Of a stretch of DNA of 64,000 nt, positions 1 to 64,000 are shown in pieces; the first letter of the stretch is position 1, and each line of letters begins with the position of its first letter. The DNA comes from a virus: positions 39,828-103,827 of IMG/VR virus record IMGVR_UViG_3300042564_006100; one strand, written 5' to 3'. Below the pieces are notes generated by a model, which worked only from the letters and a program-made list of their open reading frames with translations, did no database searches and was not told the DNA's origin. A program made the translations under genes and the position numbers.

Positions 1-521
1 GTGTATCTGGCGGTGGAAACCTCGTCGCGACGCGGGAGCAGGATGTGGACATTGACCGCCTGAACGTCGGGGAGCTTCTCCAACACGCCCAGCGCGTAGC
101 ACTGCATCTGAACGTTTTCCTCGGCATCGGCCACCGGGTTGCGGCCGAATTTGAAGTCAATCAGGTCAGCGACGGTGCCTTTGGCTGAAACCATCACGAG
201 GTCGGCAGTGCCGAAGGTGAGTCGGCTAGCGATTTCGAGCTTCACCTCACGCATGATCATGACCTCGCCATGGACACGGGCATCAGCCTCGATGCTGGCA
301 GCATAGTCGCGGCACATGCCGACGACCTGGAGCTGCTCGTCATCAAGCCCGTCGTCGTTGCCGGTTTCAAGGGCGAGGTGGCAACGGGTGCCTTCCTCGC
401 TCGCCACCGATGGAGTGGAGTCGGATCGATAGCCCGGGCAGACTTCTTTGAGTGCGAGCGAACTTGGCGAGTGTTCGGCATGGGGCCGATCCTCGGCGGG
501 GGCGGTGATGATCTCAGTCAT
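1..521 (-). CDS. DUF2800/Cas4-like PD-(D/E)XK nuclease, partial
   Basis: Read leftwards and cut by the window edge; about 173 residues are visible from the ATG at 521. The visible part contains a PD-(D/E)XK core: a GTADLVM strand, then ADLIDFKFGR, then a QMQCYALG helix. This arrangement is typical of DUF2800/Cas4-like nucleases in phage replication and recombination modules. The start overlaps the stop of the upstream helicase gene (ATGA), so the two are translationally coupled. The assignment rests on motifs. The C-terminus, including any cysteine cluster, is outside the window. A functionally similar nuclease lies at 56767-57771. Confidence 0.7.
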   Translation of the reverse strand, partial: MTEIITAPAEDRPHAEHSPSSLALKEVCPGYRSDSTPSVASEEGTRCHLALETGNDDGLDDEQLQVVGMCRDYAASIEADARVHGEVMIMREVKLEIASRLTFGTADLVMVSAKGTVADLIDFKFGRNPVADAEENVQMQCYALGVLEKLPDVQAVNVHILLPRRDEVSTARY

Positions 522-1858
522 ACCATCTCCTGCGCTACCGGCATTTGAAGTTGGCCCTGCAAATCTCCGTCGTTGAGGGTGTCGATCTGAGCGAGCTTCG
601 TTGCGACAGCATCACAGGCATCCTCCTCACAGGTTCCGGCAGCAAAGACGATGCGCTGAATTGAATGAGCACCACCCGCACGATGGACGCGACCGAGGGC
701 CTGTCTAAGATCCTGCGCGGAATACGTGGGCGAAATAAGCGAAAGCCTCGGTTTCCCACACGTCGGGTCATGCAAACTCACACCCACTCCACCGGCGCGG
801 ATATTGCACACGATGAAATCCTCCTCGTTGTTCTGGAAACTAAAAATCGCCCGTTGGCGTTCCGATTCTTTTTGGTTTCCACGAATGACGCAGGTGGTCC
901 CCAAAGCCTTCGCAACCTCATCGATCGTCGAGTCAAAGTTGACGAAAATGGCGACCGACATCCCTTCTTCGACGCCATCCTTGGCCATCGCGACAATCGC
1001 TTTTGTTTTAAGCGACTCAATCTCTTGCCGTGCCCGCAGGAGGATCGTTAGGTGGTTCGCTTTGGAAGCGTCCATCTGGTTGGCGAGATCATCCAATTCC
1101 TGATCGTCCTCAACAGCCATTGCCCGATTGAGGTCTCTCTTCATTCGATCATAGACCGCCTGAATTTTCCGCTCCGCGCCGGTGTCCACTGGCTCGGCGA
1201 TGATCTGGGTTTTAGGGAACTCAGGAATATCCGCGATCCTGAGACGAGAGCCGGGGCCTCCAGGCCTGAAGATTCGCCCGTGCAGCTGCTCCAAGGCATA
1301 AAGGTCGCCGTCAAACTCCATGCCGAACCGCCCCTTCGACACCCCATGGCGGGTCGCCCAGCCCCAGTAATCGAAAACACGATGAAGTCCGAGGGCGTAG
1401 CCGATCGCCCGCATCTCAAGCGGGTTGGACGCCGCTGTCGCCGAGCACATGAGAAGCCGAAGACCCTGGCGCTTCGCGCCGATCAGCATTTCAGCGGCCT
1501 TGCTGCTGCGCGCCTTGCACCGCTGTGCTTCGTCAAACACGACTAAGGTGTTCGGCGGGACCGACCAGATGAATTGGTCGCCAACGAAGCGCCCATAGGG
1601 GGTCTTCCCGAGCCGGATCTGCTCATAGTTGGTGATCGCGACAACCGGAGCGCCGAAGGCAGCGGCCACCTTTCGCCACGCAGGAAGGACGGCTTTCGGT
1701 GCGACCACGAGCAGGGAGTATCCGCCCTCCCTCGCGACGTGTGCCGTGACGTAGGTTTTTCCGACTCCCGGATCGCTCGCGTCGAGCGCAACACGGTTCT
1801 GGCGGACGGATTCAAGGACACGCTTTGCGTGCTGTATTTGGAATGGTAGTAGGTCCAT
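518..1858 (-). CDS. SNF2-like superfamily 2 helicase
   Basis: A 446-residue ATP-dependent helicase or translocase. Visible motifs are Walker A DPGVGKTY near residue 30, a DEAQ box (VFDEAQRCK) near residue 110, and a C-terminal motif VI, QALGRVHRAGG, near residue 390. The order and spacing fit a compact two-lobe SNF2/DEAD-like enzyme of the kind phages carry beside a DUF2800 nuclease. It presumably acts in replication or recombination of element 1. The gene is coupled to the nuclease by an ATGA overlap. Upstream lie 94 bases without a gene, then the sigma factor. Confidence is high for the family and low for the exact role. Confidence 0.85.
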   Translation of the reverse strand: MDLLPFQIQHAKRVLESVRQNRVALDASDPGVGKTYVTAHVAREGGYSLLVVAPKAVLPAWRKVAAAFGAPVVAITNYEQIRLGKTPYGRFVGDQFIWSVPPNTLVVFDEAQRCKARSSKAAEMLIGAKRQGLRLLMCSATAASNPLEMRAIGYALGLHRVFDYWGWATRHGVSKGRFGMEFDGDLYALEQLHGRIFRPGGPGSRLRIADIPEFPKTQIIAEPVDTGAERKIQAVYDRMKRDLNRAMAVEDDQELDDLANQMDASKANHLTILLRARQEIESLKTKAIVAMAKDGVEEGMSVAIFVNFDSTIDEVAKALGTTCVIRGNQKESERQRAIFSFQNNEEDFIVCNIRAGGVGVSLHDPTCGKPRLSLISPTYSAQDLRQALGRVHRAGGAHSIQRIVFAAGTCEEDACDAVATKLAQIDTLNDGDLQGQLQMPVAQEMV

Positions 1859-1952
1859 GTCCTCTCACTGCGGCGACCACCAACCGATTTGGCCCCTGAT
1901 GCTGGACAAAAATTGCACCCGCCTCGGTGGCCCGAAGCGGGTGCCGCAAGCG

Positions 1953-2528
1953 TCAAGCATCGCGCAGCCAGGCCATCGCGTGCTGGAGACGAGTCAAGCG
2001 GATGCGGGCCATCTTGCGTGATATCCCAAGATCACGAGCGGCTTCCGAGAGATTGCCGCCGCTTGCATCGAGCTTCTCAGCCATATCACGGAGTTCGCAT
2101 GGCAGATTCGCCAGAGCGTCATCCAGATCCATCGACATCTCACGGCGCTCGGGCCACGAAGCCGGCCGACCGAAGGCGACGTCGAACGCCTTTGCCAGAT
2201 CCATTAGATCAGAAAGGCACTCATTCTCGTCATCGGAATCTGAGGCAAAGTCGTTCATAGAGAACGCCACTTGCCGCCAGTCACGGCACGCCCGTTCCTG
2301 TCGGCGGAGCAGGTCTATCATCGCGTGTTTTACAATTTGGCAGACCGCAGCCTCCAAGATAGCTTCGTCCAAACCTTTCAGCGATCGCCACACCTTGAGA
2401 TGCAGCTCCTGCTCGATGTCTGGAACGTCCGAGGCAGTGAAGCCGTAACGTCCAATTAGTTTTTTTACTTCCCGTCCAATGACGGCGACGATGTGCGGGT
2501 CGAGGCCCGTGTAGTTGTTAGTTTTCAT
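1953..2528 (-). CDS. ECF-like RNA polymerase sigma factor
   Basis: A 191-residue protein with the two parts of a small sigma-70 factor. A region 2-like segment (PDIEQELHLKVW... to MIDLLRRQER) lies at residues 35-85. A region 4-like HTH (LSEAARDLGISRKMARIRL) lies near the C-terminus. It would bind core RNA polymerase and direct it to element-specific promoters. I chose the ATG at 2528 over the upstream TTG at 2552, because that TTG is part of a TTGACA box that precedes many starts in this window. It lies downstream of a terminator and upstream of the helicase gene. Confidence 0.75.
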   Translation of the reverse strand: MKTNNYTGLDPHIVAVIGREVKKLIGRYGFTASDVPDIEQELHLKVWRSLKGLDEAILEAAVCQIVKHAMIDLLRRQERACRDWRQVAFSMNDFASDSDDENECLSDLMDLAKAFDVAFGRPASWPERREMSMDLDDALANLPCELRDMAEKLDASGGNLSEAARDLGISRKMARIRLTRLQHAMAWLRDA

Positions 2529-2599
2529 CCGGCCTGGGTGGCCGGGTGTCAAAAGGTGGTTGTTGGGATGGCGCGGATGGCGACTGTGCGGATGGTGCC

Positions 2600-2659
2600 G
2601 AAAACAAAAGGGCAGGCCGTCGTGGATCGCTTACTGCGACACCCACAACGACCTGCCCC
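2600..2659 (-). terminator. Rho-independent terminator after gene 2709-3029
   Basis: On the minus strand, arms of about 16 bases (GGGGCAGGTCGTTGTGG and its near complement, two mismatches) flank a 17-19 base loop and are followed by TTTTGTTTTC. It ends transcription from the 2709-3029 gene before the sigma factor gene. The same TTTTGTTTTC-like tail follows two other hairpins in the window. Confidence 0.75.
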
Positions 2660-2708
2660 TTGGGCCCGGCCTATTGTCTGGTTAGTTAGATAATTTACGG
2701 ACTGATGA

Positions 2709-3029
2709 TTATGCAGCCACTTCGCGGATCATGCGAAACGGCAGGCCACCCTTGACTTCGAGCGTGAGGAGTTCACCGCTCCCGATTTTTTCGAGCTGCT
2801 GGAACAGCTCGACGTGCTCTTTCTTCATGACGAAGTCGGCCAGTCCCGCTTCACGGCGCGGCCCGTCTGCTGCGCCGAATTTGGTTTCGGCGATAATCTT
2901 GGCTCCCGGGCCGAACACCGGATCGCCGCTGACGACGGTGAGGTGGTCGATTCGGGAATACGGATACTCCTGCATGACGCGCAGGAGGTTTTGGCGTGCG
3001 GCAGAGAGGCCGCGGAATGATTGGTCCAT
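2709..3029 (-). CDS. Hypothetical protein, 106 aa
   Basis: I do not recognise this protein. It is soluble, charged and without membrane segments or cysteines. It starts MDQSFRGLSAARQNLL and ends in a beta-rich stretch (LLTLEVKGGLPFRMI). The leader before the ATG (CACTAAAACAAC) is A/C-rich with no Shine-Dalgarno sequence, as for many genes here. A strong terminator follows, so it forms its own transcription unit with, at most, the upstream HTH gene. The position suggests an early accessory protein of element 1. Confidence 0.6.
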   Translation of the reverse strand: MDQSFRGLSAARQNLLRVMQEYPYSRIDHLTVVSGDPVFGPGAKIIAETKFGAADGPRREAGLADFVMKKEHVELFQQLEKIGSGELLTLEVKGGLPFRMIREVAA

Positions 3030-3121
3030 GTTGTTTTAGTGGTTAGGTTCGAATGGAGGCCGCGTTGTTGATAGACCCGTGTCCCGTGCGGCCTGCCTCG
3101 GGCCGGAACACGGGAAAGAGG

Positions 3122-3463
3122 TCACTCGGGGGAGCCGGGGAACTCGCGGCTCAGGTCTGCGGCGGCGCACTCACCCGCATCGGCGTCGTTTTCGTTGGCG
3201 AGGTCGGCCAACTGCCTGGCGCGCTCGTCTCCAGGTTGAGGACGATCCTCGCCCGAAAGCCAGGCGCGCACCTTGGCTGGAATAAACCGCACCATGCCAC
3301 CGACCAAAATTGCCGGGAGGCCTTGCTGGCGGAGGGTGAATACTTGACGCTCCGAGCAACGGAGGTATCTGGCAACGTCTGGGGTTGACCAGAGGACTTC
3401 GAGTGAATCAGGCGGATTTTTGCGGAAGTGGTTTGTAGGCTTCATGAATTTGCTGGGGTTCAT
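3122..3463 (-). CDS. MerR/excisionase-like HTH protein
   Basis: A 113-residue protein with a winged HTH of the excisionase/MerR type at residues 25-70. The segments TPDVARYLRCSERQVFTLRQ and AILVGGMVRFIPAKVRAWL are the standard recognition helix plus wing of HTH_17 proteins. An acidic tail follows. It is the first gene of the leftward element 1 unit and lies just downstream of two 15-bp direct repeats that could be its binding sites. It is probably a regulator or directionality factor; which one cannot be told from sequence. ATG codons at 3463 and 3445 are both possible starts. Confidence 0.7.
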   Translation of the reverse strand: MNPSKFMKPTNHFRKNPPDSLEVLWSTPDVARYLRCSERQVFTLRQQGLPAILVGGMVRFIPAKVRAWLSGEDRPQPGDERARQLADLANENDADAGECAAADLSREFPGSPE

Positions 3464-3472
3464 GGAGCTGGG

Positions 3473-3508
3473 CGGACAAACCGTGTCCGAATCCGGACAA
3501 ACCGTGTC
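3473..3508. repeat. Two 15-bp direct repeats, possible operator
   Basis: CGGACAAACCGTGTC occurs at 3473-3487 and again at 3494-3508, identical, with a 21-bp period (two helical turns). The pair sits immediately upstream of the HTH gene start at 3463, the usual position for an autoregulatory operator. Confidence 0.5.
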
Positions 3509-3514
3509 TTTGTG

Positions 3515-3548
3515 AAAAAAAAGAGCGGCCGTAATGGCCGCCCTTTTT
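3515..3548. terminator. Bidirectional terminator
   Basis: GCGGCC-GTAAT-GGCCGC hairpin at 3525-3541 with an A-run on its left and a T-run on its right, so it can end transcription in either direction. It separates the unknown two-gene operon (3578-5960) from element 1. Confidence 0.8.
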
Positions 3549-3577
3549 GAACTCGGGGGTAGATGGAAGCTGATTTC

Positions 3578-4852
3578 TCATGTCAGCCATTGCAGCCGTG
3601 GCTGCTCTTTTGGAGGCGAATAGCTGAAGCTTGTGCAGCGAATAATTGTTGTATCGAGGTGCCCTACCAAATCACCAAGGCTTGAATCCTTGTGTTGGAT
3701 TATCCAGCGATCTATTGATCTTTTCAGCGTTTCGGCTTCTTTGGTCACATCGTCATTCTCAAGTTTCACGATTCCCTTAAAATAATCGGAGAGTCGGTTG
3801 TTGCTGCAAAAGTCCTTCCACTCTTTTTCTGCTTCCTTATGTTCGCTACTGCCTTTACCAAAATCACTTTTGGCTCGTATCACTTCTTGCATGATTTCTC
3901 TCCCATCAGCCTGTTGCTCTGGCGTCAGATCCTTAATCGTTCTGGCGGAGGTTCCTTTTGATCTTTGATACGCTTGATCCGTGGTTTCCGCCTTACGGTT
4001 GAATAACCGGTCATCAGATGTGGCGTTCAATTGATTCGTGATCTCCGACGCTGTGAATTCTTTTCCGGGATTTCTGAGGAGTAACCAAATGCGATCCATA
4101 GCAACCCCATGCGGGAGAGCAACCGGAGTCGTCGTGTTGAAACCCACCTCCCAGGAATTCGAACCTTTGACTCTGCGGAAGAAGTATCCAGATTTCCTGC
4201 CCGCGCCCTCGTCAGGAAGTCGTGCCAGTTCGAGATCCAAACTCTCTTCGGTGGTAATCTGGTAAAGATTCTCCAGAAACAACCCCTGCTTTCCCAATCG
4301 CGACGCCTCGGGTGCGGCGACAGTATTCGTAAATGGCAGCAGAAGAAGGTGCTGATAGCCTGCTCCGTCGAGATCAAGCGTCCTGATCGCGGCTAACAAT
4401 TTTTCAGTTAAGGCCGGGCCTGGGTAGTAGAGGATACGAAAAAGCCTTCCACTTAGGGATGTCGTGCCAACTGTCCAGAGTTGCCCCTCCGTGCTGACCT
4501 CGCGTTCTGTGCCGCAGAGACGTGCGATCCACCTAGCCATCCCCTGATGGCTGAATCGGAGACGCTCTACTTCGGTCGCCTCAACCTTGATCCAGTCACG
4601 TCCCGGGTCTGACAGGTCTACCAAAAACAAGCCGCCAGCGGTTTTTCGGACCGCGACGCGCCCAAATAATGGGTGATCCATTTCTTCGGCCACTCCGATC
4701 TTCCCCAGAACCTTTTCAATACGGAGAAGATCGAAGCCAACCGGTGAAATTGCCTGCAACTCGGCAACAGTGAAGCACGGGCTGGTTGTTTGGCCTGCGC
4801 GATCAACAAGTAACCGCATCAGGCTCCGGAAGGAGGAGGACATTGGCGTCAT
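3578..4852 (-). CDS. Unknown two-gene system, second protein (left copy)
   Basis: A 424-residue protein I cannot assign to a family. Its N-terminal 100 residues look like a winged-helix/HTH pair. The middle has a conserved-looking QLWTVGT strand and a beta-alpha-beta unit ending HLLLLPFT. Near residue 250 comes WEVGF, then a second winged-helix-like segment, DRIWLLLRNPGKEFTASEI. The C-terminal 130 residues are charged and helical. The start (4852 or ATG 4843) lies inside the upstream gene, a 50-bp overlap that implies co-translation. The pattern WTVGT, LLLLPFT, W, winged helix recurs in the protein at 61264-62361, so the two are probably distant homologues. Function is unknown. Confidence 0.65.
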   Translation of the reverse strand: MTPMSSSFRSLMRLLVDRAGQTTSPCFTVAELQAISPVGFDLLRIEKVLGKIGVAEEMDHPLFGRVAVRKTAGGLFLVDLSDPGRDWIKVEATEVERLRFSHQGMARWIARLCGTEREVSTEGQLWTVGTTSLSGRLFRILYYPGPALTEKLLAAIRTLDLDGAGYQHLLLLPFTNTVAAPEASRLGKQGLFLENLYQITTEESLDLELARLPDEGAGRKSGYFFRRVKGSNSWEVGFNTTTPVALPHGVAMDRIWLLLRNPGKEFTASEITNQLNATSDDRLFNRKAETTDQAYQRSKGTSARTIKDLTPEQQADGREIMQEVIRAKSDFGKGSSEHKEAEKEWKDFCSNNRLSDYFKGIVKLENDDVTKEAETLKRSIDRWIIQHKDSSLGDLVGHLDTTIIRCTSFSYSPPKEQPRLQWLT

Positions 4853-5960
4853 GAAGTTTTGAGATAATTTGAGAGGTGTCAGCCCCCCGTTTGAACTCGA
4901 TCTTGTTTGGCGAGGTGAGGATGACTTTACGGCGGCGGGTGACCCCGTCGACGGGCATTTTCAGGGTAACCCTTCGTATTGATGCCTGACGGACCGTATC
5001 CAAGCGCTGATCACGCCGCAGGATCTCAAGTATGTCGGAACCGGTGATACGGTAACGGGCCATCATCTCATCATGTGCCGGGGAGTAGTCCACTTCAGTG
5101 AGGAGAGTGCGATCCTCCAGCGCCTCAGGTAGATCTGGGTCTTCAGCAAAGAGCTCCGACAACTGCAGAATGGAAGACGCACCGGACCATTCATAGGCAC
5201 CCGGATCTGCAAGGAAGGACTCTGCAAATGCGCGCCGCATAGGATCGGTCAGCCGACCGTAACCGGAGCGAATGCCCAGCATGCCGGTGGCTGGTTCAAA
5301 AAGAGCGGCATCGAACTGGAGGTCCCTTGCCTCTTCCCTGGAAAGGCTAGGCGAGGTTTCCGTGCCGCTGAGTCGACGCTGGGCGCGAGGTGATTTCTCA
5401 AAATAAAACCCGATTGTGAACATCTCGGTATCCTCGAACCGGCGTAGTAAGATCCTGCGGCTGCCGAATTTACTGCCGCAGCTGGCGGCAATGAGGGTCC
5501 GAAACGTATTGGTGGCGGTATTCAAATCGGTGACCAGTGTGACGGGGCGGCAAGGTTTGAACATCTGCAGCGAATCGCATTTGCGCACCTCATCCAAGCT
5601 CAACGCCGTTTCAAAAAGGTCGCGCCGTGTGGAAAGAACGTGGAGTGCAAGGCATTCGGAGGTCAGACCAAGCGTGTACGGGCTGGACAAGCGTGAAGCT
5701 CGGAGAGCCGCTAGGATTTGATCGTGACCTTCAGGGGAGGTCATTTCCCACGCTTCCACCATACCAGACGTCAAAACGCGGTATTCCTCAGGAGAGCAGG
5801 TGCCCAGATGAGCTGAGAATGCGGCAGCGGAAACGACGGGTCGGGCCACTGTCAGGCCTGCGGCGGGTATGGATTGGAGGTATTCTTCGAGAATTTCCTC
5901 GTGCCCTGCAAGGGTATGAAGGAAAGCCTCATGGTCGAAGTGGTTCAGGTTACGTGACAT
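4803..5960 (-). CDS. Unknown two-gene system, first protein (left copy)
   Basis: A 385-residue protein of no family I recognise. It opens with FDHEAFL and a helical region. In the middle are a strand (EMFTIGFYF), then ATGMLGIRSG, then a helix ending AFAESFLADPG. A C-terminal part follows with an all-beta RRVTLKMP and RRKVILTSP. The same succession appears in the protein at 60138-61289. I chose ATG 5960 rather than 5996 because it is preceded by the A/C-rich leader ATAACCAAAACA seen at other starts. It is transcribed divergently from the type I RM operon and overlaps its partner by 50 bp, so a defence-associated role is inferred. Confidence 0.65.
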   Translation of the reverse strand: MSRNLNHFDHEAFLHTLAGHEEILEEYLQSIPAAGLTVARPVVSAAAFSAHLGTCSPEEYRVLTSGMVEAWEMTSPEGHDQILAALRASRLSSPYTLGLTSECLALHVLSTRRDLFETALSLDEVRKCDSLQMFKPCRPVTLVTDLNTATNTFRTLIAASCGSKFGSRRILLRRFEDTEMFTIGFYFEKSPRAQRRLSGTETSPSLSREEARDLQFDAALFEPATGMLGIRSGYGRLTDPMRRAFAESFLADPGAYEWSGASSILQLSELFAEDPDLPEALEDRTLLTEVDYSPAHDEMMARYRITGSDILEILRRDQRLDTVRQASIRRVTLKMPVDGVTRRRKVILTSPNKIEFKRGADTSQIISKLHDANVLLLPEPDAVTC

Positions 5961-6132
5961 TGTTTTGGTTATTTGCTTAGGGGCGACACGTCGCAACCGC
6001 AGGAACGTCCTGCGGTATAGCTTGCACCGCGCGACAGAATTTTCACGATTTTGCTTGAATGGTCAAATGGTTTCTGAAACTTTCCTTCCACAGTGCTCGC
6101 TATACTGCGTGCATCGATATCCAATCTCCCGC
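5961..6132. promoter_or_regulatory. Divergent promoter region, two-gene operon / RM operon
   Basis: A 172-bp AT-richer gap between two divergent operons, so at least two promoters must lie here. On the plus strand GCTATACT (about 6100) is a plausible -10 for the RM operon; I see no convincing -35 box. No strong dyad is visible. Confidence 0.4.
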
Positions 6133-6741
6133 GTGAACCCCATCTACAAACACCCCACGATCAAGGATCTCGCACAGGTCCGGGCCGGCTACCAGACCCG
6201 GAAAGAGGTGAAATCCACCCCGACCGGGTCGCATGCCCTACTCCAAATCCGAGACTTCAACGACGAGCGCACCCGGATCGATCTCGAAAACATCGTTCGC
6301 ATTGAGCCGGGGGCAATCAACGAGGACCAAGTGCTCCGCGATGGAGACGTGATCTTCCTCTCGAAGGGCAGCAAGAATTTCAGCTTTGCGCCATCCTCTC
6401 TCCCTGAGCCCGCGCTGGCGGCATCATATTTTTTCATCCTCCGCCCGTCACATTCTTTATCCTCCGACTACCTCGCATGGTTCCTGAACCTGGAGAGCAC
6501 CAAAGACCACTTACGTAAATATGCGACTCAGGGCGCGCACATGTCTGTTGTTCGTCGGGACGTTCTCGAAAGCTTGGAAGTCCCACTGCCGGATTTGGAG
6601 ACCCAGCAAAAAATCGTCGAGCTTGCCACGCTTGCCGAACGGCAGCATGCGCTGCACGCGGAACTTGCGGAGAAGAAGAAGAGCCTAGCGACTGCCGCAT
6701 GCCTTAAAGCCGCCAAACAATCTACCAACCAAACACAATGA
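6133..6741 (+). CDS. Single-TRD HsdS-like specificity protein
   Basis: A 202-residue protein matching half of a type I specificity subunit: one target-recognition domain followed by one conserved helix. Visible HsdS hallmarks are LRDGDVIFLSKGS, a C-terminal VPLPDLETQQKIVELA, then a coiled helix. A full HsdS has two such halves. The GTG at 6133 begins the recognisable domain; an in-frame ATG near 6070 would add about 21 residues. The stop overlaps the hsdM start by ATGA, so it is made with the RM enzyme. It could dimerise to give a second specificity, or compete with full HsdS. The HsdS family is clear, the role is inferred. Confidence 0.75.
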   Translation: MNPIYKHPTIKDLAQVRAGYQTRKEVKSTPTGSHALLQIRDFNDERTRIDLENIVRIEPGAINEDQVLRDGDVIFLSKGSKNFSFAPSSLPEPALAASYFFILRPSHSLSSDYLAWFLNLESTKDHLRKYATQGAHMSVVRRDVLESLEVPLPDLETQQKIVELATLAERQHALHAELAEKKKSLATAACLKAAKQSTNQTQ

Positions 6742-8246
6742 CCGACCAACAAATTAAAGACGAAATCTTCAACGTCGTGTGGAGTGCCTGCGATACCTTT
6801 CGCGGCGTCATCGATCCCAGTGGCTACAAGGACTACATCCTAACGATGTTGTTCGTGAAGTACCTGAGCGACGTCCGGAAGTCGAAGCTCGAAGAATACG
6901 AGGTGAAATACAAACGCGATCAAACCCGCATTGATCGGGCCATGTCCCGGGAGCGCTTCACTGTTCCCGAGGATTGCACCTTCGAGTTCATCTACTCCAA
7001 CCGTGATGACAGCAACATTGGCCAAGTCATCAACACCGTCCTAGAGAAAATCGAAGACGCCAACAAGGCCAAGCTCCACAACGTCTTCCGCAACATCGAC
7101 TTCAACAGCGAGTCCAACCTTGGTAAGACCCGCCAGCGCAACCAGCGACTCAAGACGGTGCTGGAGGACTTTGCGAATAAGAAGCTCGACCTTCGGCCCG
7201 AGCGCGTGGGCCACATGGACATCGTCGGCGACGTTTACGAATACCTGATTTCCCGGTTCGCGGCACAGGCTGGAAAGAAGGCTGGCGAGTTTTACACCCC
7301 GGCTGAGGTATCCGAGACCCTCGCCCGCTTGGTTGCCCCTCAGGACGGCGACCGCATTTGTGATCCAACCTGCGGGTCGGGCTCGCTCCTCGTCAAGGCC
7401 TCAAAGCAGGTCCCCACGAAGAACTTCTCGCTCTTCGGTCAGGAGATGAACGGTAGCACATGGGCGCTGTGCAAAATGAACATGTTCCTGCACGAAGTCG
7501 ATGCCGCACGCATCGAGTGGGAAGACACGATCCGCCACCCGATGCTAGTCGAGAATGACGCCCTGATGAAGTTTGACGTCGTCATCGCCAATCCACCTTT
7601 CAGTCTCGACAAGTGGGGGCAGGAGATCGCGGCCAGTGATCAATACGACCGCTTCCACGCCGGGATTCCACCGAAGAGCAAGGGCGACTGGGCCTTCATC
7701 AGCCACATGATTGCCACCGCGCTTGAGGGCAAAGGGCGAGTCGGCGTCGTCGTCCCTCACGGTGTCCTCTTCCGTGGCGGGCAGGAGGGAACGATTCGTC
7801 AATACATGATCGAGCAGAACTACCTTGCCGGGGTGGTCGGCCTGCCTAGTAACCTATTTTATGGAGCCGGAATCCCAGCGGCGCTACTGATCTTCGATAA
7901 GAGCCGAACGACCGGGGCGAAGGAGGACGTCTTCTTCATCGACGCCTCTCGCGAGTTCGAGCAGGGCACCAACCAGAACCGACTGCGGCCGCAGGACATG
8001 AACAAGATCGTCGAGACCTTCCAGAAGCGGACCGTCATCGACAAATACTCCTACCTCGCAAGGTTCGACGAGATCGCGGAGAACGACTACAACCTGAATA
8101 TCCCGCGCTACGTCGACACCTTCGAGCCCGAGGCAGAGATCGACATGGCGGAGGTACAGAAGGACATCGGTCACATCAAAAAGGAACTGGCCGAGGTTGA
8201 GGCGCAGATGGAAATTTACCTGGAGGAACTCGGATTCAAACCATGA
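6738..8246 (+). CDS. hsdM: Type I DNA methyltransferase subunit HsdM
   Basis: A 502-residue modification subunit that methylates adenine at the site chosen by HsdS. It has the N-terminal helical domain (ILTMLFVKYLSD), the SAM-binding motif DPTCGSGSLLV near residue 208 and the catalytic NPPF near residue 284, in the usual order. Length is normal for the family and no key residue is missing. It overlaps the half-HsdS upstream and the full HsdS downstream (ATGA at 8243-8246), giving a tight operon. The leader CAACCAAACACA has no Shine-Dalgarno sequence. Confidence 0.95.
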   Translation: MTDQQIKDEIFNVVWSACDTFRGVIDPSGYKDYILTMLFVKYLSDVRKSKLEEYEVKYKRDQTRIDRAMSRERFTVPEDCTFEFIYSNRDDSNIGQVINTVLEKIEDANKAKLHNVFRNIDFNSESNLGKTRQRNQRLKTVLEDFANKKLDLRPERVGHMDIVGDVYEYLISRFAAQAGKKAGEFYTPAEVSETLARLVAPQDGDRICDPTCGSGSLLVKASKQVPTKNFSLFGQEMNGSTWALCKMNMFLHEVDAARIEWEDTIRHPMLVENDALMKFDVVIANPPFSLDKWGQEIAASDQYDRFHAGIPPKSKGDWAFISHMIATALEGKGRVGVVVPHGVLFRGGQEGTIRQYMIEQNYLAGVVGLPSNLFYGAGIPAALLIFDKSRTTGAKEDVFFIDASREFEQGTNQNRLRPQDMNKIVETFQKRTVIDKYSYLARFDEIAENDYNLNIPRYVDTFEPEAEIDMAEVQKDIGHIKKELAEVEAQMEIYLEELGFKP

Positions 8247-9496
8247 GTGATCGGAACAAAAACAAGCCCGGCTATAAGGAGACCAAAGCTGGGTGGATGC
8301 CAAGCGATTGGCAGTGTCGAACCTTGGATTCGATAGCAACCCGCCTAACTGGGCATACCCCTGACAACAATGTTCCGGAGTACTGGAACGGTGGAGTAAA
8401 ATGGGTTTCTCTGGCCGACTCAGATCGTCTTGATCGAGGCTTGATTCTTAGCACCGACAAGGAAATCAGCGATCTGGGCATCAAGCACTCCTCTGCCCGT
8501 CGACTGCCATACGGCACGGTAGTTCTGTTGAGAGATGCTTCGGTCGGAAAGGTCGGGATTCTTGCTCAAGAAATGGCTGTTAGTCAGCACTTCGTGGCAT
8601 GGGTCTGCGGTGGAGAACTTGAGAACCGCTATCTCTACTACTGGCTATTGTCGCAACGGAGGCTTTTTGTTCGCGTGGCTGTAGGCACCACCATCGTCAC
8701 AATTGGAATGCCATTTTTCGCTAAGCTCACGGTGCCTGTGCCACCCCTGCCCGAGCAGATTGAAATCGCTGACATTCTCACCACCTGCGACGAGGTTATT
8801 GAGAAGACGAGCGCGCTGATAAACTCAAAGAAGCAGCAGAAAAAAACACTCATGCATCAACTACTCACCGGTAAGAAACGCCTGCCAAGGTTTGAGGGGG
8901 AGTGGACCAAGGTTGTGCTGGCTAATCTTTGCACACGACTGAAGGAGGTTGCAGAGAATCCCGATGGATACCCCGTTCTCAGTATTACAGCCAGAACTGG
9001 ATTCGTTTCCCAGGAAGATAAGTTCAGCCGCGTGATCGCGGGCAAGCAGGTTGAGAACTACGTTGTACTGAAGCGTGGAGATTTCGCTTACAACAAAGGA
9101 AACTCTTACCTGTATCCACAAGGCTGTGTCTATCAGCTATCAGAATACGATGAGGGTCTTGTTCCCAATGTTTTTTACTCATTCAGGCTCGATGAAGCGT
9201 GTGCGGATGCTGATTTCATCAAGCAGTACTTCCTTGCGGGCTTGCACAACAAGGATCTGTACCGCTGGATCAACTCCGGGGTGCGGAACAATGGATTGCT
9301 TAATTTGAACGCATCGGATTTTTTCAAACTGCCGATCAGTCTCCCACCACTGCCTGAGCAGAAAGCCATTGGAAATGTTTTCCGTGAGGCTGACACCGAG
9401 ATCAGAGCGCTCGATGCGAAGCTGAAGTCACTCAAGCAGCAGAAAAAAGCACTGATGCAAAAACTCCTCACTGGCCAAGTCCGCGTGAAGGTCTGA
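8243..9496 (+). CDS. hsdS: Type I specificity subunit HsdS
   Basis: A 417-residue protein with two target-recognition domains, each followed by a conserved helix. The repeated signatures are PPLPEQIEIADIL with LMHQLLTGKKRL in the first half and PPLPEQKAIGNVF with LMQKLLTGQVRV in the second. This is the complete bipartite architecture that recognises a split DNA target. Start and stop are coupled tightly to hsdM and hsdR (12-bp gap). The recognised sequence cannot be read from the protein. Confidence 0.95.
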   Translation: MSDRNKNKPGYKETKAGWMPSDWQCRTLDSIATRLTGHTPDNNVPEYWNGGVKWVSLADSDRLDRGLILSTDKEISDLGIKHSSARRLPYGTVVLLRDASVGKVGILAQEMAVSQHFVAWVCGGELENRYLYYWLLSQRRLFVRVAVGTTIVTIGMPFFAKLTVPVPPLPEQIEIADILTTCDEVIEKTSALINSKKQQKKTLMHQLLTGKKRLPRFEGEWTKVVLANLCTRLKEVAENPDGYPVLSITARTGFVSQEDKFSRVIAGKQVENYVVLKRGDFAYNKGNSYLYPQGCVYQLSEYDEGLVPNVFYSFRLDEACADADFIKQYFLAGLHNKDLYRWINSGVRNNGLLNLNASDFFKLPISLPPLPEQKAIGNVFREADTEIRALDAKLKSLKQQKKALMQKLLTGQVRVKV

Positions 9497-9508
9497 CCCC
9501 ACCAAATC

Positions 9509-12500
9509 ATGGAATACGCAACGCATTATCAGACCCCGAGCTACCTTGAAAAGGTGCAGAGCCAGCTTCCGGCTTTGCAGCTGCTCATCGAGATGGGGTG
9601 GGAATACCTGCCGCCGGAAGAATGCAACCGCCTGCGTGGAGACCGGTTAGGAACGGCCATTCTGGAACCGATTCTACTCGACTTCATCCGCAAGAACGGG
9701 CGCTACACCTTCAAGGGACGGGAGCATGTCTTTACCGAGAACGCTGTTGCCAACGCAGTTCAGGTGCTCAAAGCCTTCCGAGCCACCGGTGCAATTCACC
9801 AGAACGAGGAGGCCTACGACCTACTCTGCCTCGGCACCAGTGTGCCACAGACGGTGGATGGTGACACCAAGAGCTTTTCCATTGGCTACATCGACTGGAA
9901 GCACCCGGAGAACAACCGTTATCACTGTACCGCCGAGTTCAAGGTTGAGCGAGTTGGCCTGCAAAAGCACTACATCCCGGACATCATCCTATACGTCAAC
10001 GGCATCCCGCTGGTGGTGATCGAATGCAAGCGGAGCGCCTACAACGACCTCAAGAAACAGCCAATCGATCTGGCGATTGACCAGTTGCGCGGCTACCAGC
10101 AGAAGGATGGCATCCCCCAGGTTTTCCTCTATTCGCAGCTCCTTCTCGCCCTCGCGCGAGACAAGGCGGAATACGGCACCACTGGCACGCCTCGGAAATT
10201 CTGGACGGTGTGGAAGGAAGACGGATTGGACAAATCGATCCTTGAGCTGATCCATCGCCCCATGAAGGAAGGTTCGCCACTCCTCGATGCGCCCTTCCAG
10301 CAGGAAGCTGCTGAGTTTCTAAAACTCCACAACGGGAGACGGGCCATTTATGCGCAGGACCGAGCCCTCTACTCCCTTTGCCGGCCCGAGCGCCTGCTAC
10401 AGCTGACCTACCAGAATATCGTTTACGACAACGGCACCAAGAAGATTGCCCGCTACCAGCAGTTCTTTGCGGTGGCAGACATCTTGAGGCGGATCCGCAG
10501 CGGCGGGTCGTCCGAGCCTAGGGCTGGCGGCGTGGTCTGGCAAACCCAGGGCAGTGGGAAGTCGCTCACCATGGTGATGCTGGCCAAAGCCCTTGCGCTA
10601 GCCCCAGATGTTCTCACACCCAAGGTGATTCTCGTGACCGATCGGATCGACCTGGACGACCAGATCTGCGGCACCTTCCGTGCCTGCGGTCTGGAACCCG
10701 AGCAGGCCAGCACTGGCGAGCATCTCGTCAAACTCATGAACGATGACAAGGCTCACGTCGTAACCACTCTGATCCACAAGTTCGAGGCAGCGACGAAGAA
10801 CCGCGGACTGGCGGAGGTCTCCCGCGATACATTCGTCTTGGTGGATGAAGCCCACCGAAGCAACTACTCAGAGCATCATGCTCGGATGAAAATAGCGCTA
10901 AAGGGGGCCTGCTTCATCGCCTTCACCGGAACGCCGCTGGCGAAGGACGCGAAGAAAAATACCTTTGGCAAGTTTGGCGCTTTGTTCACTCCGCCCTACA
11001 CAATTTCGCAAGCGGTGGCCGACGGAGCGGTGACGCCACTTCTCTACGAGGCCCGACATGTCCCCCAAAACGTCGATCAAGGGCCGATTGACAGTTGGTT
11101 TGAGAAGTTGACGCTTGGATTGAACGAGAAGCAGCGGGCTGACCTGAAGCGAAAGTTTTCCTCCGCGAGGCAATTGAACAAAGCTGAGCAGAAGGTGCGC
11201 ATGGTCGCATGGGATGTCACCCGACACTACGTAACGACCTACCAGGGAACCGGTATGAAGGGCCAGCTGGTGGCTCCCGACAAGGCTACTGCGCTACTCT
11301 ACAAGAGCTTCTTCGATGAGTTTGACCAGGTTAGCACCGAGATCCTGATGTCCGGGCCGAACACCGCTGAGGGCGAGGACGGCAAAAAGAAGGAAGTCTC
11401 CACGCACGAGAAGACGTTCTGGAATCGAATGATGGACCGCTATGGCTCCGAGGATAAATACAACAAGCAGCTGATCAATGCATTCAAGAAGGGTGACGAG
11501 CCAGAGATCATCATCGTGGTCGATAAGCTGCTCACTGGTTTCGACGCACCCTGCAACGCGGTTCTATACCTCGCCAGGACCCTGAAGGGGCACACCCTGC
11601 TGCAGGCCATCGCGCGGGTGAACCGTCTTTTCGATGGCAAAGAATACGGTCTCATTCTTGACTACAGCGGCGTGATAGAGGAACTGGACGAGGCAATTGA
11701 TTTCTACTCTCAACTCGCCGATTTCGATGAATCGGATCTCGCGGAAACCGTGCACACCGTTGAGGAGGAAGCTGCCAAGCTTCCGCAGTATCATTCTGAT
11801 CTCTGGGAACTCTTTGCTGCTCTAAAAGGAAGCGCCGACCCGGAAGTGTTTGCCCAGAGCCTGCGCGATGAAGAAAAGCGCAACCGGTTCTATGAGCGCT
11901 TCAGCCTCTTCGCTCGAACTCTTTCGATGGCGCTGTCATCCACCACTTTTCTGACGAACACGCCGGAGAAAACAGTCCAGCGCTACAAGACAGACCTGAA
12001 GTTCTTCGCCAACCTAAGGGCTGACGTTTCCATCCGATTCCAAGAGCGCATCGATTTCTCCGAGTATGAACCCAAGATCCAGAAGCTGCTCGACACGCAT
12101 GTGGGTGCCGGGGAGATTGTGAAACTTTGCGAACCGATCAACCTGTTTGATGCCAAGGAGCGCCAAGAGGTGCTGGAGGACCAGGGGAAGAGCGCGGAGG
12201 CCAAAGCTGACATGATTGCCTCGGCCACGCAGCGCACAATCGAGAAGGAGATGGAGAAAGATCCCGCATTCTACACCAAGTTCTCGAAGATGCTTCGGGA
12301 CGTGCTGGAGGCTCTCCAACAGAAGCGGATGGAGGCTATCGAGGCGCTGGAGAAAATCAAGGACATCGCAACCAAGGTAGCTACCCACACCGACGACAGC
12401 ATCCCCGAAGAACTCGTAACCCGCGACATGGCTAGACGATACTACGGAGTGATCCGGGAAGAAGTCCGCGAACACAACGCCCAGCCCAAGGCTGCGATCC

Positions 12501-12706
12501 GGATTGCCATGGAGATCCAGAGCCGAATTGGGGATCACAAAATACGGGACTTCCGGGATAATCCCGATGCCCTGAACCGGATGCGGAATGAAATCGACGA
12601 CGTGTTCTTCGAGGTGATCGAGGAGATGGGGCTCGAGATCCCATTGGACGTTCAGGATAAGTTGATCGACAAGTGCATTGAAATCACGATCGCCAATGAG
12701 GACTGA
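9509..12706 (+). CDS. hsdR: Type I restriction endonuclease subunit HsdR
   Basis: A 1065-residue motor and nuclease subunit. The PD-(D/E)XK nuclease is at residues 158-174 (IPDIIL then VVIECKRS). Superfamily 2 helicase motifs follow: QGSGKS near residue 350, VDEAHRS near residue 445, FTGTPL, and LLQAIARVNR. A C-terminal helical domain binds the methylase core. All catalytic residues seen are intact, so the restriction system is probably active. The gene ends inside the start of the YgjP-like gene. Confidence 0.95.
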   Translation: MEYATHYQTPSYLEKVQSQLPALQLLIEMGWEYLPPEECNRLRGDRLGTAILEPILLDFIRKNGRYTFKGREHVFTENAVANAVQVLKAFRATGAIHQNEEAYDLLCLGTSVPQTVDGDTKSFSIGYIDWKHPENNRYHCTAEFKVERVGLQKHYIPDIILYVNGIPLVVIECKRSAYNDLKKQPIDLAIDQLRGYQQKDGIPQVFLYSQLLLALARDKAEYGTTGTPRKFWTVWKEDGLDKSILELIHRPMKEGSPLLDAPFQQEAAEFLKLHNGRRAIYAQDRALYSLCRPERLLQLTYQNIVYDNGTKKIARYQQFFAVADILRRIRSGGSSEPRAGGVVWQTQGSGKSLTMVMLAKALALAPDVLTPKVILVTDRIDLDDQICGTFRACGLEPEQASTGEHLVKLMNDDKAHVVTTLIHKFEAATKNRGLAEVSRDTFVLVDEAHRSNYSEHHARMKIALKGACFIAFTGTPLAKDAKKNTFGKFGALFTPPYTISQAVADGAVTPLLYEARHVPQNVDQGPIDSWFEKLTLGLNEKQRADLKRKFSSARQLNKAEQKVRMVAWDVTRHYVTTYQGTGMKGQLVAPDKATALLYKSFFDEFDQVSTEILMSGPNTAEGEDGKKKEVSTHEKTFWNRMMDRYGSEDKYNKQLINAFKKGDEPEIIIVVDKLLTGFDAPCNAVLYLARTLKGHTLLQAIARVNRLFDGKEYGLILDYSGVIEELDEAIDFYSQLADFDESDLAETVHTVEEEAAKLPQYHSDLWELFAALKGSADPEVFAQSLRDEEKRNRFYERFSLFARTLSMALSSTTFLTNTPEKTVQRYKTDLKFFANLRADVSIRFQERIDFSEYEPKIQKLLDTHVGAGEIVKLCEPINLFDAKERQEVLEDQGKSAEAKADMIASATQRTIEKEMEKDPAFYTKFSKMLRDVLEALQQKRMEAIEALEKIKDIATKVATHTDDSIPEELVTRDMARRYYGVIREEVREHNAQPKAAIRIAMEIQSRIGDHKIRDFRDNPDALNRMRNEIDDVFFEVIEEMGLEIPLDVQDKLIDKCIEITIANED

Positions 12707-13439
12707 GCCGGCAGAGTGGATACTCGTATATGGCGAGCGGCGCATCCCCTACCAACTTCGATTCTCGGACCGAAAGCGAATGCGCATCGTAGTGAAGCCG
12801 GATCTGAGTGTCATGGTAGATGTGCCGAATGGATTCAACGAGGACGAGGTCAGGGATGCCCTGCGCTCGAAGGCCCGATGGATCGTACGGCAACTTGGCG
12901 AGTTTGAAGACTACCTCCCGCTACCGACACCCTACAAGTTCATCAGTGGCGAAACCTTTGTTTACCTGGGTCGGCAATACCGACTGAAAGTCGAGCAAGG
13001 GGCGAAAGCACCTGCAAAGCTCCGTGGGCGCTTTCTTCATGTCACAGTTCCGGAAAGGGCTGATGATAAAGCGGTTCGCTCTGCCGTTGATTCCTGGTAT
13101 CGTGAGCGGGCAGACGACGTTTTTCGCCGCTACCTCGCAAGTTGCATGACTGTGGCTGGCCGCCACGGGGTGAATGAGCCTTTCCTTACGATCCGGGAAA
13201 TGCGCACTCGGTGGGGGAGCTGTAGCGCTGCTGGCCGAGTGACTCTGAACCTTCGTCTCATCTATGCCCCGGTCCACTGCATCGAGTATGTGGTGATGCA
13301 CGAGCTCTGCCACCTAGTCCACCACGACCACTCGCCGCAGTTCTTTCGACTCCTGACCCGCTGCATGCCCGACTGGAAGAAGCGGCGAGCTGTTCTCAGC
13401 CGCGTGGTTATTCCCATTCAGCCGCCACCAAAAGCCTAA
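12696..13439 (+). CDS. YgjP/SprT-like zinc metallopeptidase (DUF45)
   Basis: A 247-residue protein with the YgjP-like (DUF45) architecture: an N-terminal beta domain, then TRWGSCS, then the zinc site VMHELCHLVHHDHSPQF near residue 200, which contains HEXXH and a third ligand. Genes of this family are commonly the last gene of type I RM operons; their role there is not settled. I chose ATG 12696, which overlaps the hsdR end, over the alternative TTG at 12678. No membrane segment or signal peptide is seen, so it should be cytoplasmic. Confidence 0.9.
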   Translation: MRTEPAEWILVYGERRIPYQLRFSDRKRMRIVVKPDLSVMVDVPNGFNEDEVRDALRSKARWIVRQLGEFEDYLPLPTPYKFISGETFVYLGRQYRLKVEQGAKAPAKLRGRFLHVTVPERADDKAVRSAVDSWYRERADDVFRRYLASCMTVAGRHGVNEPFLTIREMRTRWGSCSAAGRVTLNLRLIYAPVHCIEYVVMHELCHLVHHDHSPQFFRLLTRCMPDWKKRRAVLSRVVIPIQPPPKA

Positions 13440-14169
13440 ACCTCGCGTGCTTCTCTGATTACGCACCTTTTTTGGGCAAGCATTGCCTTGCGCCCCGCAC
13501 TGGATTCTGCTGAGGTCCGCCCATGGAGTCCAACGGATCAGATTCTCACAACCAGCCCAATGCGGACACATTTTGCGACCCTGTCTCGTTCTCGGGCGGA
13601 TTTCTCGTTGGGGTCAAGCCGCCTCTCTGGTTCACCCCTCACCACATCGTCACGATGATACAGGGAATGGAATCGAGGATTGTTGCCAATCCGCCATTTG
13701 GGGCACCGACACGGGACTGCTGATTTCACCTGATTGGGTTCATGGGCGGTCATCCCACCCTCATCCGCTCAATCGCCGCCGCCACATCCACCACCCGGAA
13801 CCGGACGGCCTTGTCCATTTTGAAGTAGGGGATCAGGCCACCCACGCGCCAGTTCGTGAGCTGGCAGTCGCAGGCTTTGAGGTTGCTATGAACGTGGTGG
13901 AGGCTAATCCGTGCGGTTGAGGTTACTACCGAAATGACCTTGATCCGACTCGCCGATCTGGCAGATGTATGACGGATGGAAGAGAACCTGACCAGACATG
14001 CTGACTCCCGGATTCGTGGGAGTGCGGCGGTGCTCGGCAAAGGTTCAAACCCTCTCATGGTCCGGGACAGAATCCCCGGATTCCATGAGAATTCCATGAA
14101 AACCGCCGTGTCGCTAGGCATCGCCCTTCGCCACCGGCAAACAACCAACACGCACAAGAGCCAGTAAAT
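13440..14169. other. Non-coding junction, probable left prophage end
   Basis: No intact gene is visible in these 730 bases. It holds a truncated excisionase-like fragment (13750-13866, minus), a small dyad ACTCCC-GGATTCGT-GGGAGT near 14004, a T-arm-like segment near 14041, and a repeated ATTCCATGA near 14080 and 14091. The integrase starts at 14170, so the left attachment site is expected here. I could not find a matching core at the right end. Confidence 0.5.
13750..13866 (-). pseudogene. Excisionase-like HTH fragment
   Basis: The last 38 residues of a minus-strand reading frame (LTNWRVGGLIPYFK, then AVRFRVVDVAAAIER) match the recognition helix and wing of an HTH_17 excisionase-like protein. 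Upstream of this the frame no longer resembles the family (the first helix and start are missing), so I read it as a 5'-truncated gene, perhaps from an earlier element at the same attachment site. Confidence 0.5.
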
Positions 14170-15660
14170 ATGAGCAAAAGCAGACAAGCAGGTGGGGTCC
14201 TAACCCCTCCGCCATCTGGTTGCTCAATCGACGCAACTGATACGCCATCAACAACTTGCGAGCCTTCAGAGCAAACCGGGACAGATTTTCCTGACAGTTT
14301 TTCTGACAAGTTGACTCGAAAGCCGGGGTCTATGACCCGGAAACGCAAACGCCGTAGCAGTGTCGTGGAAATCGGCAACGGTCCCGCGAGAATCAAAATC
14401 TACACGATGAACCGTCGGGATGGTTATCCCGAGTTCACGCTTTCATGGAAGGAGGCGGCCAGGCGCAAGACGCGCAGCTTCTCCTCGATGGACGAAGCAC
14501 GGATGATCGCCCAGCAGATCAGCGTCCGTCTGACCAATGGCTGGACGGCCGCCGATGAAGCGACCCGCCGCGACATCGACCTGCTCCGCCACTGCGAGCA
14601 AGTAGCTCGTGAGCATGGAGTCGGTCTTTCCGCCGCGATGGACGAATGGGCCAGCGCACGGAAAGCCGCAGGTGAAATCCCACTGTCCGATGCGGTGCGG
14701 TTCTATCAAGCAAACCGGGCAGATCTATTTGCCGTCCGCACCAACGTCCAGGTAGCCGCCGAGTTCGTCGTGTCGCTGAAACGCAAGGGCGTGAGTGCCA
14801 TCTATGTTCGGAACGCGACTAGCAGCCTCAAGCGGGTCACCGATGCCATGCCGGGAAATATCGCAGATGTCAGCGTGGCCGACATCAACCGGTTCCTCGA
14901 CAGCCTCAAGACGCTTGGGCCGGTCAGCAAGAACGGCATTCGGCGCAACCTCGTTACGATGTTTGGATTCGCCAAGAAACAGGGATACCTCCATCCCGAC
15001 CGGAAAACTGCTGCGGAACAGAGCGACTCGTTCAAGGAGCCTGAGAAGGAGATCGAGATTTTTACGCCGGACGAGATGCGTGACATCCTGCTCGCCGCCC
15101 ACGCCCGCATCCTGCCGCTCATCGCCATCGGCGGATTTTGCGGAATTCGGTCTGCCGAGGTCGAACGCCTCACCTGGCAGGACATCAAATGGGATCGCGG
15201 CCACATCGAGATCGCCGGCCACAAGGCGAAGACGGCGGCGCGGCGACTCGTCCCCCTCCCCGAGAATCTCAAGGCGTGGCTTGCGCCATGGCGTGATGAA
15301 ACCGGCCCTATCCTCACGATCAGCGATGTATCGGGTGCCTTGGGTGATACCGCAGTGAAGGCGAAAATCCCCGGCGGATGGCGTCAGAATGCCCTCAGAC
15401 ACTCGTTCATCAGCTATCGAGTATCACTGACAGGCGACGTAGCTCGAACCTCTCTGGAGGCAGGCAACTCCCCGAAAATGATCTTCCGCCACTATCGGGA
15501 AATCGTGGATGAGGAAGCCGCCCGGACATGGTTCGGGATGACGCCTCCCGATGGCTGGATGCCGACGGGACTCAAGCACAGCCTGCGGGAACGGATGTGG
15601 CGCTTGCTGGCACAAGATGGGACACCGCGTGTTGACAGCGATAACAGTGAGCAATCATGA
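14170..15660 (+). CDS. int: Tyrosine recombinase (phage integrase)
   Basis: A 496-residue integrase that inserts and excises the prophage by site-specific recombination. The catalytic C-terminal domain shows the first arginine in CGIRSAEVERL (near residue 326), NALRHSF (near 407) and the nucleophilic tyrosine in IFRHYREIV (near 440). A core-binding SAM-like domain covers about residues 180-260. It is longer than usual by an N-terminal stretch of about 55 basic residues. It is the leftmost prophage gene and its stop overlaps the excisionase start (ATGA). Confidence 0.92.
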   Translation: MSKSRQAGGVLTPPPSGCSIDATDTPSTTCEPSEQTGTDFPDSFSDKLTRKPGSMTRKRKRRSSVVEIGNGPARIKIYTMNRRDGYPEFTLSWKEAARRKTRSFSSMDEARMIAQQISVRLTNGWTAADEATRRDIDLLRHCEQVAREHGVGLSAAMDEWASARKAAGEIPLSDAVRFYQANRADLFAVRTNVQVAAEFVVSLKRKGVSAIYVRNATSSLKRVTDAMPGNIADVSVADINRFLDSLKTLGPVSKNGIRRNLVTMFGFAKKQGYLHPDRKTAAEQSDSFKEPEKEIEIFTPDEMRDILLAAHARILPLIAIGGFCGIRSAEVERLTWQDIKWDRGHIEIAGHKAKTAARRLVPLPENLKAWLAPWRDETGPILTISDVSGALGDTAVKAKIPGGWRQNALRHSFISYRVSLTGDVARTSLEAGNSPKMIFRHYREIVDEEAARTWFGMTPPDGWMPTGLKHSLRERMWRLLAQDGTPRVDSDNSEQS

Positions 15661-15884
15661 AAACACTCACTCACACCACCAACGATCCGGCGACGAAGAA
15701 CGATCCCATTCTGATCAAAAAGAAGGAACTCGCAAAACGGCTCTCAGTCAGCCCCCACACGATTGATGCGTGGGTTCAGCGTCGTGAAATACCGTGCATC
15801 AAAGTGACTCCTCGACTTTATCTCTACGAAGTCGAGGCAGTCATGGACGCCATCCGGAGGAAATACGGAACCAACGCCGCCTGA
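15657..15884 (+). CDS. xis: Excisionase-like HTH protein
   Basis: A 75-residue HTH_17 protein: KKELAKRLSVSPHTIDAWVQ, then REIPCIKVTPRLYLYEVEAVMDA. This is the small winged HTH typical of directionality factors. Coupling to the integrase by an ATGA overlap supports a role in excision. A terminator follows at once, so integrase and excisionase form a two-gene unit. Confidence 0.8.
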   Translation: MKTLTHTTNDPATKNDPILIKKKELAKRLSVSPHTIDAWVQRREIPCIKVTPRLYLYEVEAVMDAIRRKYGTNAA

Positions 15885-15895
15885 TTCCTGAACAC

Positions 15896-15932
15896 GAAAA
15901 ACCCCGGACGGTGAAAGCCATCCGGGGTTTTT
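15896..15932. terminator. Bidirectional terminator between int/xis and the late operon
   Basis: ACCCCGGA ... TCCGGGGT arms around a 12-base loop, with AAAAA on the left and TTTTT on the right. It ends both the plus-strand integrase unit and the very long minus-strand phage operon. Confidence 0.88.
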
Positions 15933-15939
15933 CATTGGT

Positions 15940-16128
15940 TCACTTTCGCCTCAGTTTTCGAGCCATGCTGACGAGCGACATGATACCGACGGCCAGACCC
16001 ACAAGTAGAGATGCCACCCGCAAAGTCCATTCGACTTGCTCTTGAAGAGACGTGATTACACCGAGCACCGGAGAAGCGATTCCGACGATGGCCTTGAATG
16101 TGTAGTCGATGTCGATTGGGTGGCGCAT
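15940..16128 (-). CDS. Small membrane protein, holin-like
   Basis: A 62-residue protein with two hydrophobic stretches (about residues 13-27 and 38-56, the second WTLRVASLLVGLAVGIMSLV) and a basic tail (ARKLRRK). Size, two membrane segments and a charged C-terminus fit a holin. It is the last gene of the late operon. The start is set by the TTGACA box 16 nt upstream, which also holds the stop of the preceding gene. A second holin candidate lies beside the endolysin at 36960-37337, so the lysis role here is uncertain. Confidence 0.5.
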   Translation of the reverse strand: MRHPIDIDYTFKAIVGIASPVLGVITSLQEQVEWTLRVASLLVGLAVGIMSLVSMARKLRRK

Positions 16129-16146
16129 GGCGACTGGTGGCCGGTG

Positions 16147-16527
16147 TCAATCGCCCTGCGGCTGATAGGGTCCCTCTCCCACGGTGATGGTGCCATCCGG
16201 ATTCATCGTGAACTCGTGGGTTGGCCGTACGATGTCCGGCAAGACTTCGTCCAGTGCTGCAATGGAGTCGATCACCTCGGTGAGTGCGCCATGCGCCTGT
16301 GCGATACGAACAGCATCGGTGCCGAGAGCGTCCACAGCTTGCTGCGGAGTGAGTCTAGGATGGTGCCAGATTCGGCTAGCGCCCTGCTTTTGGATCTGGC
16401 AGAGCCGTTTGTATCCTTCGCGGGCGTCGGCGAGAACGGCGGCACGAAGCCGCGATGCCTCACGGGCCAAGCTGATTTCCGGCACTTCGGGCGAGGCCGG
16501 GGTGGCGAAGATTTTGGTGTTGCTCAT
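16147..16527 (-). CDS. Hypothetical phage protein, 126 aa
   Basis: I do not recognise this protein. It is mostly helical and soluble, with a C-terminal strand-rich NPDGTITVGEGPY. It overlaps the CMP-sugar synthetase-like gene upstream (ATGA) and its stop forms part of the TTGACA box of the next gene. The position among fibre-linked genes suggests a late accessory protein. Confidence 0.6.
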   Translation of the reverse strand: MSNTKIFATPASPEVPEISLAREASRLRAAVLADAREGYKRLCQIQKQGASRIWHHPRLTPQQAVDALGTDAVRIAQAHGALTEVIDSIAALDEVLPDIVRPTHEFTMNPDGTITVGEGPYQPQGD

Positions 16528-17657
16528 GGTTTTCTATCGGTTCCGGTTTGTTTTAGAATGGCGATCTCACGCGAGACGCCGGGTTGGTTGAATTTGCCGA
16601 TCGAGTCGGCTGCACGGGTGGCGGATCCGCTGAATCCAACCCTTGTCAGTTGGCATCCGGCCCGGTGGAGCAGGTCGCAGGCGAAGGCTCCGGTGGTCAG
16701 GTGGTTGCTGAGCGGCTCTGAAATCCGCCGGATTTCGACGTGCTTACCGCAGATCACGGGGAGTTGATGCCGCAGCCAGTCGCCGGTGCCGTTGTCCCGG
16801 ACAATTACCAGGCGGGCCTTTGCCGCGACTTCCTGCGTCGCCGGGCTGATGCCATGCTGTTGAAGGTGAGGGTTTGCGATCAGGAATAGAACGTCGGCTC
16901 GTCCCCCGTCCCAGCCGTGGCAGTGATTGATCCATGCCACCGGGAACTGTTGAGGGATGGGCAAACCGTCCGGCCGTGCTACGAGTGTGATCGGCCCGCA
17001 AAGGCCGGCGTTGCACAGCGCCGCCACACAGGCAGATGAGTCCGCCTGGCCAAGCGGATTGGTGACCAGCGCGGTTCTGGCCGCACAAAGACACGCCTGC
17101 TCGTATTCCTCTTCGGTGTCGATTTGAAGGCTGTTCAGGTGGCTGTTCGTGACCGGGATGACGTTGGAGAAGTCTCCGACCATTCCCGCAGGAAAGATTG
17201 CCACGCAACCGTCCCACAGGAGTTCCTCTCCGGTGTTCTCGCCACCGATGACGAAACGGTGGACATGCCGCGAGCTGAGGACGGTCGCATCCGGATGCTG
17301 GACCGCTGCTTCAAGACACCGGCGGAGGATGCCGTCGCTCCGGAATGGACTGGTCGGTTGGAGCAGGACGCACTGCCGCCCGGTGGTGCCGGTGGCTTCG
17401 AGCGCATGCCTGATAGAATCAGCGTGCGAGCAGTCTGCGGTGGCCAGGTAATCTGGGCGTTTCACCGCACGCGCACCGTGACGACGGGCGATGTCGAGCA
17501 GTTCCGGAATGTCGGAAGTGACCACCGTTTCGAGTCCCGCTTCGAGAGCGTGAAGGATCGACCACTCCGCGAGCGGACGACCTTCCAGAGGAAGCATATT
17601 CTTGAAGCGGAGCCTCACGCTGCCCGCACGAGCTGTGATGACTGCGACCGGTTTCAT
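16524..17657 (-). CDS. CMP-sugar synthetase-like cytidylyltransferase with extra C-terminal domain
   Basis: A 377-residue protein in two parts. Residues 1-190 match the CTP_transf_3/NeuA fold: AVITARAGSVRLRFKN is the nucleotide-binding P-loop variant (normally ARxGSxRxxxKN), followed by VVTSDIPEL and LLQPTSPFR. Such enzymes activate sialic or Kdo-type acids with CTP. Residues 200-377 are separate; TTGAFACDLLHRAG and the following TRVGFS weakly recall the C-terminal motif of sialyltransferase-like GT29/GT42 proteins, so a bifunctional activation and transfer enzyme is possible. The gene lies directly downstream of a tail fibre. ATG 17657 overlaps the fibre gene stop. Confidence 0.65.
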   Translation of the reverse strand: MKPVAVITARAGSVRLRFKNMLPLEGRPLAEWSILHALEAGLETVVTSDIPELLDIARRHGARAVKRPDYLATADCSHADSIRHALEATGTTGRQCVLLQPTSPFRSDGILRRCLEAAVQHPDATVLSSRHVHRFVIGGENTGEELLWDGCVAIFPAGMVGDFSNVIPVTNSHLNSLQIDTEEEYEQACLCAARTALVTNPLGQADSSACVAALCNAGLCGPITLVARPDGLPIPQQFPVAWINHCHGWDGGRADVLFLIANPHLQQHGISPATQEVAAKARLVIVRDNGTGDWLRHQLPVICGKHVEIRRISEPLSNHLTTGAFACDLLHRAGCQLTRVGFSGSATRAADSIGKFNQPGVSREIAILKQTGTDRKP

Positions 17658-18889
17658 ATCATCGGGAGGGTTGCGGTTTTGAGCGTGCCAGCGGCGTTTA
17701 CATAAATTGTCAGGCTCCCGCTGATCGCCGAGTAGGCGAACATCATCATGCCCGGCGGGATGGTGCCTGGGGCGTGATTGAAGACCGCGCCACCATGCAG
17801 GGCCGTCGGGCTGAGTCCGTGGCCGTCGGTGACTGAGAACTGCATGACGTTGGCTCCACCCCACACATGACCACTCAGACGGGGGCCGGTGCTGCCGTAG
17901 GGGGCTACCTCCAGCCGGCCATAGCCGTGCATCGTGTTCGTGTCTCCGGTGACTACCCCGTTGCCAATCGCGATGCAGTTGAGTCCTTCGGTTCGCGCAC
18001 CGAACCCAAGGGCGATGCCGTGGCTGTAGGCCATCGTGTTGTTGCCAATCGCTACCGCTTCCCCATGGCTCACCGATCCGAAACCGACTGAAACTCCGTA
18101 GCCTGTAGCAAGCGCACCAATAAGGGTCGCCGATCCGTGGGCGATGGTGTTATTGCCTACGGCGACCCCATGAGTAGTTACTTGGATGCCATGAATCGCT
18201 TGGAGAGCAGGCAGACGAGTCGCTGGCACAAAACCATGTGCATCCAGTTCGGCATAGCCGTGCGGCATCCCCTTGCGACTGGTCAGTTCGACCAATTGCG
18301 GAAGCTGGCCGACAGGCAGGGTGCCGCTGGAATCCAGCTCGGCATACCCGTACGCCGCACCCTTGCGACTGACCAGTTCGATGGATGTAGCTGCCGGATA
18401 GGCGGGATCGGCGTCGGTGGGCACGCCTTCGGTGCCGCGGTTCACGTCATTCTCGACGACCACAAGAAAGGTGCGCGTGCTGGTCGGTTCACCCGCGCCT
18501 TCGCGCCAGGTGATCTCCCCCATCAAGGTAATTTCGGGAAGCTCCTCTGCCGTGGGTGAGCCGATGTTGAGCGCCGAGTTGAGTTGCAGCGTGTTGAAGC
18601 CGAGAGCGCATTCGTATTTGGGTGTGTCGTCGCCCTCCGATGGCATCGACCAGTCTGCTGTGTGCGCGAGATAGGACCGGTCGAACTGATTGCGCGGCTT
18701 GATACCGATCTGGATTTCCAGAGTGCCCGGATCGCCTATCGTGACAGGTGTAATGCCGTTTAGGAGAAAGGCCACCTGGAGGCGGGCGTAGTCGCCACGT
18801 TTGAAACGGAGGGTGTTGACCGCGCTACGCTGGCCCGGTCCCTGGATAAGTTGGAGCGTTTCAAGATCGACGTGGAGCTTCACGCCCAT
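17654..18889 (-). CDS. Tail fibre with YadA-head-like repeats
   Basis: About 411 residues. The N-terminal 150 residues form a beta-rich attachment domain. Two short repeats follow (SRKGAAYGYAELDSSGTLP and SRKGMPHGYAELDAHGFVP). Next comes a stretch of YadA-head-like turns (VAIGNNTMAYSHGIALGFGA, IAIGNGVV), then a globular tip. This is the organisation of a trimeric receptor-binding fibre. The start may be ATG 18889 or the in-frame GTG 18883; only the GTG keeps the usual spacing of 13 nt from the TTGACA box. Confidence 0.75.
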   Translation of the reverse strand: MGVKLHVDLETLQLIQGPGQRSAVNTLRFKRGDYARLQVAFLLNGITPVTIGDPGTLEIQIGIKPRNQFDRSYLAHTADWSMPSEGDDTPKYECALGFNTLQLNSALNIGSPTAEELPEITLMGEITWREGAGEPTSTRTFLVVVENDVNRGTEGVPTDADPAYPAATSIELVSRKGAAYGYAELDSSGTLPVGQLPQLVELTSRKGMPHGYAELDAHGFVPATRLPALQAIHGIQVTTHGVAVGNNTIAHGSATLIGALATGYGVSVGFGSVSHGEAVAIGNNTMAYSHGIALGFGARTEGLNCIAIGNGVVTGDTNTMHGYGRLEVAPYGSTGPRLSGHVWGGANVMQFSVTDGHGLSPTALHGGAVFNHAPGTIPPGMMMFAYSAISGSLTIYVNAAGTLKTATLPMI

Positions 18890-18907
18890 GCGTGCCTGTC
18901 AACCGGA

Positions 18908-19465
18908 TCACTTGGCTGGCCATTTGCGCAGCGGGCATGTCTGGGATCTGAAACGTGCCTTGGCATCGACAAAACACCCGCAGCGGGCGCAGGTCCGGTT
19001 CGACCGAAGCTGGTTGCACGATACACAGACGGCAAGCCGTGCGGCCACTTGCTGTGCGGTCAGAGTCGGTTGGCCTTGGACCATGGCCTTGGTTTCCGAA
19101 CCAATCGCCTTGGCCAAGCTGCCAGCCCTCTTGAGCAATCCCGGTGGTGCTGGCTGGTTGGCGTTGGCATGCGCCGATTTCCGCGATTTCACTCCACTCC
19201 GCCAAGATGATGCGCGTGCAGCGATCATGTCGCCGCCATGGGTTGCTAGAGTCGCTTCCACAACCGACAAAGCAGCGTTGAGTTCCTTGATGAAGGCATG
19301 TCCCGCCTGCGACATCATGCCGTTGGGCAGAAACATTCCTTCGCGTTGCACAGCGTGGAATGCCCGATGTGATTTCACCGGCATTGCCGATTTCAGCAAA
19401 ACGCGAAATTGCGGGTCTTCCTGAAACGACTGGAGGCACGAGGGGATGAGGTCTTTCTTGTCCAT
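18908..19465 (-). CDS. Zinc-ribbon-tailed phage protein
   Basis: A 185-residue protein, mainly helical, ending in a cysteine cluster: CVSCNQLRSNRTCARCGCFV and then TCPLRKW, which looks like a zinc ribbon of the type found in small phage tail or tail-chaperone proteins. The ATG at 19465 overlaps the stop of the preceding gene (TAATG), which decides the start. No function can be given beyond a probable zinc-bound fold. Confidence 0.65.
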   Translation of the reverse strand: MDKKDLIPSCLQSFQEDPQFRVLLKSAMPVKSHRAFHAVQREGMFLPNGMMSQAGHAFIKELNAALSVVEATLATHGGDMIAARASSWRSGVKSRKSAHANANQPAPPGLLKRAGSLAKAIGSETKAMVQGQPTLTAQQVAARLAVCVSCNQLRSNRTCARCGCFVDAKARFRSQTCPLRKWPAK

Positions 19466-21366
19466 TATCCGAAGCAGCTTGGGTAGTAGGTTCCATTTTC
19501 CGCCGTGAACGATCTGCGGAACGACGGGCTGCAATCCCCGGCGGTTTCGCAATAGCCGTCGCAGCAGCCGTTGCCGACATTGTTGCAGTTGTCCCCTTCG
19601 TCGGAGTCATTCGGGATGCAGTTTCCCGCCGAGGCGCAGGTGATACAGGAGCCATCGTCGTCGCTGATCTCCGGATTGTAATTGGCCGCGTAAGGGTTCG
19701 TGCATCCCGATCCGCACATTTTCGGGAACTTGAACTCGTGCTGATCGTTGGACTGCAACTTCTTGATTGGGAGGTAGGCGTTGGCGCGAATCAGGACGGA
19801 TTTTCCCAAATCCTGCTGCACCGGCACCGAGTAGTCGATGGACTGCCCTGGAGTCATGTTGGGATTGTCGATCTTCTTGCCGTGGACATAGACCGACACC
19901 CAATAGGTGCCGTTTGCCTCCGGTGAAGGAGCCGCACCAAGAGTCACCCGGAATCCAAGCTGGATCTGGAACGGCGGTGCCGTGCCGTCAAGGAAGCACG
20001 GTGGATGCCACGTCACGTTCTCAATGGTGATCTGTGCTGGTTGAAGTGGCGGCGGAGGGGGCGGCGGCGGAGGGGGCGGCGGCGGAGGGGGCGGCGGCGG
20101 AGGGGGCGGCGGCGGTGGCGGCGGTGGCGGGATGAATACGCAGGCGTAAGTTGGGCATCCCCTGGCATCCATGCCTGTGACAACCCGCACGGTCCCGGCA
20201 GGACAGTCCGGTAGCGGAGGGCATCCGACCGGAACGCAAGCATAGATCGGGCACCCGTCTGCATCGACTCCGGTTTGCACGCGCACCATGTTTGGTCCGC
20301 AGATGATAGGCTCACCACAAGGGTTTCCGATAGGCTCGCACGGACCCCATATCACGCAGCCGTTTTCATCAACTCCTTTGCCTATGGAGACTTCACCCGG
20401 AGGACATGCGGGAGGATCACCGCAGGCGACGGGCACGCAAGCATAGGTAGGACACCCCTTCGCATCTTGCCCGGTAATGACGAGTCTGCTGCCCACACCG
20501 CACATCGGCGGGTTAGGACAAGGTGGCTGGCAATTCCACAACGCACAGCCGACATCATCGAAGCCGATGGCAACCGCGATCTGTCCGTCTGGACATACGG
20601 GCGGGTCGTCGCAAAACACGGGCTGGCAAGCGTAGGTAGGACAGTCTCGCTCATCCCTGCCCGTTTCTATCACCTTCGAGTCGGGTCCACAATTCGGCGG
20701 ATCGCCACATGGTTGACGGTCATCCGGGGCACAATACCAGATCGCACAGCCGAGGTCATTGAAGCCGCTGACTCGCGCAGTGAATCCTTCCATGCACGCG
20801 GGCGGGTCGTCGCAAAACACAGGTTGGCAGAGATAGATTCGGCAGCCGCAGGTATCGAAGCCTCCGGTCACGAGCTTGAAGTTTGGTCCGCAATTTGGCG
20901 GAACTTCGCATGGGGTGGCGCAATCGTCAGGATCGACAGGCGGGTAAATCGGCGGAACGACCGGGCACTCGGCGGGTGGCGGGTTTCCTCCGGTTGGTGG
21001 GATAAACGGACTTGTGATAGGTGGCGAATCGACGGGCGTCGGGTATTGCGCCTTTCCCTGCTGATCCCATCCGTCATAGACGGTGCCGCACTGTGGCGAA
21101 TAAACCGTCCAGTCGTAGGCAAGAAACTCTTCAACGCCGAAGTCGGCGTTCCGAACCACTCGGCTCACCGCAGCTCCGGTGGTGGTCGAAGACTTGGTCA
21201 GGTAGGTGAGATGAAACAGTCCGTGATGATAGACGATCCACCGTTGCGAGGTCGCATGGTTGAACGGATCGGTGACGGGGTCAGCCCATCCGTTCCGGCG
21301 CACCGCCCAACCTCTGCGTGCGTATTCAGCCGCCAGCGGCCAAATCATGCCATGTCCCACGCTCAT
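19465..21366 (-). CDS. DUF2829/Tad2-like N-terminus fused to Cys-rich repeats and polyproline
   Basis: A 633-residue mosaic. Residues 1-95 are a DUF2829 (Tad2)-like domain: GMIWPLAAEYARRGWAVRRN and, near its end, FLAYDWTVYSP. Next come about eight 40-residue cysteine-rich repeats, each near CGDPP-CPPG-V--G-D--GCPTYAC. A run of 28 prolines follows, then a beta domain and a C-terminal Cys-rich tail containing CTNPYAANYNPEISDDDGSC. The repeats suggest a disulfide- or metal-stabilised rod displayed on the virion. The N-terminal domain is nearly identical to that of the next gene, so the two arose by duplication. ATG 21366 overlaps the upstream stop. Confidence 0.65.
   Translation of the reverse strand: MSVGHGMIWPLAAEYARRGWAVRRNGWADPVTDPFNHATSQRWIVYHHGLFHLTYLTKSSTTTGAAVSRVVRNADFGVEEFLAYDWTVYSPQCGTVYDGWDQQGKAQYPTPVDSPPITSPFIPPTGGNPPPAECPVVPPIYPPVDPDDCATPCEVPPNCGPNFKLVTGGFDTCGCRIYLCQPVFCDDPPACMEGFTARVSGFNDLGCAIWYCAPDDRQPCGDPPNCGPDSKVIETGRDERDCPTYACQPVFCDDPPVCPDGQIAVAIGFDDVGCALWNCQPPCPNPPMCGVGSRLVITGQDAKGCPTYACVPVACGDPPACPPGEVSIGKGVDENGCVIWGPCEPIGNPCGEPIICGPNMVRVQTGVDADGCPIYACVPVGCPPLPDCPAGTVRVVTGMDARGCPTYACVFIPPPPPPPPPPPPPPPPPPPPPPPPPPPPLQPAQITIENVTWHPPCFLDGTAPPFQIQLGFRVTLGAAPSPEANGTYWVSVYVHGKKIDNPNMTPGQSIDYSVPVQQDLGKSVLIRANAYLPIKKLQSNDQHEFKFPKMCGSGCTNPYAANYNPEISDDDGSCITCASAGNCIPNDSDEGDNCNNVGNGCCDGYCETAGDCSPSFRRSFTAENGTYYPSCFG
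20047..20130. repeat. 15-bp tandem repeat encoding 28 prolines
   Basis: CGGCGGCGGAGGGGG repeated about 3.8 times, followed by a related CGG/TGG tract, all in frame as proline codons on the minus strand. The unit is a multiple of three, so slippage would alter linker length without breaking the frame. Confidence 0.9.
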
Positions 21367-21815
21367 TGTGTGCTTGTGGGTTGGAACGTCCTGCGGATGT
21401 CCTCATACAAAGGGACAATCGGGCAGGTTCCATAAACGGCGTTCGGATACATCGGATCAATCGCGGGGGCTGTGTCAGCAGGGCGCGGGTAGGGCTTCTT
21501 GCCCTGCCAACGGTCGCCGCCATAGCCATAGCCGCCCTGCATCTCCAGGCACGCAGGAGTAAGCACGGTCCAGTCTTCGGCATAGAAGTCCTCGACGACG
21601 AAGTCCGTGTTGCGAATGACTCGAGTCGCCTTGTTGCCGGTGACGACTTGTCGGTAGAGCAGCCAGAACAACGCGTTTTGATAGACGACCCACCGCAGGG
21701 CACGTCCGGTGTCGCCGAACAATTCGAGCTCATCCCATCCGGCACGACGCACCGCCCACCCGCGACGGGCGTATTCGGCGGCCAGAGGCCAGATCATGCC
21801 GGTGCCGTAGGTCAT
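21363..21815 (-). CDS. DUF2829/Tad2-like protein
   Basis: A 150-residue protein whose first 95 residues match the DUF2829 pattern: an N-terminal GMIWPLAAEYARRGWAVRRA then GW, a tryptophan-rich middle (WLLYRQ), and DFYAEDWTVL at the end of the domain. DUF2829 includes Tad2, a phage protein that sequesters the Thoeris signalling molecule. Here it sits in a tail operon and is followed by a Pro/Tyr-rich tail, so a structural use of the fold is equally possible. ATG 21815 overlaps the preceding stop (ATGA). Confidence 0.6.
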   Translation of the reverse strand: MTYGTGMIWPLAAEYARRGWAVRRAGWDELELFGDTGRALRWVVYQNALFWLLYRQVVTGNKATRVIRNTDFVVEDFYAEDWTVLTPACLEMQGGYGYGGDRWQGKKPYPRPADTAPAIDPMYPNAVYGTCPIVPLYEDIRRTFQPTSTQ

Positions 21816-22558
21816 GGGTTCGGAACGAGGTCGCGGTCGATGGCGAGGCGGAAAGTCTTGGACGAGCGGATGACCTCGTCGGAGAGAGCACCCGGTTCGA
21901 GGTAGTCCACGCGCCACTCGATTTCGGCGATGGAGTCGAAGGTGGTCTGATAGTCGGCCTGATAGTTGGCGAGCGCGTTGAGGAGATCCGGCGTGTCGAG
22001 ATCGACTAGGATGCGGTAGCGCGGGCGGTCGCTGGTGCCGATGATTTCCAAGCCGCCATTGCTCTGAACCAGCACCGTCTCACCTTCGAACTCGCGGATG
22101 TTCATGATGATGGATGCCATCGCCATCGTTTGCAGTTCCTCGCCCTTGAGGAATCCGATGTCGAGAAACACCTTGTCGCCGTATTTGAGGAACATCACCG
22201 CCTGGCTGGCCTGCGATGATGAAGGCGTGATGCCCGGAACCGAAACCGCGCCTGATCGCAGGTCGATGTTCACCTCGATGCCGATGCCATCGTTGAAGTT
22301 GGTGTCCTCAATGCCCATGGCCACCTCCAGCGGGGTCGAGGGGCCGGTAGCATTGCTGGCGATAACCTTCACGAGATAGACGCCAGCGGAGATTGCCGCT
22401 CCACTGACAAGACCGGACGAGTTGATCGACATGCCGGACGGCAGGCCATCAGCGGTCCATGATGTCGGCGTGTTGGTCGCCTGCATCTGATATTCGAAAT
22501 ACTGCCCTTTGCGATAGCCGAGGACGGAGGTGGTGTTGGAAATGACGGGAATGGCCAT
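21812..22558 (-). CDS. Distal tail protein with Ig-like (putative Ig) domain
   Basis: A 248-residue protein. Residues 1-80 look like a putative-Ig (He_PIG) fold: WTADGLPSGMSINSSGLVSG, then VYLVKVIASNATG. The C-terminal part is a beta-rich domain ending VIRSSKTFRLAIDRD. It sits between the large baseplate-like protein and the Tad2-like genes, each neighbour being 2 bp away or overlapping. Probably a virion surface or host-binding component. Confidence 0.6.
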   Translation of the reverse strand: MAIPVISNTTSVLGYRKGQYFEYQMQATNTPTSWTADGLPSGMSINSSGLVSGAAISAGVYLVKVIASNATGPSTPLEVAMGIEDTNFNDGIGIEVNIDLRSGAVSVPGITPSSSQASQAVMFLKYGDKVFLDIGFLKGEELQTMAMASIIMNIREFEGETVLVQSNGGLEIIGTSDRPRYRILVDLDTPDLLNALANYQADYQTTFDSIAEIEWRVDYLEPGALSDEVIRSSKTFRLAIDRDLVPNP

Positions 22559-22560
22559 GA

Positions 22561-24912
22561 TTATTGGATGGTTACTTTGCCGAGGCTTTCAGGTTCATCG
22601 CCGGTGAGAGTTGCCTTGAGTCCGTTGAACGCGACAAGTCCGCGGGGATCGGTCTGGTGGTCATCGGTGTCGAAGCGAACGAGACGGCCGCGCAGGATAA
22701 AGTTGGCGGTGGTCATCGTGGTTTCAGTCGCCTCGGTGGCTCCGTAGATCACACGGTCCACGACGCAGGTATCGACGGAATTGACCGGCTTGCGGACGAT
22801 GCGCAGGCCGAAGCCGTGCGATGACGGAACACTCGTCAGCATGAAACTGTGATCGAGTGAAGGAGGCAAGAACGTGACATCCGCGATGTTGCTCGGGCTT
22901 GGCGGGTTGCCCGATGGCAAGCCGATGTCGATGGCGACGCCCCAATGAACGAGGGTGTTCGAGTTGAACACGGCGGCGACAAACGAGAAATCGAGCGAGA
23001 GCCGCTTGCCGAGTCGCAGTTGCTTGCCGTTGACGTGGATGCGGAACAGCTCGCGGGAGAAGTCCGTCGGGTAAAACACCTGCTCGCCCGCGATGACCTG
23101 TTCGACCTGATAAAAACCGCGCCCGTCCCATGCAAAGAATCCCGGCGCGTTGAGCTTGGTCGAGCGGCGGCCGAGATAGCCGGGAATCACCAGTGGCGCT
23201 GCGGTGTTGGTGTATTCGTAGATCACGCCGGACTGCGGGACAGTCGGCAGCGCGGCAACCGTGGTTGTGACCAGCGGATCGACATGCACGGCGGGCAGCA
23301 GGCCACCCACTCGCGGAAGGTCGGCGGGTTTGATCGACGGGACATCCTTCGCCTCGATCTTCTGGCGCGTCGGAAACACCTCAAAGAGTTCCGGCAGTTC
23401 CCACGCGGCGATGACGGTTTGTGAAGTGGAGCTGACGCCGGGTGGCGAGGTAGGGATGAATGTTTCCAGGTCTTCGACGCGCTCGCCAAGGTCATCGAGG
23501 ATCAGTTGCAGCCCTTCGATTTGAGCAATGGTGTGACCGTGCGCCTGAAATGCGGACACCGGGCCTGCGGTGGAGATAATGACGACGTATCCATTCACCG
23601 CGGGCGGTTCGGCAAACGTGATGCTGAGATCATCCTCGCCATCGAGCGTGACGGCCAGTGGTTCGACGATGGCGCGGCTTCCTCCGTTCTGGCGCACGGT
23701 GACATGAAGATCGCGGGTGCCGAGGTTGTGACTGATGGTGAAGTCCGAGTTCACGCCATCACCGATGGGCGCGACGTAGTGCTGTGAGCCGGTGATAATC
23801 TGGTCGGGCGTGAACGGCACATACGTCCTGCCATAGGGCGGCCGTAACCAGTCGATGTTGGCGGCGGTTTCGAGTCCCTCCCAGTTGAGTTCGCGAATCA
23901 GCGAGATCGGAGCGCGGAACGGCGTGAGCGTGTAGGTCTTGTCAGGGTCGTTCTCATCTTGAATTGCGACTTCGATTTCCAAGTCGGGCTTTAATTCGGG
24001 AGCACCACGCAATGCAGCGGCGATTTCGGCAGTGTTGAGATCGAGGATGACCGTCGGATCGCCAGGCGGTGCGGAAAACACAGCGACTTCGATCAACTCC
24101 TGGTCAATGCCGGCCATCTCGCCGTTGAAGGTGATGTGGGCGATGTTGGTCGCCGGGTTGCTGACGGAGAAAGATCCTCCATCGTCAGCCAGCACTGTGA
24201 GCGCGTCCTGAATTTCGTCGGGTCCGTCATCCACGGACAATTCGCGGGTTTTCTTGAATCCACGACGCAACTGATAGGTGCCCTTGAAAGTCGGCTGGAT
24301 TTTGAGTGCCTGGATTTCGGGCCAGAGCGTGGTGGCAGATGCTCCGCCTGCTTGCACCTCGCTCACCGTGGGCGCGGGCGGCACGATCAATTCAAAGCTC
24401 GCCGTGGATGCAAGCGGAGCCTGAACGAGCCGGACCTCATGGCGATATTGTCCCGCCACCTGTGTCGAGCGAACGCGCACGAAAGAGACGGGCCGCAATT
24501 CGGAAAGCAGTCCCCCGGCGGAGTATCCGGATAGTGCGATTTCCTGCAGGCCGGTTGAAATGATCCACGAGCCATCCTGTTTGCCGACCACCGCGTCATC
24601 CAATCCGACGGCGGCAAGTGCTGTTTGCACAGCGCCCGCCGTGGCGTCATGTGGGATCGGCGCGGTATCTTGGCCGTCCACGCGCAACACGAAGAATCCG
24701 GACGTTGGCCGTGCATCGACAAATCCGATGGAGGCGCGGATGTGCGTCAAAATCCTCTGGACCTCGATGGGCGATCCTTCGAGCGATTCGGCGAAGCGCA
24801 GGCCGATGCGCACCTTGTCACCCTGGACGAAGGCCGGGAATGAAATCGCGCTACCGCCAAGCGTCGTGGTCAGCCTGCGGGTGGTGAGATTGGCGTAAAC
24901 GGTGGCCTGCAT
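22561..24912 (-). CDS. Large baseplate/fibre protein, 783 aa
   Basis: A 783-residue, mainly beta protein without cysteine clusters or membrane segments. It has a short helical heptad-like segment near residue 470 (IEGLQLILDDLGERVEDLET), typical of a trimerisation helix in phage fibres. Flanking regions are jelly-roll-like, such as DLSITFAEPPAVNGYVVIIS. I do not recognise a named family. Size and place after the tape measure and baseplate genes suggest a fibre or baseplate hub extension. Confidence 0.6.
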   Translation of the reverse strand: MQATVYANLTTRRLTTTLGGSAISFPAFVQGDKVRIGLRFAESLEGSPIEVQRILTHIRASIGFVDARPTSGFFVLRVDGQDTAPIPHDATAGAVQTALAAVGLDDAVVGKQDGSWIISTGLQEIALSGYSAGGLLSELRPVSFVRVRSTQVAGQYRHEVRLVQAPLASTASFELIVPPAPTVSEVQAGGASATTLWPEIQALKIQPTFKGTYQLRRGFKKTRELSVDDGPDEIQDALTVLADDGGSFSVSNPATNIAHITFNGEMAGIDQELIEVAVFSAPPGDPTVILDLNTAEIAAALRGAPELKPDLEIEVAIQDENDPDKTYTLTPFRAPISLIRELNWEGLETAANIDWLRPPYGRTYVPFTPDQIITGSQHYVAPIGDGVNSDFTISHNLGTRDLHVTVRQNGGSRAIVEPLAVTLDGEDDLSITFAEPPAVNGYVVIISTAGPVSAFQAHGHTIAQIEGLQLILDDLGERVEDLETFIPTSPPGVSSTSQTVIAAWELPELFEVFPTRQKIEAKDVPSIKPADLPRVGGLLPAVHVDPLVTTTVAALPTVPQSGVIYEYTNTAAPLVIPGYLGRRSTKLNAPGFFAWDGRGFYQVEQVIAGEQVFYPTDFSRELFRIHVNGKQLRLGKRLSLDFSFVAAVFNSNTLVHWGVAIDIGLPSGNPPSPSNIADVTFLPPSLDHSFMLTSVPSSHGFGLRIVRKPVNSVDTCVVDRVIYGATEATETTMTTANFILRGRLVRFDTDDHQTDPRGLVAFNGLKATLTGDEPESLGKVTIQ

Positions 24913-24944
24913 GGGGATGTCCTGCCCCTGCCTGCCGCGTCAAC

Positions 24945-25106
24945 TCACAGCTCGAAGTAAGCAGCGTCGAACTTCGTCATGCCGTAGGGAAACGGCGGCT
25001 CCAACCCGGCCGCCTGCTCCGCTTCCTCCTCTTCCTTACCCAAGCGCTTGGCGAGAAGTCGCTGTTCCTTGTCCAAGCCGAAGCCGTCTTTGGATTCATC
25101 ACTCAT
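24945..25106 (-). CDS. Small phage protein, 53 aa
   Basis: A 53-residue, highly charged protein (EEEEAEQAAG in the middle, ending TKFDAAYFEL). The ATG at 25106 overlaps the stop of the upstream 350-residue tail gene (ATGA), which strongly supports that it is translated. Similar small acidic proteins occur in tail regions, but I cannot name the family. Confidence 0.6.
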   Translation of the reverse strand: MSDESKDGFGLDKEQRLLAKRLGKEEEEAEQAAGLEPPFPYGMTKFDAAYFEL

Positions 25107-26155
25107 AGCGACCAGAACCTCCCTGCCAAATTGCGGTTGCGCAGCACTTGGAGTGCTTCGTTGAAGGCGTCGTTGCCGGGTGCGAGCAGGGTGCTGAAAA
25201 TCGAATCAGCGATGCCGCCCAAGAGGCCGGTTCGGAGTTGGATTGGCTGGATGGGTGTCGGGTCCGGAATCCGCTGCGGCGCGTGGCAGAGGTTCCAGAA
25301 CTGGTCATGCTTCACGAACGCGGTCCATGTGTCATCCATCGGCAGATCGGGCGAGTATCCGGGTGGCGAGAGAAAATAGATGGTGGCGATCTTGATAGCG
25401 TCGAACTCGGGATCGGGGGTCCCTTCCAGCAGATTTCCCATATCGACCTCTACAATCGGCTTGTATTTGGATGTCACGTCCAGCCACGGGCGTTTCCGCG
25501 GAGGCGTGGATCTGCCATAGTTGATGACGAGCAATGCACTGTAACTGTCGAGGAAGGGATTTCCTTGGATGACATCCAGCTTGGCCGCCGCACGGTCCAC
25601 GTAGAGCACTACGTCGCAGGCACTCAGAAGCGGCGACTCGCCGGCCGATTCGTATTGGACCTCCTGAATGCCGGAATTGAGGTTGCCTTGGAACACGACC
25701 TTTTCATCCGTCACGCCGAACTGGATGAAGAACTCGGGCACGGCTTCGAACTCCACGGCGATGTTCCCCGACATTGAAACTGAAACCGATTCGGCATCCG
25801 CTCCCTTGCCGATGATGCGGGTTCCGGAGACGATGATTTGCGGCGACTCAGTGATGAGCGCGTCCACCGATTGATCCTTTTCGGGGCGTGTTCCGGTTTC
25901 CTCTTCGATCCGGTCCAGCGTGCGCTCGGTGACGAGCATGGCCAAAGTCGAAATCTCCGGTTCCACCCCGTTGACGAAGCCGGGGCGGATGCGGAACACC
26001 CACTGTTCGGCGGTGTCGCTCCATTCCGGCACGATGGTCCACGGATGCACCCAACGCCGCGACGTTCTCACGAACCGCAATGGCAATCGGCGCGACACCT
26101 CGTCGATCATGGCGTTCCATGTCTTGTGATTGATGATGGGAATTTTGCGCTTCAT
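25103..26155 (-). CDS. Tail/baseplate protein, 350 aa
   Basis: A 350-residue protein of no family I recognise. It opens with a basic segment (MKRKIPIINHKTWNAM) and is otherwise mixed alpha/beta, without cysteine clusters or membrane segments. It is coupled by 4-bp overlaps to the genes on both sides, within the block following the tape measure, which normally encodes distal tail and baseplate proteins. Confidence 0.6.
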   Translation of the reverse strand: MKRKIPIINHKTWNAMIDEVSRRLPLRFVRTSRRWVHPWTIVPEWSDTAEQWVFRIRPGFVNGVEPEISTLAMLVTERTLDRIEEETGTRPEKDQSVDALITESPQIIVSGTRIIGKGADAESVSVSMSGNIAVEFEAVPEFFIQFGVTDEKVVFQGNLNSGIQEVQYESAGESPLLSACDVVLYVDRAAAKLDVIQGNPFLDSYSALLVINYGRSTPPRKRPWLDVTSKYKPIVEVDMGNLLEGTPDPEFDAIKIATIYFLSPPGYSPDLPMDDTWTAFVKHDQFWNLCHAPQRIPDPTPIQPIQLRTGLLGGIADSIFSTLLAPGNDAFNEALQVLRNRNLAGRFWSL

Positions 26156-26832
26156 GTCGGGATGAACAGATGGCGACCTGCGGCTTTCGCGTTCGGGTCT
26201 TTCTTGAGATCAGCTTCGCTCGGACGGCGCTCTTGGAATTCGTAGCGGATGTTGTGGTGAACGATCTGGAACACCTCCTCGATGGAACCGCCGTGGCTGG
26301 ATGCCCGCAGGAACGCGAGCGGATAGTAGCCGAAGCCGTCGAGTGGTCCTTTGGCGGAGTCGGTCTGAACGATTTCGACGTTCTCACTCACCTGCTCGCC
26401 GGCCTTGTTTTCCTTCACACCGGAAATCCCGCCGCTCACCGATTGCTTCACCTTGAGCGAAATGTAAATCCGCCCGTCCTTGGATGCCTTTTTCGGATCC
26501 AGCTTGAGTGCCGGGTAATCCTTTCCGGTTTCGCGATTACCATCCTTGTCGCGGTTGTCGATGCGGCGTTTCTGCCCGCTCTCGGTGATGACTGGAATTA
26601 AATCGTTGACGGTCCCGGGCGAGACTCGCACCGATGATCCACTCACCATGACGCGGAACGGATGGCGGAACATCTGGTGGTCGCGGACGCGCACGATGGT
26701 TCCGTGAGGTGTGACCCGCACGTCGATCCCGTCGTCAGGGACGATTTTGAGCGAATCAACCCAGCGCACGAGGCGCTCCCACGCGTCGCGGACTTTCTCG
26801 CCCTTGCGCACTTTGATTTCACGCGTCGTCAT
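26152..26832 (-). CDS. Tail protein, 226 aa
   Basis: A 226-residue protein, rich in charged residues and short beta strands (VRVTPHGTIVRVRD, RIYISLKVKQSV). No family recognised. ATGA overlaps with both neighbours place it firmly in the tail operon between a 243-residue and a 350-residue baseplate-type gene. Confidence 0.6.
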   Translation of the reverse strand: MTTREIKVRKGEKVRDAWERLVRWVDSLKIVPDDGIDVRVTPHGTIVRVRDHQMFRHPFRVMVSGSSVRVSPGTVNDLIPVITESGQKRRIDNRDKDGNRETGKDYPALKLDPKKASKDGRIYISLKVKQSVSGGISGVKENKAGEQVSENVEIVQTDSAKGPLDGFGYYPLAFLRASSHGGSIEEVFQIVHHNIRYEFQERRPSEADLKKDPNAKAAGRHLFIPT

Positions 26833-27560
26833 TGCTTGCTGGCCTTTTCATAGATCTCCTCAACCCAACCGTTCGGCGGTGAGAGCAGCCATTCGTTTTC
26901 GATGCGCCACACGTCGCCGTTCTGCGAGATTTTCGGCGGCATCGCCATCCATGTGCGGCTGCCGAAATCGACTTCAGCAATCGAGTCCGGCGCACCCGGG
27001 ATGCTGGAATAGACCTTGCCGATGTCGTTGATCGCGTTCTTGGGAATCTGCTTCGCCGACCATGTGCGGGTGACGCGCGCGGTCATCACGGCATAGGTCG
27101 AGGTGCCAAACATCGGATTCTTCTCGCCCGGTTTGGCTTTGCCCTTGCCGCCGAGTCCGCCCTTGCCCTTGGCCTCCTTGGGCATGAACTCAGGGAACTT
27201 GAGCGGGCCACCCGGTTCCTCGTAATAGCCGCCGTAGGTCGCCTTGATTTCCTTGAGGTTGGGATGCGACTCAAGCGGCTCCTCGGAAAAGTCGAAGCCG
27301 AGGTTCCATTGCTCGGTTTCCGCAGGTTCGGGTTCCTCGTCACCGGCGTATCCCTTGTAGGTAACGGTGACGATCCAGCCGTCGGTGCCGTCGTTGAGCG
27401 CCTGCCAGGTGCGTCCCTGTTCGACCAGTCCGTGAAAACGTGCATGTCCGACCGTCGTGACCTCCGCGATGCTTTTGGCGTGATACGAAACGGCGAATGA
27501 CGAAATCATGTTTTCGTCCCTGCCGCCGCTCGCGCCTTCGAGGATGGTGTTCTCAGCCAT
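26829..27560 (-). CDS. Tail protein, 243 aa
   Basis: A 243-residue protein, the first gene after the tape measure, so by position a distal tail protein candidate. It has an internal low-complexity lysine/glycine loop (KGKGGLGGKGKAKPG) inserted in an otherwise beta-rich protein, for example WIVTVTYKGY and STYAVMTARVTRTW. I do not recognise the family. Confidence 0.6.
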   Translation of the reverse strand: MAENTILEGASGGRDENMISSFAVSYHAKSIAEVTTVGHARFHGLVEQGRTWQALNDGTDGWIVTVTYKGYAGDEEPEPAETEQWNLGFDFSEEPLESHPNLKEIKATYGGYYEEPGGPLKFPEFMPKEAKGKGGLGGKGKAKPGEKNPMFGTSTYAVMTARVTRTWSAKQIPKNAINDIGKVYSSIPGAPDSIAEVDFGSRTWMAMPPKISQNGDVWRIENEWLLSPPNGWVEEIYEKASKQ

Positions 27561-27563
27561 GGC

Positions 27564-29252
27564 TTACGCAAAAACCGCCTCCGCCGGTGCCGGGGGGGTG
27601 CCCCTGTTCTTGGTGTTGTCGTGGATCTTTTTGAGCCAGTCGGTCTGCCGCTTGTTTTCCTCTAGCAGCCCTGCGTTTGCGCTGCGGCCGAAGAGCATGT
27701 TCATGGATTGTGCAAAAGAGCCTAACTGTCCTGACCCGCCCGCGATGACTGCCGGAGCCGTTGGCTTTTCGTCCGCTGCCGCCATTCCGATTTGCTTGCC
27801 CGTCTTCACCGGAGGAATGGCCGCTTTGATGCGCTCCACGGTGTCGCCGAACTCGCGCTTCATGCCGGACGTGTCGATGGCCTCCGCGGTATTGGCGAAA
27901 GTCTCGCTGAATCGGGTCTTCACGTTCTCACCGGCTTCTACCAGACGTTGGGCGATTTTCTGTGCGGCAGGTTCCAACAGGTCACCGGCCTTCGAGAACC
28001 GCGCCGCCGCGTCTTCATCGAGGATCGCCGCGCTCTCGCGGATCGTCTTCTGGATGCCGTTGAACGCATCCTCTTTGCCAAACAACTCAGCCAGCGGACG
28101 CGCCACCTCAATGATTTCCGAGAATCCCTTCTGCAAGAAGCTGATGGCTGATAGAAAAATACCGATGATGGCATTGCCCATCCCGCTCCAGAACTCGGGA
28201 GTCGTGAGGATTTGGAAATAGGTCACCGCCGTCTTGAAATACTCGACGATGTATTGCCCGGTGGCGGCGATGGTCGCCCGCAGGGTGGCCCACAGGAAAT
28301 TCACGCTCTGTGCGAAGGCCAGCTTGAGCGACGACCAGACAAGATTGAGAGCCTCGCCACTGCGGAAGATCGCGACCAGGAATTGGCCGGCTTCGGCAAG
28401 CTTGGGCTTGGCCATTTCGACGAATTCAAGGAACTGCGGCGTGATGGATGCGAGTGCTGCCGCCAGTGGTTTGCCCACTTCCTCAAAACCCTGATTCAAC
28501 GCGGCCTTGATCTGGACGGACGCATCCGCGGTCGCCGCCGCCGTGCCGCCGACCTGCTTTTCGATGGCGGCGAGCACCAACGCCTGCGCCTCGTGCATCC
28601 GGTTGGATTCGGCCAGAGTCTTGATCTTCGCCTTCTCATCTTCGGTGAAGGTAATGCCCGAACGCCGCAAGGCCGCGAGGCCATTGACCGGATCGTTCAG
28701 AGCCTTGCCAAGCTGGACGGCGTTCTGTTCGGCAGCGCCGAAACCGGCCGCCGCCATGTCCACGGCCGCTTGGGTGGCCCGATCAAAATTACCGCCCAGC
28801 TCGTCGGCGGTGTTGGCGAGTTCCTTGAACGTGAGCAGTTTCGCCTGGGTGAGTTGGATCGCATTGCCATCCACTCCGGTTTGCAGCTCGATCTTGTCCG
28901 CGAGGTTGTTGAGCCGTTCGGCCACCGCGTCGGACTGGTCGCCAAACAGACCCATCGATTTGGCGATGTTGCGAACGCGGGCGTCGGCGGAGTTCGCCGC
29001 CTCACCAGATAGGATCAGTTTGTAGGTCAACGCGCCAATCGCCGCGCCTGCGGCTGCCACAGCGGCGGCGACAACTGCCGTTCCCTTAGCCACGGATTTC
29101 ATGGCGCTGCCCATCGACGCGAAACCCTTGGATGCGCCCGACGACATGCCGGCCATCGAGTTTTTCAAGCCGCTGGTTTCCGACTTGGCAGTCTTCAACG
29201 CGGACTGGAATCCAGCCGTGTTGAGTGTCAGCAGTGCGGTGAGCTTGGCCAT
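27564..29252 (-). CDS. Tail tape measure protein
   Basis: A 562-residue protein, long and helical, with the Ala/Lys-rich N-terminal coil (GFQSALKTAKSETSGL), a hydrophobic membrane-like segment near residues 55-75 (VVAAAVAAAGAAIGALTY) and further helical repeats. This is the usual make-up of a short tape measure, which sets tail length and passes into the host envelope. It follows the tail chaperone frameshift pair as in lambda. ATG 29252 lies 16 nt after a TTGACA box. The length would predict a fairly short tail. Confidence 0.85.
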   Translation of the reverse strand: MAKLTALLTLNTAGFQSALKTAKSETSGLKNSMAGMSSGASKGFASMGSAMKSVAKGTAVVAAAVAAAGAAIGALTYKLILSGEAANSADARVRNIAKSMGLFGDQSDAVAERLNNLADKIELQTGVDGNAIQLTQAKLLTFKELANTADELGGNFDRATQAAVDMAAAGFGAAEQNAVQLGKALNDPVNGLAALRRSGITFTEDEKAKIKTLAESNRMHEAQALVLAAIEKQVGGTAAATADASVQIKAALNQGFEEVGKPLAAALASITPQFLEFVEMAKPKLAEAGQFLVAIFRSGEALNLVWSSLKLAFAQSVNFLWATLRATIAATGQYIVEYFKTAVTYFQILTTPEFWSGMGNAIIGIFLSAISFLQKGFSEIIEVARPLAELFGKEDAFNGIQKTIRESAAILDEDAAARFSKAGDLLEPAAQKIAQRLVEAGENVKTRFSETFANTAEAIDTSGMKREFGDTVERIKAAIPPVKTGKQIGMAAADEKPTAPAVIAGGSGQLGSFAQSMNMLFGRSANAGLLEENKRQTDWLKKIHDNTKNRGTPPAPAEAVFA

Positions 29253-29270
29253 CTGGCCACGGGAGGCATG

Positions 29271-29945
29271 TCAATCGAAGCCGGATTTCCCCTTCACGTT
29301 GGCGAAGAAATAGAGCAGCCGTTTTTCCATGGAACGTGTCTGCACCCTGAGCGCGGCATTCACCCGCGCCCGCAGGCCGTTGACCTTGGCGGCCCACTCC
29401 ACCGCGTTGGTGATCGACGCGCTGATTTCGCCATCCTTCACCGTGATGTCGGTGCTTCCGGGCGCGGCGTGGCGAGACACCCAAGCGGGCACGCGGATCT
29501 TTCCAACGCTCTGCGCCGCCGTGGCCCATGCCGATGCCAGATAGCCGACCCGCGCCTTCTTTGCCTTGATCAACTCGGCGATCAACGCCTTTGGAGCCTT
29601 GAGCTTGGTGCCGCCCTTGGCCACGCGCATAGTCCCGCTCTTTCGCCGCGATTTGAGCACCGAGCGCATTTGCGCCAACGAATCCACATCCGCCCGCTTC
29701 GGATCGGACACCCCGCGAAACACGGCGCGGATGTCGCCGGTGATCGCCTGCTCACCCAGCTTCTTTGCCTTCACTCCGCGTGTGCTGCCACGGTTGGGCG
29801 GAGTGAAGTCCAAAAGGTGCCGGATGAAGCCGCGGACCTGTTCCTTCATGAACGTCTCGCCGTCGCGCTTCGAGTAAGCAGCGAGTCGGTCGGCGGCCCG
29901 CTGGAACTCATCGACATGCAGTTTGAATTTCACCTCATCACCCAT
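29271..29945 (-). CDS. Minor tail protein, 224 aa
   Basis: A 224-residue, basic, helical protein (FKLHVDEFQRAADRLAAYSK at the N-terminus, SMEKRLLYFFANVKG at the C-terminus), resembling HK97-gp10-type or minor tail proteins in size and place. Several starts are possible (29945, 29951, 29960). I chose 29945 because a TTGACG box lies 15 nt upstream, the same spacing as elsewhere. It lies between the chaperone extension and the tape measure gene. Confidence 0.6.
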   Translation of the reverse strand: MGDEVKFKLHVDEFQRAADRLAAYSKRDGETFMKEQVRGFIRHLLDFTPPNRGSTRGVKAKKLGEQAITGDIRAVFRGVSDPKRADVDSLAQMRSVLKSRRKSGTMRVAKGGTKLKAPKALIAELIKAKKARVGYLASAWATAAQSVGKIRVPAWVSRHAAPGSTDITVKDGEISASITNAVEWAAKVNGLRARVNAALRVQTRSMEKRLLYFFANVKGKSGFD

Positions 29946-30186
29946 CGTCATCGTCGCCATCGTCAACCATGCGGTCGATGAGTCCGATCAGATCGTCCGG
30001 CGCGAGTGCCTGCATCGACTCTTCGGTGGGTGGTTCAAGTGTCCAGAGATTGGCCGCTTGAAGCGAGCAATGGTAATACTGGAGGGCACGCGCCATCGGC
30101 AGCCGCCAGATGATGAAGTCCTCGCTCCAACCGGTGTCTTTGGCGATGGTGAACACCGCACTCGCAAGCCAGCCGGGGTTCAGGAC
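29938..30186 (-). CDS. -1 frame extension of the tail assembly chaperone (gpGT-like)
   Basis: An 82-residue reading frame without its own start (LNPGWLASAVFTIAKDTG..., ending in a poly-Asp run). It is entered from the upstream 139-residue gene by -1 slippage at GGGAAAG (30186-30192). The fusion would be about 220 residues, consisting of residues 1-138 of the upstream protein plus this segment. In lambda the same arrangement makes gpGT from gpG and gpT, which load tail tube subunits onto the tape measure. Confidence 0.75.
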   Translation of the reverse strand, partial: VLNPGWLASAVFTIAKDTGWSEDFIIWRLPMARALQYYHCSLQAANLWTLEPPTEESMQALAPDDLIGLIDRMVDDGDDDDG

Positions 30187-30599
30187 TTTCCCGGCGCATC
30201 GTCCTCGCTGGAGGGATACTTGCTTTCGACGCGGACGCTGGATGCGGCAAGCATCGCGTTGATCCGGTTGATTTCCGCCATCAACCCCGGGAGCATGTCG
30301 AAGGTGACATTGAGAGAAAACTTGAGCACACACCGATCCACGGTGTCGTCCCGGACGGCGTCCGCGATGTCATCTTCATCCGCCGACTGCATCCATGCAA
30401 AGGCCATGATCTGCCGCTGCTCTTCCAAATCATCAAGCTCCAGCGGTGGATCATCCTTGCCACGGGTGAACATGGTGAGCTTGAGAAGATAGGCCAGTTG
30501 CATCGAGCCCATGGTGTAAGGACGAAGCTTGAGGTTGCCGATCCGGCGTTCCCCGCTGTCGATCATGCCGGTGGCAAGTTGAAGTTCGCGGTCGTTCAT
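30180..30599 (-). CDS. Tail assembly chaperone (gpG-like)
   Basis: A 139-residue protein with gpG-type features: small, acidic and helical, ending DDAPGKS just after a slippery heptamer. It lies between the tail tube genes and the minor tail/tape measure genes, the standard place for this chaperone. The zero-frame product should be the major form, with the -1 fusion made at a low rate. No start ambiguity: the A/C-rich leader AATTCTAACATC precedes the ATG. Confidence 0.8.
   Translation of the reverse strand: MNDRELQLATGMIDSGERRIGNLKLRPYTMGSMQLAYLLKLTMFTRGKDDPPLELDDLEEQRQIMAFAWMQSADEDDIADAVRDDTVDRCVLKFSLNVTFDMLPGLMAEINRINAMLAASSVRVESKYPSSEDDAPGKS
30186..30192 (-). other. -1 ribosomal frameshift site G GGA AAG
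   Basis: On the minus strand the zero frame reads CCG GGA AAG TCC TGA. The heptamer G GGA AAG has the X XXY YYZ form and is the same sequence used in lambda gpG/GT. Slippage by -1 lets ribosomes bypass the TGA at 30180-30182 and read on to 29938. Confidence 0.8.
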
Positions 30600-30603
30600 G
30601 ATG

Positions 30604-31071
30604 TTAGAATTCGGAAAGGATTTGCTCGCGGGTGGCTTTCGATGCCTCGTCGGAACCGCTCGGCACGATGGCGATGCGCTTGCCTTTGCGGATGAGCAGC
30701 ATCGGGCGCATCGTCTTGACCTTGTCGAGCAGCCGGTTGTGCTGGTCGTTCATGGCCCGCAGATAGGCAATAGGGTGATTGGCGTTGGCCTCGCACCAGG
30801 CGAGCGATTCATAACGCTTGCGGAACTCATCGAATGTGATGCTTTCCGCGACCTCGATGGGTTCGAAGCTGAGTTTGGCCGCGCCGTCCATCAGCCAGGT
30901 GACGGTGCGCTTTGCGCCGTTGGGCGTCTGTTCGACCGTGTCGGAATACGCGGCTTCGGTGGCGAACATGCCGCCGCTTGAGAGTGCCGCAGCGACAAGC
31001 CGGGTGTTGCGGCTTTCGGTGGGTTTCGTGTCGTGATCGCGCACGACGCTGATGGTGGTTCCTTCTTTCAT
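30604..31071 (-). CDS. Hypothetical tail-region protein, 155 aa
   Basis: A 155-residue protein of no family I recognise, helical with an ordered central part (SITFDEFRKRYESLAWCEAN) and a basic segment (LLIRKGKRIAIV). It lies between the tail tube-like pair and the tail chaperone. The leader AAATCACCC before the ATG is Shine-Dalgarno-free. Confidence 0.55.
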   Translation of the reverse strand: MKEGTTISVVRDHDTKPTESRNTRLVAAALSSGGMFATEAAYSDTVEQTPNGAKRTVTWLMDGAAKLSFEPIEVAESITFDEFRKRYESLAWCEANANHPIAYLRAMNDQHNRLLDKVKTMRPMLLIRKGKRIAIVPSGSDEASKATREQILSEF

Positions 31072-31106
31072 GGGTGATTTTCAGGTGATCGTTGAAAATG
31101 GATTTG

Positions 31107-31442
31107 TCATACCGCGCCTGCGGCGGGATGGTTCACTCCCGACAGTTCGAACGAGTTGTAATCCTCGTTGGTCTGGGAGTTCTTGACGGTGGTGATGATG
31201 GTGGTTCCGCCCGTGATCTGTTCAGGCACGTAGGCGGCGGAGGCTCCACCCAGCAGGGATTCATCAGCGACACCCCGGCCCTTGACGCTGAAACTGAAGG
31301 ATGGATCGTAGCGGTTGCCCGTCTCAAACGCACCGTCGTTCTTCTTGATGATCTTGTGTTCGAGCTGCTTCTGCACGTCCACGCTCTCCACCAGGGCGGC
31401 GGTGACGCACTTGACTCCGATTTCGTTGAACGCGGCGGGCAT
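31107..31442 (-). CDS. Tail tube-like protein, copy 2
   Basis: A 111-residue beta-rich protein. Its C-terminal half (FSFSVKGRGV, then QITGGTTIITTVKN, then FELSGVNH) matches the pattern in the preceding gene 31457-31771, so the two are tandem paralogues. Short beta proteins in this place are usually tail tube or tail terminator-related. Which copy is the major tube protein cannot be told. Confidence 0.55.
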   Translation of the reverse strand: MPAAFNEIGVKCVTAALVESVDVQKQLEHKIIKKNDGAFETGNRYDPSFSFSVKGRGVADESLLGGASAAYVPEQITGGTTIITTVKNSQTNEDYNSFELSGVNHPAAGAV

Positions 31443-31456
31443 GGAAGTGATGGGTG

Positions 31457-31771
31457 TTAGATGTCGTCGTAGGCGACGGCCTGAATCTCGAAGCCTGGAA
31501 AGTCGTCGTTGCTTTCCGTCACCTTGACGGAGGTCACGAACGAGACGCCCTTGGTGATCGCCCCTGCGGCGACATCACCAAAATTCACGGTGCCTTTTCC
31601 GGATAGCGTGATGCTGCGGGTGATGAGCTTCTTCGGCTTCGCTACAACGGTCACGCCAAGCGAATCCCGCAGCGTAGCCACTTCGATGGATGAGTCCGCA
31701 GACGCTTCCTGGGCGTGGCCGGTTGCGGGCGCGAGTCCGTGCAGGTTGGTGACTCCGAAGGTGGCGGGCAT
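31457..31771 (-). CDS. Tail tube-like protein, copy 1
   Basis: A 104-residue beta-rich protein. Shared pattern with the next gene: ITLSGKGTVNF, then GAITKGVSFVTSVKV, then FEIQAVAYDD. The start is fixed by the TTGACA box 16 nt upstream (within the end of 31777-32178). A tail tube subunit by place and fold type; the assignment is inferred from order. Confidence 0.6.
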   Translation of the reverse strand: MPATFGVTNLHGLAPATGHAQEASADSSIEVATLRDSLGVTVVAKPKKLITRSITLSGKGTVNFGDVAAGAITKGVSFVTSVKVTESNDDFPGFEIQAVAYDDI

Positions 31772-31776
31772 GACTC

Positions 31777-32178
31777 TTACGGCGTGTTGTCAACCGGCGT
31801 CCAATCCACACCTAGAATCCCCTCGATGGTGGTGAGCCATCGATCATCGTCCGTCACGGCAGTCGAGTTGGCTTTCGTCCTGAAACCACCGATGGTGAAA
31901 CCATTCGCCGCTGGCAACACACCTTCCATGATGCTCTTCACCGTATGGGCGAGCGCGGCGTGTTGGGTCCGGTTGTCGGTGGGTGACGAGACGAGGATTT
32001 TCACCGTCGCTCGATGCAGTGGGCCGACCACGTTTTCAATCGAGTCTGCCAGCACGAGAATCGCGTGGGATTCGGGCGTGCGGATGTCGGCGGATGTGCC
32101 GGTGAAAACCTCGGGCGCGGGAACAAGCTGCGCGGAGGTGAAAAGGCCGGCCAGGTAATCTTCGATGGCTTGGTTCAT
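31777..32178 (-). CDS. Tail terminator/minor tail protein (gpU-like)
   Basis: A 133-residue protein between the head-tail joining gene and the tail tube-like pair, where lambda-type phages encode the tail terminator. Features such as SHAILVLADSIENVVGP and a C-terminal WLTTIEGILGVDW give the mixed alpha/beta profile of gpU/gpZ-like proteins. The family assignment rests on place and size. Confidence 0.55.
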   Translation of the reverse strand: MNQAIEDYLAGLFTSAQLVPAPEVFTGTSADIRTPESHAILVLADSIENVVGPLHRATVKILVSSPTDNRTQHAALAHTVKSIMEGVLPAANGFTIGGFRTKANSTAVTDDDRWLTTIEGILGVDWTPVDNTP

Positions 32179-32189
32179 GATGGTGATTT

Positions 32190-32498
32190 TCAGCGACGGG
32201 CCACCCGGTATTCGATGATGCCTGCGCCGGGTTTGCGGTTGATTTCCTCGATCTTGTGGCGGTCGCCGCCGATGAGGATCGTGTCGTTGTGGGCGGGCGG
32301 CGGAGTTGGCAGGTGTGCCACGAGCAACCTCACGGTGAGTGCGCCGTCTTGGGTGAAACCGCCTTCCTCAAGATCGACGGCCAGTCCGCTTGGCGAGACC
32401 ATCGCCTGATAGTCCTTGCCACCGATGGTCACTGGCACGCCAGCGTCACGCAGGATTTCAACGAAGGCTTCTGCAGCGGCGGCTTGGATCGCGTTCAC
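32190..32498 (-). CDS. Head-tail joining protein (gpFII-like)
   Basis: A 102-residue protein, the first after the capsid terminator. The beta-rich centre (VPVTIGGKDYQAMVS, LTVRLLVAHLP) and the ending IEEINRKPGAGIIEYRVARR fit head-tail attachment proteins, which are about this size. The start is GTG 32498, 13 nt after a TTGACA box; no ATG is nearby. Confidence 0.55.
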   Translation of the reverse strand: MNAIQAAAAEAFVEILRDAGVPVTIGGKDYQAMVSPSGLAVDLEEGGFTQDGALTVRLLVAHLPTPPPAHNDTILIGGDRHKIEEINRKPGAGIIEYRVARR

Positions 32499-32527
32499 CC
32501 ACCGCGCACGGTGTCAATCGCGCTGAA

Positions 32528-32564
32528 AACAAAACACCCCCTCCCGGTTTCCCGAGAGAGGGTG
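32528..32564 (-). terminator. Terminator after the major capsid gene
   Basis: On the minus strand, CACCCTCTCTCGGG-AAA-CCGGGAGGGGGTG followed by TTTTGTTTTC. It lies 28 bases beyond the capsid stop codon and would reduce transcription into the tail genes, a common way to keep capsid mRNA in excess. Confidence 0.85.
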
Positions 32565-32592
32565 ATGGATGCCAATCGAACTCCAAAGAAGC

Positions 32593-33489
32593 TTATGGTT
32601 TGACGATGCGCTTGAGGGCGTCGGTTTTCGCCGGGGCGAAGCCATAGAGGCATTCGAGGGTGACGAAGATCTTGTTGGCGCGGGTGTCGGTGAAGCGCAG
32701 GTAGCCGAAGGTCATGCCCGTAGTGGGATCGGTGACGGCACCGGCTTGCTGGTAGTCGGCCACCGGCTGAAGGTAGCGCATGGCCACCGCTACGGCGCTG
32801 GAGTGAGCGGCGAAACCAACGAGCTTTTCCGCGTGATCCGACGGGATGAGGGTCGTCTCATGGAGGTTGAATCCGGCAATCCGCTTGACCATGCCCTCGG
32901 TGACCGCTGGGGCGTTGAGGTTCAGGTTGAAACTCTTGGCCACCACATCGTCGGCGAGCATGTTGGTGTAGTAGCCGGCATCGAGCACCAGCGAACGCGG
33001 GTTGGGCGGCATCTTGGCATTGCCGCAGGCTTCGCGCAGGCTGAGCACCTTCTTGTAATCGAAGGCGGTGGCGGCGAGCGCGGCGATGCCCGGAGCGCCG
33101 AAGTTGGCGAGCGTGATGCAACTGAAGATGTCCACCAGCACATCCTGGGCAAGTTGTTGGGCGGCGGCTTCCACCAGGGCTTCGAGCGCGTTGAGCGAGG
33201 TCTCGGCGGATTCCCTGGCGGTGACGTGGACAGTCTTGTATTTGTGGCGGTTGAGCGTGACAGGAACCACGGTGACCGTGGAGTCGGCATTGGCCGAGTA
33301 GTCACCTGCGAAGTCGCTCGATTCACTGGGCGCGCCGACGAGCGGAACTCGCACGGTGTCGAGCTTGTCGGCGGGCTGCGGACTAAAATCGGTGGAGAAC
33401 GCCGTGACCGGCAGGAGGTTCGACATGAAGGGCATGAGCGCCCGTTGGGCGACCTTGATGTCTTTGACGTTGGTGAGGGTGTTGGACAT
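32593..33489 (-). CDS. Major capsid protein
   Basis: A 298-residue protein placed right after the protease-scaffold gene and followed by a strong terminator, the usual context for the most abundant head protein. Recognisable parts include a central VTVVPVTLNRHKYKTVHVTA strand pair and MRYLQPVADYQQAGAV near the C-terminus. The fold should be HK97-like as for all tailed phages. Confidence rests mostly on gene order and length. Confidence 0.75.
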   Translation of the reverse strand: MSNTLTNVKDIKVAQRALMPFMSNLLPVTAFSTDFSPQPADKLDTVRVPLVGAPSESSDFAGDYSANADSTVTVVPVTLNRHKYKTVHVTARESAETSLNALEALVEAAAQQLAQDVLVDIFSCITLANFGAPGIAALAATAFDYKKVLSLREACGNAKMPPNPRSLVLDAGYYTNMLADDVVAKSFNLNLNAPAVTEGMVKRIAGFNLHETTLIPSDHAEKLVGFAAHSSAVAVAMRYLQPVADYQQAGAVTDPTTGMTFGYLRFTDTRANKIFVTLECLYGFAPAKTDALKRIVKP

Positions 33490-33498
33490 GGCTTTCTA

Positions 33499-33990
33499 TC
33501 AGGCTTGGTGTTTGAGGATGAGGGCTTGTTGTTCGGGAGTGAGCTTGCGCCAGAAGGCGGTCTGCTCTGCGGGATCGGTGATGGCGGCGAAACGCGCATG
33601 GAGGTCCGCAGCCTGGGAGGCATCTCCGGCAGGGGTCACTTGGGCGGGCATCGTGGTGCCGGTGGAGGCGACGACGCGGGCGACTTCGAGTTGCAGTTTG
33701 CGGTCGAAATCAGTTTGCGATGCTTCCAGATTGGTGATGCGTGATTGCATCGAGGTGACTTGCACCTTTGCGGCATCCCGCTCGGTGATGAGATTGGCGG
33801 CTTGGCTCTTCGCGTCATCGCGCTCCGCTTTCAGCGTGTCGATTTCGGCGGCAAGCAGCTCCACTTCGCCGCGCAGGGAATCGACGCTGGTCGATGCTTC
33901 GTTGAGCAGTTCGGTCTGGGCTTGGTGGTCCCGCTGGAGGTTCACTACCTGGGTGCGGGCTTCGGCGAGTTCGTCTTCGATGGTCTTCAT
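33499..33990 (-). CDS. Nested scaffold protein (Nu3-like internal start)
   Basis: An in-frame ATG at 33990 would give a 163-residue protein consisting only of the coiled-coil scaffold domain of the protease-scaffold gene (starting MKTIEDELAEARTQVVNLQ). A TTGACA box lies 14 nt upstream of this ATG, the same arrangement seen before most other starts in this phage, inside the protease reading frame. Lambda Nu3 is made from gene C in just this way. Expression is inferred. Confidence 0.6.
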   Translation of the reverse strand: MKTIEDELAEARTQVVNLQRDHQAQTELLNEASTSVDSLRGEVELLAAEIDTLKAERDDAKSQAANLITERDAAKVQVTSMQSRITNLEASQTDFDRKLQLEVARVVASTGTTMPAQVTPAGDASQAADLHARFAAITDPAEQTAFWRKLTPEQQALILKHQA

Positions 33991-34809
33991 CGACCGTGAT
34001 CCCGTGTCAACCGACGCGTGATAGACGCGCAGGCGGCGCATCGCGTCGGCGCGGTCGGGAACCATACCCGCGAGGTTGTGGCGCTGGGCCTGTTTGCCAC
34101 TGAAGGTCTGTCCTTCCATGGCCTCGGCAGGAATCGCACGGCCGCGGGAAAGCACAGCGTCGTGAAACTCAGCGGCGATTTCGGCGAGGTTCGATTGAAT
34201 CAACTCGCGCTGATCATCTGTTAGCGGAGTGCCGGGCGCACCCATCGCCTTGTATTTGCCGACGGAGAAGACCTCGACCTTGATGCCCGCTTTATCGAGG
34301 GCCGCGCTATTGTCGATCACCGCCTGCACGACGCCAATGGATCCGACCTGGGCGGAGGGCGTGGCGTAGATCGCGCGGGCCTGGCTGGCGATCCAATAGG
34401 CCGCCGAACACATCAAACCGGAAGAGAACGCATAGACTGGCTTGCTTCCATTCAAAGCCTTCACCGCCGCCGCGAGTTCCGGAGTGCCGGCCACGGTGCC
34501 GCCGGGTGAGTCGATGTTGAGAAACACCGCCTTGATGTCGTCGCGTTCCCCCGCTTCACGCAAAGCTTCACCGATGTCTTCGGAACTGGTCGCACCGAAG
34601 AAGATGCGTGCAAAGAGGTCGGGCTTGCGAAGGATCGGCCCTTCGATGGCAACCACGCCGATTCCATCCTCAATCGAAAGCAGCGGGCTTTCGGCTGCCT
34701 GTTTCGGAAGGAATCCACCGCGATCCACCAGTCCCCGCAAGGACGCGGCCATGGATTGCAGCGCTTCAGGTTGGATCAGCCACTCGCGATGTTGAATTAC
34801 CGGGTTCAC
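33499..34809 (-). CDS. S49 head maturation protease with C-terminal scaffold domain
   Basis: A 436-residue protein like lambda gpC. Residues 40-270 are an S49/SppA-type protease: FLNIDSPGGTVAGTPELAAA, then the nucleophile region GLMCSAAYWIAS, then AQVGSIGVVQ. Residues 270-436 are a coiled-coil scaffold (long heptads such as LRGEVELLAAEIDTLKAERD). The start is GTG 34809, 13 nt from a TTGACA box that also holds the portal stop. An internal start at 33990 has its own TTGACA box. Confidence 0.85.
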   Translation of the reverse strand: MNPVIQHREWLIQPEALQSMAASLRGLVDRGGFLPKQAAESPLLSIEDGIGVVAIEGPILRKPDLFARIFFGATSSEDIGEALREAGERDDIKAVFLNIDSPGGTVAGTPELAAAVKALNGSKPVYAFSSGLMCSAAYWIASQARAIYATPSAQVGSIGVVQAVIDNSAALDKAGIKVEVFSVGKYKAMGAPGTPLTDDQRELIQSNLAEIAAEFHDAVLSRGRAIPAEAMEGQTFSGKQAQRHNLAGMVPDRADAMRRLRVYHASVDTGSRSMKTIEDELAEARTQVVNLQRDHQAQTELLNEASTSVDSLRGEVELLAAEIDTLKAERDDAKSQAANLITERDAAKVQVTSMQSRITNLEASQTDFDRKLQLEVARVVASTGTTMPAQVTPAGDASQAADLHARFAAITDPAEQTAFWRKLTPEQQALILKHQA

Positions 34810-34824
34810 GCCCGGATGTCGGTG

Positions 34825-36261
34825 TCAACGACCAGGCGGTGGCTCTTCCTGCTCCGGAAGAGTCACAGGCATGCCATTTGGTTTCCAGAGCATGTCCACC
34901 GGCACGCCGTACTTCGCCGCTGTATCCAGGATGAGCTTGGCATCGCTGGCGCGGCGTTCGATTTCCTCACCGAAGTCGGCACCCTGTTCATTGAAGTGAT
35001 CAGAGAGGGTTTTCAGGCCCATTTCCACGTCGGCACGGTTTTGTTGAGCCTCGCGTCCGGCGTCCACGGTCACGCGCTTGGGAGGAACTGAGCTGATCTT
35101 CCACCAGCCTGGCACCGGTGGGAGGAAGCCGCGGGCAATGGCATCGCCGATCACATAGGCCCAAACCGGTTTGATGAGGCGACTTTCGAGAATCATCTGG
35201 CGGAATGAGAAGCGGCGATCCGCCTTGGCGACGATCAATCTAACGCCCGCGCCTCCGACCTTGCTGGAATCCGCTGCAAACTCGAAGGGAATCATGCCGA
35301 GCGCGGAGTCACGCCGCAGGTGTTCCAGGAAACCGGTGAAGGTCGGCGATGGCCGATTCGACTGGAAGCTGTCGAGCGACTCGTCGGGTTTGAGCGCCAC
35401 CAGTTTGCCGCCTACAATGCGTTGCAACGAAACTGGGTCGCTGGAATCACTGCCGGCCGCGCCACCGACCACGAAGTCACCGTTGTCGTCTATCTCACCA
35501 CGAGCCGTCTTGAGGATGCGAGACACGTCGGCATTGTCCTTCACTGCGTGCTTTTCGAGAGCTAGCAATTCCATTTCATCGAGCACGTGATTGATCGAAT
35601 GCTGGATCGTCGGGTGAGACCGGACACCACCAGCCCACTCAGGCTCATGAATATGTAGAATCGACGCGGCTGGCAGATCACGGGTTTTGCCGTTGTCTTC
35701 CAATGTTCGATAGAAAACCGGTGCGCCCCACGCATCGAGGCCGACTCCGTCGATGGTTTCCTGTGAACCGAACTGGTCGCCTACGCGGTGGGATTCGATC
35801 AACTGGATGCGTGGTTCGCCTTGGGTGTCGCGGGTCTTGTGGATGAAATACTCGCCGTCGATGTCCATGCCGCGACAAACCAGGGCCTGGCATTCCTCGA
35901 ACGAAAACCGCCGCGTCACTTCACAGCGAGGCGACCACATCGCGAAATAGGCTTCTGCGGTACGGTTCCACTGAGGATCGGGTGATTGCGCCTGGACGCG
36001 AATGCCGTCGCCGGTCGAGTAAATCGCCATGTTGGCGACAAGCTCCCGCACGAAACCGCTGTTCTTGTGCATGTATCGCGACTTACGAACCAACTCCGTG
36101 CGGACGCCCGGCGTGAGTTCGTTGCGGGCGTCGGTTGGTGACGCGCCCGGCACACTCCCGCGACGAGGAGACCAGTTTACCGATTCGTATGGTGAGCCCC
36201 ATGCCTTCGGCACGAAAATAGGTGGCAAGAGCAGGTGCGCGATGTGCTTGAGGCGGTTCAT
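34825..36261 (-). CDS. Portal protein (lambda gpB-like)
   Basis: A 478-residue portal of the lambda type: an N-terminal head with ELVRKSRYMHKNSGFVRELV (the conserved SR..Y.NN..... segment), a central WAGGVRSHPTIQHSINHVLD and FTGFLEHLRRDSALGMIPFE. The ring forms the DNA gate at one capsid vertex. It lies between gpW and the protease and overlaps gpW by 4 bp. The stop is part of the next gene's TTGACA box. Confidence 0.85.
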   Translation of the reverse strand: MNRLKHIAHLLLPPIFVPKAWGSPYESVNWSPRRGSVPGASPTDARNELTPGVRTELVRKSRYMHKNSGFVRELVANMAIYSTGDGIRVQAQSPDPQWNRTAEAYFAMWSPRCEVTRRFSFEECQALVCRGMDIDGEYFIHKTRDTQGEPRIQLIESHRVGDQFGSQETIDGVGLDAWGAPVFYRTLEDNGKTRDLPAASILHIHEPEWAGGVRSHPTIQHSINHVLDEMELLALEKHAVKDNADVSRILKTARGEIDDNGDFVVGGAAGSDSSDPVSLQRIVGGKLVALKPDESLDSFQSNRPSPTFTGFLEHLRRDSALGMIPFEFAADSSKVGGAGVRLIVAKADRRFSFRQMILESRLIKPVWAYVIGDAIARGFLPPVPGWWKISSVPPKRVTVDAGREAQQNRADVEMGLKTLSDHFNEQGADFGEEIERRASDAKLILDTAAKYGVPVDMLWKPNGMPVTLPEQEEPPPGR

Positions 36262-36518
36262 TTCGGGAGATAGCCGGAGATGAAGGAAGCAGCGGCGATA
36301 CGGGGTTTGCCGTAGGTGGCAGGATCAAGCACGCGGAGCGCATGGCCGCATTCCTCAAGCACCTGATCGACCGGCATGGTGAACTGCTTCGATGCCGAGC
36401 TGCCCGCCTCGTTCCAGGTCATGAGGGTTTTGCCCTCGATCAGAAATTCCTTCGCCCGCTGCTGGATCGCGAGCACTTCGGAAATCGTGAAGCCGGTGAT
36501 GAAGAGTCCGCGGGCCAT
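36258..36518 (-). CDS. gpW-like head-tail connector protein
   Basis: An 86-residue helical protein (FTISEVLAIQQRAKEFLIEG, then a C-terminal helix) between the endolysin and portal genes. Lambda gpW sits in the same place, directly before the portal gene. Size fits (lambda gpW is 68 residues). It overlaps the portal start by ATGA. Confidence 0.6.
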   Translation of the reverse strand: MARGLFITGFTISEVLAIQQRAKEFLIEGKTLMTWNEAGSSASKQFTMPVDQVLEECGHALRVLDPATYGKPRIAAASFISGYLPK

Positions 36519-36521
36519 GGA

Positions 36522-36956
36522 TCAGTTGCCTTTCCAAGTGGCGTTGCGTCCCCGCGTGTCGATGTGGACGAAACCGGACGATGGATAGAGGCCGAGGCCG
36601 CCGATGAACTTGCCCGCCTTGCGCCATTCAAGCAGTCGGTCATAGACGCGCTGCGGGCTGATGCCGTCGAATGCGATGTCGAGAGCCTTGAATTCAAGAT
36701 GTTGGCTGAGCGGGGCACCGCCGACCGTCTTGTTGTAAGTCGGGGCGCGATACGAACTCAGGATGCGGCAGGGCTTGCCGAATGAATCGCGGAGATCGTC
36801 CACGATGCGAAGCGTCGGAACGATGTTCTTCCACAACCGCCTCGGCGGCGGGCTGTTCTTCACGCCGTTTCTCTCGCGGGCGAAGTAGCTGGTGAACTCG
36901 CCCGCGCCGAAGTGACGGAACCCCTGGGCCGCGAACCATTCATTGAACGAGTTCAT
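36522..36956 (-). CDS. Peptidase M15-type endolysin
   Basis: A 144-residue zinc peptidase of the Peptidase_M15_3 (VanY-like) group, which cuts peptide cross-links in peptidoglycan. Visible are SSYRAPTYNKTVGGAPLSQH, then FKALDI, which give the H and D zinc ligands, and GLGLYPSSGFVHID with the second histidine. No signal peptide is seen, so release needs a holin, probably the upstream membrane protein at 36960-37337. The lysis genes sit between terminase and portal. Confidence 0.85.
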   Translation of the reverse strand: MNSFNEWFAAQGFRHFGAGEFTSYFARERNGVKNSPPPRRLWKNIVPTLRIVDDLRDSFGKPCRILSSYRAPTYNKTVGGAPLSQHLEFKALDIAFDGISPQRVYDRLLEWRKAGKFIGGLGLYPSSGFVHIDTRGRNATWKGN

Positions 36957-36959
36957 GGA

Positions 36960-37337
36960 TTACTTGGAGGTGCGGGGTTCCACGACGATTTCGACGCGAC
37001 CGTCCGGATGAACCCGGATGCGACCGTCCTTGTTGATGAATTCACCAGTGACCGCAGGGGGCGTGGCGCACGAGGCGAGGAACGGAACGGTCAGCACCGC
37101 CATGGCGAAGCAGAACAGGCCGACCTTGAACGATTTGTTGGGCTTGCCGTCGTCGAAGAGGTCGCCAAGAACGACAACCAGTTCCTTCAATGCCAGCGCG
37201 GCGGGACCAGCGATGAGTAGGTATTGCGCCTTGTCCGCGTCGAGCAGGTTGGCGATGCCCGAGAGGTCAATCGCGGCCATTGTGGTGAGACCGGAACCAA
37301 GGAAGGTGAGGAAGCGGAGGATAGTGACGGTTTTCAT
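36960..37337 (-). CDS. Holin-like membrane/lipoprotein-like protein
   Basis: A 125-residue protein with hydrophobic segments at about residues 40-55 (LLIAGPAALALKELVVVLG) and 70-90 (VGLFCFAMAVLTVPFL), the second ending in a lipobox-like LASC. A short soluble C-terminus follows (RIRVHPDGRVEIVVEP). It sits directly upstream of the endolysin gene, so a holin, or a holin fused to a spanin-like tail, is likely. The start is ATG 37337, overlapping the TerL stop and 16 nt from a TTGACA box. Confidence 0.6.
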   Translation of the reverse strand: MKTVTILRFLTFLGSGLTTMAAIDLSGIANLLDADKAQYLLIAGPAALALKELVVVLGDLFDDGKPNKSFKVGLFCFAMAVLTVPFLASCATPPAVTGEFINKDGRIRVHPDGRVEIVVEPRTSK

Positions 37338-39154
37338 AACTCCCCGTCCGGGGTGTCAACCGGGGCAGCCGCGATGGACTCCCGTCCGACGATCTTGAGC
37401 ATGGTCGCGGCAGCGGCCTGTTCCGCTTCGCAGTCGAAGTAGTGGTTCGGTCGCGAGCCGATTTGCTTCCACATCCATTGGCCCTTTTCCTTGATGCGTT
37501 GCTCGCTTTCCATCTGTGCGAGGAAGTCGTCGTCGATGTCATCGGGCACTTCCCATGTTGGTCCCTGAGCAGGATCCTGATTGCGACGCAGACGGGCGAG
37601 AGTGTCCTTGATGTTGAGGTTGCTCCAATAGTGAACGTGGCAGTGTTGGCGATGCGACAACACCACCTTGCGCCGGGGCGAATAGAACCGCTGGACGGTT
37701 TTGCCATCGCGCCCCTTGTGGGCATAGACCGGACGGCGGTCGCCGATGAGCGCCACCCATCCTCGCTTGGCGCATTCGCGATAGACGTCGTAGGTCGCAT
37801 AGCCGGCGTCGAGGAAGACAAGACTCGGATGAACTTCGAAACGTTCCTGCAACACGTCGATGTCGGTGAAGGTCAGGATGCGCTCGTTCCACATCAGACG
37901 GCTCGATCCGTCCGCCGACCACGAGCGGACAACGACAAACAAGTGGTCCATCTGGCAGTCCACGGTGATGAATCGAAGCGGAATCAGGCCGGTGCGCTCG
38001 GGTAGCGGGGCGGCGAGAATTTTTCCGGTCTTCGGATCAATCGCGCCTTCCTCTTCCCACGTCTCGCCGCGCTTGTAGCCGGACTTGACGATTTCGAGTT
38101 TGTAATCCTCGACGTACTCGCGCCACGGCAGGCCAAGGCGCTTCTGATAGAACTGTTGCAGCAAGGAAACGTCACCCTTCCGCGCCGCCGCCTTCGCCCG
38201 CAGGTAGAGTTCGGCCAACTGCCCCCAGCTCATCGCGCACAGGGCGTTCCAGTGGAATCCGACGTTTTCTTTCGAGGCTTTCGGATTCTTGGCGACGAAA
38301 GCACCGGTGGAGTTGAGTTCTCGGCGGGTGCGCTCGCCATCGTTGAAGTAGTGGTTGCAAGATTCGCAGCGCATGGCGGCAGTGCGCCTAACTTCATCAA
38401 AATCCCAGTCGCCGGATTCATCGCGGGCAGACTTGCACCACTCGACGCACTCCCACTTGAACGGCTGACGGTGATGGCACTCGGGACAGGCGAACGTCCA
38501 TTCACGCTGGTCGGTCATCTCGAACTTGCGGTGGGTGTCGTCGTCTTCCTCGCCGCCCTGACTCATGAAGATGCACTTGCCCAGCCAGCCGAAGGCGGTG
38601 ACGCGGGCCTCGGCCTCCGCCATGTGCCCCTGTGGCCAGCGCCAGGTTTCATCACCGATCAACCAGCGGATCGAACGGCGCTGGAGGTTGGTCTTGTTGT
38701 GCGCCCCGAGAATCCAGAGCGTCATGCCGTTGGTAAACTGGATCGCGTTATTCTTGCGCTTGTGGCGGTGAACGCCGGTGGGCATGAGCCGTGCGACCGG
38801 CTCGCACTGGTCGAAGAGCTTCTGCAGGCGCGACTCGGAATAATCGCGGGCATCCTCGTCAGTTTGGTCGAGCCAAAGTGCGGGTCCCGGCAGGTTGGAA
38901 ATGATGTAGCAGAGCGTCAGCTCGGGAGCGGTGGTCTTCGATGACTGCACCGACGCAATGATCGAGACCAGGCGAATGCGCGGATCGACCAATGATTCCA
39001 TGACCTCGCGAATCCATGGCGAGTTCTCCGACCGGAAGCGTCCGGGATTGGGCGAATAGGGAATGGCCTCGATGTGATCCTCACACCATTGCCAAGCGGG
39101 GCGACGGTCAGGCGGTTGCCACGCCTCGCGCCAGATTTCCTTGAGGACACTCAT
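37334..39154 (-). CDS. Terminase large subunit (gpA-like)
   Basis: A 606-residue packaging ATPase-nuclease of the lambda gpA group. Features: the deviant Walker A VQSSKTT near residue 68, a zinc-finger pair (CPECHHRQ near residue 223, CESCNHYF near 260) and the C-terminal nuclease with FITVDCQMD and LVFLDAGYATYDV. It cuts concatemers and pumps DNA into the head. ATG 39154 lies 14 nt after a TTGACG box. Confidence 0.92.
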   Translation of the reverse strand: MSVLKEIWREAWQPPDRRPAWQWCEDHIEAIPYSPNPGRFRSENSPWIREVMESLVDPRIRLVSIIASVQSSKTTAPELTLCYIISNLPGPALWLDQTDEDARDYSESRLQKLFDQCEPVARLMPTGVHRHKRKNNAIQFTNGMTLWILGAHNKTNLQRRSIRWLIGDETWRWPQGHMAEAEARVTAFGWLGKCIFMSQGGEEDDDTHRKFEMTDQREWTFACPECHHRQPFKWECVEWCKSARDESGDWDFDEVRRTAAMRCESCNHYFNDGERTRRELNSTGAFVAKNPKASKENVGFHWNALCAMSWGQLAELYLRAKAAARKGDVSLLQQFYQKRLGLPWREYVEDYKLEIVKSGYKRGETWEEEGAIDPKTGKILAAPLPERTGLIPLRFITVDCQMDHLFVVVRSWSADGSSRLMWNERILTFTDIDVLQERFEVHPSLVFLDAGYATYDVYRECAKRGWVALIGDRRPVYAHKGRDGKTVQRFYSPRRKVVLSHRQHCHVHYWSNLNIKDTLARLRRNQDPAQGPTWEVPDDIDDDFLAQMESEQRIKEKGQWMWKQIGSRPNHYFDCEAEQAAAATMLKIVGRESIAAAPVDTPDGEL

Positions 39155-39181
39155 GCCCTTGTCGCCAACGTCAACACCCCA

Positions 39182-39802
39182 TCAGCCTTCGTGGAGACAG
39201 CGCAGGACTTCGTCGATGGCGCGGCGGCATTCCCTCTGAATGCCGGTGGCGTCGAGTCCGGAAAGCACGGGCGGAAGCTCATTCTCGAATTTTGCCCGCA
39301 AGATGGATGACGCCTGGGCGACTAGGCCGATCCATTCCTCGCGGACCTTGGTGAGTGGGACGTATTCGCCCTTCTTCACTGCGATGCGTAGCTCACGTTC
39401 CTCCACTTCGGCCAGAAGCTTGCGAGCCTTGAGCGCCTCTTCGTTGCCGACCGGCACGCGTCCGGCATTCAATCCGCGCATCCTGACGAACTCGCGCCAA
39501 TCGGCCACCGGCCAGAGTCCGTTTGATAAAGCCTTGGGCGCGCCGTCTATCTTCTGCCAAGTCGAAAGCGTGCGGCGGGAAACGCCAAGCACGGCAGCGA
39601 GTTCCACGAGTGTCTTGGTGTAGGCCAGCGTATCCGCACTGCCCGCCGCCCGGGATTCGATGCGTGTGCGTTCGGCAACCGTGAGCGGCTTTCCAGCGGC
39701 GACCTTCTTGACGATGTTCTGGAAATCGGCATCGAGGATCTTCTCAGCGATGTCCGGGGCGAGAGTTTGTCGCGCTTCGTCGTGAGATCGTGGATTGCTC
39801 AT
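39182..39802 (-). CDS. Terminase small subunit (Nu1-like)
   Basis: A 206-residue protein. The HTH at about residues 60-100 (ELAAVLGVSRRTLSTWQKI, then ADWREFVRMRG) and the C-terminal helices (LRIAVKKGEYVPLTKVREEW) match Nu1-type small terminases, which bind the packaging site. ATG 39802 overlaps the CmoA-like gene stop. It sits directly upstream of the large subunit. Confidence 0.82.
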   Translation of the reverse strand: MSNPRSHDEARQTLAPDIAEKILDADFQNIVKKVAAGKPLTVAERTRIESRAAGSADTLAYTKTLVELAAVLGVSRRTLSTWQKIDGAPKALSNGLWPVADWREFVRMRGLNAGRVPVGNEEALKARKLLAEVEERELRIAVKKGEYVPLTKVREEWIGLVAQASSILRAKFENELPPVLSGLDATGIQRECRRAIDEVLRCLHEG

Positions 39803-40521
39803 GGCTTGACCGCCACCCATCCGGCGAAGTTCAGATGCCGCCAGAAGCAATCGACCGATGTGAAACCTTCCTGATGGAGAAGTTCCTCGTTCCAGCGGGC
39901 GGTGACGGGAACCAGCACGCCTTCGAGTGACATCCGCTTGCGGTCGATCTGACTCTCGGAATATCCGTTCTCCCGCTTGATGTTGAGGAAGAGATTCACG
40001 AACGCCTCATCGAGCTTCGCCGTGGCACCGAGCACCTTCTCTACCAGAATGAAGGCACCTCCGGGAGCCAGCGACTCGAAGACGCGTCGAATGATCTGCT
40101 GGCGGTATTCGATGGGGGTGAATTGCAGGGTGAGCACCGAGAGCACGAGGCTGGAGGTCACACCGGGGAACTCGTGGCGCAGGTCGGCAGACTGGATGCT
40201 GACGCGATTGCCGTGAGGGTGGTAAGTGAAGTTCTGACGCGCCGCATCGATCATCGGATCGCTGATTTCCAGGCCGATGTAATCGTTGGCCGCGCCAAAG
40301 TTTGAGACGAACGGCAGCAGCGCCTGGCCACGGGAGCATCCCATGTCGATGATGGCGGTGTCGGGTTGCACGAAGCGCCGGCCAACCTCGAAGGTCACCA
40401 TCCGCATCGCGTTGTATTGCGGGATGCTCCGCTGGAGCATGTCATCGAACACGGCGGTCACTTCCTGATCGAACTGCCAGGCTCCGCGTGGAATCACCTC
40501 GTCACGTTGGGCTTCACTCAT
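39799..40521 (-). CDS. CmoA-like SAM-dependent methyltransferase
   Basis: A 240-residue protein strongly resembling CmoA: WQFDQEVTAVFDDMLQRSIP near the N-terminus, the SAM motif IIDMGCSRGQALLP, LTLQFTPIEYRQQIIRRVF, then LFLNIKRENGYSESQI. CmoA makes carboxy-SAM for tRNA wobble uridine modification. Ungapped comparison with my memory of the E. coli protein puts leucine where an arginine stands in its KARLHKAGF segment, so the carboxylating activity is uncertain. It sits between a HAD protein and the terminase genes, 14 nt after a TTGACA box. Confidence 0.75.
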   Translation of the reverse strand: MSEAQRDEVIPRGAWQFDQEVTAVFDDMLQRSIPQYNAMRMVTFEVGRRFVQPDTAIIDMGCSRGQALLPFVSNFGAANDYIGLEISDPMIDAARQNFTYHPHGNRVSIQSADLRHEFPGVTSSLVLSVLTLQFTPIEYRQQIIRRVFESLAPGGAFILVEKVLGATAKLDEAFVNLFLNIKRENGYSESQIDRKRMSLEGVLVPVTARWNEELLHQEGFTSVDCFWRHLNFAGWVAVKP

Positions 40522-40537
40522 GCCCGCGTGGCGGATG

Positions 40538-40990
40538 TCAACGCGGCAGCCGCTTCACGATCCGCGTGCCCTCGGTCAGGCAGGTGCCTTCCGCCGTCAC
40601 CCATAAGCAAGGAACCGAGAACCGGGCATACATCTCGCGGGTCCGAGGATTGCTCTCAATCGCGAGGTAGCGGGCGTCATCGCCGTGAATCGGAAACACG
40701 TCTTTTTTCAGCAGATGTTCCTTGATCGCCGGTGGATTCCACCAGCCCTTCGGCGCGAAGCACGCATCCTGCGGACGCCATCCGGTTTGCTCCTCGATGC
40801 GGTCGAGCGTTTTGATCGTCCAGGTTTCCGGGCGGGCGGTGATGAGAACGACCGTGTGAGGCCGCACAAGTTCCACCAGCCATTGCCGGTATTGCTCGTT
40901 AGCGAGTCGCTTCTCCATGCGCTCGGGCGTGGTGCCGTGCTTGGGCGAGTTCGCCACCAGCGTGTAGTTGAGGTCTAGCAGGATGATCAT
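40538..40990 (-). CDS. HAD-like phosphatase
   Basis: A 150-residue HAD-fold protein. Motif I is LLDLNYTLV (the second aspartate of DxDxT is asparagine, unusual), then VVLITARPETW (motif II), FPIHGDDARYLAIESN (motif III/IV). The core is small, like polynucleotide phosphatase-type or phage HAD proteins. The altered residue might reduce or change activity. It overlaps the ParB-methyltransferase gene upstream (ATGA) and its stop is part of the TTGACA box of the next gene. Confidence 0.65.
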   Translation of the reverse strand: MIILLDLNYTLVANSPKHGTTPERMEKRLANEQYRQWLVELVRPHTVVLITARPETWTIKTLDRIEEQTGWRPQDACFAPKGWWNPPAIKEHLLKKDVFPIHGDDARYLAIESNPRTREMYARFSVPCLWVTAEGTCLTEGTRIVKRLPR

Positions 40991-42501
40991 AGGGTAATCT
41001 GAAGACGTTGGGAGAAAGAGTCCATGGCGCATTTCACGAGATCCATGCGGGTGCCGTCCGGATAGGGCAGGTTGAATTCGAATTCGATGGCCGCACGCAG
41101 GCGGGCTGGATCGACGGGACGTGCCGAAGCGCAGGCCGCGTTGATGTTGTTGGAAAAGTCATCGACTTTCACCGAACGGAAGAACGGGCCGAAGAGGTCG
41201 CGGAACTCCGAAACGGTGTGATACTTCTGGACCTTGGGCTTGTCCTGAAAATCACCGATGCGGATGCCGGGTTCGTAGTCGAGGCGGAACGCGATGTTAC
41301 CCGCGTTGGACTCATTCATGAACGCCTTGCCGTTGACCTGCCGCCAGCCGGATTCCCCCGCGGACGATGCGCAGGCATAGACCTTGGTGAACGGCTTGCA
41401 CAGAGCGGCGCAGAGGCAGGCGATGTGCTCGCGGTCTTCACGGAACGGCACGGAATTCAGCACGCTTGCAATGAAGATGCTGGTCCACTCCTTGCCCGCC
41501 GCCACTTCCGCAAGGAATGCGCGTGCCAGTTCCACGCTCTCCGCCTTGTTGATGCCGCCGGGGCCAAGGCGATATGGCTCGAAAGGCGTGCAGTCGATAC
41601 CTGCCTGGCGCAGGAGGAAGGTTTCCGTCAGGTGGCCGGCACCGAAGTCGAGAATCGTCGAACCATGTTCCTTGGTCCAGCGGGTGCGGTCGGATGCTTT
41701 GCCGATGTCGAAGTCCTTGCATGGTTTCGCGCCGTGCGTGGCGAAGACGAATCCGTTGCCAAGCTCGCGCCTCACCCGCCGTGCGCGGCGGAACGAATTA
41801 AAGCGGAGCATGTCGGCATAGCGCGTGTGGATGTCGAAATCCATCGAGAGCAGATTCATCATGGCTCGGGCGAATTCAGCTTCCTGCTCGGTGACGAACA
41901 CGACCGGCGCGAAGGCCGCGCCTTTCTCAGCCAGCATTTCCAAACGACCGATTCCGTTGATGACGGTCAGATCCTCGCGGCAAACGATGGGCATGAGGAT
42001 GCCGTGACGATGCAACGTGCGGGCGAGGTTGCGGGCATACTGGATCCAGCGGCCCGAGTTCACTTTGCAGAGATCCTTCACGCTCACTTCCGCAGGCTTG
42101 AGGCAGCGCAGGAATCCATCGCTGCCGACCTCCTTGTCGGGGATGCAGGCAGCGAGCGCCTCAATGTCCAGCGATTGCAACTCACTGGTGACCCTGCCAG
42201 GCGTGCTGTTGAAATCGAAATCGTTGGTCGCCCGGTTGAACACGATGTTGAGCGCTTTGCGCTGGTCGAGGTCGAGCGCCTTGGTCCGGGATACCGGGAC
42301 GTGCGTGGCCCCCATGCGCGATGCGACGAGGTGGCGCTGGTGGCCGGAAAGAATCTCGCCGTCCGAGTCAGCGAAGATCGGGGCGATAAAGCCGAGCTTG
42401 CGAAGCGATAGTTCAATCAGGTCAAGACGCTCGGCAACCGCCGACCGTGGGTTGTAGGTCGATGGTCTAACGGCGTCGATGGATTCGAGGGTGATGTTCA
42501 T
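40987..42501 (-). CDS. ParB-like nuclease domain fused to SAM methyltransferase
   Basis: A 504-residue fusion. Residues 1-120 are a ParB/Srx-like domain (RPSTYNPRSAVAERLDLIE, then GEILSGHQRHLVASRMGAT). Residues 260-440 are a class I methyltransferase with ILDFGAGHLTET. There is no DPPY/NPPY-type motif, so amino methylation of DNA bases is not supported. Such fusions occur in phages near terminase genes and are thought to modify virion or DNA components. It overlaps the second ParB gene by ATGA, which decides ATG 42501 over an upstream start. Confidence 0.7.
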   Translation of the reverse strand: MNITLESIDAVRPSTYNPRSAVAERLDLIELSLRKLGFIAPIFADSDGEILSGHQRHLVASRMGATHVPVSRTKALDLDQRKALNIVFNRATNDFDFNSTPGRVTSELQSLDIEALAACIPDKEVGSDGFLRCLKPAEVSVKDLCKVNSGRWIQYARNLARTLHRHGILMPIVCREDLTVINGIGRLEMLAEKGAAFAPVVFVTEQEAEFARAMMNLLSMDFDIHTRYADMLRFNSFRRARRVRRELGNGFVFATHGAKPCKDFDIGKASDRTRWTKEHGSTILDFGAGHLTETFLLRQAGIDCTPFEPYRLGPGGINKAESVELARAFLAEVAAGKEWTSIFIASVLNSVPFREDREHIACLCAALCKPFTKVYACASSAGESGWRQVNGKAFMNESNAGNIAFRLDYEPGIRIGDFQDKPKVQKYHTVSEFRDLFGPFFRSVKVDDFSNNINAACASARPVDPARLRAAIEFEFNLPYPDGTRMDLVKCAMDSFSQRLQITL

Positions 42502-43154
42502 AGTCCGAGGCGGCTGCGGATTTCGTTGAGCACGCTTTCCTTGTCGAAACCGGCGTCTTGTTTCACCCGGTCGCACCACGCGATGAATTCCTCCTGAGTG
42601 ATGCGGAACCGATAGAGTCCGACCGCGACGGTGACGTCGCTCTTGTCGAGTTCCTTGTCGTGGCGGTCGTCGTCATCCTCGTCATCGTCATTGCCACCCG
42701 GATTGAGCAGTCCCTCGATGTCGGCGGGTTCGAAGCCCGCGAGGATCGTATCGAAGTCGATGGCTTTCCACTCGCTGGCGATTTTTTCGAGTTCGTTGAG
42801 ATCGACCGTGGAAAGTTCGGCCAAACGATTGTCTGCCACCAGCACGGCGAGTTCATCGTTCTCGCTGGCGAAGTCCTGATAGTCCACCGGCACGACTTCC
42901 GCGCCGAGGTGCTTGGCAGCCATCAAGCGGCCGTGACCGGAAACGATCAGGCCGGTGAGATTGGAAACGGTGATTGTTTGCCGCCATCCGAAGTAGCGGA
43001 TGTTTTTGGCGAGCAGTTCGATCTGCCGCTGCGGGTGGGTGTTCGGGTTGCGCGGATTGGGTTTCAATTCACCGACCGGCACGAGCTTGTCGAAGCTGCA
43101 CCAGACTTCGATGCCATTGGCGAGTGTGCGAGCTTTGGGAGAATCATCCGTCAT
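42498..43154 (-). CDS. ParB-like nuclease domain protein
   Basis: A 218-residue protein with a ParB/Srx-type domain: LKPNPRNPNTHPQRQIELLA, then GLIVSGHGRLMAAKHLGAEV, then LAVLVADNRLAELS. A very acidic linker (DDDEDDDDRHD) and a small C-terminal domain follow. ATG 43154 is supported by a TTGACA box 15 nt upstream, located inside the end of the preceding gene. Such proteins often pair with phage methyltransferases. Confidence 0.75.
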   Translation of the reverse strand: MTDDSPKARTLANGIEVWCSFDKLVPVGELKPNPRNPNTHPQRQIELLAKNIRYFGWRQTITVSNLTGLIVSGHGRLMAAKHLGAEVVPVDYQDFASENDELAVLVADNRLAELSTVDLNELEKIASEWKAIDFDTILAGFEPADIEGLLNPGGNDDDEDDDDRHDKELDKSDVTVAVGLYRFRITQEEFIAWCDRVKQDAGFDKESVLNEIRSRLGL

Positions 43155-43389
43155 CGTCGCTTTGGATGGTGTCAACGGCATGGGTGACTTGCGCGAGCAG
43201 CGGGAGGATTTCCTTCCACGCATCCGGCGGGCACCATCCGAGGGCAAACCATTCGCGGCTGCCAGCCACGTCGCGCCATTCGACGGTGACCGGTGTTTCC
43301 CGCCGCATGTCCGGCGAGCGGTATCGGAAGACGGCACGGGCGAGACGACCGCTACGGTCGAAGGTGATCTGATGGATTCGCGCCTTCAC
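43144..43389 (-). CDS. Hypothetical phage protein, 81 aa
   Basis: An 81-residue protein starting at GTG 43389 (VKARIHQITFDRSGRLARAV), overlapping the AAA+ gene stop (GTGA). It is basic and beta-rich, with a short acidic tail (QSDDDG). No family recognised. Confidence 0.6.
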   Translation of the reverse strand: MKARIHQITFDRSGRLARAVFRYRSPDMRRETPVTVEWRDVAGSREWFALGWCPPDAWKEILPLLAQVTHAVDTIQSDDDG

Positions 43390-44054
43390 GATAGCCCCTC
43401 CGCGTCCAGCCAGGATTCCAGATCGGCGAGTGCGGCCCGGACGCATCCGCCGCTGCCCACCGCGATCCGCAATGACGTCTGTTCATCGACCGGCCAATGT
43501 CGGCGGAGCATCGTGGCGATTTCCTCAGTGGACGGAGCGGCGAGCTTGATCGACTGGAAGCGCGTCTGAAACCGCTCGGTGAGCAGGTCGAGCTGCAGAT
43601 TGCTCGTGCCGACCACCGCCCGCCCTGGTGGAAGACGGTCGAGATAACTCAGAAGCAAGTCCTGTGCATCCCGCGTGCACCGATCCATTTCGTTGATGAT
43701 CTTCACCGAATAGACACCGAACAGCGAACAGACACCGAGCGTGCCCATCCACTGTTTCACGGTTTCGACGGTGACGAGCTTGCCGTTGTATTCCTCGATG
43801 GCGAAGCGCGTGCCGGATAAGGCATCGGCTACCATGTCGGCGATGCTGGTCTTGCCGACACCCGGCGGGCCGTAGAGTAGAATCTTCACCGGAACGGCAG
43901 GATCATCGTGGAGCTTGCGCGCCTTGGCGACGAGTCGGCGTGCGACGGTGGCGGCGGGGCCGCAGAGGTCATCGGGTCCGGTAGGTCGCCACGCCAGCGG
44001 AGAGCTTGCGGGGCACGGTGTAGGGTTCGGCAGAATCTTGAAGAGTTGTGACAT
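43386..44054 (-). CDS. AAA+ ATPase, clamp-loader-like
   Basis: A 222-residue AAA+ ATPase: Walker A LYGPPGVGKTSIADMVADAL near residue 62, Walker B VKIINEMDR near residue 120, then VVGTSNLQLDLLTERFQTRF, which has the sensor 1 and arginine-finger layout of clamp loader (RFC/DnaX)-like proteins. A small C-terminal helical lid follows. The start (44054) lies inside the upstream gene (86-bp overlap). A host-interaction or replication role is likely. Confidence 0.7.
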   Translation of the reverse strand: MSQLFKILPNPTPCPASSPLAWRPTGPDDLCGPAATVARRLVAKARKLHDDPAVPVKILLYGPPGVGKTSIADMVADALSGTRFAIEEYNGKLVTVETVKQWMGTLGVCSLFGVYSVKIINEMDRCTRDAQDLLLSYLDRLPPGRAVVGTSNLQLDLLTERFQTRFQSIKLAAPSTEEIATMLRRHWPVDEQTSLRIAVGSGGCVRAALADLESWLDAEGLS

Positions 44055-44208
44055 GGGGATCTTGGTTGGAATTGGTGATGGCCCTGGCGACGGCCACCGC
44101 GCCCTTGCGGTAGAGGGTGACGGCGAGTAGTTCGCCATCAACGATCACCGACCAGTAGCGCGTGGCGTAGCCATCGGGTTTGCGGTATTTTTCGACTGCG
44201 ACCTTCAT
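43969..44208 (-). CDS. Hypothetical phage protein, 79 aa
   Basis: A 79-residue protein (MKVAVEKYRKPDGYATRYWS, then a C-terminal basic part). The ATG at 44208 overlaps the preceding stop (TGATG). Looks like a small beta-hairpin protein with no known domain. Confidence 0.55.
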   Translation of the reverse strand: MKVAVEKYRKPDGYATRYWSVIVDGELLAVTLYRKGAVAVARAITNSNQDPHVTTLQDSAEPYTVPRKLSAGVATYRTR

Positions 44209-44543
44209 CAGAAGTTGTAGTCGTGGAATTGGCGGCGGCCGGGAATGACCGGCTCGCCGTTGGTGGTGCGGAACCAACCATCCTTGCGGCGGCTGGCGCG
44301 GTGTGTCGCCCCTTCGGGATTGAGCGAGTATTGGTAGGTCTGCTCGGTGTTGTTGGTGCAATGACCGCCAAACCCACCGGCGACGAACTCGGGTTTCCAG
44401 TCGTCGAGAACGGCGGTGTCCTCCTGCATCCAGAGGGTCTTACCACTGGGGCTGATGCGGATCACCGTGCAGGCGGTGCGGTCGGAGTAGTGGCAGACGG
44501 TCGCGCCACCTCCGACGGCAGGTGTCCAGTCGGGTGCGCTCAT
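44208..44543 (-). CDS. Hypothetical phage protein, 111 aa
   Basis: A 111-residue protein rich in aromatic and cysteine residues (TVCHYSDRTACTVI, then HCTNNTEQTYQYSL). ATG 44543 overlaps the preceding stop (ATGA). No family recognised; the sequence may form a small beta domain. Confidence 0.55.
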   Translation of the reverse strand: MSAPDWTPAVGGGATVCHYSDRTACTVIRISPSGKTLWMQEDTAVLDDWKPEFVAGGFGGHCTNNTEQTYQYSLNPEGATHRASRRKDGWFRTTNGEPVIPGRRQFHDYNF

Positions 44544-45070
44544 TTGCCCCAGCCCTCCCTCCGACTGCGGGTCTTGATCGTGTTGGGCGAAAGGCCGAAG
44601 TACTCGGCGGTCTGCTTCACGCTGCGGCATTCCTCCCAATGAGCCCGGACCTGCAACCACTGTTCGTCACCGTGGCCGGGATTGCCAGCCTTCTTGGCGG
44701 GCTTGGATGCTTTTGCCTTGGATGCCTTGGCCTTGGGTGGCGTGGTCTCCGCTGGCGTTGGTTCGGGCTCAGCCGCGTCGGCGAACGCGTCGTAACGTCC
44801 CGGGCTGGCCTCGGGTTCTGGACGGGTGAGTGGCACGACGTTCGCGGCTGGCGTGACATTGCCATCACCCCCGGCGAGGATTTCCGCGACGATCTCGCGA
44901 ATCAGTGGCACCGGGATTTCGGTGATGGTGAAGACCAGTCCGTTGAGCGTCTTGCGCCCGATGGTTTGCTTGAGGAACTTCAATGCCTCGCCTCGGGTGC
45001 GGCCCTGGTAGCGGCCTTCGAATACGTTGGTTTCCTTGTCGTCGCAGACGATGTAATACAGTTTGTTCAT
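44540..45070 (-). CDS. HTH-tailed phage protein, 176 aa
   Basis: A 176-residue protein with a folded N-terminal part (LYYIVCDDKETNVFEGRYQG), a Lys/Ala/Pro-rich linker, and a C-terminal HTH (VKQTAEYFGLSPNTIKTRSR). Such a two-part layout is usual for phage regulators that bind DNA through the tail end. The leader (ACCAAACACCACC) is Shine-Dalgarno-free. Confidence 0.55.
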   Translation of the reverse strand: MNKLYYIVCDDKETNVFEGRYQGRTRGEALKFLKQTIGRKTLNGLVFTITEIPVPLIREIVAEILAGGDGNVTPAANVVPLTRPEPEASPGRYDAFADAAEPEPTPAETTPPKAKASKAKASKPAKKAGNPGHGDEQWLQVRAHWEECRSVKQTAEYFGLSPNTIKTRSRREGWGK

Positions 45071-45082
45071 GGTGGTGTTTGG

Positions 45083-45313
45083 TTATGGTTTGGTGTTGGT
45101 GACGTTGCCGTCGGTGTCGATCCGGACGCTGAACGCCAGCAGTCCGGTGGGAGTTTGCTTGGCGAAGTCGGCTCGAAATTCGCGGGCATGAATGCCGGCC
45201 ATCGGATCGACCGGCAGGATGCGCCGGGCGGTGAAGCCGTTTTTCTCAAGACCGCGAATGCTTTGCTGCATCGCCTTGTTCGAATAGGTGTTAGGAATAG
45301 ATGCTGTTGTCAT
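45083..45313 (-). CDS. Small phage protein, 76 aa
   Basis: A 76-residue protein (MTTASIPNTYSNKAMQQSIR...). I chose ATG 45313 because a 60-bp leader found also before two other genes ends at this codon; an upstream ATG at 45385 would place that leader inside the coding sequence. No family recognised. Confidence 0.55.
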   Translation of the reverse strand: MTTASIPNTYSNKAMQQSIRGLEKNGFTARRILPVDPMAGIHAREFRADFAKQTPTGLLAFSVRIDTDGNVTNTKP

Positions 45314-45372
45314 AGCATCCCTCATCTGCCCGTCTGATCGGGCACGTCCATGTCTTTTTTCGTCTTTCTGTT
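45311..45372 (-). promoter_or_regulatory. Three-copy leader element, copy A
   Basis: Minus-strand copy of a leader reading CAGAAAGACGAAAAA, GACATGGAC, a variable middle with GCCCG-ATCAGA-CGGGC, then GGCAGATGAGGGA just before a start codon. Nearly identical copies lie at 47030-47092 and 48017-48077. Promoter or translational control is inferred. Confidence 0.55.
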
Positions 45373-45381
45373 GGATGGTTT

Positions 45382-46083
45382 TCATGATGGAAGCGGGCGG
45401 TTGATTTGGATGGTGCGACCCTTGGTTTCCCCGGCGACGTAGCTGCCGGAATGGAGGTTGCGGCGGCGTTGCGACCGGTTGCGGAGCTTGCCGTAGTGGT
45501 CGGTGACGTAGCGGGTGATGACGGCCTCCTGATCCACCACCACCAGTCCGTATGCCTGGCGCTGGTCGGCGGCGTAGGATTGTTCGGCGCGCTGCTTCGC
45601 TGCTTTGAGTTCAGCGTTGAGTCCGTCGCGCAGTCCCCGGTAGTAGGATGCCTTGTCAGGATTGGCGTGGCTCCGCTTGAATTCGTTCCAACAGCGGAAG
45701 AAGGTCTGCCGCAGGTAGTTGAAGGCGAAGATGGCGAAGTCGATGTCGGCGGCGGCACCGATGATGTCCACCGGAGTCCCGCGCCCATTGGGCATCAGGA
45801 TCGTCTTCACGTTGAAGTGCGCCTGCAGGATCGAGAGGATCATCAAGTCGGCAGGGTTGAGGGTCTTCGGCAGATCGACCTTGCCCTTGTTGACGGTGAA
45901 CGACCCGCCGCCAGATTCGCCGCGTTCCATGCGGAGCAGCGCCGAGTCGATGTTGTGGCGGGTCATCAATTCCTGTGCCTTGGCGAGAGCCACCTTCGCT
46001 TCGTTCTCGGTGGAACCGCGGGAGCGGTCGGCCAGTCGCAGAAGCTTGCGGATTTTATCGAGGATGTCGGATTCGGATTTCAT
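45382..46083 (-). CDS. DUF2786 family protein
   Basis: A 233-residue protein. The N-terminal part matches DUF2786 (DILDKIRKLLRLADRS, then NEAKVALAKAQELMTRHNID). The rest (NYLRQTFFRCWNEFKRS, YYRGLRDGLNAEL) matches the helical domain that follows in phage and host members. Function unknown. Its 5' end is partly duplicated at 47177-47228. The leader CAACCACTGAGATCCC lacks a Shine-Dalgarno sequence. Confidence 0.7.
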   Translation of the reverse strand: MKSESDILDKIRKLLRLADRSRGSTENEAKVALAKAQELMTRHNIDSALLRMERGESGGGSFTVNKGKVDLPKTLNPADLMILSILQAHFNVKTILMPNGRGTPVDIIGAAADIDFAIFAFNYLRQTFFRCWNEFKRSHANPDKASYYRGLRDGLNAELKAAKQRAEQSYAADQRQAYGLVVVDQEAVITRYVTDHYGKLRNRSQRRRNLHSGSYVAGETKGRTIQINRPLPS

Positions 46084-46103
46084 GGGATCTCAGTGGTTGG
46101 GTG

Positions 46104-46394
46104 TTAGATGTCCTCGTCGGGCAGGCCTGCGGTGATGACATCCACCGGGATGTGGGTGGAGCCGTGCGTATCGCAGAGGTCGTCATAGCGGATCTTCGCG
46201 GCCTTGAGTTCGGCGCGTGCGGTGTCCAGATCATCCCAGCTTTCGAGAAAGACCCGGCGCGGACGACCGGCGAGAACCGAGCTTCGTCCGTAGGTCGAGT
46301 GACCGTAGAGCGACGGATTGTTGGAGCGGTAGGTTTCGCCGCGCCCGAATTCGAGAGTCAGGCGGCGGTGCTGTTTGATGTATTCAATGTCCAT
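46104..46394 (-). CDS. Hypothetical phage protein, 96 aa
   Basis: A 96-residue basic protein (MDIEYIKQHRRLTLEFGRGE...). The region VFLESWDDLDTARAELKAAK looks like a helix hairpin. No family recognised; its A/C-rich leader (CAACCAAATACCACC) is typical here. Confidence 0.5.
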   Translation of the reverse strand: MDIEYIKQHRRLTLEFGRGETYRSNNPSLYGHSTYGRSSVLAGRPRRVFLESWDDLDTARAELKAAKIRYDDLCDTHGSTHIPVDVITAGLPDEDI

Positions 46395-46419
46395 GGTGGT
46401 ATTTGGTTGGGGTTGGTGA

Positions 46420-46638
46420 TTAGCGGCGGGCGCGGCGGGAGAACTTGCGGCGACTGGCGGGCGTGTTATCGCGGATGATCTGTGCGACTCGTTCCGTGCT
46501 GCCGTCGGTGAGCCAGATGCCTTCGACTTTGCGGCGTTGAATCTCGGCCTGTGCGAGTGGCAGTTGGTCGCCGAACATGAAATCCGGGGTCATGTTGAGT
46601 TGGGCGTCGGTCCAGTTGGTAAAGTCGATGGGGTTCAT
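46420..46638 (-). CDS. Small phage protein, 72 aa
   Basis: A 72-residue protein (MNPIDFTNWTDAQLNMTPDF..., ending RKFSRRARR) with a basic C-terminus. Probably an early accessory protein; no family recognised. Confidence 0.5.
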   Translation of the reverse strand: MNPIDFTNWTDAQLNMTPDFMFGDQLPLAQAEIQRRKVEGIWLTDGSTERVAQIIRDNTPASRRKFSRRARR

Positions 46639-46661
46639 GATTGCGGTTCTACTGGTTGAAT

Positions 46662-46829
46662 TTAGTGGGAATTGACGGCTTTTTCGGCATCGCTCATTCC
46701 GAGCTTGGAGTAGGCTTCACCGGAGTATCCGGCAGCGGCCCATTCTTCACGGGCCTCGTCGGTGAGCAGTTCAGCGACTTGCTCGATTTCCTCGATGGTC
46801 ATGGCATCAATTTCTGCGGCGGTGTACAT
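46662..46829 (-). CDS. Small phage protein, 55 aa
   Basis: A 55-residue acidic protein (MYTAAEIDAMTIEEIEQVAE..., ending SDAEKAVNSH). Preceded by CCATAAAAACC, the A/C-rich leader type. Short, helical, and without a known family. Confidence 0.5.
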   Translation of the reverse strand: MYTAAEIDAMTIEEIEQVAELLTDEAREEWAAAGYSGEAYSKLGMSDAEKAVNSH

Positions 46830-46861
46830 GGTTTTTATGGTTTGTTGGGGTTGGTATTATT

Positions 46862-47032
46862 TCAGCGGAAGGTCACTTCATCGGGGTGAATTTCGCGGAC
46901 TGCGTGGACTTCCGCGCCGTTCTTATCGACCCATGCGTTCAGTGCTTCGACGCTCTTGAAGGTCTTGCGCCAGGGGGTGGACTTCATGCCTTTAACTCCG
47001 TGGGCCTCGATGTATTGGGTATTTGCTTTCAT
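46862..47032 (-). CDS. Small phage protein, 56 aa
   Basis: A 56-residue protein (MKANTQYIEAHGVKGMKSTP..., ending EIHPDEVTFR). The ATG at 47032 is immediately preceded by the leader element shared with two other genes. It looks like a small DNA- or protein-interacting accessory factor, but no family is recognised. Confidence 0.55.
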   Translation of the reverse strand: MKANTQYIEAHGVKGMKSTPWRKTFKSVEALNAWVDKNGAEVHAVREIHPDEVTFR

Positions 47033-47092
47033 CGTCCTTCATCTGCCAGTCTGACAACTTGAGTCCATGTCTTTTTTCGTCTTTTTTTGTCC
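47030..47092 (-). promoter_or_regulatory. Three-copy leader element, copy B
   Basis: Minus-strand reading: AAAGACGAAAAAAGACATGG, then ACTCAAGTTGTCAGACTGGC, then AGATGAAGGACG before ATG 47032. GACA and TGTC form a dyad 10 bases apart. Nearly identical to copy C at 48017-48077. Confidence 0.6.
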
Positions 47093-47176
47093 CGTTCCGA
47101 ATGCCAGTTAGATGATGAATTGGCATGGTGCATGAGCGTCATAATGCGTGCCAATCACGCGTCATTTCACAATGAG

Positions 47177-47228
47177 GCTTGCGGATTTTTAAGGATGTCG
47201 GATTCGGATTTCATGGGATCTCAGTGGT
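47177..47228. repeat. Duplicate of the 5' end of the DUF2786 gene
   Basis: 52-53 bp nearly identical to 46044-46097, including a perfect 37-bp block (AGGATGTCGGATTCGG ... CTCAGTGGT) that covers the first codons of the DUF2786 gene. It starts in the gap between the ligase and a 56-residue gene. Confidence 0.75.
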
Positions 47229-47242
47229 ATGACTGTTGGGAT

Positions 47243-48019
47243 CTATTCGTAGTTGCGGACGGCAAGGAATGTTGGGAATCGAGGGACTCCATCAGGAGTC
47301 AGTTCGAAGTAGCGGACCGTCACGATGGCACCGATAGCCGGCGGGGTTTCCCTTTCGGCGTCGGTGAATCCGGACCCGGCGCGGAACGTGGTGCCGTCCC
47401 TGAGTTGGCAGACAAGCGCTCCGAGTCGTCCTTCGTGTTTGCCTTCACCGTCTTGATGGCCGATCACGGTGGCCTCGTCGTCGATGAATCGCTTGAGCTT
47501 GCGAAGGTGACCGGACCGCTTGAATTCGTAAGGTGAACGCGGAGCGCGGAGCATGACGCCCTCGCCCTTGCCGTTGAGGATGGACCGCTCGAAATCAAGC
47601 AGTGCGTTGCTGGACTGACAGAGCACCTGCTCGACTATCGAGACATGGCCGGGGAGTTGCAGGGCGAGCAACGTGCGTTGCCGGTCTTCGGTCGGGCCGT
47701 CGGCTTGAACATCAAAGACCAAATATTTAACCGGTGACCAGTCGGCTGTCATGGACCGAACGATGCTCACCGCGTCGTTGAACTTCCCTCGCCCGACGAA
47801 CAGCTCTCCGTCCAGCGGCAGAGCGGGCAGCCCCGCTTTGAACCATGCCGGGGCGTGGAAGATGTTGCCTCCACGGGAGCGGAAATGTTCACCGTCCCAA
47901 ATGGCACGGACTCCGTCGAGTTTCTCTGACATCCACCAGCCGTCCGGCCGCATGGTCTTGTCCCAGTTCTTCGCCAGCATCGGCGGTTTAGTTGTTAGGT
48001 CGGGTGTGTTTGCTTTCAT
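47243..48019 (-). CDS. ATP-dependent DNA ligase
   Basis: A 258-residue minimal ligase: adenylation motif SEKLDGVRAIWDG (lysine nucleophile) near residue 32, LPLDGELFVGRGKF, GEGVMLRAPRSPYEF, and LRKLKRF (motif V). It seals nicks during phage replication. ATG 48019 follows the shared leader element. The missing N-terminal domain is usual for phage and bacterial minimal ligases. Confidence 0.85.
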   Translation of the reverse strand: MKANTPDLTTKPPMLAKNWDKTMRPDGWWMSEKLDGVRAIWDGEHFRSRGGNIFHAPAWFKAGLPALPLDGELFVGRGKFNDAVSIVRSMTADWSPVKYLVFDVQADGPTEDRQRTLLALQLPGHVSIVEQVLCQSSNALLDFERSILNGKGEGVMLRAPRSPYEFKRSGHLRKLKRFIDDEATVIGHQDGEGKHEGRLGALVCQLRDGTTFRAGSGFTDAERETPPAIGAIVTVRYFELTPDGVPRFPTFLAVRNYE

Positions 48020-48077
48020 CGTCCCTCATCTGCCAGTCTGACAACTTGAGTCCATGTCATTTTTCGTCTTTCTGTCC
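48017..48077 (-). promoter_or_regulatory. Three-copy leader element, copy C
   Basis: Minus-strand reading: CAGAAAGACGAAAAATGACA, then TGGACTCAAGTTGTCAGACT, then GGCAGATGAGGGACG before ATG 48019. TGACA and TGTCA flank a 10-base spacer. Homology to copy B continues upstream to about 48150. Confidence 0.6.
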
Positions 48078-48133
48078 GAGTTATCACATGCCCGATAGAC
48101 ACCGAATTGGCACACCTCCTGAACGTCACGATG

Positions 48134-48201
48134 CGTGCCAATCAGGCGTCATTCGGAGCGCTCCGAATGCCGCGTGATTGGCACGTTTCATGAGTGAAAC
48201 G
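48134..48201. repeat. 52-bp palindrome plus second dyad
   Basis: 48134-48185 is a nearly perfect inverted repeat centred on GGAGCGCTCC (arms CGTGCCAATCA ... TGATTGGCACG). A second dyad, CGTTTCA-TGAG-TGAAACG, covers 48184-48201. They lie between the divergent ligase and amidoligase genes, so could be operators, a terminator pair or a recombination site. Confidence 0.6.
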
Positions 48202-48279
48202 ATGCGAAGATATTATGTCTTTTTTTCTCTAACTCCACTTAGCCATGGACGTGAGGTGGCACCATGGCAGATATTACCC

Positions 48280-49086
48280 ATGACAACGCCAACCATGTCC
48301 CGCCGCTTCGGAGTTGAGATCGAATTCCTCTCCACCATTACCAAAGAGCAGGCCGTCATGAGCCTGAGAGCCGCAGGCATCCGGGTCGAATCCTCCTACT
48401 ACACCCACGACACAACGCCCTATTGGAAGATCGTCACCGACGGCTCCTGCGGTTTGGAACTCGTTTCACCGGTCCTCGAAGGTGAGGCCGGCATCGAGGA
48501 AGTCCGCATCGCCGCCGCCGCACTGGAAGCCGCCGGTGCCCAAGTGGACAAGCGCTGCGGACTTCATGTCCATTTCGACGCCCGCACGATGTCGCTCAAA
48601 GCGGTGAAGAACCTCTTCAAACTCTGGCTGAAATTCGAGGACGTTCTGGACACCTTCCAACCGCAGTCACGCCGGGGCAATAACAACACCTACTGCCGCA
48701 CGAACCTCGAAAGCGGAGTCTCTGACAGCGAGGATCACCGAGGACAATGCTTCCGGGTGTTCCGCAAAATCGACGCCTGCAAGAACATGGATCAAATGAA
48801 GCAGCTCTACCCCTGTCGCTATCGGAAGCTGAACATACAATCCTACTTCCGCCATCAGACGCTCGAAGTCCGCCACCATTCGGGCACCACCGATCCAGCC
48901 AAGATCACCAACTGGGTGCGGTTGATGGCCCGCATGTTCGACGCCGCCGAAGCCGCCGCCACTGTCCGCAACCGCCCGGTGGACACCGGCCTCGGCATGA
49001 ACCGCATGAAGTGGTTCTTCCAAGCCATCGACGCCCGCGGGGTCACCAAATTCTACACTGAGCGTGCCAAAAAACTGGCCGCCTGA
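48280..49086 (+). CDS. Amidoligase (Amidoligase_2 family)
   Basis: A 268-residue COOH-NH2 ligase of the glutamine synthetase-like fold. Conserved segments are RFGVEIEFLS, WKIVTDGSCGLELVSPVLEG, CGLHVHFDART and QSRRGNNNTYC. Members join amino groups to carboxylates and are predicted to tag proteins or make peptides; several occur in phages. It is on the plus strand inside a minus-strand phage operon and begins a three-gene unit. ATG 48280 was chosen over the in-frame 48178 and 48295. Confidence 0.82.
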   Translation: MTTPTMSRRFGVEIEFLSTITKEQAVMSLRAAGIRVESSYYTHDTTPYWKIVTDGSCGLELVSPVLEGEAGIEEVRIAAAALEAAGAQVDKRCGLHVHFDARTMSLKAVKNLFKLWLKFEDVLDTFQPQSRRGNNNTYCRTNLESGVSDSEDHRGQCFRVFRKIDACKNMDQMKQLYPCRYRKLNIQSYFRHQTLEVRHHSGTTDPAKITNWVRLMARMFDAAEAAATVRNRPVDTGLGMNRMKWFFQAIDARGVTKFYTERAKKLAA

Positions 49087-49095
49087 TTTCCACCA

Positions 49096-49374
49096 ATGAC
49101 AATGACCACCATGAACACCGAATACCATACCATCGACGGCGCGACATTCTCCGCAGTCGATGCCACCGACCTGATGACCAAGCTCCGGGCCGACAGCTTC
49201 AACCCGGAAGCCGACCTGCCGTCCTACTGCCGAGCCACCGCTCGTGCGTCCAAGATGCAGACCGGCAAACCGCACCGCCAGTGGCCGCCGAAGGCACTGG
49301 TCGAAGACATGCTCGCCTCTGGCCTGATCGCCACCGGCAAGCGCCATCCGGAATGGGGAACCACCAACGACTGA
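49096..49374 (+). CDS. Small protein of the amidoligase unit, 92 aa
   Basis: A 92-residue protein (MTMTTMNTEYHTIDGATFSA..., ending ATGKRHPEWGTTND) lying 9 bp after the amidoligase. It could be a partner or substrate of the ligase; no family recognised. Several starts are possible (ATG at 49096, 49102 and 49111). Confidence 0.6.
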   Translation: MTMTTMNTEYHTIDGATFSAVDATDLMTKLRADSFNPEADLPSYCRATARASKMQTGKPHRQWPPKALVEDMLASGLIATGKRHPEWGTTND

Positions 49375-49380
49375 ACGGCC

Positions 49381-49659
49381 ATGGCATACCGAATCATGGA
49401 ACCGCGCTTCCCGCTCGGGAAAACCGTGGCAACTCCCGGAGCGATGGCACTCGGAATCGACCTGGCATCCTACATGCACCGCCACCACTGCGGCGATTGG
49501 GGTGACCTCGACGAATGCGACAAGCAGGCGAACGAGGATGCCCTGATCCACGGCGACCGCATTCTCAGCCACTACAAGCTCGGCGGAGGCCGGCGCATCT
49601 ACATCATCACCGAATGGGACAGGGCCTCGACATGTGTCATGCTCCCCGAGGAGTATTGA
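49381..49659 (+). CDS. Plasmid-type conserved hypothetical protein
   Basis: A 92-residue protein with the pattern FPLGKTVATPGAMALGIDLA, then HHCGDWGDLDECDKQANEDA, then IYIITEWDRASTCVMLPEEY. This corresponds to a well-known small protein carried by plasmids and conjugative elements; function unknown. It is 6 bp after the previous gene, in one plus-strand unit with the amidoligase. Confidence 0.7.
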   Translation: MAYRIMEPRFPLGKTVATPGAMALGIDLASYMHRHHCGDWGDLDECDKQANEDALIHGDRILSHYKLGGGRRIYIITEWDRASTCVMLPEEY

Positions 49660-49969
49660 TCCACGCGACGATGCGCTCGATGAAGTCGAGATCGAGCTGC
49701 TTCTCAGTCAGACGGATGACGGTCCAGCCCGCCAACACGGCTTCGAGATACTTCTCGGCGTCCTTGGCGTAACCCGCTCCGCGGTTGTGCCGACCAGCTC
49801 CGCGCTGGAAAATCCCGCCCTCGATTTCGATCAGTGTGCGGCTTGCAACATGTGCAAAGTCGGCGCGCCACAAACGGGAAGCATGGAACCTCACTTCCCG
49901 CTCCAGGGGCGGACCTTGCGCCACCCTCCAGAGTAGCAGAAACCTTGATTCCAAGCGGGATGTAGCCAT
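49637..49969 (-). CDS. DUF559/Vsr-like endonuclease
   Basis: A 110-residue protein with the DUF559/Vsr-type fold: FHASRLWRADFAHVASRTLI, then EIEGGIFQRGAGRHNRGAGY, then a C-terminal helix starting LAGWTVIRLTEKQLD. D and E residues in the beginning of these segments would form the PD-(D/E)XK site. ATG 49969 lies 15 nt after a TTGACT box. It overlaps the convergent amidoligase-unit gene by 23 bp. Confidence 0.65.
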   Translation of the reverse strand: MATSRLESRFLLLWRVAQGPPLEREVRFHASRLWRADFAHVASRTLIEIEGGIFQRGAGRHNRGAGYAKDAEKYLEAVLAGWTVIRLTEKQLDLDFIERIVAWINTPRGA

Positions 49970-50114
49970 TTCCCTGGCGTCCGGAGTCAACGTCCCGAGC
50001 GTCCGTTATGTGGGAAACGCGAAAACAATTTATCACGTAAATTCAATGAGGGTCGGAACATCCCCGCCAGCAGTCTGGACGGCTAGAAGACTCCCTACTC
50101 GGTTCAGGCCGTTC

Positions 50115-50492
50115 TCAGACATGCCCCTTCTTTCGTGCCCACATGTCGCGGGCGTTGTGGGATCTGCTTGCCCACTCAAGGTTATCGACACGGTTGTTTT
50201 CCCTGTTGCCGTCAATGTGATTGACCACGGGATGGCTCTTCGGATTTTCCAGAAATTCCATGGCCACGACCCTGTGTGCCAACATCCACTTCTGATAGCC
50301 ATCGATCATCAGACCGATGTGGATGTATCCGTTGTGAGCTTTCGTCCCTTTGAGCGAACCTCTGATTAGGTGCCTAAACTTACCAAACGTCGAAACCTCG
50401 TATCCCGGGGCGTAAGTGATGGGCCTCCAGCTCTCTTCGCCAATGCCCATGCCCGGGGATTTCGTTTCGAAGATGTCGAACGTCATCTGCAT
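50115..50492 (-). CDS. HNH endonuclease with NUMOD4 domain
   Basis: A 125-residue free-standing homing-type endonuclease. The N-terminal NUMOD4 segment is WRPITYAPGYEVSTFGKFRH. The HNH_3 domain follows with HRVVAMEFLENPKSHPVVNH, then IDGNRENNRVDNLEWAS. It would cut a recognition site in other phages, favouring its own spread. The start overlaps the stop of the upstream gene (TAATG). Confidence 0.85.
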   Translation of the reverse strand: MQMTFDIFETKSPGMGIGEESWRPITYAPGYEVSTFGKFRHLIRGSLKGTKAHNGYIHIGLMIDGYQKWMLAHRVVAMEFLENPKSHPVVNHIDGNRENNRVDNLEWASRSHNARDMWARKKGHV

Positions 50493-50683
50493 TACTCTTC
50501 GCCCCTTCGATTCGCTTCAATCGTGATCGTTATCTTGGCGCACTGCACGTTGCAGGTTTGAGCCTGTGCCATCGCGGCAATCACGTCCGGTGTGAGGTCG
50601 ATGGACGTTTGCCCTGGCAGTTCAACCATGAACCGCGCCCCTTCATTGAGGAGACGCGTAAGTCGCTGGATTGGTGTGGTCAT
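50492..50683 (-). CDS. Small phage protein, 63 aa
   Basis: A 63-residue protein (MTTPIQRLTRLLNEGARFMV..., ending ITIEANRRGEE), translationally coupled to the HNH gene (TAATG). Helical with a beta tail; no family recognised. Confidence 0.5.
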   Translation of the reverse strand: MTTPIQRLTRLLNEGARFMVELPGQTSIDLTPDVIAAMAQAQTCNVQCAKITITIEANRRGEE

Positions 50684-50698
50684 GATGGGGTGAGTGGT

Positions 50699-50765
50699 TG
50701 CAGGGGCGGGAGTTGAACCCGCAGGGGCGAGAGTATGAGGCTCGCCTGGGACCGTCCCTCCCTGC
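50699..50765 (-). tRNA. tRNA-like element, anticodon CAT, minimal D-arm
   Basis: Minus-strand 67-nt segment with GCAGGG/CCCTGC acceptor ends, a perfect 5-bp T-stem (GCGGG-TTCAACT-CCCGC), and an anticodon arm with loop CTCATAC (CAT) and one closing mismatch. The D-arm is only GGGA-CGG-TCCC, far shorter than normal. Genomic ACC follows the discriminator. It is probably a degenerate or phage-type tRNA(Met/Ile)-like molecule, or a tRNA remnant; charging is uncertain. Confidence 0.45.
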
Positions 50766-50771
50766 GTTTGG

Positions 50772-51377
50772 TTAGAGTGCTTCGTAGATGTCCTTCACGA
50801 ATTCGAAGTCCTCTTTGAGTGCCTGCCGACGTTCTTCGTCCCACTCATCGACTGGGGCTGTCTCAGTCTGCTCCTGCCACCAACGGCGGATCTTGTTCAA
50901 GAGCGAGAGGTAGGTCGTATGGCGCTTATCGTGTGGATCACCCGCGACTTCCTGTTCGGTGGCGAGTCGCCCAAAGTTGATCGACTTCTGGAGTCGTCGT
51001 TTGCCCAGCTTGTGTTGCACGGCCATCTCAAGCCAATGCCGCTGTTCTTCGGGATCCTTGATCTTGGCGACAACTCGATGGTGCGTGTAATCGAGTTTTT
51101 CGTTCCGGAACGAAAATTGCACTTTCCGCGCCACATAAGCGAAGTCGGCAAGAGTTTGGTAGGCCATTCCGGTGCGTCCCAAAGCTTCTTCGTATTTGTC
51201 GCCCCATCGATTCTCTCCATAGTTGATCCAGTCGCCGATAATGAAGCCGATAGACTTGCCAACGGGTGCAAGTTTCTGGCCCAGCTCGTCCCATTCTTCG
51301 AAACTGAGTTCCTCGTTGAATTTGATGCCAGTAGAAGTGATGGCAAACTTCGGGTCGTTGATTGCGAGAGTGTTCAT
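50772..51377 (-). CDS. Phage regulator-like protein, 201 aa
   Basis: A 201-residue protein with GDWINYGENRWGDKYEEALG, then GMAYQTLADFAYVARKVQFS, and a helix GKRRLQKSI. This succession resembles LmbU-like/ParB-type regulators found in phages and actinobacterial elements, but the match is loose. The gene is coupled to the next upstream (ATGA). Confidence 0.55.
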   Translation of the reverse strand: MNTLAINDPKFAITSTGIKFNEELSFEEWDELGQKLAPVGKSIGFIIGDWINYGENRWGDKYEEALGRTGMAYQTLADFAYVARKVQFSFRNEKLDYTHHRVVAKIKDPEEQRHWLEMAVQHKLGKRRLQKSINFGRLATEQEVAGDPHDKRHTTYLSLLNKIRRWWQEQTETAPVDEWDEERRQALKEDFEFVKDIYEAL

Positions 51378-51931
51378 GGATTGTTTTTGAGGTGCTGTTT
51401 GATTTGAGCCTTCTGGTAGATCTTGCGTGCCTTCTCGCTGCGCATTGCTCTCGACGGCAGAACCTTCAGCCGTTTGGTGATGTCAACGCAGCGCTTGCTG
51501 ACTGCCGCACGGGTCACTCCGCATCGTTTGGCGATGGACGTCATGCTCTCACCATTGTAGGCGCTGAGGCCGAGTGAGGCCGCCAAACACTCGATGGTGA
51601 GTCGCATGTTTTCCGCGTCGATGAGGTCGGCAACAAGGTGCCGCAGAATCCGGTTCGCCTCGGCCATGCCTGCCGCGATCACTTCCTCTTGAGCATCCTC
51701 ATCGTGATCGACCAATGCTGCGATGTCCGGCGTGTGACTGGCTCGCGATGATTCGGCCATGTCGTGGTCCGGCGAACCATTGCCGTGGCGTTGAAGGCAG
51801 GGTTTGAGCAGACCAAGCTTCTCCGCCTCCCGACGTTCTTCGAGGGTCATGGACTTCACCCAGGTCTCGTATTCACGTTCGTATTCGGCATCCTTCTTCG
51901 CCTGCTTTTTGGCGTAGTCGTTGGAGTTCAT
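51374..51931 (-). CDS. HTH (sigma-like) regulator, 185 aa
   Basis: A 185-residue protein with a C-terminal HTH: SMTSIAKRCGVTRAAVSKRC, preceded by a helical region (LIDAENMRLTIECLAASLGL) and a charged N-terminus. It is probably a phage transcription regulator. The ATG at 51931 follows TGAAAGGAGGTTC, a canonical Shine-Dalgarno sequence rare in this window. It is read from the candidate origin region. Confidence 0.65.
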   Translation of the reverse strand: MNSNDYAKKQAKKDAEYEREYETWVKSMTLEERREAEKLGLLKPCLQRHGNGSPDHDMAESSRASHTPDIAALVDHDEDAQEEVIAAGMAEANRILRHLVADLIDAENMRLTIECLAASLGLSAYNGESMTSIAKRCGVTRAAVSKRCVDITKRLKVLPSRAMRSEKARKIYQKAQIKQHLKNNP

Positions 51932-51989
51932 TTTGAACCTCCTTTCAGCCGATCTGAAACTGATGGCTCTGGTCCCTGAAAGGGAGAAC

Positions 51990-52179
51990 CAGAGCGCGCG
52001 AATCTCGGTTTACCGATTCGCGCTCTGTTTACCTTTAGGTAAACCATCATCATGCCAATCAGCATGCTAATCAGCTTGTTGCTTATAAGCCGCGCTGCTC
52101 CGTTAGATACGACGGATTCAAACGGGTTCAAACCAATTTGAATCCGGGGTGCAAACCCTGCTGAAATGACGGGTTCAAA
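51990..52179. other. Candidate replication origin: iterons and dyads
   Basis: Four CGGRTTCAAA repeats: 52113-52122, 52123-52132, 52137-52146 (inverted) and 52170-52179. Also a perfect dyad GTTTACC-TTTA-GGTAAAC at 52027-52044, a further GTTTACC at 52008-52014, a hairpin CAGAGCGCG/CGCGCTCTG-type at 51990-52027, and tandem GCCAATCAGC/GCTAATCAGC. All lie directly beside the primase-helicase gene, a usual origin position. Confidence 0.6.
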
Positions 52180-54193
52180 TTCCATGACGACTCCCCCTCC
52201 ATAGGCGGGTTGCTTTATCGAAAACGAAGGGTGATCCCTTCCGCATGTTGGCGAGGCAGTGGAAAACCCTCTGTGCCTCCTTGAGCGTGCAGTCGCCGTC
52301 GATCTCAGCGATCCGGTCTGAAACATAGGCCAGCACGGCTGATTCCTGGGGGACCTTGCCATTGGCGAGCGGCGGCATGGTTTCAACGGCGCTGGCGTAG
52401 CGGTCAGCCGCGCTGCCCATCTTGTAGGTCGCCTTCGCCTTCTCGCTCTTGGGATTGCCCTGAGGAGCCTTGAGCTGGGCTGGGTCGGCGTTCCGGTCGG
52501 TGATGAAGATAGACTCGCACCAGCGGACGACGAACGGCTTGACGGGAGGCAGGGCGCGCAGCGTGAGGTCGATGACATGGGCGTCGTCTTCCTGATGAGG
52601 CGTCATGGTCAGGATCACGTCGGGGTCGCGGGCGAACACACCTGACCCGCCGATCCGGTCGATGGACTCCTTGCCCGCCTGGTTGCCCTTGGAGAAGTGC
52701 GCGCCGAAGACGGCTGCTGCTCCGGACTTCGCCGCGAGTTGCTCGACTTCATTGAGCAGGCTGGCGATGTCGCCGGCGTCGTTTTCATTCCGTGCGCCGA
52801 GGCCCTTGTAGATAGGGTCAATCAGGATCAAGGAATACCCGGTGTCGCGGATACGGCCGAGAATCTTGGGAATGAGTGCAGAGAAGTCGGTGGCATGGCC
52901 GCGCAGGTTCCAGATGTCGAATCCGGTGAAATCCTCGATTTCCTTCGCCGCCGCGATCCGGGTAATCCGGTATTGCAGCGCGAAAGCAGGCAGCTCGAAG
53001 TTGAGATACAAGGCGCGGCCGGGACGCGTCGGAAATCCCCACCACGGCGTGCCGGTGGACACCGAGAGCATCAGGTCGATCAACGACCAGCTCTTGCGTG
53101 CCTTGGACGGGCCACCTAACACCATCTTCGCACCCTGATGGAGAACACCATCAACGAGCTGCGGCGGCTCTGGTTCCGGCTGGCCCATGAAGGCACGACC
53201 GGGCAGAATCGGCGGCAGGTCGGAATTCGAGTGTGCTGCCTCCCATGCCGTCCATGATTCCGCGCCGAATTCGAGCGCGAGCAAGGCCTGACGACGAACA
53301 TCGCCATCGACCGTGCGCCAGCCGTCAGGACAACGCGACAGGCGTGAGGGATTCCGGTTCTGCTTGTCCAGGTTGATCCCGGAAAACCAGCCCCAGATGA
53401 TTTCGACCCGGCGCTTGTATTCTTTCTCGTCCGGAGCATCCACCCGGATCCACGCGTGCAGGCTCTTGTTGCCCGAGTCGATCAAGGCGGCCACCGGCAT
53501 GCCGCTGGCAACGACCGCATGGTATTGCTCTTCCTTGGGGATCAGCTTGCCGGCCTCATCGCGGTCGAACTCGACCAGCACATGGCGGAACGCGGTCACA
53601 TCCTCGTTCTTCGCCCCGCCTTTGGCCATCGGGTTGATCCGGAGAAACAACCCGAGCTTGGTGCCGAACACGCGGTCGATGCCGCCCTTCGCTGCCACTT
53701 TGGATTTCCACTCGCTCGTGGTGAGCGTGACACCACGGCGCGGAACGATCTCGCCCTCTTCGTTCTCCGCCGCCGGTGAGATGGCGACGAATTCATCAGG
53801 CTGGAAGCACGAGTCGATCAGCCTAACAAATCCATCGTCGATGGTGACCGGCAGCGCCATCGTGGACCGCTCGTGCCGGACCGGCGATGGCATGGCACGT
53901 CGTGGCACAGGTGGCGATGCGGCAGGCAATGGCCCGGACGCCCCTAGCGGTTCCCTGGAGGTCCGCGCATAGACCGAGCGGATGGTATGGCGCGCCTCGG
54001 ATTCTGTCAGCCCGTCGGCCAGTGCGCGGGCGAGAAGTTGGCCTTCCGCATCTTCCAGCGCGTGGCCGGCGTCACGAAACTGACAGGCTGCATCGAAGAG
54101 TTCTGCATTGCGCATGCCCTCACTTGCCCCGCGTTGCAGGTAGTCGAGGGTGCGCCGGGGCAGAGCTAGCCCGGTTGATCGGTATTTTGGCAT
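52175..54193 (-). CDS. Phage primase-helicase (AAA_25/RepA-type)
   Basis: A 672-residue replication protein. The N-terminal segment is helical. A primase-like part (residues about 110-320) has VLVEFDRDEAGKLIPKEEQY and IDSGNKSLHAWIRVDAP. The RepA/AAA_25 helicase core has Walker A VLGGPSKARKSWSLIDL near residue 360, LYLNFELPAFALQYRI, and SLILIDPIYKGLGARNENDA. It presumably starts and drives phage DNA synthesis, close to the iterons. Confidence 0.8.
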   Translation of the reverse strand: MPKYRSTGLALPRRTLDYLQRGASEGMRNAELFDAACQFRDAGHALEDAEGQLLARALADGLTESEARHTIRSVYARTSREPLGASGPLPAASPPVPRRAMPSPVRHERSTMALPVTIDDGFVRLIDSCFQPDEFVAISPAAENEEGEIVPRRGVTLTTSEWKSKVAAKGGIDRVFGTKLGLFLRINPMAKGGAKNEDVTAFRHVLVEFDRDEAGKLIPKEEQYHAVVASGMPVAALIDSGNKSLHAWIRVDAPDEKEYKRRVEIIWGWFSGINLDKQNRNPSRLSRCPDGWRTVDGDVRRQALLALEFGAESWTAWEAAHSNSDLPPILPGRAFMGQPEPEPPQLVDGVLHQGAKMVLGGPSKARKSWSLIDLMLSVSTGTPWWGFPTRPGRALYLNFELPAFALQYRITRIAAAKEIEDFTGFDIWNLRGHATDFSALIPKILGRIRDTGYSLILIDPIYKGLGARNENDAGDIASLLNEVEQLAAKSGAAAVFGAHFSKGNQAGKESIDRIGGSGVFARDPDVILTMTPHQEDDAHVIDLTLRALPPVKPFVVRWCESIFITDRNADPAQLKAPQGNPKSEKAKATYKMGSAADRYASAVETMPPLANGKVPQESAVLAYVSDRIAEIDGDCTLKEAQRVFHCLANMRKGSPFVFDKATRLWRGSRHGI

Positions 54194-54208
54194 CTTGTGG
54201 GTGAGTGA

Positions 54209-55729
54209 TCAGCGGTTGGCAAATCGGGCATCGAGGAATTGTTTTGCCTCCTCGAACGTGGCGAGTTCCGGGCGCTTGTGGCCGTAGCGGCGCATCACGC
54301 GGACTTGTTTCGGCGTCGCCAGGCCGAGCTGGCGGCGGGAGATGAGGCGGTCGAGAATCATCGACGCGTGCCCCTTGCTCAGGATACTCATGGTGTTGAG
54401 GCCGAACTTCTGCAGCACATCGAGCTGCTTGGCAGTGGGTGCCTGTGCCTGCCATGCCATGGTCGGGACGTATTCGGCCAACGCCACTTCGTTGAGAGAG
54501 ACGGCGAGCTCCAGGGGATCGAGCACGCTGCCGCTTCGGGACCGGTTCTCATTGAGCCGCTCGGTGAGCGAACGGGTGCGATCCGCGTTCACCTCCTCAC
54601 GTGCCTCTTCGAGGTCGCCCTCGGCACCAAGCTTGTCAGTGAGCGCCTTCGCATCCAGATCGTCTTCGGCGATCAGGTTCGCCGGACGCATCAGGCTGAG
54701 TTCTTCGGCCTGCCAGAGGAAATCGAGCACGAGCAGGTGATCCTTGCCAGGCCAGATACGGGTACCACGACCGATGATCTGGGAATACAGCGCACGGATT
54801 TTGGTTGGCCGCAGGCACACGACACAGTCGATGGACGGTTCGTCGTATCCTTCAGTGAGCAGCATCGCATTGGTGAGGATGCGCGTCTCGTCCCGCTTGA
54901 ACCGCTCAAGCGCCGCCTGCCGCTCAGTAGTCTGGCCATCGACGTGTTCGGCCAGCAAGCCACGGTCGCGACACATTTGCGCGAAGCGTTTCGACACCGC
55001 GATCAATGGCAGGAAAACGAGTGTCTTGCGGTGTCGGTGCTCGACCAAGACGTCGGCGATCTTTTCGAGATACGGTTCGAGTGCGTGGCCGAGGTCATCG
55101 GCGCTGAAGTCACCCGCCGTGGTCCGAACGCCGCGAAGGCTCATTTCGAGCGGCACCGTTTTCACCCGGATTGGTGACAGCCATCCCTGGTTGACCAGAT
55201 CCAGCAAGGTCACCTCGCAAGCGATGTTCTCGAAGTATTTTCCAAGGTTCTTCTTGTCACCACGGTCAGGCGTCGCGGTGACACCTAACACCTTTGCGTG
55301 ATCGTCGAAATGACCCAGCGTGTTGAGATAGCTATCGGCGAGCGCATGGTGTGCTTCATCAACGACCACCAGTCCAAAGTGATCCCGCGGCCACCGCTCA
55401 CGGCGCTTTTCACGCATGAGCGTCTGAACCGAGGCAACAACCACCGGAGCATCGAGCGACGCCCGCTCTTCACCCATTTCCACTTGGGCTTCAAGGCCCG
55501 TGGAACTGCGGAGCTTGTCAACAGCCTGGGTGATGAGTTCCTCGCGGTGGGCGAGGATCAGCGTGCGCGACGGTTGATAGTCCTGAGCCAGTCGGCTGAA
55601 GAGGATCGTCTTGCCTCCACCGGTCGGGAGCACGCCGAGCTGTCGGTCAAAATTCTCAAAACCCTTGTGGATGTCCTGCCGGGCTTTCATCTGATAGGCG
55701 CGCAGGCCCATTTTCGGAGCCTCGCTCAT
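54209..55729 (-). CDS. DEAD/DEAH superfamily 2 helicase
   Basis: A 506-residue helicase: Walker A VLPTGGGKTILFSRL near residue 37, VVVDEAHHALADSY near residue 120, GVTATPDRGDKKNLGKYFE, and IIGRGTRIWPGKDHLLVLDF (motif VI). The C-terminal 100 residues form a separate helical domain common in phage members. ATG 55729 follows TGAAAGGAGGTTC, a perfect Shine-Dalgarno sequence. It resembles the helicase at 518-1858 in role but not closely in sequence. Confidence 0.88.
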   Translation of the reverse strand: MSEAPKMGLRAYQMKARQDIHKGFENFDRQLGVLPTGGGKTILFSRLAQDYQPSRTLILAHREELITQAVDKLRSSTGLEAQVEMGEERASLDAPVVVASVQTLMREKRRERWPRDHFGLVVVDEAHHALADSYLNTLGHFDDHAKVLGVTATPDRGDKKNLGKYFENIACEVTLLDLVNQGWLSPIRVKTVPLEMSLRGVRTTAGDFSADDLGHALEPYLEKIADVLVEHRHRKTLVFLPLIAVSKRFAQMCRDRGLLAEHVDGQTTERQAALERFKRDETRILTNAMLLTEGYDEPSIDCVVCLRPTKIRALYSQIIGRGTRIWPGKDHLLVLDFLWQAEELSLMRPANLIAEDDLDAKALTDKLGAEGDLEEAREEVNADRTRSLTERLNENRSRSGSVLDPLELAVSLNEVALAEYVPTMAWQAQAPTAKQLDVLQKFGLNTMSILSKGHASMILDRLISRRQLGLATPKQVRVMRRYGHKRPELATFEEAKQFLDARFANR

Positions 55730-56082
55730 ACGAACCTCCTTTCAGAGACAATGAACTTGGCCAATTCCACGACCGGTGGTTTTTCCGAGCAGTCGAGCCC
55801 GATGCAGGCGTCGATCCGGAATGCCTCACGGCCGAGAAGCGTGAGCGCGTCAGCCGGGCCATTAGGATGCCGGCCGCATGCATGCCGAAACTCCACACCG
55901 AGGGGATCGGCGGCGGCTCGCGCAAAGCGGCGAACATGGACATGAAGCAGGCTGTGAATGTCCACAAGGAGGCGGGATGCTTGGACCAACGTCTTCCGGT
56001 CCGCCTCGTTGAGTTCAGTCTTGCGGGCGATCTTTGCCAGCCGACGGCCGAGGTTTCTGGGCTTGGAGTTAGAACGGTTCAT
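55726..56082 (-). CDS. Hypothetical phage protein, 118 aa
   Basis: A 118-residue helical, basic protein (MNRSNSKPRNLGRRLAKIAR..., LLVDIHSLLHVHVRRFARAA). It overlaps the DUF669 gene by 14 bp and the helicase by 4 bp. The place among replication genes suggests a DNA-binding accessory factor, but no family is recognised. Confidence 0.55.
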   Translation of the reverse strand: MNRSNSKPRNLGRRLAKIARKTELNEADRKTLVQASRLLVDIHSLLHVHVRRFARAAADPLGVEFRHACGRHPNGPADALTLLGREAFRIDACIGLDCSEKPPVVELAKFIVSERRFV

Positions 56083-56494
56083 TTGAATTGCGGGGTGCGG
56101 GTTTCGCGGTGGACTTCGGTGCTGCGGACGCGCCGGGCCTAGAGGGCAGCCACGCGACGACTTTGTTGCGCTTCTTGCCGTTGTATTCCTCGACGGTGAG
56201 GCGGGCCTTGCCGGTGCGGCCGATCAGGTCGTCCGCGATGATTTCGACTTCCTGCTCCGGTGAAACCTCCTCGCCGGTGGCGGCGCGGAAGCTGTCGATT
56301 TTCCAGAACGCGTTCGGGATGAAGACGAGGAAGTCGTAGAGGTAACTTCCAAGCAGCGTCTTGAGCTTGAGTTCGATCATCTCATGGCCGGTTTTGGAAA
56401 CCGTCTCGATGGCGTCGATGACTTCGACCTGATAGTCGCCCGGATCAACGAAATCGGGACGTTCGGTCGGGGTGGATGCGGTGTATGATGGCAT
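56069..56494 (-). CDS. DUF669 single-strand-binding-like protein
   Basis: A 141-residue protein of the DUF669 family, often encoded beside Sak4-like recombinases and thought to bind single-stranded DNA. Core segments: YQVEVIDAIETVSKTGHEMI, ELKLKTLLGSYLYDFLVF, and ARLTVEEYNGKKRNKVVAWL. The tail is low-complexity and basic. Confidence 0.75.
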   Translation of the reverse strand: MPSYTASTPTERPDFVDPGDYQVEVIDAIETVSKTGHEMIELKLKTLLGSYLYDFLVFIPNAFWKIDSFRAATGEEVSPEQEVEIIADDLIGRTGKARLTVEEYNGKKRNKVVAWLPSRPGASAAPKSTAKPAPRNSNEPF

Positions 56495-56539
56495 GATGTT
56501 AGTTCTGTTTGGTTGGTTTGAGATTGGTGAATGGCATGT

Positions 56540-56770
56540 TTATGAATTGGTGAATGTCTCATCGCTCCGCTCGGAGAGCGGGGGCTTGACGTGTGCTTTC
56601 GGCTGGCAGGCATGACGGGCCAGGACGCCACGGGCGGCCTTTTCGGCATCGGCGAGGATTGCGGATGGAAACCGCTTCCTGCCCGTCATCCACTCCGCCG
56701 CGATCCGCAGGTAATAGGCTCGCGCCGTAGTCTTCCTGAGAATCGGCCTTTGATTTTCTTTAGACTTCAT
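56540..56770 (-). CDS. Small phage protein, 76 aa
   Basis: A 76-residue protein (MKSKENQRPILRKTTARAYY..., ending SDETFTNS). ATG 56770 overlaps the nuclease gene stop (ATGA). Basic and helical, with no known family. Confidence 0.6.
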   Translation of the reverse strand: MKSKENQRPILRKTTARAYYLRIAAEWMTGRKRFPSAILADAEKAARGVLARHACQPKAHVKPPLSERSDETFTNS

Positions 56771-57771
56771 GACTTCGCATTGGTTTTGGATTGCTTGAGA
56801 TAGGTCGATGGCGCGGCGTGCTTCACCGACTCCTCCGGGAATGCCTTCTCGCTGGACATCCGCTGGCTCCACAGGTCGCGGAACTTCGCGGCGGATAAAT
56901 TTCCGTAGGCAGCGAGCACCGGGCCGAAACCCATCGCGGAGATGTGGTGGCCGACGGTTTCGCAATCGACGAACTCGTTGCCTTTGCGCGTGACGAGCTT
57001 CCAACCGGGCACTTCCCCGCCGGTCTTGAGTCGTTCGGTCGCGATCTGCTTCGCCCGGTCGCGGAAGTCCTCCACCACCGCACTGGCTGCTAGAAACCGT
57101 CCGAGCTTTTCTGGATCGGACAGCACGGCATCGAAATCGAAGCCGGGTTCCGTGACGGTCAGCGTCTCAGCGACCATCGCCAGCCGCGCCGGACAGGTAT
57201 CCGCCTTGGCGCACCACGAGCAGTATTCGCAGGGATTAGGCTGCTTCGCCGGATCGTTGAACGATTTGACGACCTGATCGACGATGGCATGTGCCTCTTC
57301 GTAGGTGAACTTGTGGGTCTCGATCTCGCGCTGGTCGCAGAACAAGAGATGAGCTGTCCACTCGCCGGCAAAGTGCGCGCCCATCAATCCGAGCGCGTAA
57401 GCCGCCATCTGCTCGCGGTAGTTGCGCCGCGCCCCGGTCTTCAGATCAAAGTGGGTGAGCTTGGTCGGGACGATGGCATCCGCCGTGCCGGTGAGATTGA
57501 GGATCTTCACTCGGCAGTCGTCCTCGCGGGCAAGAACGCGTTCGCGGCCCGACATCGCCCGCACCATCGAGATCGACCAGCTAACAGCCGCGATTTCATC
57601 GGCGGTAAGTTTGTTGGCGATCACGAAGCGTTCTTCGAGTCCGAGCAGTTCGGCGCGGAACGCGGTGTCGAGCAGAGTGCCGCGCTCGGCGGCGGGGCCG
57701 GCCACGGGATTGCTCTCGTAGCAGGCGCACACTGCCAGCTTTGGCAGGTTGGAAGGACGCAGCGCACTCAT
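56767..57771 (-). CDS. PD-(D/E)XK (Cas4/RecB-like) nuclease
   Basis: A 334-residue nuclease: GTADAIV, then LTHFDLKTGARRNYREQMAA, then YALG, and a C-terminal cysteine cluster CEYCSWCAKADTCPARLAMV that could hold an iron-sulphur cluster as in Cas4/AddB. It is coupled on both sides by ATGA overlaps between the RecA-like ATPase and a small protein, a typical recombination module. Confidence 0.8.
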   Translation of the reverse strand: MSALRPSNLPKLAVCACYESNPVAGPAAERGTLLDTAFRAELLGLEERFVIANKLTADEIAAVSWSISMVRAMSGRERVLAREDDCRVKILNLTGTADAIVPTKLTHFDLKTGARRNYREQMAAYALGLMGAHFAGEWTAHLLFCDQREIETHKFTYEEAHAIVDQVVKSFNDPAKQPNPCEYCSWCAKADTCPARLAMVAETLTVTEPGFDFDAVLSDPEKLGRFLAASAVVEDFRDRAKQIATERLKTGGEVPGWKLVTRKGNEFVDCETVGHHISAMGFGPVLAAYGNLSAAKFRDLWSQRMSSEKAFPEESVKHAAPSTYLKQSKTNAKS

Positions 57772-58766
57772 GATGCTGCCGCGACCTCCCTCGCCTGATG
57801 GAATTCCTCCACGGCCTGCAGGAAACGATCCGGTGCGTTCAGCACCCGCTCGGCGTATTCCTTCGGGACAGCATCCCAGCTTTCACCCGCCTTGATCTGC
57901 TGACGGTCGATCAGGAATGGGATCACTTCCGCCTCGCGAGCACCGAATGCCTCGCGGAGCTTGTCGGCCAGCGTCGGTGCCGCTTCCGCTTTGGCTGCGA
58001 CAGTGCCCCCCGACACCGTCGCAGCCGCGCCGAACACCGGGGCGAGAGCCTCGATGGTGAACGGAAGTTTGTCCGGAAGACCGTGACGATTTTTCGCATC
58101 ATAGGCCGCGCTGTGATTTGCAAACAGCACACGCTCCTTGCCGCCAACGCCGCGCATCTTGCCGTTGTCCTTCTCCGCGACCTTGGTGACGAAGTTGCCG
58201 AACAAAACCAGATCAGCCCACTCCTTGAGCAGAGGCGCGTTCTGCTTGCTGAGCTTTAACTCAAAGCGGTCGTAACTGCCCGCCTGATCCGGAGCCTCGA
58301 ATTTCTTCACCGTTGAGTGCGCGAGAAACACGACGTGCATCCCGCGATCCGTTAGGCCATCGAGCGAGGTGAGAAACCGGGCGAACTCTTCGGTGAGAAT
58401 CACCCAGCCTTTGCCGTATCCGAAATCTTCGATGGATTCCTTGTTCGACTTCCGGCACAAGTGCTCAGCCAACCGTTTTTCTAACCAGTCGGCGGTGTCC
58501 AGTACCAGCGTCTTGAACGGATGATCCGCCTTCGCGAGTTGGGTGACGGCGGCGATGATTTCCTCCCAAGTCGTCACCGCATCCAAGCGGGCGACGTCGA
58601 GGTGGTGGGTGCCGCCTTCGGTATCGAGGAAGACGGGTTCTGGCGCTTGACCGGCCAGCGTCGATTTGCCGACGCCTTCGGGTCCATAGATGACGACCTT
58701 CTGCGGTCGAGAGATTTTGCCCCGGCGAATGGCCAGGGGATTGGTCGATTTGGTTGTGGTTTGCAT
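57768..58766 (-). CDS. RecA-like ATPase, Sak4/AAA_24 type
   Basis: A 332-residue ATPase: Walker A VVIYGPEGVGKSTLAG near residue 30, VFLDTEGGTHHLDVARLD, FKTLVLDTADWLE (Walker B) and GMHVVFLAHSTVKKFE. This is the usual layout of phage Sak4 recombinases, which pair single-stranded DNA with help from DUF669-type proteins. First gene of the early minus-strand operon. ATG 58766 lies 18 nt from a TTGACA box; the ORF could be extended to the TTG of that box. Confidence 0.85.
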   Translation of the reverse strand: MQTTTKSTNPLAIRRGKISRPQKVVIYGPEGVGKSTLAGQAPEPVFLDTEGGTHHLDVARLDAVTTWEEIIAAVTQLAKADHPFKTLVLDTADWLEKRLAEHLCRKSNKESIEDFGYGKGWVILTEEFARFLTSLDGLTDRGMHVVFLAHSTVKKFEAPDQAGSYDRFELKLSKQNAPLLKEWADLVLFGNFVTKVAEKDNGKMRGVGGKERVLFANHSAAYDAKNRHGLPDKLPFTIEALAPVFGAAATVSGGTVAAKAEAAPTLADKLREAFGAREAEVIPFLIDRQQIKAGESWDAVPKEYAERVLNAPDRFLQAVEEFHQAREVAAAS

Positions 58767-58812
58767 CTTGCGAGTGCGGCGGGGTGTCAAATGACCGCCG
58801 TCGCTACGCCTT

Positions 58813-58977
58813 TGTGTGAGTCCTCACACACGCACCCGCCGCACCGCATCCTCCCTAGTCATTCCTCATCGCAACCCATTAGCCCTCAACGGAATATCCG
58901 GAATTGCATCAGTCTCAAACTTCCGGTATTTCCATGTGTGAGAGTCCTCACACATCCATCGCCAGTGTCCTCACACA
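58813..58977. promoter_or_regulatory. Repressor operators (TGTGTGAG...CTCACACA)
   Basis: O1, 58813-58830: TGTGTGAG-TC-CTCACACA, a perfect 8-bp dyad. O2, 58934-58955: ATGTGTGAG-AGTC-CTCACACAT, a perfect 9-bp dyad. O3, about 58965-58977: a degenerate half site, GTGTCCTCACACAC. They lie between the early operon start and the divergent repressor gene, the standard position for phage operators. Confidence 0.75.
58891..58933. repeat. Inverted repeat in the switch region
   Basis: GGAATATCCGGAA (58891-58903) and TTCCGGTATTTCC (58921-58933) form an inverted repeat with 2 mismatches in 13 and a 17-base spacer. It lies between operators O1 and O2, so a second DNA-binding protein (such as a Cro-like factor) or promoter overlap is possible. 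Confidence 0.4.
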
Positions 58978-59043
58978 CCCAGAAATCGCAGGAAGAGAAA
59001 AAACAGAATTGACGCGGCGAGGCATCGAAGCAACGCTGCTTAC

Positions 59044-59400
59044 ATGCCTGAGATGACACTAGGTCAGCGACTTGAGGAACTCCGCCTCGCCAAAGGACTT
59101 TCCTTTCGAGAGATGGGGGACTTGGTCGGCGCGTCCGCTCCACACGTCCGCGACATCGAGCAGGGAAATCGGCGTCCGTCCGAAGCCCTGCTTGAGAAAA
59201 TGGCCGCCGCGCTCGATACCGAGCTCGATCACCTGCTGCAATACTCCACCCGTCCGCCGTCCAGGCAGATGGAGGAACTCATCGAACAGGACACCCAATA
59301 CAGCCTCGCCTTCCGCAAATTCGTCGATGCGGTGCGAGAGAATAACATCCCGCCGTCCGAGATCATGGATCTTTCGGAGCGGTTGCCGAAAAAAACATGA
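59044..59400 (+). CDS. Phage repressor, HTH_3 (CI-like)
   Basis: A 118-residue HTH_3/XRE protein (LGQRLEELRLAKGLSFREMG, then DLVGASAPHVRDIEQGNRRP). The rest is a helical dimerisation tail; there is no LexA-type peptidase domain. The ImmA/IrrE-like peptidase encoded next would relieve it instead. Coupled to that gene by ATGA. The operators upstream suit an XRE-type dimer. Confidence 0.85.
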   Translation: MPEMTLGQRLEELRLAKGLSFREMGDLVGASAPHVRDIEQGNRRPSEALLEKMAAALDTELDHLLQYSTRPPSRQMEELIEQDTQYSLAFRKFVDAVRENNIPPSEIMDLSERLPKKT

Positions 59401-60110
59401 ATGCCGGAAGCCAAGCAGCCGGCCCCTTCTGTCGGCGACTCTACATCCCCGAAAACGACATCGAGCGCATGTGCCGCGAGGCTCTTGCCTCGGTAGATTT
59501 GCTGCCCGAAACCCCCGGCCCGATCCGCATCGAGCGTCTCATCTATCTGCTGTTTGGCTTCGAGGAGGAATACGAGACGCTGCCGGATCAAATCATGGGA
59601 TGCGCCAAGTTCACCCGGCGCGGGCTGTGCCGGATCACCGTCAACCGACAACTCGCCGAACAGGATGATCCGGTAAGCCGTCTCCGCGTCCGCTCGACGC
59701 TGGCCCACGAAGTCGGGCATGGCATTTTTCACAACCAGCTTTTCATCGAGAAACTCGAACGCGACGCCACCTCGCGACTGTTGGACGATGGCGACGGCAT
59801 TTTCGATAGCGTCAGCGGCGAGGGATTCATGTGCCGCGCCGAGGCAGGAATGGCACAGGTGCCGAAATTCGAGTGGTGGGAATATCAGGCGAATCTCGCG
59901 ATGGCCGCCATCCTGCTGCCCAAGCAACTCGTGATCGAGGCCGCCCGCGCCCATCTTCCGCGTGTTCTGTCAGGCTCCGGCTCGTTCGAGGCACGCGTGA
60001 CCGCCGCCGAGCGCGAGTTGGCCGCCTTGTTCAAGGTCAGCCGCCGCATGGTTTCGATCCGCCTTGGCAAGTGGTGGTTCGAGCAATCCAGCCAGCCGTC
60101 CCTCTTCTAA
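59397..60110 (+). CDS. ImmA/IrrE-type metallopeptidase
   Basis: A 237-residue zinc peptidase with STLAHEVGHGIFHNQLFIEK (HEXXH) near residue 106 and WEYQANLAMAAILLPKQLVI, the conserved third-ligand region. ImmA-type proteins cleave the paired XRE repressor to trigger induction. Order (repressor then peptidase, overlapping) is the classic form. Confidence 0.88.
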   Translation: MNAGSQAAGPFCRRLYIPENDIERMCREALASVDLLPETPGPIRIERLIYLLFGFEEEYETLPDQIMGCAKFTRRGLCRITVNRQLAEQDDPVSRLRVRSTLAHEVGHGIFHNQLFIEKLERDATSRLLDDGDGIFDSVSGEGFMCRAEAGMAQVPKFEWWEYQANLAMAAILLPKQLVIEAARAHLPRVLSGSGSFEARVTAAERELAALFKVSRRMVSIRLGKWWFEQSSQPSLF

Positions 60111-60137
60111 CCAGTCCCAACCGTCCCACAACCAGCC

Positions 60138-61289
60138 ATGGCCAAACCCAAAATCAAACGCTTCGGAAACCCCGAATTCCTCCGCAAAATCAAGCCCGAG
60201 ACGCTGCTCAAGCTCTTGCGATGCTTCGACGAATTTTTCCGCAGTCGCGGCATGGACTTCAGCGGAGCATCACTGAACGACGCCCAGCTTGAGCAATTGT
60301 CCGCACTCATCGTATCGCCGCCAAGCACCTGCCCCGGCGCGTTCCTTGATGCCGTGGACATGCTCGACACCCTCAGTTCCAACGCCGGCCTCGACGAACT
60401 CCGCATGGTGGACGGTGAACTGGTGCGCAAGGTGCAGGAAAAAGGCGACTCCGCGGGGGACATTGCCGTCAAGGTCTGGCTGATGGACCGCACCGCGCTC
60501 GAACGCATCTACACCAAGTTCAGCATCGACCGTGGTCGCACCATGAAATGCTTCAGTCCCGGCAAGGGGCACCGGCCCCTGACTCCCGACCGCGCCATCT
60601 GCCGGGCGATGGAAAAGGATCTGGAATTCGCCTGCGCCGATTTCTTCGACAGCCCCACCTGCGAGGTGCTTTCCTTTGACGATGACGACGGCCACGCGTT
60701 CCTCATCCGCCATGGCGAGCATGTGAAGCGATTCGAGATTCTTGACGACGAAAACAAGCGCGACACCCGCGCCCTGCGTCTTCTCAAGCATGACGTCGCA
60801 TTCGTCTATCACACCGGCGAAGTGCTGCTCTCCGGACGCAGCGAGGGAGTGAGGGAAACTTATCGCAGCGTATTTTCGCAGCATCTTTTCGGTGACAAGA
60901 AAGTTCTGGTTCCCTCCAAACGCTTCACCCTCGAACCCATCCGCCGTGGGCGCGATTGCCTGAATCCCACCGAACTGGACGCCTCCGCCATGCCGGTGTT
61001 GCGGGAGCTGCAGATCAAGCGGCGCGGTGTCAATCGCTCGCTCTTCATTCATGGCGACAACGTGTTCGACGAACTTGAAGAACTTGGATCGGACTTCCTC
61101 CGTCCATTCCATCTCGTGCGCGCCCGATTCACTCTCGACGTCGAAGGCGAGCGCAAATCCCCATCCGTCATCATCTGCCCGGATCAGGACATGATCCGCG
61201 GCGACATCCATCACCCGGTCGTCAGGCAATGGCTCGACCACTGTCCGTTCAACCTCCTTTCCCATGCTCCAGCTTTGGCAAACCATTGA
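60138..61289 (+). CDS. Unknown two-gene system, first protein (right copy)
   Basis: A 383-residue protein of no known family. Features: an N-terminal FGNPEFLRKIKPETLLKLLR helix pair, a central GHAFLIRHGEHVKRFEILDD, then VAFVYHTGEVLLSGRSEGVR followed by a helix ending FSQHLFGD, and a C-terminal beta part (FTLDVEGERKSPSVIICP). The same sequence of elements occurs in the protein at 4803-5960. It is 27 bp after the ImmA/IrrE gene, same strand, and overlaps the next gene by 26 bp. Probably a prophage-carried defence or exclusion gene; function unknown. Confidence 0.65.
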   Translation: MAKPKIKRFGNPEFLRKIKPETLLKLLRCFDEFFRSRGMDFSGASLNDAQLEQLSALIVSPPSTCPGAFLDAVDMLDTLSSNAGLDELRMVDGELVRKVQEKGDSAGDIAVKVWLMDRTALERIYTKFSIDRGRTMKCFSPGKGHRPLTPDRAICRAMEKDLEFACADFFDSPTCEVLSFDDDDGHAFLIRHGEHVKRFEILDDENKRDTRALRLLKHDVAFVYHTGEVLLSGRSEGVRETYRSVFSQHLFGDKKVLVPSKRFTLEPIRRGRDCLNPTELDASAMPVLRELQIKRRGVNRSLFIHGDNVFDELEELGSDFLRPFHLVRARFTLDVEGERKSPSVIICPDQDMIRGDIHHPVVRQWLDHCPFNLLSHAPALANH

Positions 61290-62361
61290 CCTCTTCGCCA
61301 AGATCGGTGCAACGCGTGCCGCATGGCAGGCGGCATTGGGCGACGATTTCGAGACATGGAGCGCGTTTCTCCAACCTCGCGGCACCGTGGATTCCATCGA
61401 GGATCCGGATTGCCCCAGCGAGATCCTTGAACTCGAAAAACCTCCCACCGGAGACTTCATCGCCTTCAGCACGGCCATTCCAGCGCACCGCCCCCCGCTG
61501 CGGGTGCCACGCGCCTTATGCGTGCGTCTCGCGCCGGATCTCCGGGCGCTCGCCGCGATGCTCTCGGAAAAACTCGGCTTCGATGCCGCCGAATCACCGC
61601 GTTGGAGCGACACCTGCCTCCACGAAATGGGCACTCTCCCATGCGGACGCGAAAACCCGCGCCCGGTCCACCTCTTCATCCCCGACTCACGCTCGCGGCA
61701 GGCCGTCATGAAGGCGGGGATCTGTGGCATTCCTCGCGCCATCGTGTTGATCCCGGTGTCCATCGGCTACACCTCCGACATTGCGGAACTGGCGGCCAAA
61801 CATGATGTCCACGTCCGCGTGCTCGCAACTACGGCAGGACTGGAAAAACTTTCCATCGCGCCCTCCAAGCGACCGCCGCGTGGCAAGCGCAGCGCCACGC
61901 GCAACCAGCTCTTCACCCCGAAGAAGGACTGGCAGTGGCAAGACCTCGTCATCACCATGCGCCGCGATGGGCTGAATTTCAGCATCCGGGGCGAGGAAGC
62001 CTTTCAATCCTGGGCGCAGCTCAGGATGAAACCCATCCACGGCGGAGAAACCAACAAGACCCTGGCACTCATCGGCATGCTCGCCAATGGCGGGCGCATC
62101 ACCCAGCGCCGCCGCGACGAGGCGGAAAGACAGCAAATCTCCGTTGCCCGCAAGCTGCTTGTCGATCTCATCGGCATCCACGGCAATCCGTTCAAAAAAT
62201 GCAGCGATGGCTGGGCCGCCGAGTTCCGCGTCGATGGCACCGTCGCCCGCAAACAAGTCACCGCATGGGAAGCCGACGACAACGAAGAGGAAATCCGCTT
62301 CGACGCCCCGCGCTCCGTCTTCGATGCGGACGAGGAGGGTTATCACAACTTCCGCGCATAG
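61264..62361 (+). CDS. Unknown two-gene system, second protein (right copy)
   Basis: A 365-residue protein. Segments shared with the protein at 3578-4852 include HEMGTL, then VHLFIPDSRSRQ and AIVLIPVS, then WQDLVITMRRDGLNFSIRGE, and a winged-helix-like NKTLALIGMLANGGRIT. The last 60 residues form a beta tail (WAAEFRVDGTVARKQVTAWE) and an acidic end. ATG 61264 lies inside the preceding gene, giving a 26-bp overlap, which argues for co-expression. Function unknown. Confidence 0.65.
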   Translation: MLQLWQTIDLFAKIGATRAAWQAALGDDFETWSAFLQPRGTVDSIEDPDCPSEILELEKPPTGDFIAFSTAIPAHRPPLRVPRALCVRLAPDLRALAAMLSEKLGFDAAESPRWSDTCLHEMGTLPCGRENPRPVHLFIPDSRSRQAVMKAGICGIPRAIVLIPVSIGYTSDIAELAAKHDVHVRVLATTAGLEKLSIAPSKRPPRGKRSATRNQLFTPKKDWQWQDLVITMRRDGLNFSIRGEEAFQSWAQLRMKPIHGGETNKTLALIGMLANGGRITQRRRDEAERQQISVARKLLVDLIGIHGNPFKKCSDGWAAEFRVDGTVARKQVTAWEADDNEEEIRFDAPRSVFDADEEGYHNFRA

Positions 62362-62406
62362 GTTTTCATTTCATTCACCATCATCTTCCATTAGACATCA
62401 ACCCGC

Positions 62407-62532
62407 ATGCCCACACTCAACCGGATCGGCAAGGACGCCGTAATCAACCACCACCTGGAGGTTCCGTTCCATCTGCTCAAGGACGTGACCGAACTCTCCT
62501 GCAGCGACCCCTGCAGAGGAAATCGCCGATAG
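62407..62532 (+). pseudogene. Type III/site-specific DNA methyltransferase (Mod) N-terminal remnant
   Basis: A 41-codon frame reading MPTLNRIGKDAVINHHLEVP, then FHLLKDVTELSCSDP and a stop. This is the characteristic opening of type III Mod-like methyltransferases (PTLNWIGKEAVVNHH...VPFRLLKDVPELS...). Everything after the first 35 residues, including the methyltransferase motifs, is missing, so it is a truncated remnant. The following 100 bases hold no recognisable gene. Confidence 0.7.
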
Positions 62533-62648
62533 ATCCGATGAGAACTCGCTATTCACCTATCAGGACGATATTGATCCGGCTGAAATGGCAGGATTCTCCA
62601 CTCACAAGTTTTAGTTATCTTCATCTCTGCCAATAGATATTCCCAATA

Positions 62649-63461
62649 ATGGACCAAGCCACCCACAACAAGATCGTCTCCTTCATCTGGGGCATCGCCG
62701 ATGACGTACTCCGCGACCTGTTCCGGCGCGGCAAATACCCCGATGTTATCCTGCCCATGTGCGTGCTCCGCCGACTGGATGCCGTGCTTGAACCGACGAA
62801 AAAGGCCGTCCTCGAAGCCCGCAAGATGCTCGACGATGCTGGCATCACTGAGCAGACCGCCGCTCTTTGCTCCGCTTCCGGCCAGGCGTTTTTTAACACC
62901 TCCAAGTTCACCCTCCGCGATCTGAAGTCCCGTGGCAACCAACAGCAGCTTCTCGCCGATTTCGAGGACTACCTCAATGGCTTCTCGCCGAACGTGCAGG
63001 ACATCCTGGAAAACTTCAAATTCCGCAACCAGCTCCAGACACTATCGAAGTCCGACTCCCTCGGCACCCTGATTTCCAAGTTCCTCGATCCGGAAATCGA
63101 CCTCACGCCCGCAGGCATCGACAACCACTCGATGGGCACCGTGTTCGAGGAACTCGTCCGCAAGTTCAACGAGGAAAACAACGAGGAGGCTGGCGAGCAC
63201 TGGACGCCCCGCGATGCCGTGCGCCTGATGACCAATCTCGTCTTCCGCCCGATCAGCAAGCAGCTTCTATCAGGTGCTTGCCCGAAAGATCCCCTGAAGA
63301 CGACCCACGACATGCTTACATCCATGCGCGACGCAGGTGAGATTGCAGAGCAAGTTTTCACGACGAGACTTGCCGAAGCGGTCATTCGGGAATTCAACCC
63401 CAGCCAAAAAGCGGCACCAGGCACCAAACAGAAAAAGACTTCAGCCAAGGGCAAGGCATGA
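62649..63461 (+). pseudogene. Truncated type I HsdM joined to a foreign C-terminus
   Basis: A 270-residue frame. Residues 1-202 match the N-terminal domain of a type I methyltransferase subunit of a different subfamily from the intact one: KIVSFIWGIADDVLRDLFRR, FEELVRKFNEENNEEAGEHW, TPRDAVRLMTNLVFRPI. Then, where SAM motif I should follow, the frame switches to SKQLLSGACPKDPLKTTHDM and continues for about 65 residues of unknown origin. Without motif I and NPPF it cannot methylate. Most likely a deletion fusion. Confidence 0.7.
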
Positions 63462-63596
63462 ATTTGCAGAGTGCTATTTGTTGGAAGCTGATTGGATCCT
63501 CACCCTAGCACTGATCCTGCAAGCGTGCGACAGATGGACGGGAACTCATCCGCGCAGTTACGACTGCCTCGACTGCACATGCGGTGAAAACAAAGC

Positions 63597-63620
63597 GCCC
63601 GGCGATTGAGGTCGCCGGGC
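63597..63620 (-). terminator. Terminator after the small secreted protein gene
   Basis: GCCCGGCGA-CCTCAA-TCGCCGGGC on the minus strand, followed by GCTTTGTTTTC. The perfect 9-bp stem and U-run lie 28 bases beyond the gene's stop codon. Confidence 0.8.
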
Positions 63621-63647
63621 GAGGATTGCAGGTTTGTGACATTCCGG

Positions 63648-63851
63648 TCAGTGCGTGCAAATGTAGCCTTTTCCCGGAGGGCCGACATAATGCATGGACT
63701 TGTGCTCAACTTTGCGTTCCACCTTGGGCGCGTCGGACTTTTTGAAAGAGGATCCGAGCGGGCCCTTTCCCGGAGGCGCGGCGGATGCCGAGGCGGCGAA
63801 TGCGATGGTCAATGCGGCGGTCAACAGTGTTGCGATGCTTTTTGTTTTCAT
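63648..63851 (-). CDS. Small secreted protein
   Basis: A 67-residue protein with a Sec signal peptide (MKTKSIATLLTAALTIAFAA, then SASA). The mature part is basic (SSFKKSDAPKVERKVEHKSM) and contains PPGKG twice. No family recognised; exported or cell-surface peptide. The ATG 63851 was chosen over the upstream ATGs because it begins the signal peptide. It appears to be a host gene, outside the prophage. Confidence 0.65.
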   Translation of the reverse strand: MKTKSIATLLTAALTIAFAASASAAPPGKGPLGSSFKKSDAPKVERKVEHKSMHYVGPPGKGYICTH

Positions 63852-64000
63852 AATATGGGTTGTGGGGTTGAGCGGTGTTCCCGTTGGGAGGGTTTCCCGA
63901 AGGACCTTGAACACCGTCTTCATAGGGTCATACACCTGCCCTTGCGCAAACCCTTGGAAAAATTCCGATTCTTTTCCTTGTGGATTCGCCCGACAAAAAA

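Follow-up and report, generated by a model that had tools for sequence, protein, structure and literature searches.

An amidoligase gene and its small neighbor form a two-gene cassette in prophages

Described amidoligase systems and the prophage locus

Iyer et al. 2009 is reportedly the founding paper on amidoligase families. The sets described for phage members of the Amidoligase_2 family (PF12224; PHROG_2443) pair the ligase with a class-II glutamine amidotransferase (GAT), as in OM43 and Arthrobacter phages, or with a gamma-glutamylcyclotransferase (GGCT), as in Bacillus and Geobacillus phages and in C. clostridioforme prophages. In the GAT pairs, the second gene lies directly 3' of the ligase on the same strand. 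Amidoligase_2 proteins are annotated also in Porphyromonas phages, as well as in those of Bacillus, Geobacillus, and Arthrobacter. The phage enzymes were predicted years ago, and the available portions of three papers (PMC10580990, PMC11318856, PMC10945688) report no demonstrated substrate. In the same portions, cell-wall modification (PMC10580990, PMC11318856) and nitrogen metabolism (PMC10945688) are proposed as roles. Pupylation likewise combines a glutamine synthetase (GS)-fold enzyme, PafA or Dop, with a small protein, Pup, which is disordered and ends in Glu or Gln.

The window analyzed here, the whole stretch of 64,000 nucleotides, is included in a 103.8-kb virus record. On its plus strand an amidoligase gene (AL) is followed by two small genes, A92 and B92, and this trio is located inside the minus-strand early region of a prophage. 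By profile score, AL is a clear member of Amidoligase_2, but neither GAT nor GGCT was found in the island; the neighbors of AL are A92, B92, a DNA ligase gene, and a DUF559-like gene. A92, which has no family model, fills the position that GAT holds in the GAT pairs. The GGCT pairs use the same ligase family and some include an A92-like gene, whereas no GGCT lies beside AL in the window or in those Verrucomicrobia relatives that were inspected. Among solved structures AL matches Dop best, but A92, unlike Pup, is predicted to be folded and has no conserved C-terminal Glu or Gln. The features of the locus are as follows.

48280-49086, plus strand: AL, Amidoligase_2 (PF12224), a GS-fold carboxylate-amine ligase of 268 amino acids from a conserved ATG (open reading frame, profiles, predicted fold)
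49096-49374, plus strand: A92, candidate small partner protein of 92 amino acids, no named family (position directly 3' of AL)
49381-49659, plus strand: B92, small protein of plasmid type that belongs to the locus (plasmid records; stands without AL and A92 elsewhere)
47243-48019, minus strand: ATP-dependent DNA ligase, divergent neighbor outside the cassette (profiles; present in some relatives only)
49637-49990, minus strand: PHROG_503/DUF559-like gene, convergent neighbor outside the cassette (profile matches)
48244-48282, plus strand: leader CATGGAC-N-TGGCAGA-N-ATG before AL (motif common to three minus-strand units)
48126-48193, no strand: 68-bp palindrome between the divergent AL and DNA ligase units (34-nt arms, 85% complementary)
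48107-48141, no strand: 35-bp inverted repeat TTGGCA-N23-TGCCAA, probable operator/promoter element (second copy at 47120-47154)

The three plus-strand genes are tightly spaced, with gaps of 9 nt between AL and A92 and 6 nt between A92 and B92; the A92 start is possibly an internal Met at 49111. Both flanks lie on the minus strand in the list of open reading frames, with the DNA ligase gene upstream and the DUF559-like gene downstream, and the 3' end of the latter overlaps B92 by 23 nt. The surroundings are those of a tailed-phage prophage, with terminase, portal, head protease, tape measure, primase, and helicase genes on the minus strand. A sequence-only reading of this DNA had described an amidoligase and two small genes running against the operon, with a convergent overlapping gene downstream. 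Its coordinates for the plus-strand genes were exact, and the convergent gene is the DUF559-like one. An Rfam search of positions 44,000-51,000 gave sub-threshold matches only, and no tRNA was found. The minus strand at 50772-51377 encodes a protein like LmbU-family regulators (E = 3.7e-33, just below the NCBIfam cut-off).

The contig carries a pair of related prophage modules, oriented alike, at contig positions 1649-32801 and 54150-91748, the second corresponding to positions 14323-51921 of the window. Their longer pieces are 71-92% identical. The trio occupies the same place in both, with protein identities of 80% (AL), 87% (A92), and 78% (B92). Values of dN/dS between the two copies are 0.24, 0.17, and 0.13, respectively, which indicates that AL, A92, and B92 are selected protein-coding genes. 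They are kept across dozens of loci. The hosts of close relatives are Verrucomicrobiota (MAGs of Akkermansiaceae and Verrucomicrobiaceae), and three copies occur in a single MAG, UWPOB_VERRUCO3. A type I restriction-modification locus (about 6.7-12.7 kb in the window) lies before the second prophage.

AL matched PF12224 with 135.5 bits (Pfam cut-off 22; E = 3.6e-39) and PHROG_2443 with an E value of 9e-45. In an alignment of 41 proteins comprising AL and its relatives, the GS-type motifs GxExE, DxS, E..SP, CGxHxH, RxxKxN, and ExRxH are intact in AL. Residues E13, E15, D54, S56, E60, S63, P64, C93, G94, H96, H98, R180, K183, N185, E196, R198, and H200 are invariant, and we infer that the conserved residues would play catalytic roles. 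An AF2 model of AL (pLDDT 91.9, pTM 0.90) found its nearest solved folds in Dop (E = 4.8e-4) and YbdK (E = 5.4e-4), then in glutamine synthetase and gamma-glutamylmethylamide synthetase. The Dop, YbdK, and GS matches had probabilities of 0.97-1.00, TM scores (query) of about 0.40-0.48, and identities of about 8-10%. The predicted fold of AL is glutamine-synthetase-like, and its resemblance to solved structures is remote; a search of the PDB by sequence found no relative with a solved structure. The YbdK/GCS2 carboxylate-amine ligases share the GS-like fold and supply the second structural match, but they are remote from AL (8-9% identity in structural alignment). In E. coli, YbdK is a free-standing enzyme and is not known to have an A92 partner. 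Because AL belongs to a GS-fold family, it would by analogy join a carboxylate to an amine with ATP. The amidoligase call of the sequence-only reading is borne out by profile score, motifs, and predicted fold, and the presumed catalytic residues, whose loss it had named as grounds for refutation, are in place. Two other phage amidoligases, from Porphyromonas (L131:3168-4277) and Arthrobacter (L133:2686-3765), have N-terminal extensions that look helix-turn-helix-like by eye; the Porphyromonas phage gene is placed between the portal/adaptor and neck genes.

Gene content of the cassette and its control region

Both flanks were covered in 87 viral loci, a set in which some contigs are entered twice, and 77 of these had the full trio. 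Among 117 related prophage loci, AL never occurred without A92, nor A92 without AL. Several more distant relatives are missing both genes and keep B92 and the DUF559-like gene; at the empty sites L378 and L453, the start codon of B92 comes directly after the shared leader. Because AL and A92 are missing together while B92 stays behind the same leader, AL and A92 are a two-gene cassette and B92 is a resident neighbor, the pattern of presence and absence being equally compatible with gain and with loss. The three genes had previously been read as an inserted "moron," and a comparison with related phages lacking the island had been suggested. That comparison found AL and A92 jointly missing in a few distant relatives, but with B92 still there. 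The idea of a cassette that is present or absent thus survives for AL and A92, but B92 is not part of it, and the insertion is not recent: the trio is found in the sister prophage and in 77/87 of the loci with both flanks, and the phage's own leader is used. A three-gene moron was rejected, since B92 is separable, as at L378 and L453 and in the relatives without AL and A92.

B92 is the protein that had been called plasmid-type, and it has hits in 173 plasmid records at E ≤ 1e-5. In a DUF6094 methyltransferase protein encoded by a Stutzerimonas plasmid (L346:2801-4270), the C-terminal 90 residues are a B92-like domain, and the database name "type I restriction endonuclease subunit M" may stem from this fusion. 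The junction of B92 and the DUF559-like gene (49637-49659), where the 3' ends overlap in most relatives, is an accessory hot spot. Other relatives carry inserts of 0.4-1.9 kb there, in which a GNAT-type toxin-antitoxin pair, a HipA-like gene, and an HNH-like gene were recognized by eye (L011, L014, L017, L018, L020-L022, L030, L032, L033, L039, L040, L052, L055, L066, L097). The recent insertions at the locus are these toxin-antitoxin-like inserts just 3' of B92.

A leader of the form CATGGAC-N(8-30)-GGCAGA-N-ATG precedes four transcription units, at 45311-45352, 47030-47069, and 48017-48056 on the minus strand and at 48244-48282 on the plus strand; 0.01 matches are expected by chance. It is able to fold into a hairpin at 48244 and 45311, and a leader of the same form precedes AL in 27 of 32 relatives. 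Standing behind a leader common to minus-strand units, AL is wired like its neighbors and unlike a free-standing insert. Because the leader is shared, AL and A92 are probably switched on with the replication-region genes, at induction or infection. The inverted repeat TTGGCA-N23-TGCCAA is found also in the sister prophage (L004 9249), and 30 of 32 relatives have a looser form of it upstream of AL. The 68-bp palindrome is built of two facing copies of part of this 35-bp element, and the 211-nt region upstream of AL folds far better than shuffles (z = -4.5). The upstream palindromes of the sequence-only reading are represented by the 68-bp one, but it is not conserved, as the sister prophage lacks about 50 bp.

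The small protein A92 and its exchange for a glutamine amidotransferase

Searches of A92 and B92 against Pfam, NCBIfam, PHROGs, PADLOC, and, by sequence, the PDB returned nothing credible, and the PADLOC defense models matched none of AL, A92, and B92. The AF2 model of A92, with a moderate pLDDT of 80, has the order strand-strand-three helices-strand. No match to this predicted fold was found in the PDB. Among predicted viral proteins, a few unnamed ones resemble it (A0A516M232, E = 2.7e-5), and these added no function. In 90 sequences of the family, conservation falls mainly on hydrophobic core positions and a D/E-L motif; no lysine, no cysteine, and no acidic residue at the C terminus is conserved, that end of the protein being variable. 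The available portions of the literature on phage amidoligases, the founding Iyer et al. 2009 excepted, contain no description of an A92 family.

The linkage of A92 to AL was assessed with a profile built from 17 seeds and then run on loci outside the seed set. An A92-like open reading frame directly follows AL in 56 of 83 viral AL loci (E ≤ 9e-6), a count that leaves out three hits with E > 0.5; in one of the 83 tested loci (L262), AL is identical to that of a seed locus. Among 8,739 open reading frames, there were just two other hits at E < 0.01, both of them second copies upstream of an AL, on two viral contigs (L273:353-592 and L274:2419-2673). Unseeded genomes of Bacillota and Verrucomicrobiota (L209-L212, L254) agree on A92 beside AL, and in each of the 10 phage records where A92 was hit, AL adjoins it. 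The seeds had come from a first profile, made of the Verrucomicrobia A92s, which detected weak homologues directly 3' of AL in loci of Bacteroidota, a Porphyromonas phage, and Parabeggiatoa, and from similar small proteins recognized by eye at that position in loci of Chthonomonas, a Bacillus phage, and a Geobacillus phage. Homologues immediately 3' of AL thus come from Bacteroidota, Bacillota, Armatimonadota, Chloroflexota, and Pseudomonadota, besides Verrucomicrobia. Judged from sequence, AL and A92 are neighbors in phages and prophages from six or more bacterial phyla. A natural fusion of the two, sought among the retrieved open reading frames, yielded just hits of E ~1 inside AL. Distant chromosomal ALs (Bacteroidota, Pseudomonadota) and AL clades with GGCT have no recognizable A92.

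Among ALs close to that of the window, 27 loci of the viral set are without A92; the position is held by a class-II GAT in 22 and by GGCT in 4, and one is unassigned. GAT and A92 were never found in one locus among those surveyed; GGCT and A92 can co-occur, as in Geobacillus GR1 and Bacillus 035JT001. A tree of 83 non-redundant ALs placed 17 GAT-type rows, together with an unassigned one, in a single clade nested among 60 A92-type rows, and two Arthrobacter phage rows with annotated GAT sit elsewhere; deep branches of the tree are weakly supported and many loci are related, so the counts express association and not independent events. A class-II GAT replaces A92 at the same position in this nested clade. 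As a point against a partner swap, the GAT clade could reflect a different reaction, and not a like-for-like replacement. The enzyme family is known, and what is new is the conserved small partner A92 and its exchange for a glutamine amidotransferase.

Possible roles of the pair

The reading we favor, although we consider it evenly poised between right and wrong, is that temperate phages possess in AL and A92 a two-component system for making amide bonds, with A92 as a partner subunit dedicated to the ligase. AL would activate a carboxylate with ATP as an acyl-phosphate and join it to an amine, as its fold family suggests; candidate targets are a phage protein, a host protein, a cell-wall peptide, and a small molecule. 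A92 would be a small subunit bound to AL for specificity or docking, choosing the substrate or presenting it, and in one AL clade a class-II GAT would take its place. The cassette would come on with the replication-region genes via the shared leader. A docking or specificity role is favored for A92 because the protein always accompanies AL in its clade, has a predicted fold, and shows conservation of the core type. A contact between the two proteins is suggested by gene linkage and conservation; against a partnership, adjacent genes can stay together by each being useful alone. A more specific proposal, which we put forward tentatively and consider unlikely, is that the pair is a widespread and hitherto undescribed protein-conjugation system of temperate phages, in which A92 would be an obligate acceptor, tag, or targeting subunit, with the amide-linked modification aiding host takeover or protection. 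A92 offers a concrete handle on amidoligase function, as a partner found in many phyla and exchanged for GAT in one clade. If A92 does steer or receive a modification, the pair would be a new phage-borne protein-modification system.

A92 might instead be the substrate itself, with AL adding an amino acid or peptide to it, or attaching A92 to another protein in the manner of Pup or a carrier protein. That a small protein is so strictly tied in position to a GS-fold ligase speaks for this, as does the presence of the Pup enzyme Dop among the nearest solved folds, and a non-conserved residue or the N terminus could be modified. However, the absence of a conserved lysine, cysteine, or terminal acid from the 90 sequences, with their variable C termini, leads us not to favor it, and A92 is predicted to be folded whereas Pup is disordered, according to the available part of PMC3511204. 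We consider it unlikely that A92 is a substrate. It also appears unlikely that the pair serves nitrogen or glutathione-type metabolism, or that it excludes superinfecting phages through an effect on the cell wall. Such roles have been proposed for phage amidoligases paired with GAT or GGCT, but in the available text these proposals concern the GAT and GGCT sets and rest on annotation or cite Iyer 2009; here no GAT or GGCT gene lies beside AL, and the leader groups AL with replication-region genes.

Two further readings concern the boundaries of the functional unit. Gaps of 6-9 nt and a gene order kept in nearly all relatives would fit a single functional operon of AL, A92, and B92, whose third component, B92, would work on the product or on DNA. 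We judge this very unlikely, given that phages without AL and A92 have B92 by itself at this site, that the examined Bacteroidota and other distant AL-A92 loci gave no B92 hit, and that B92-like domains occur in plasmid records and fused to a DUF6094 methyltransferase. Conversely, A92 could be a mere hitchhiker beside AL with no shared function. Prophage early genes are often tightly packed, and AL clades without A92 exist. Nevertheless, we regard hitchhiking as highly improbable, because the same neighbor turns up in six or more phyla, where the genomic settings differ widely, and the two genes are present or absent jointly.
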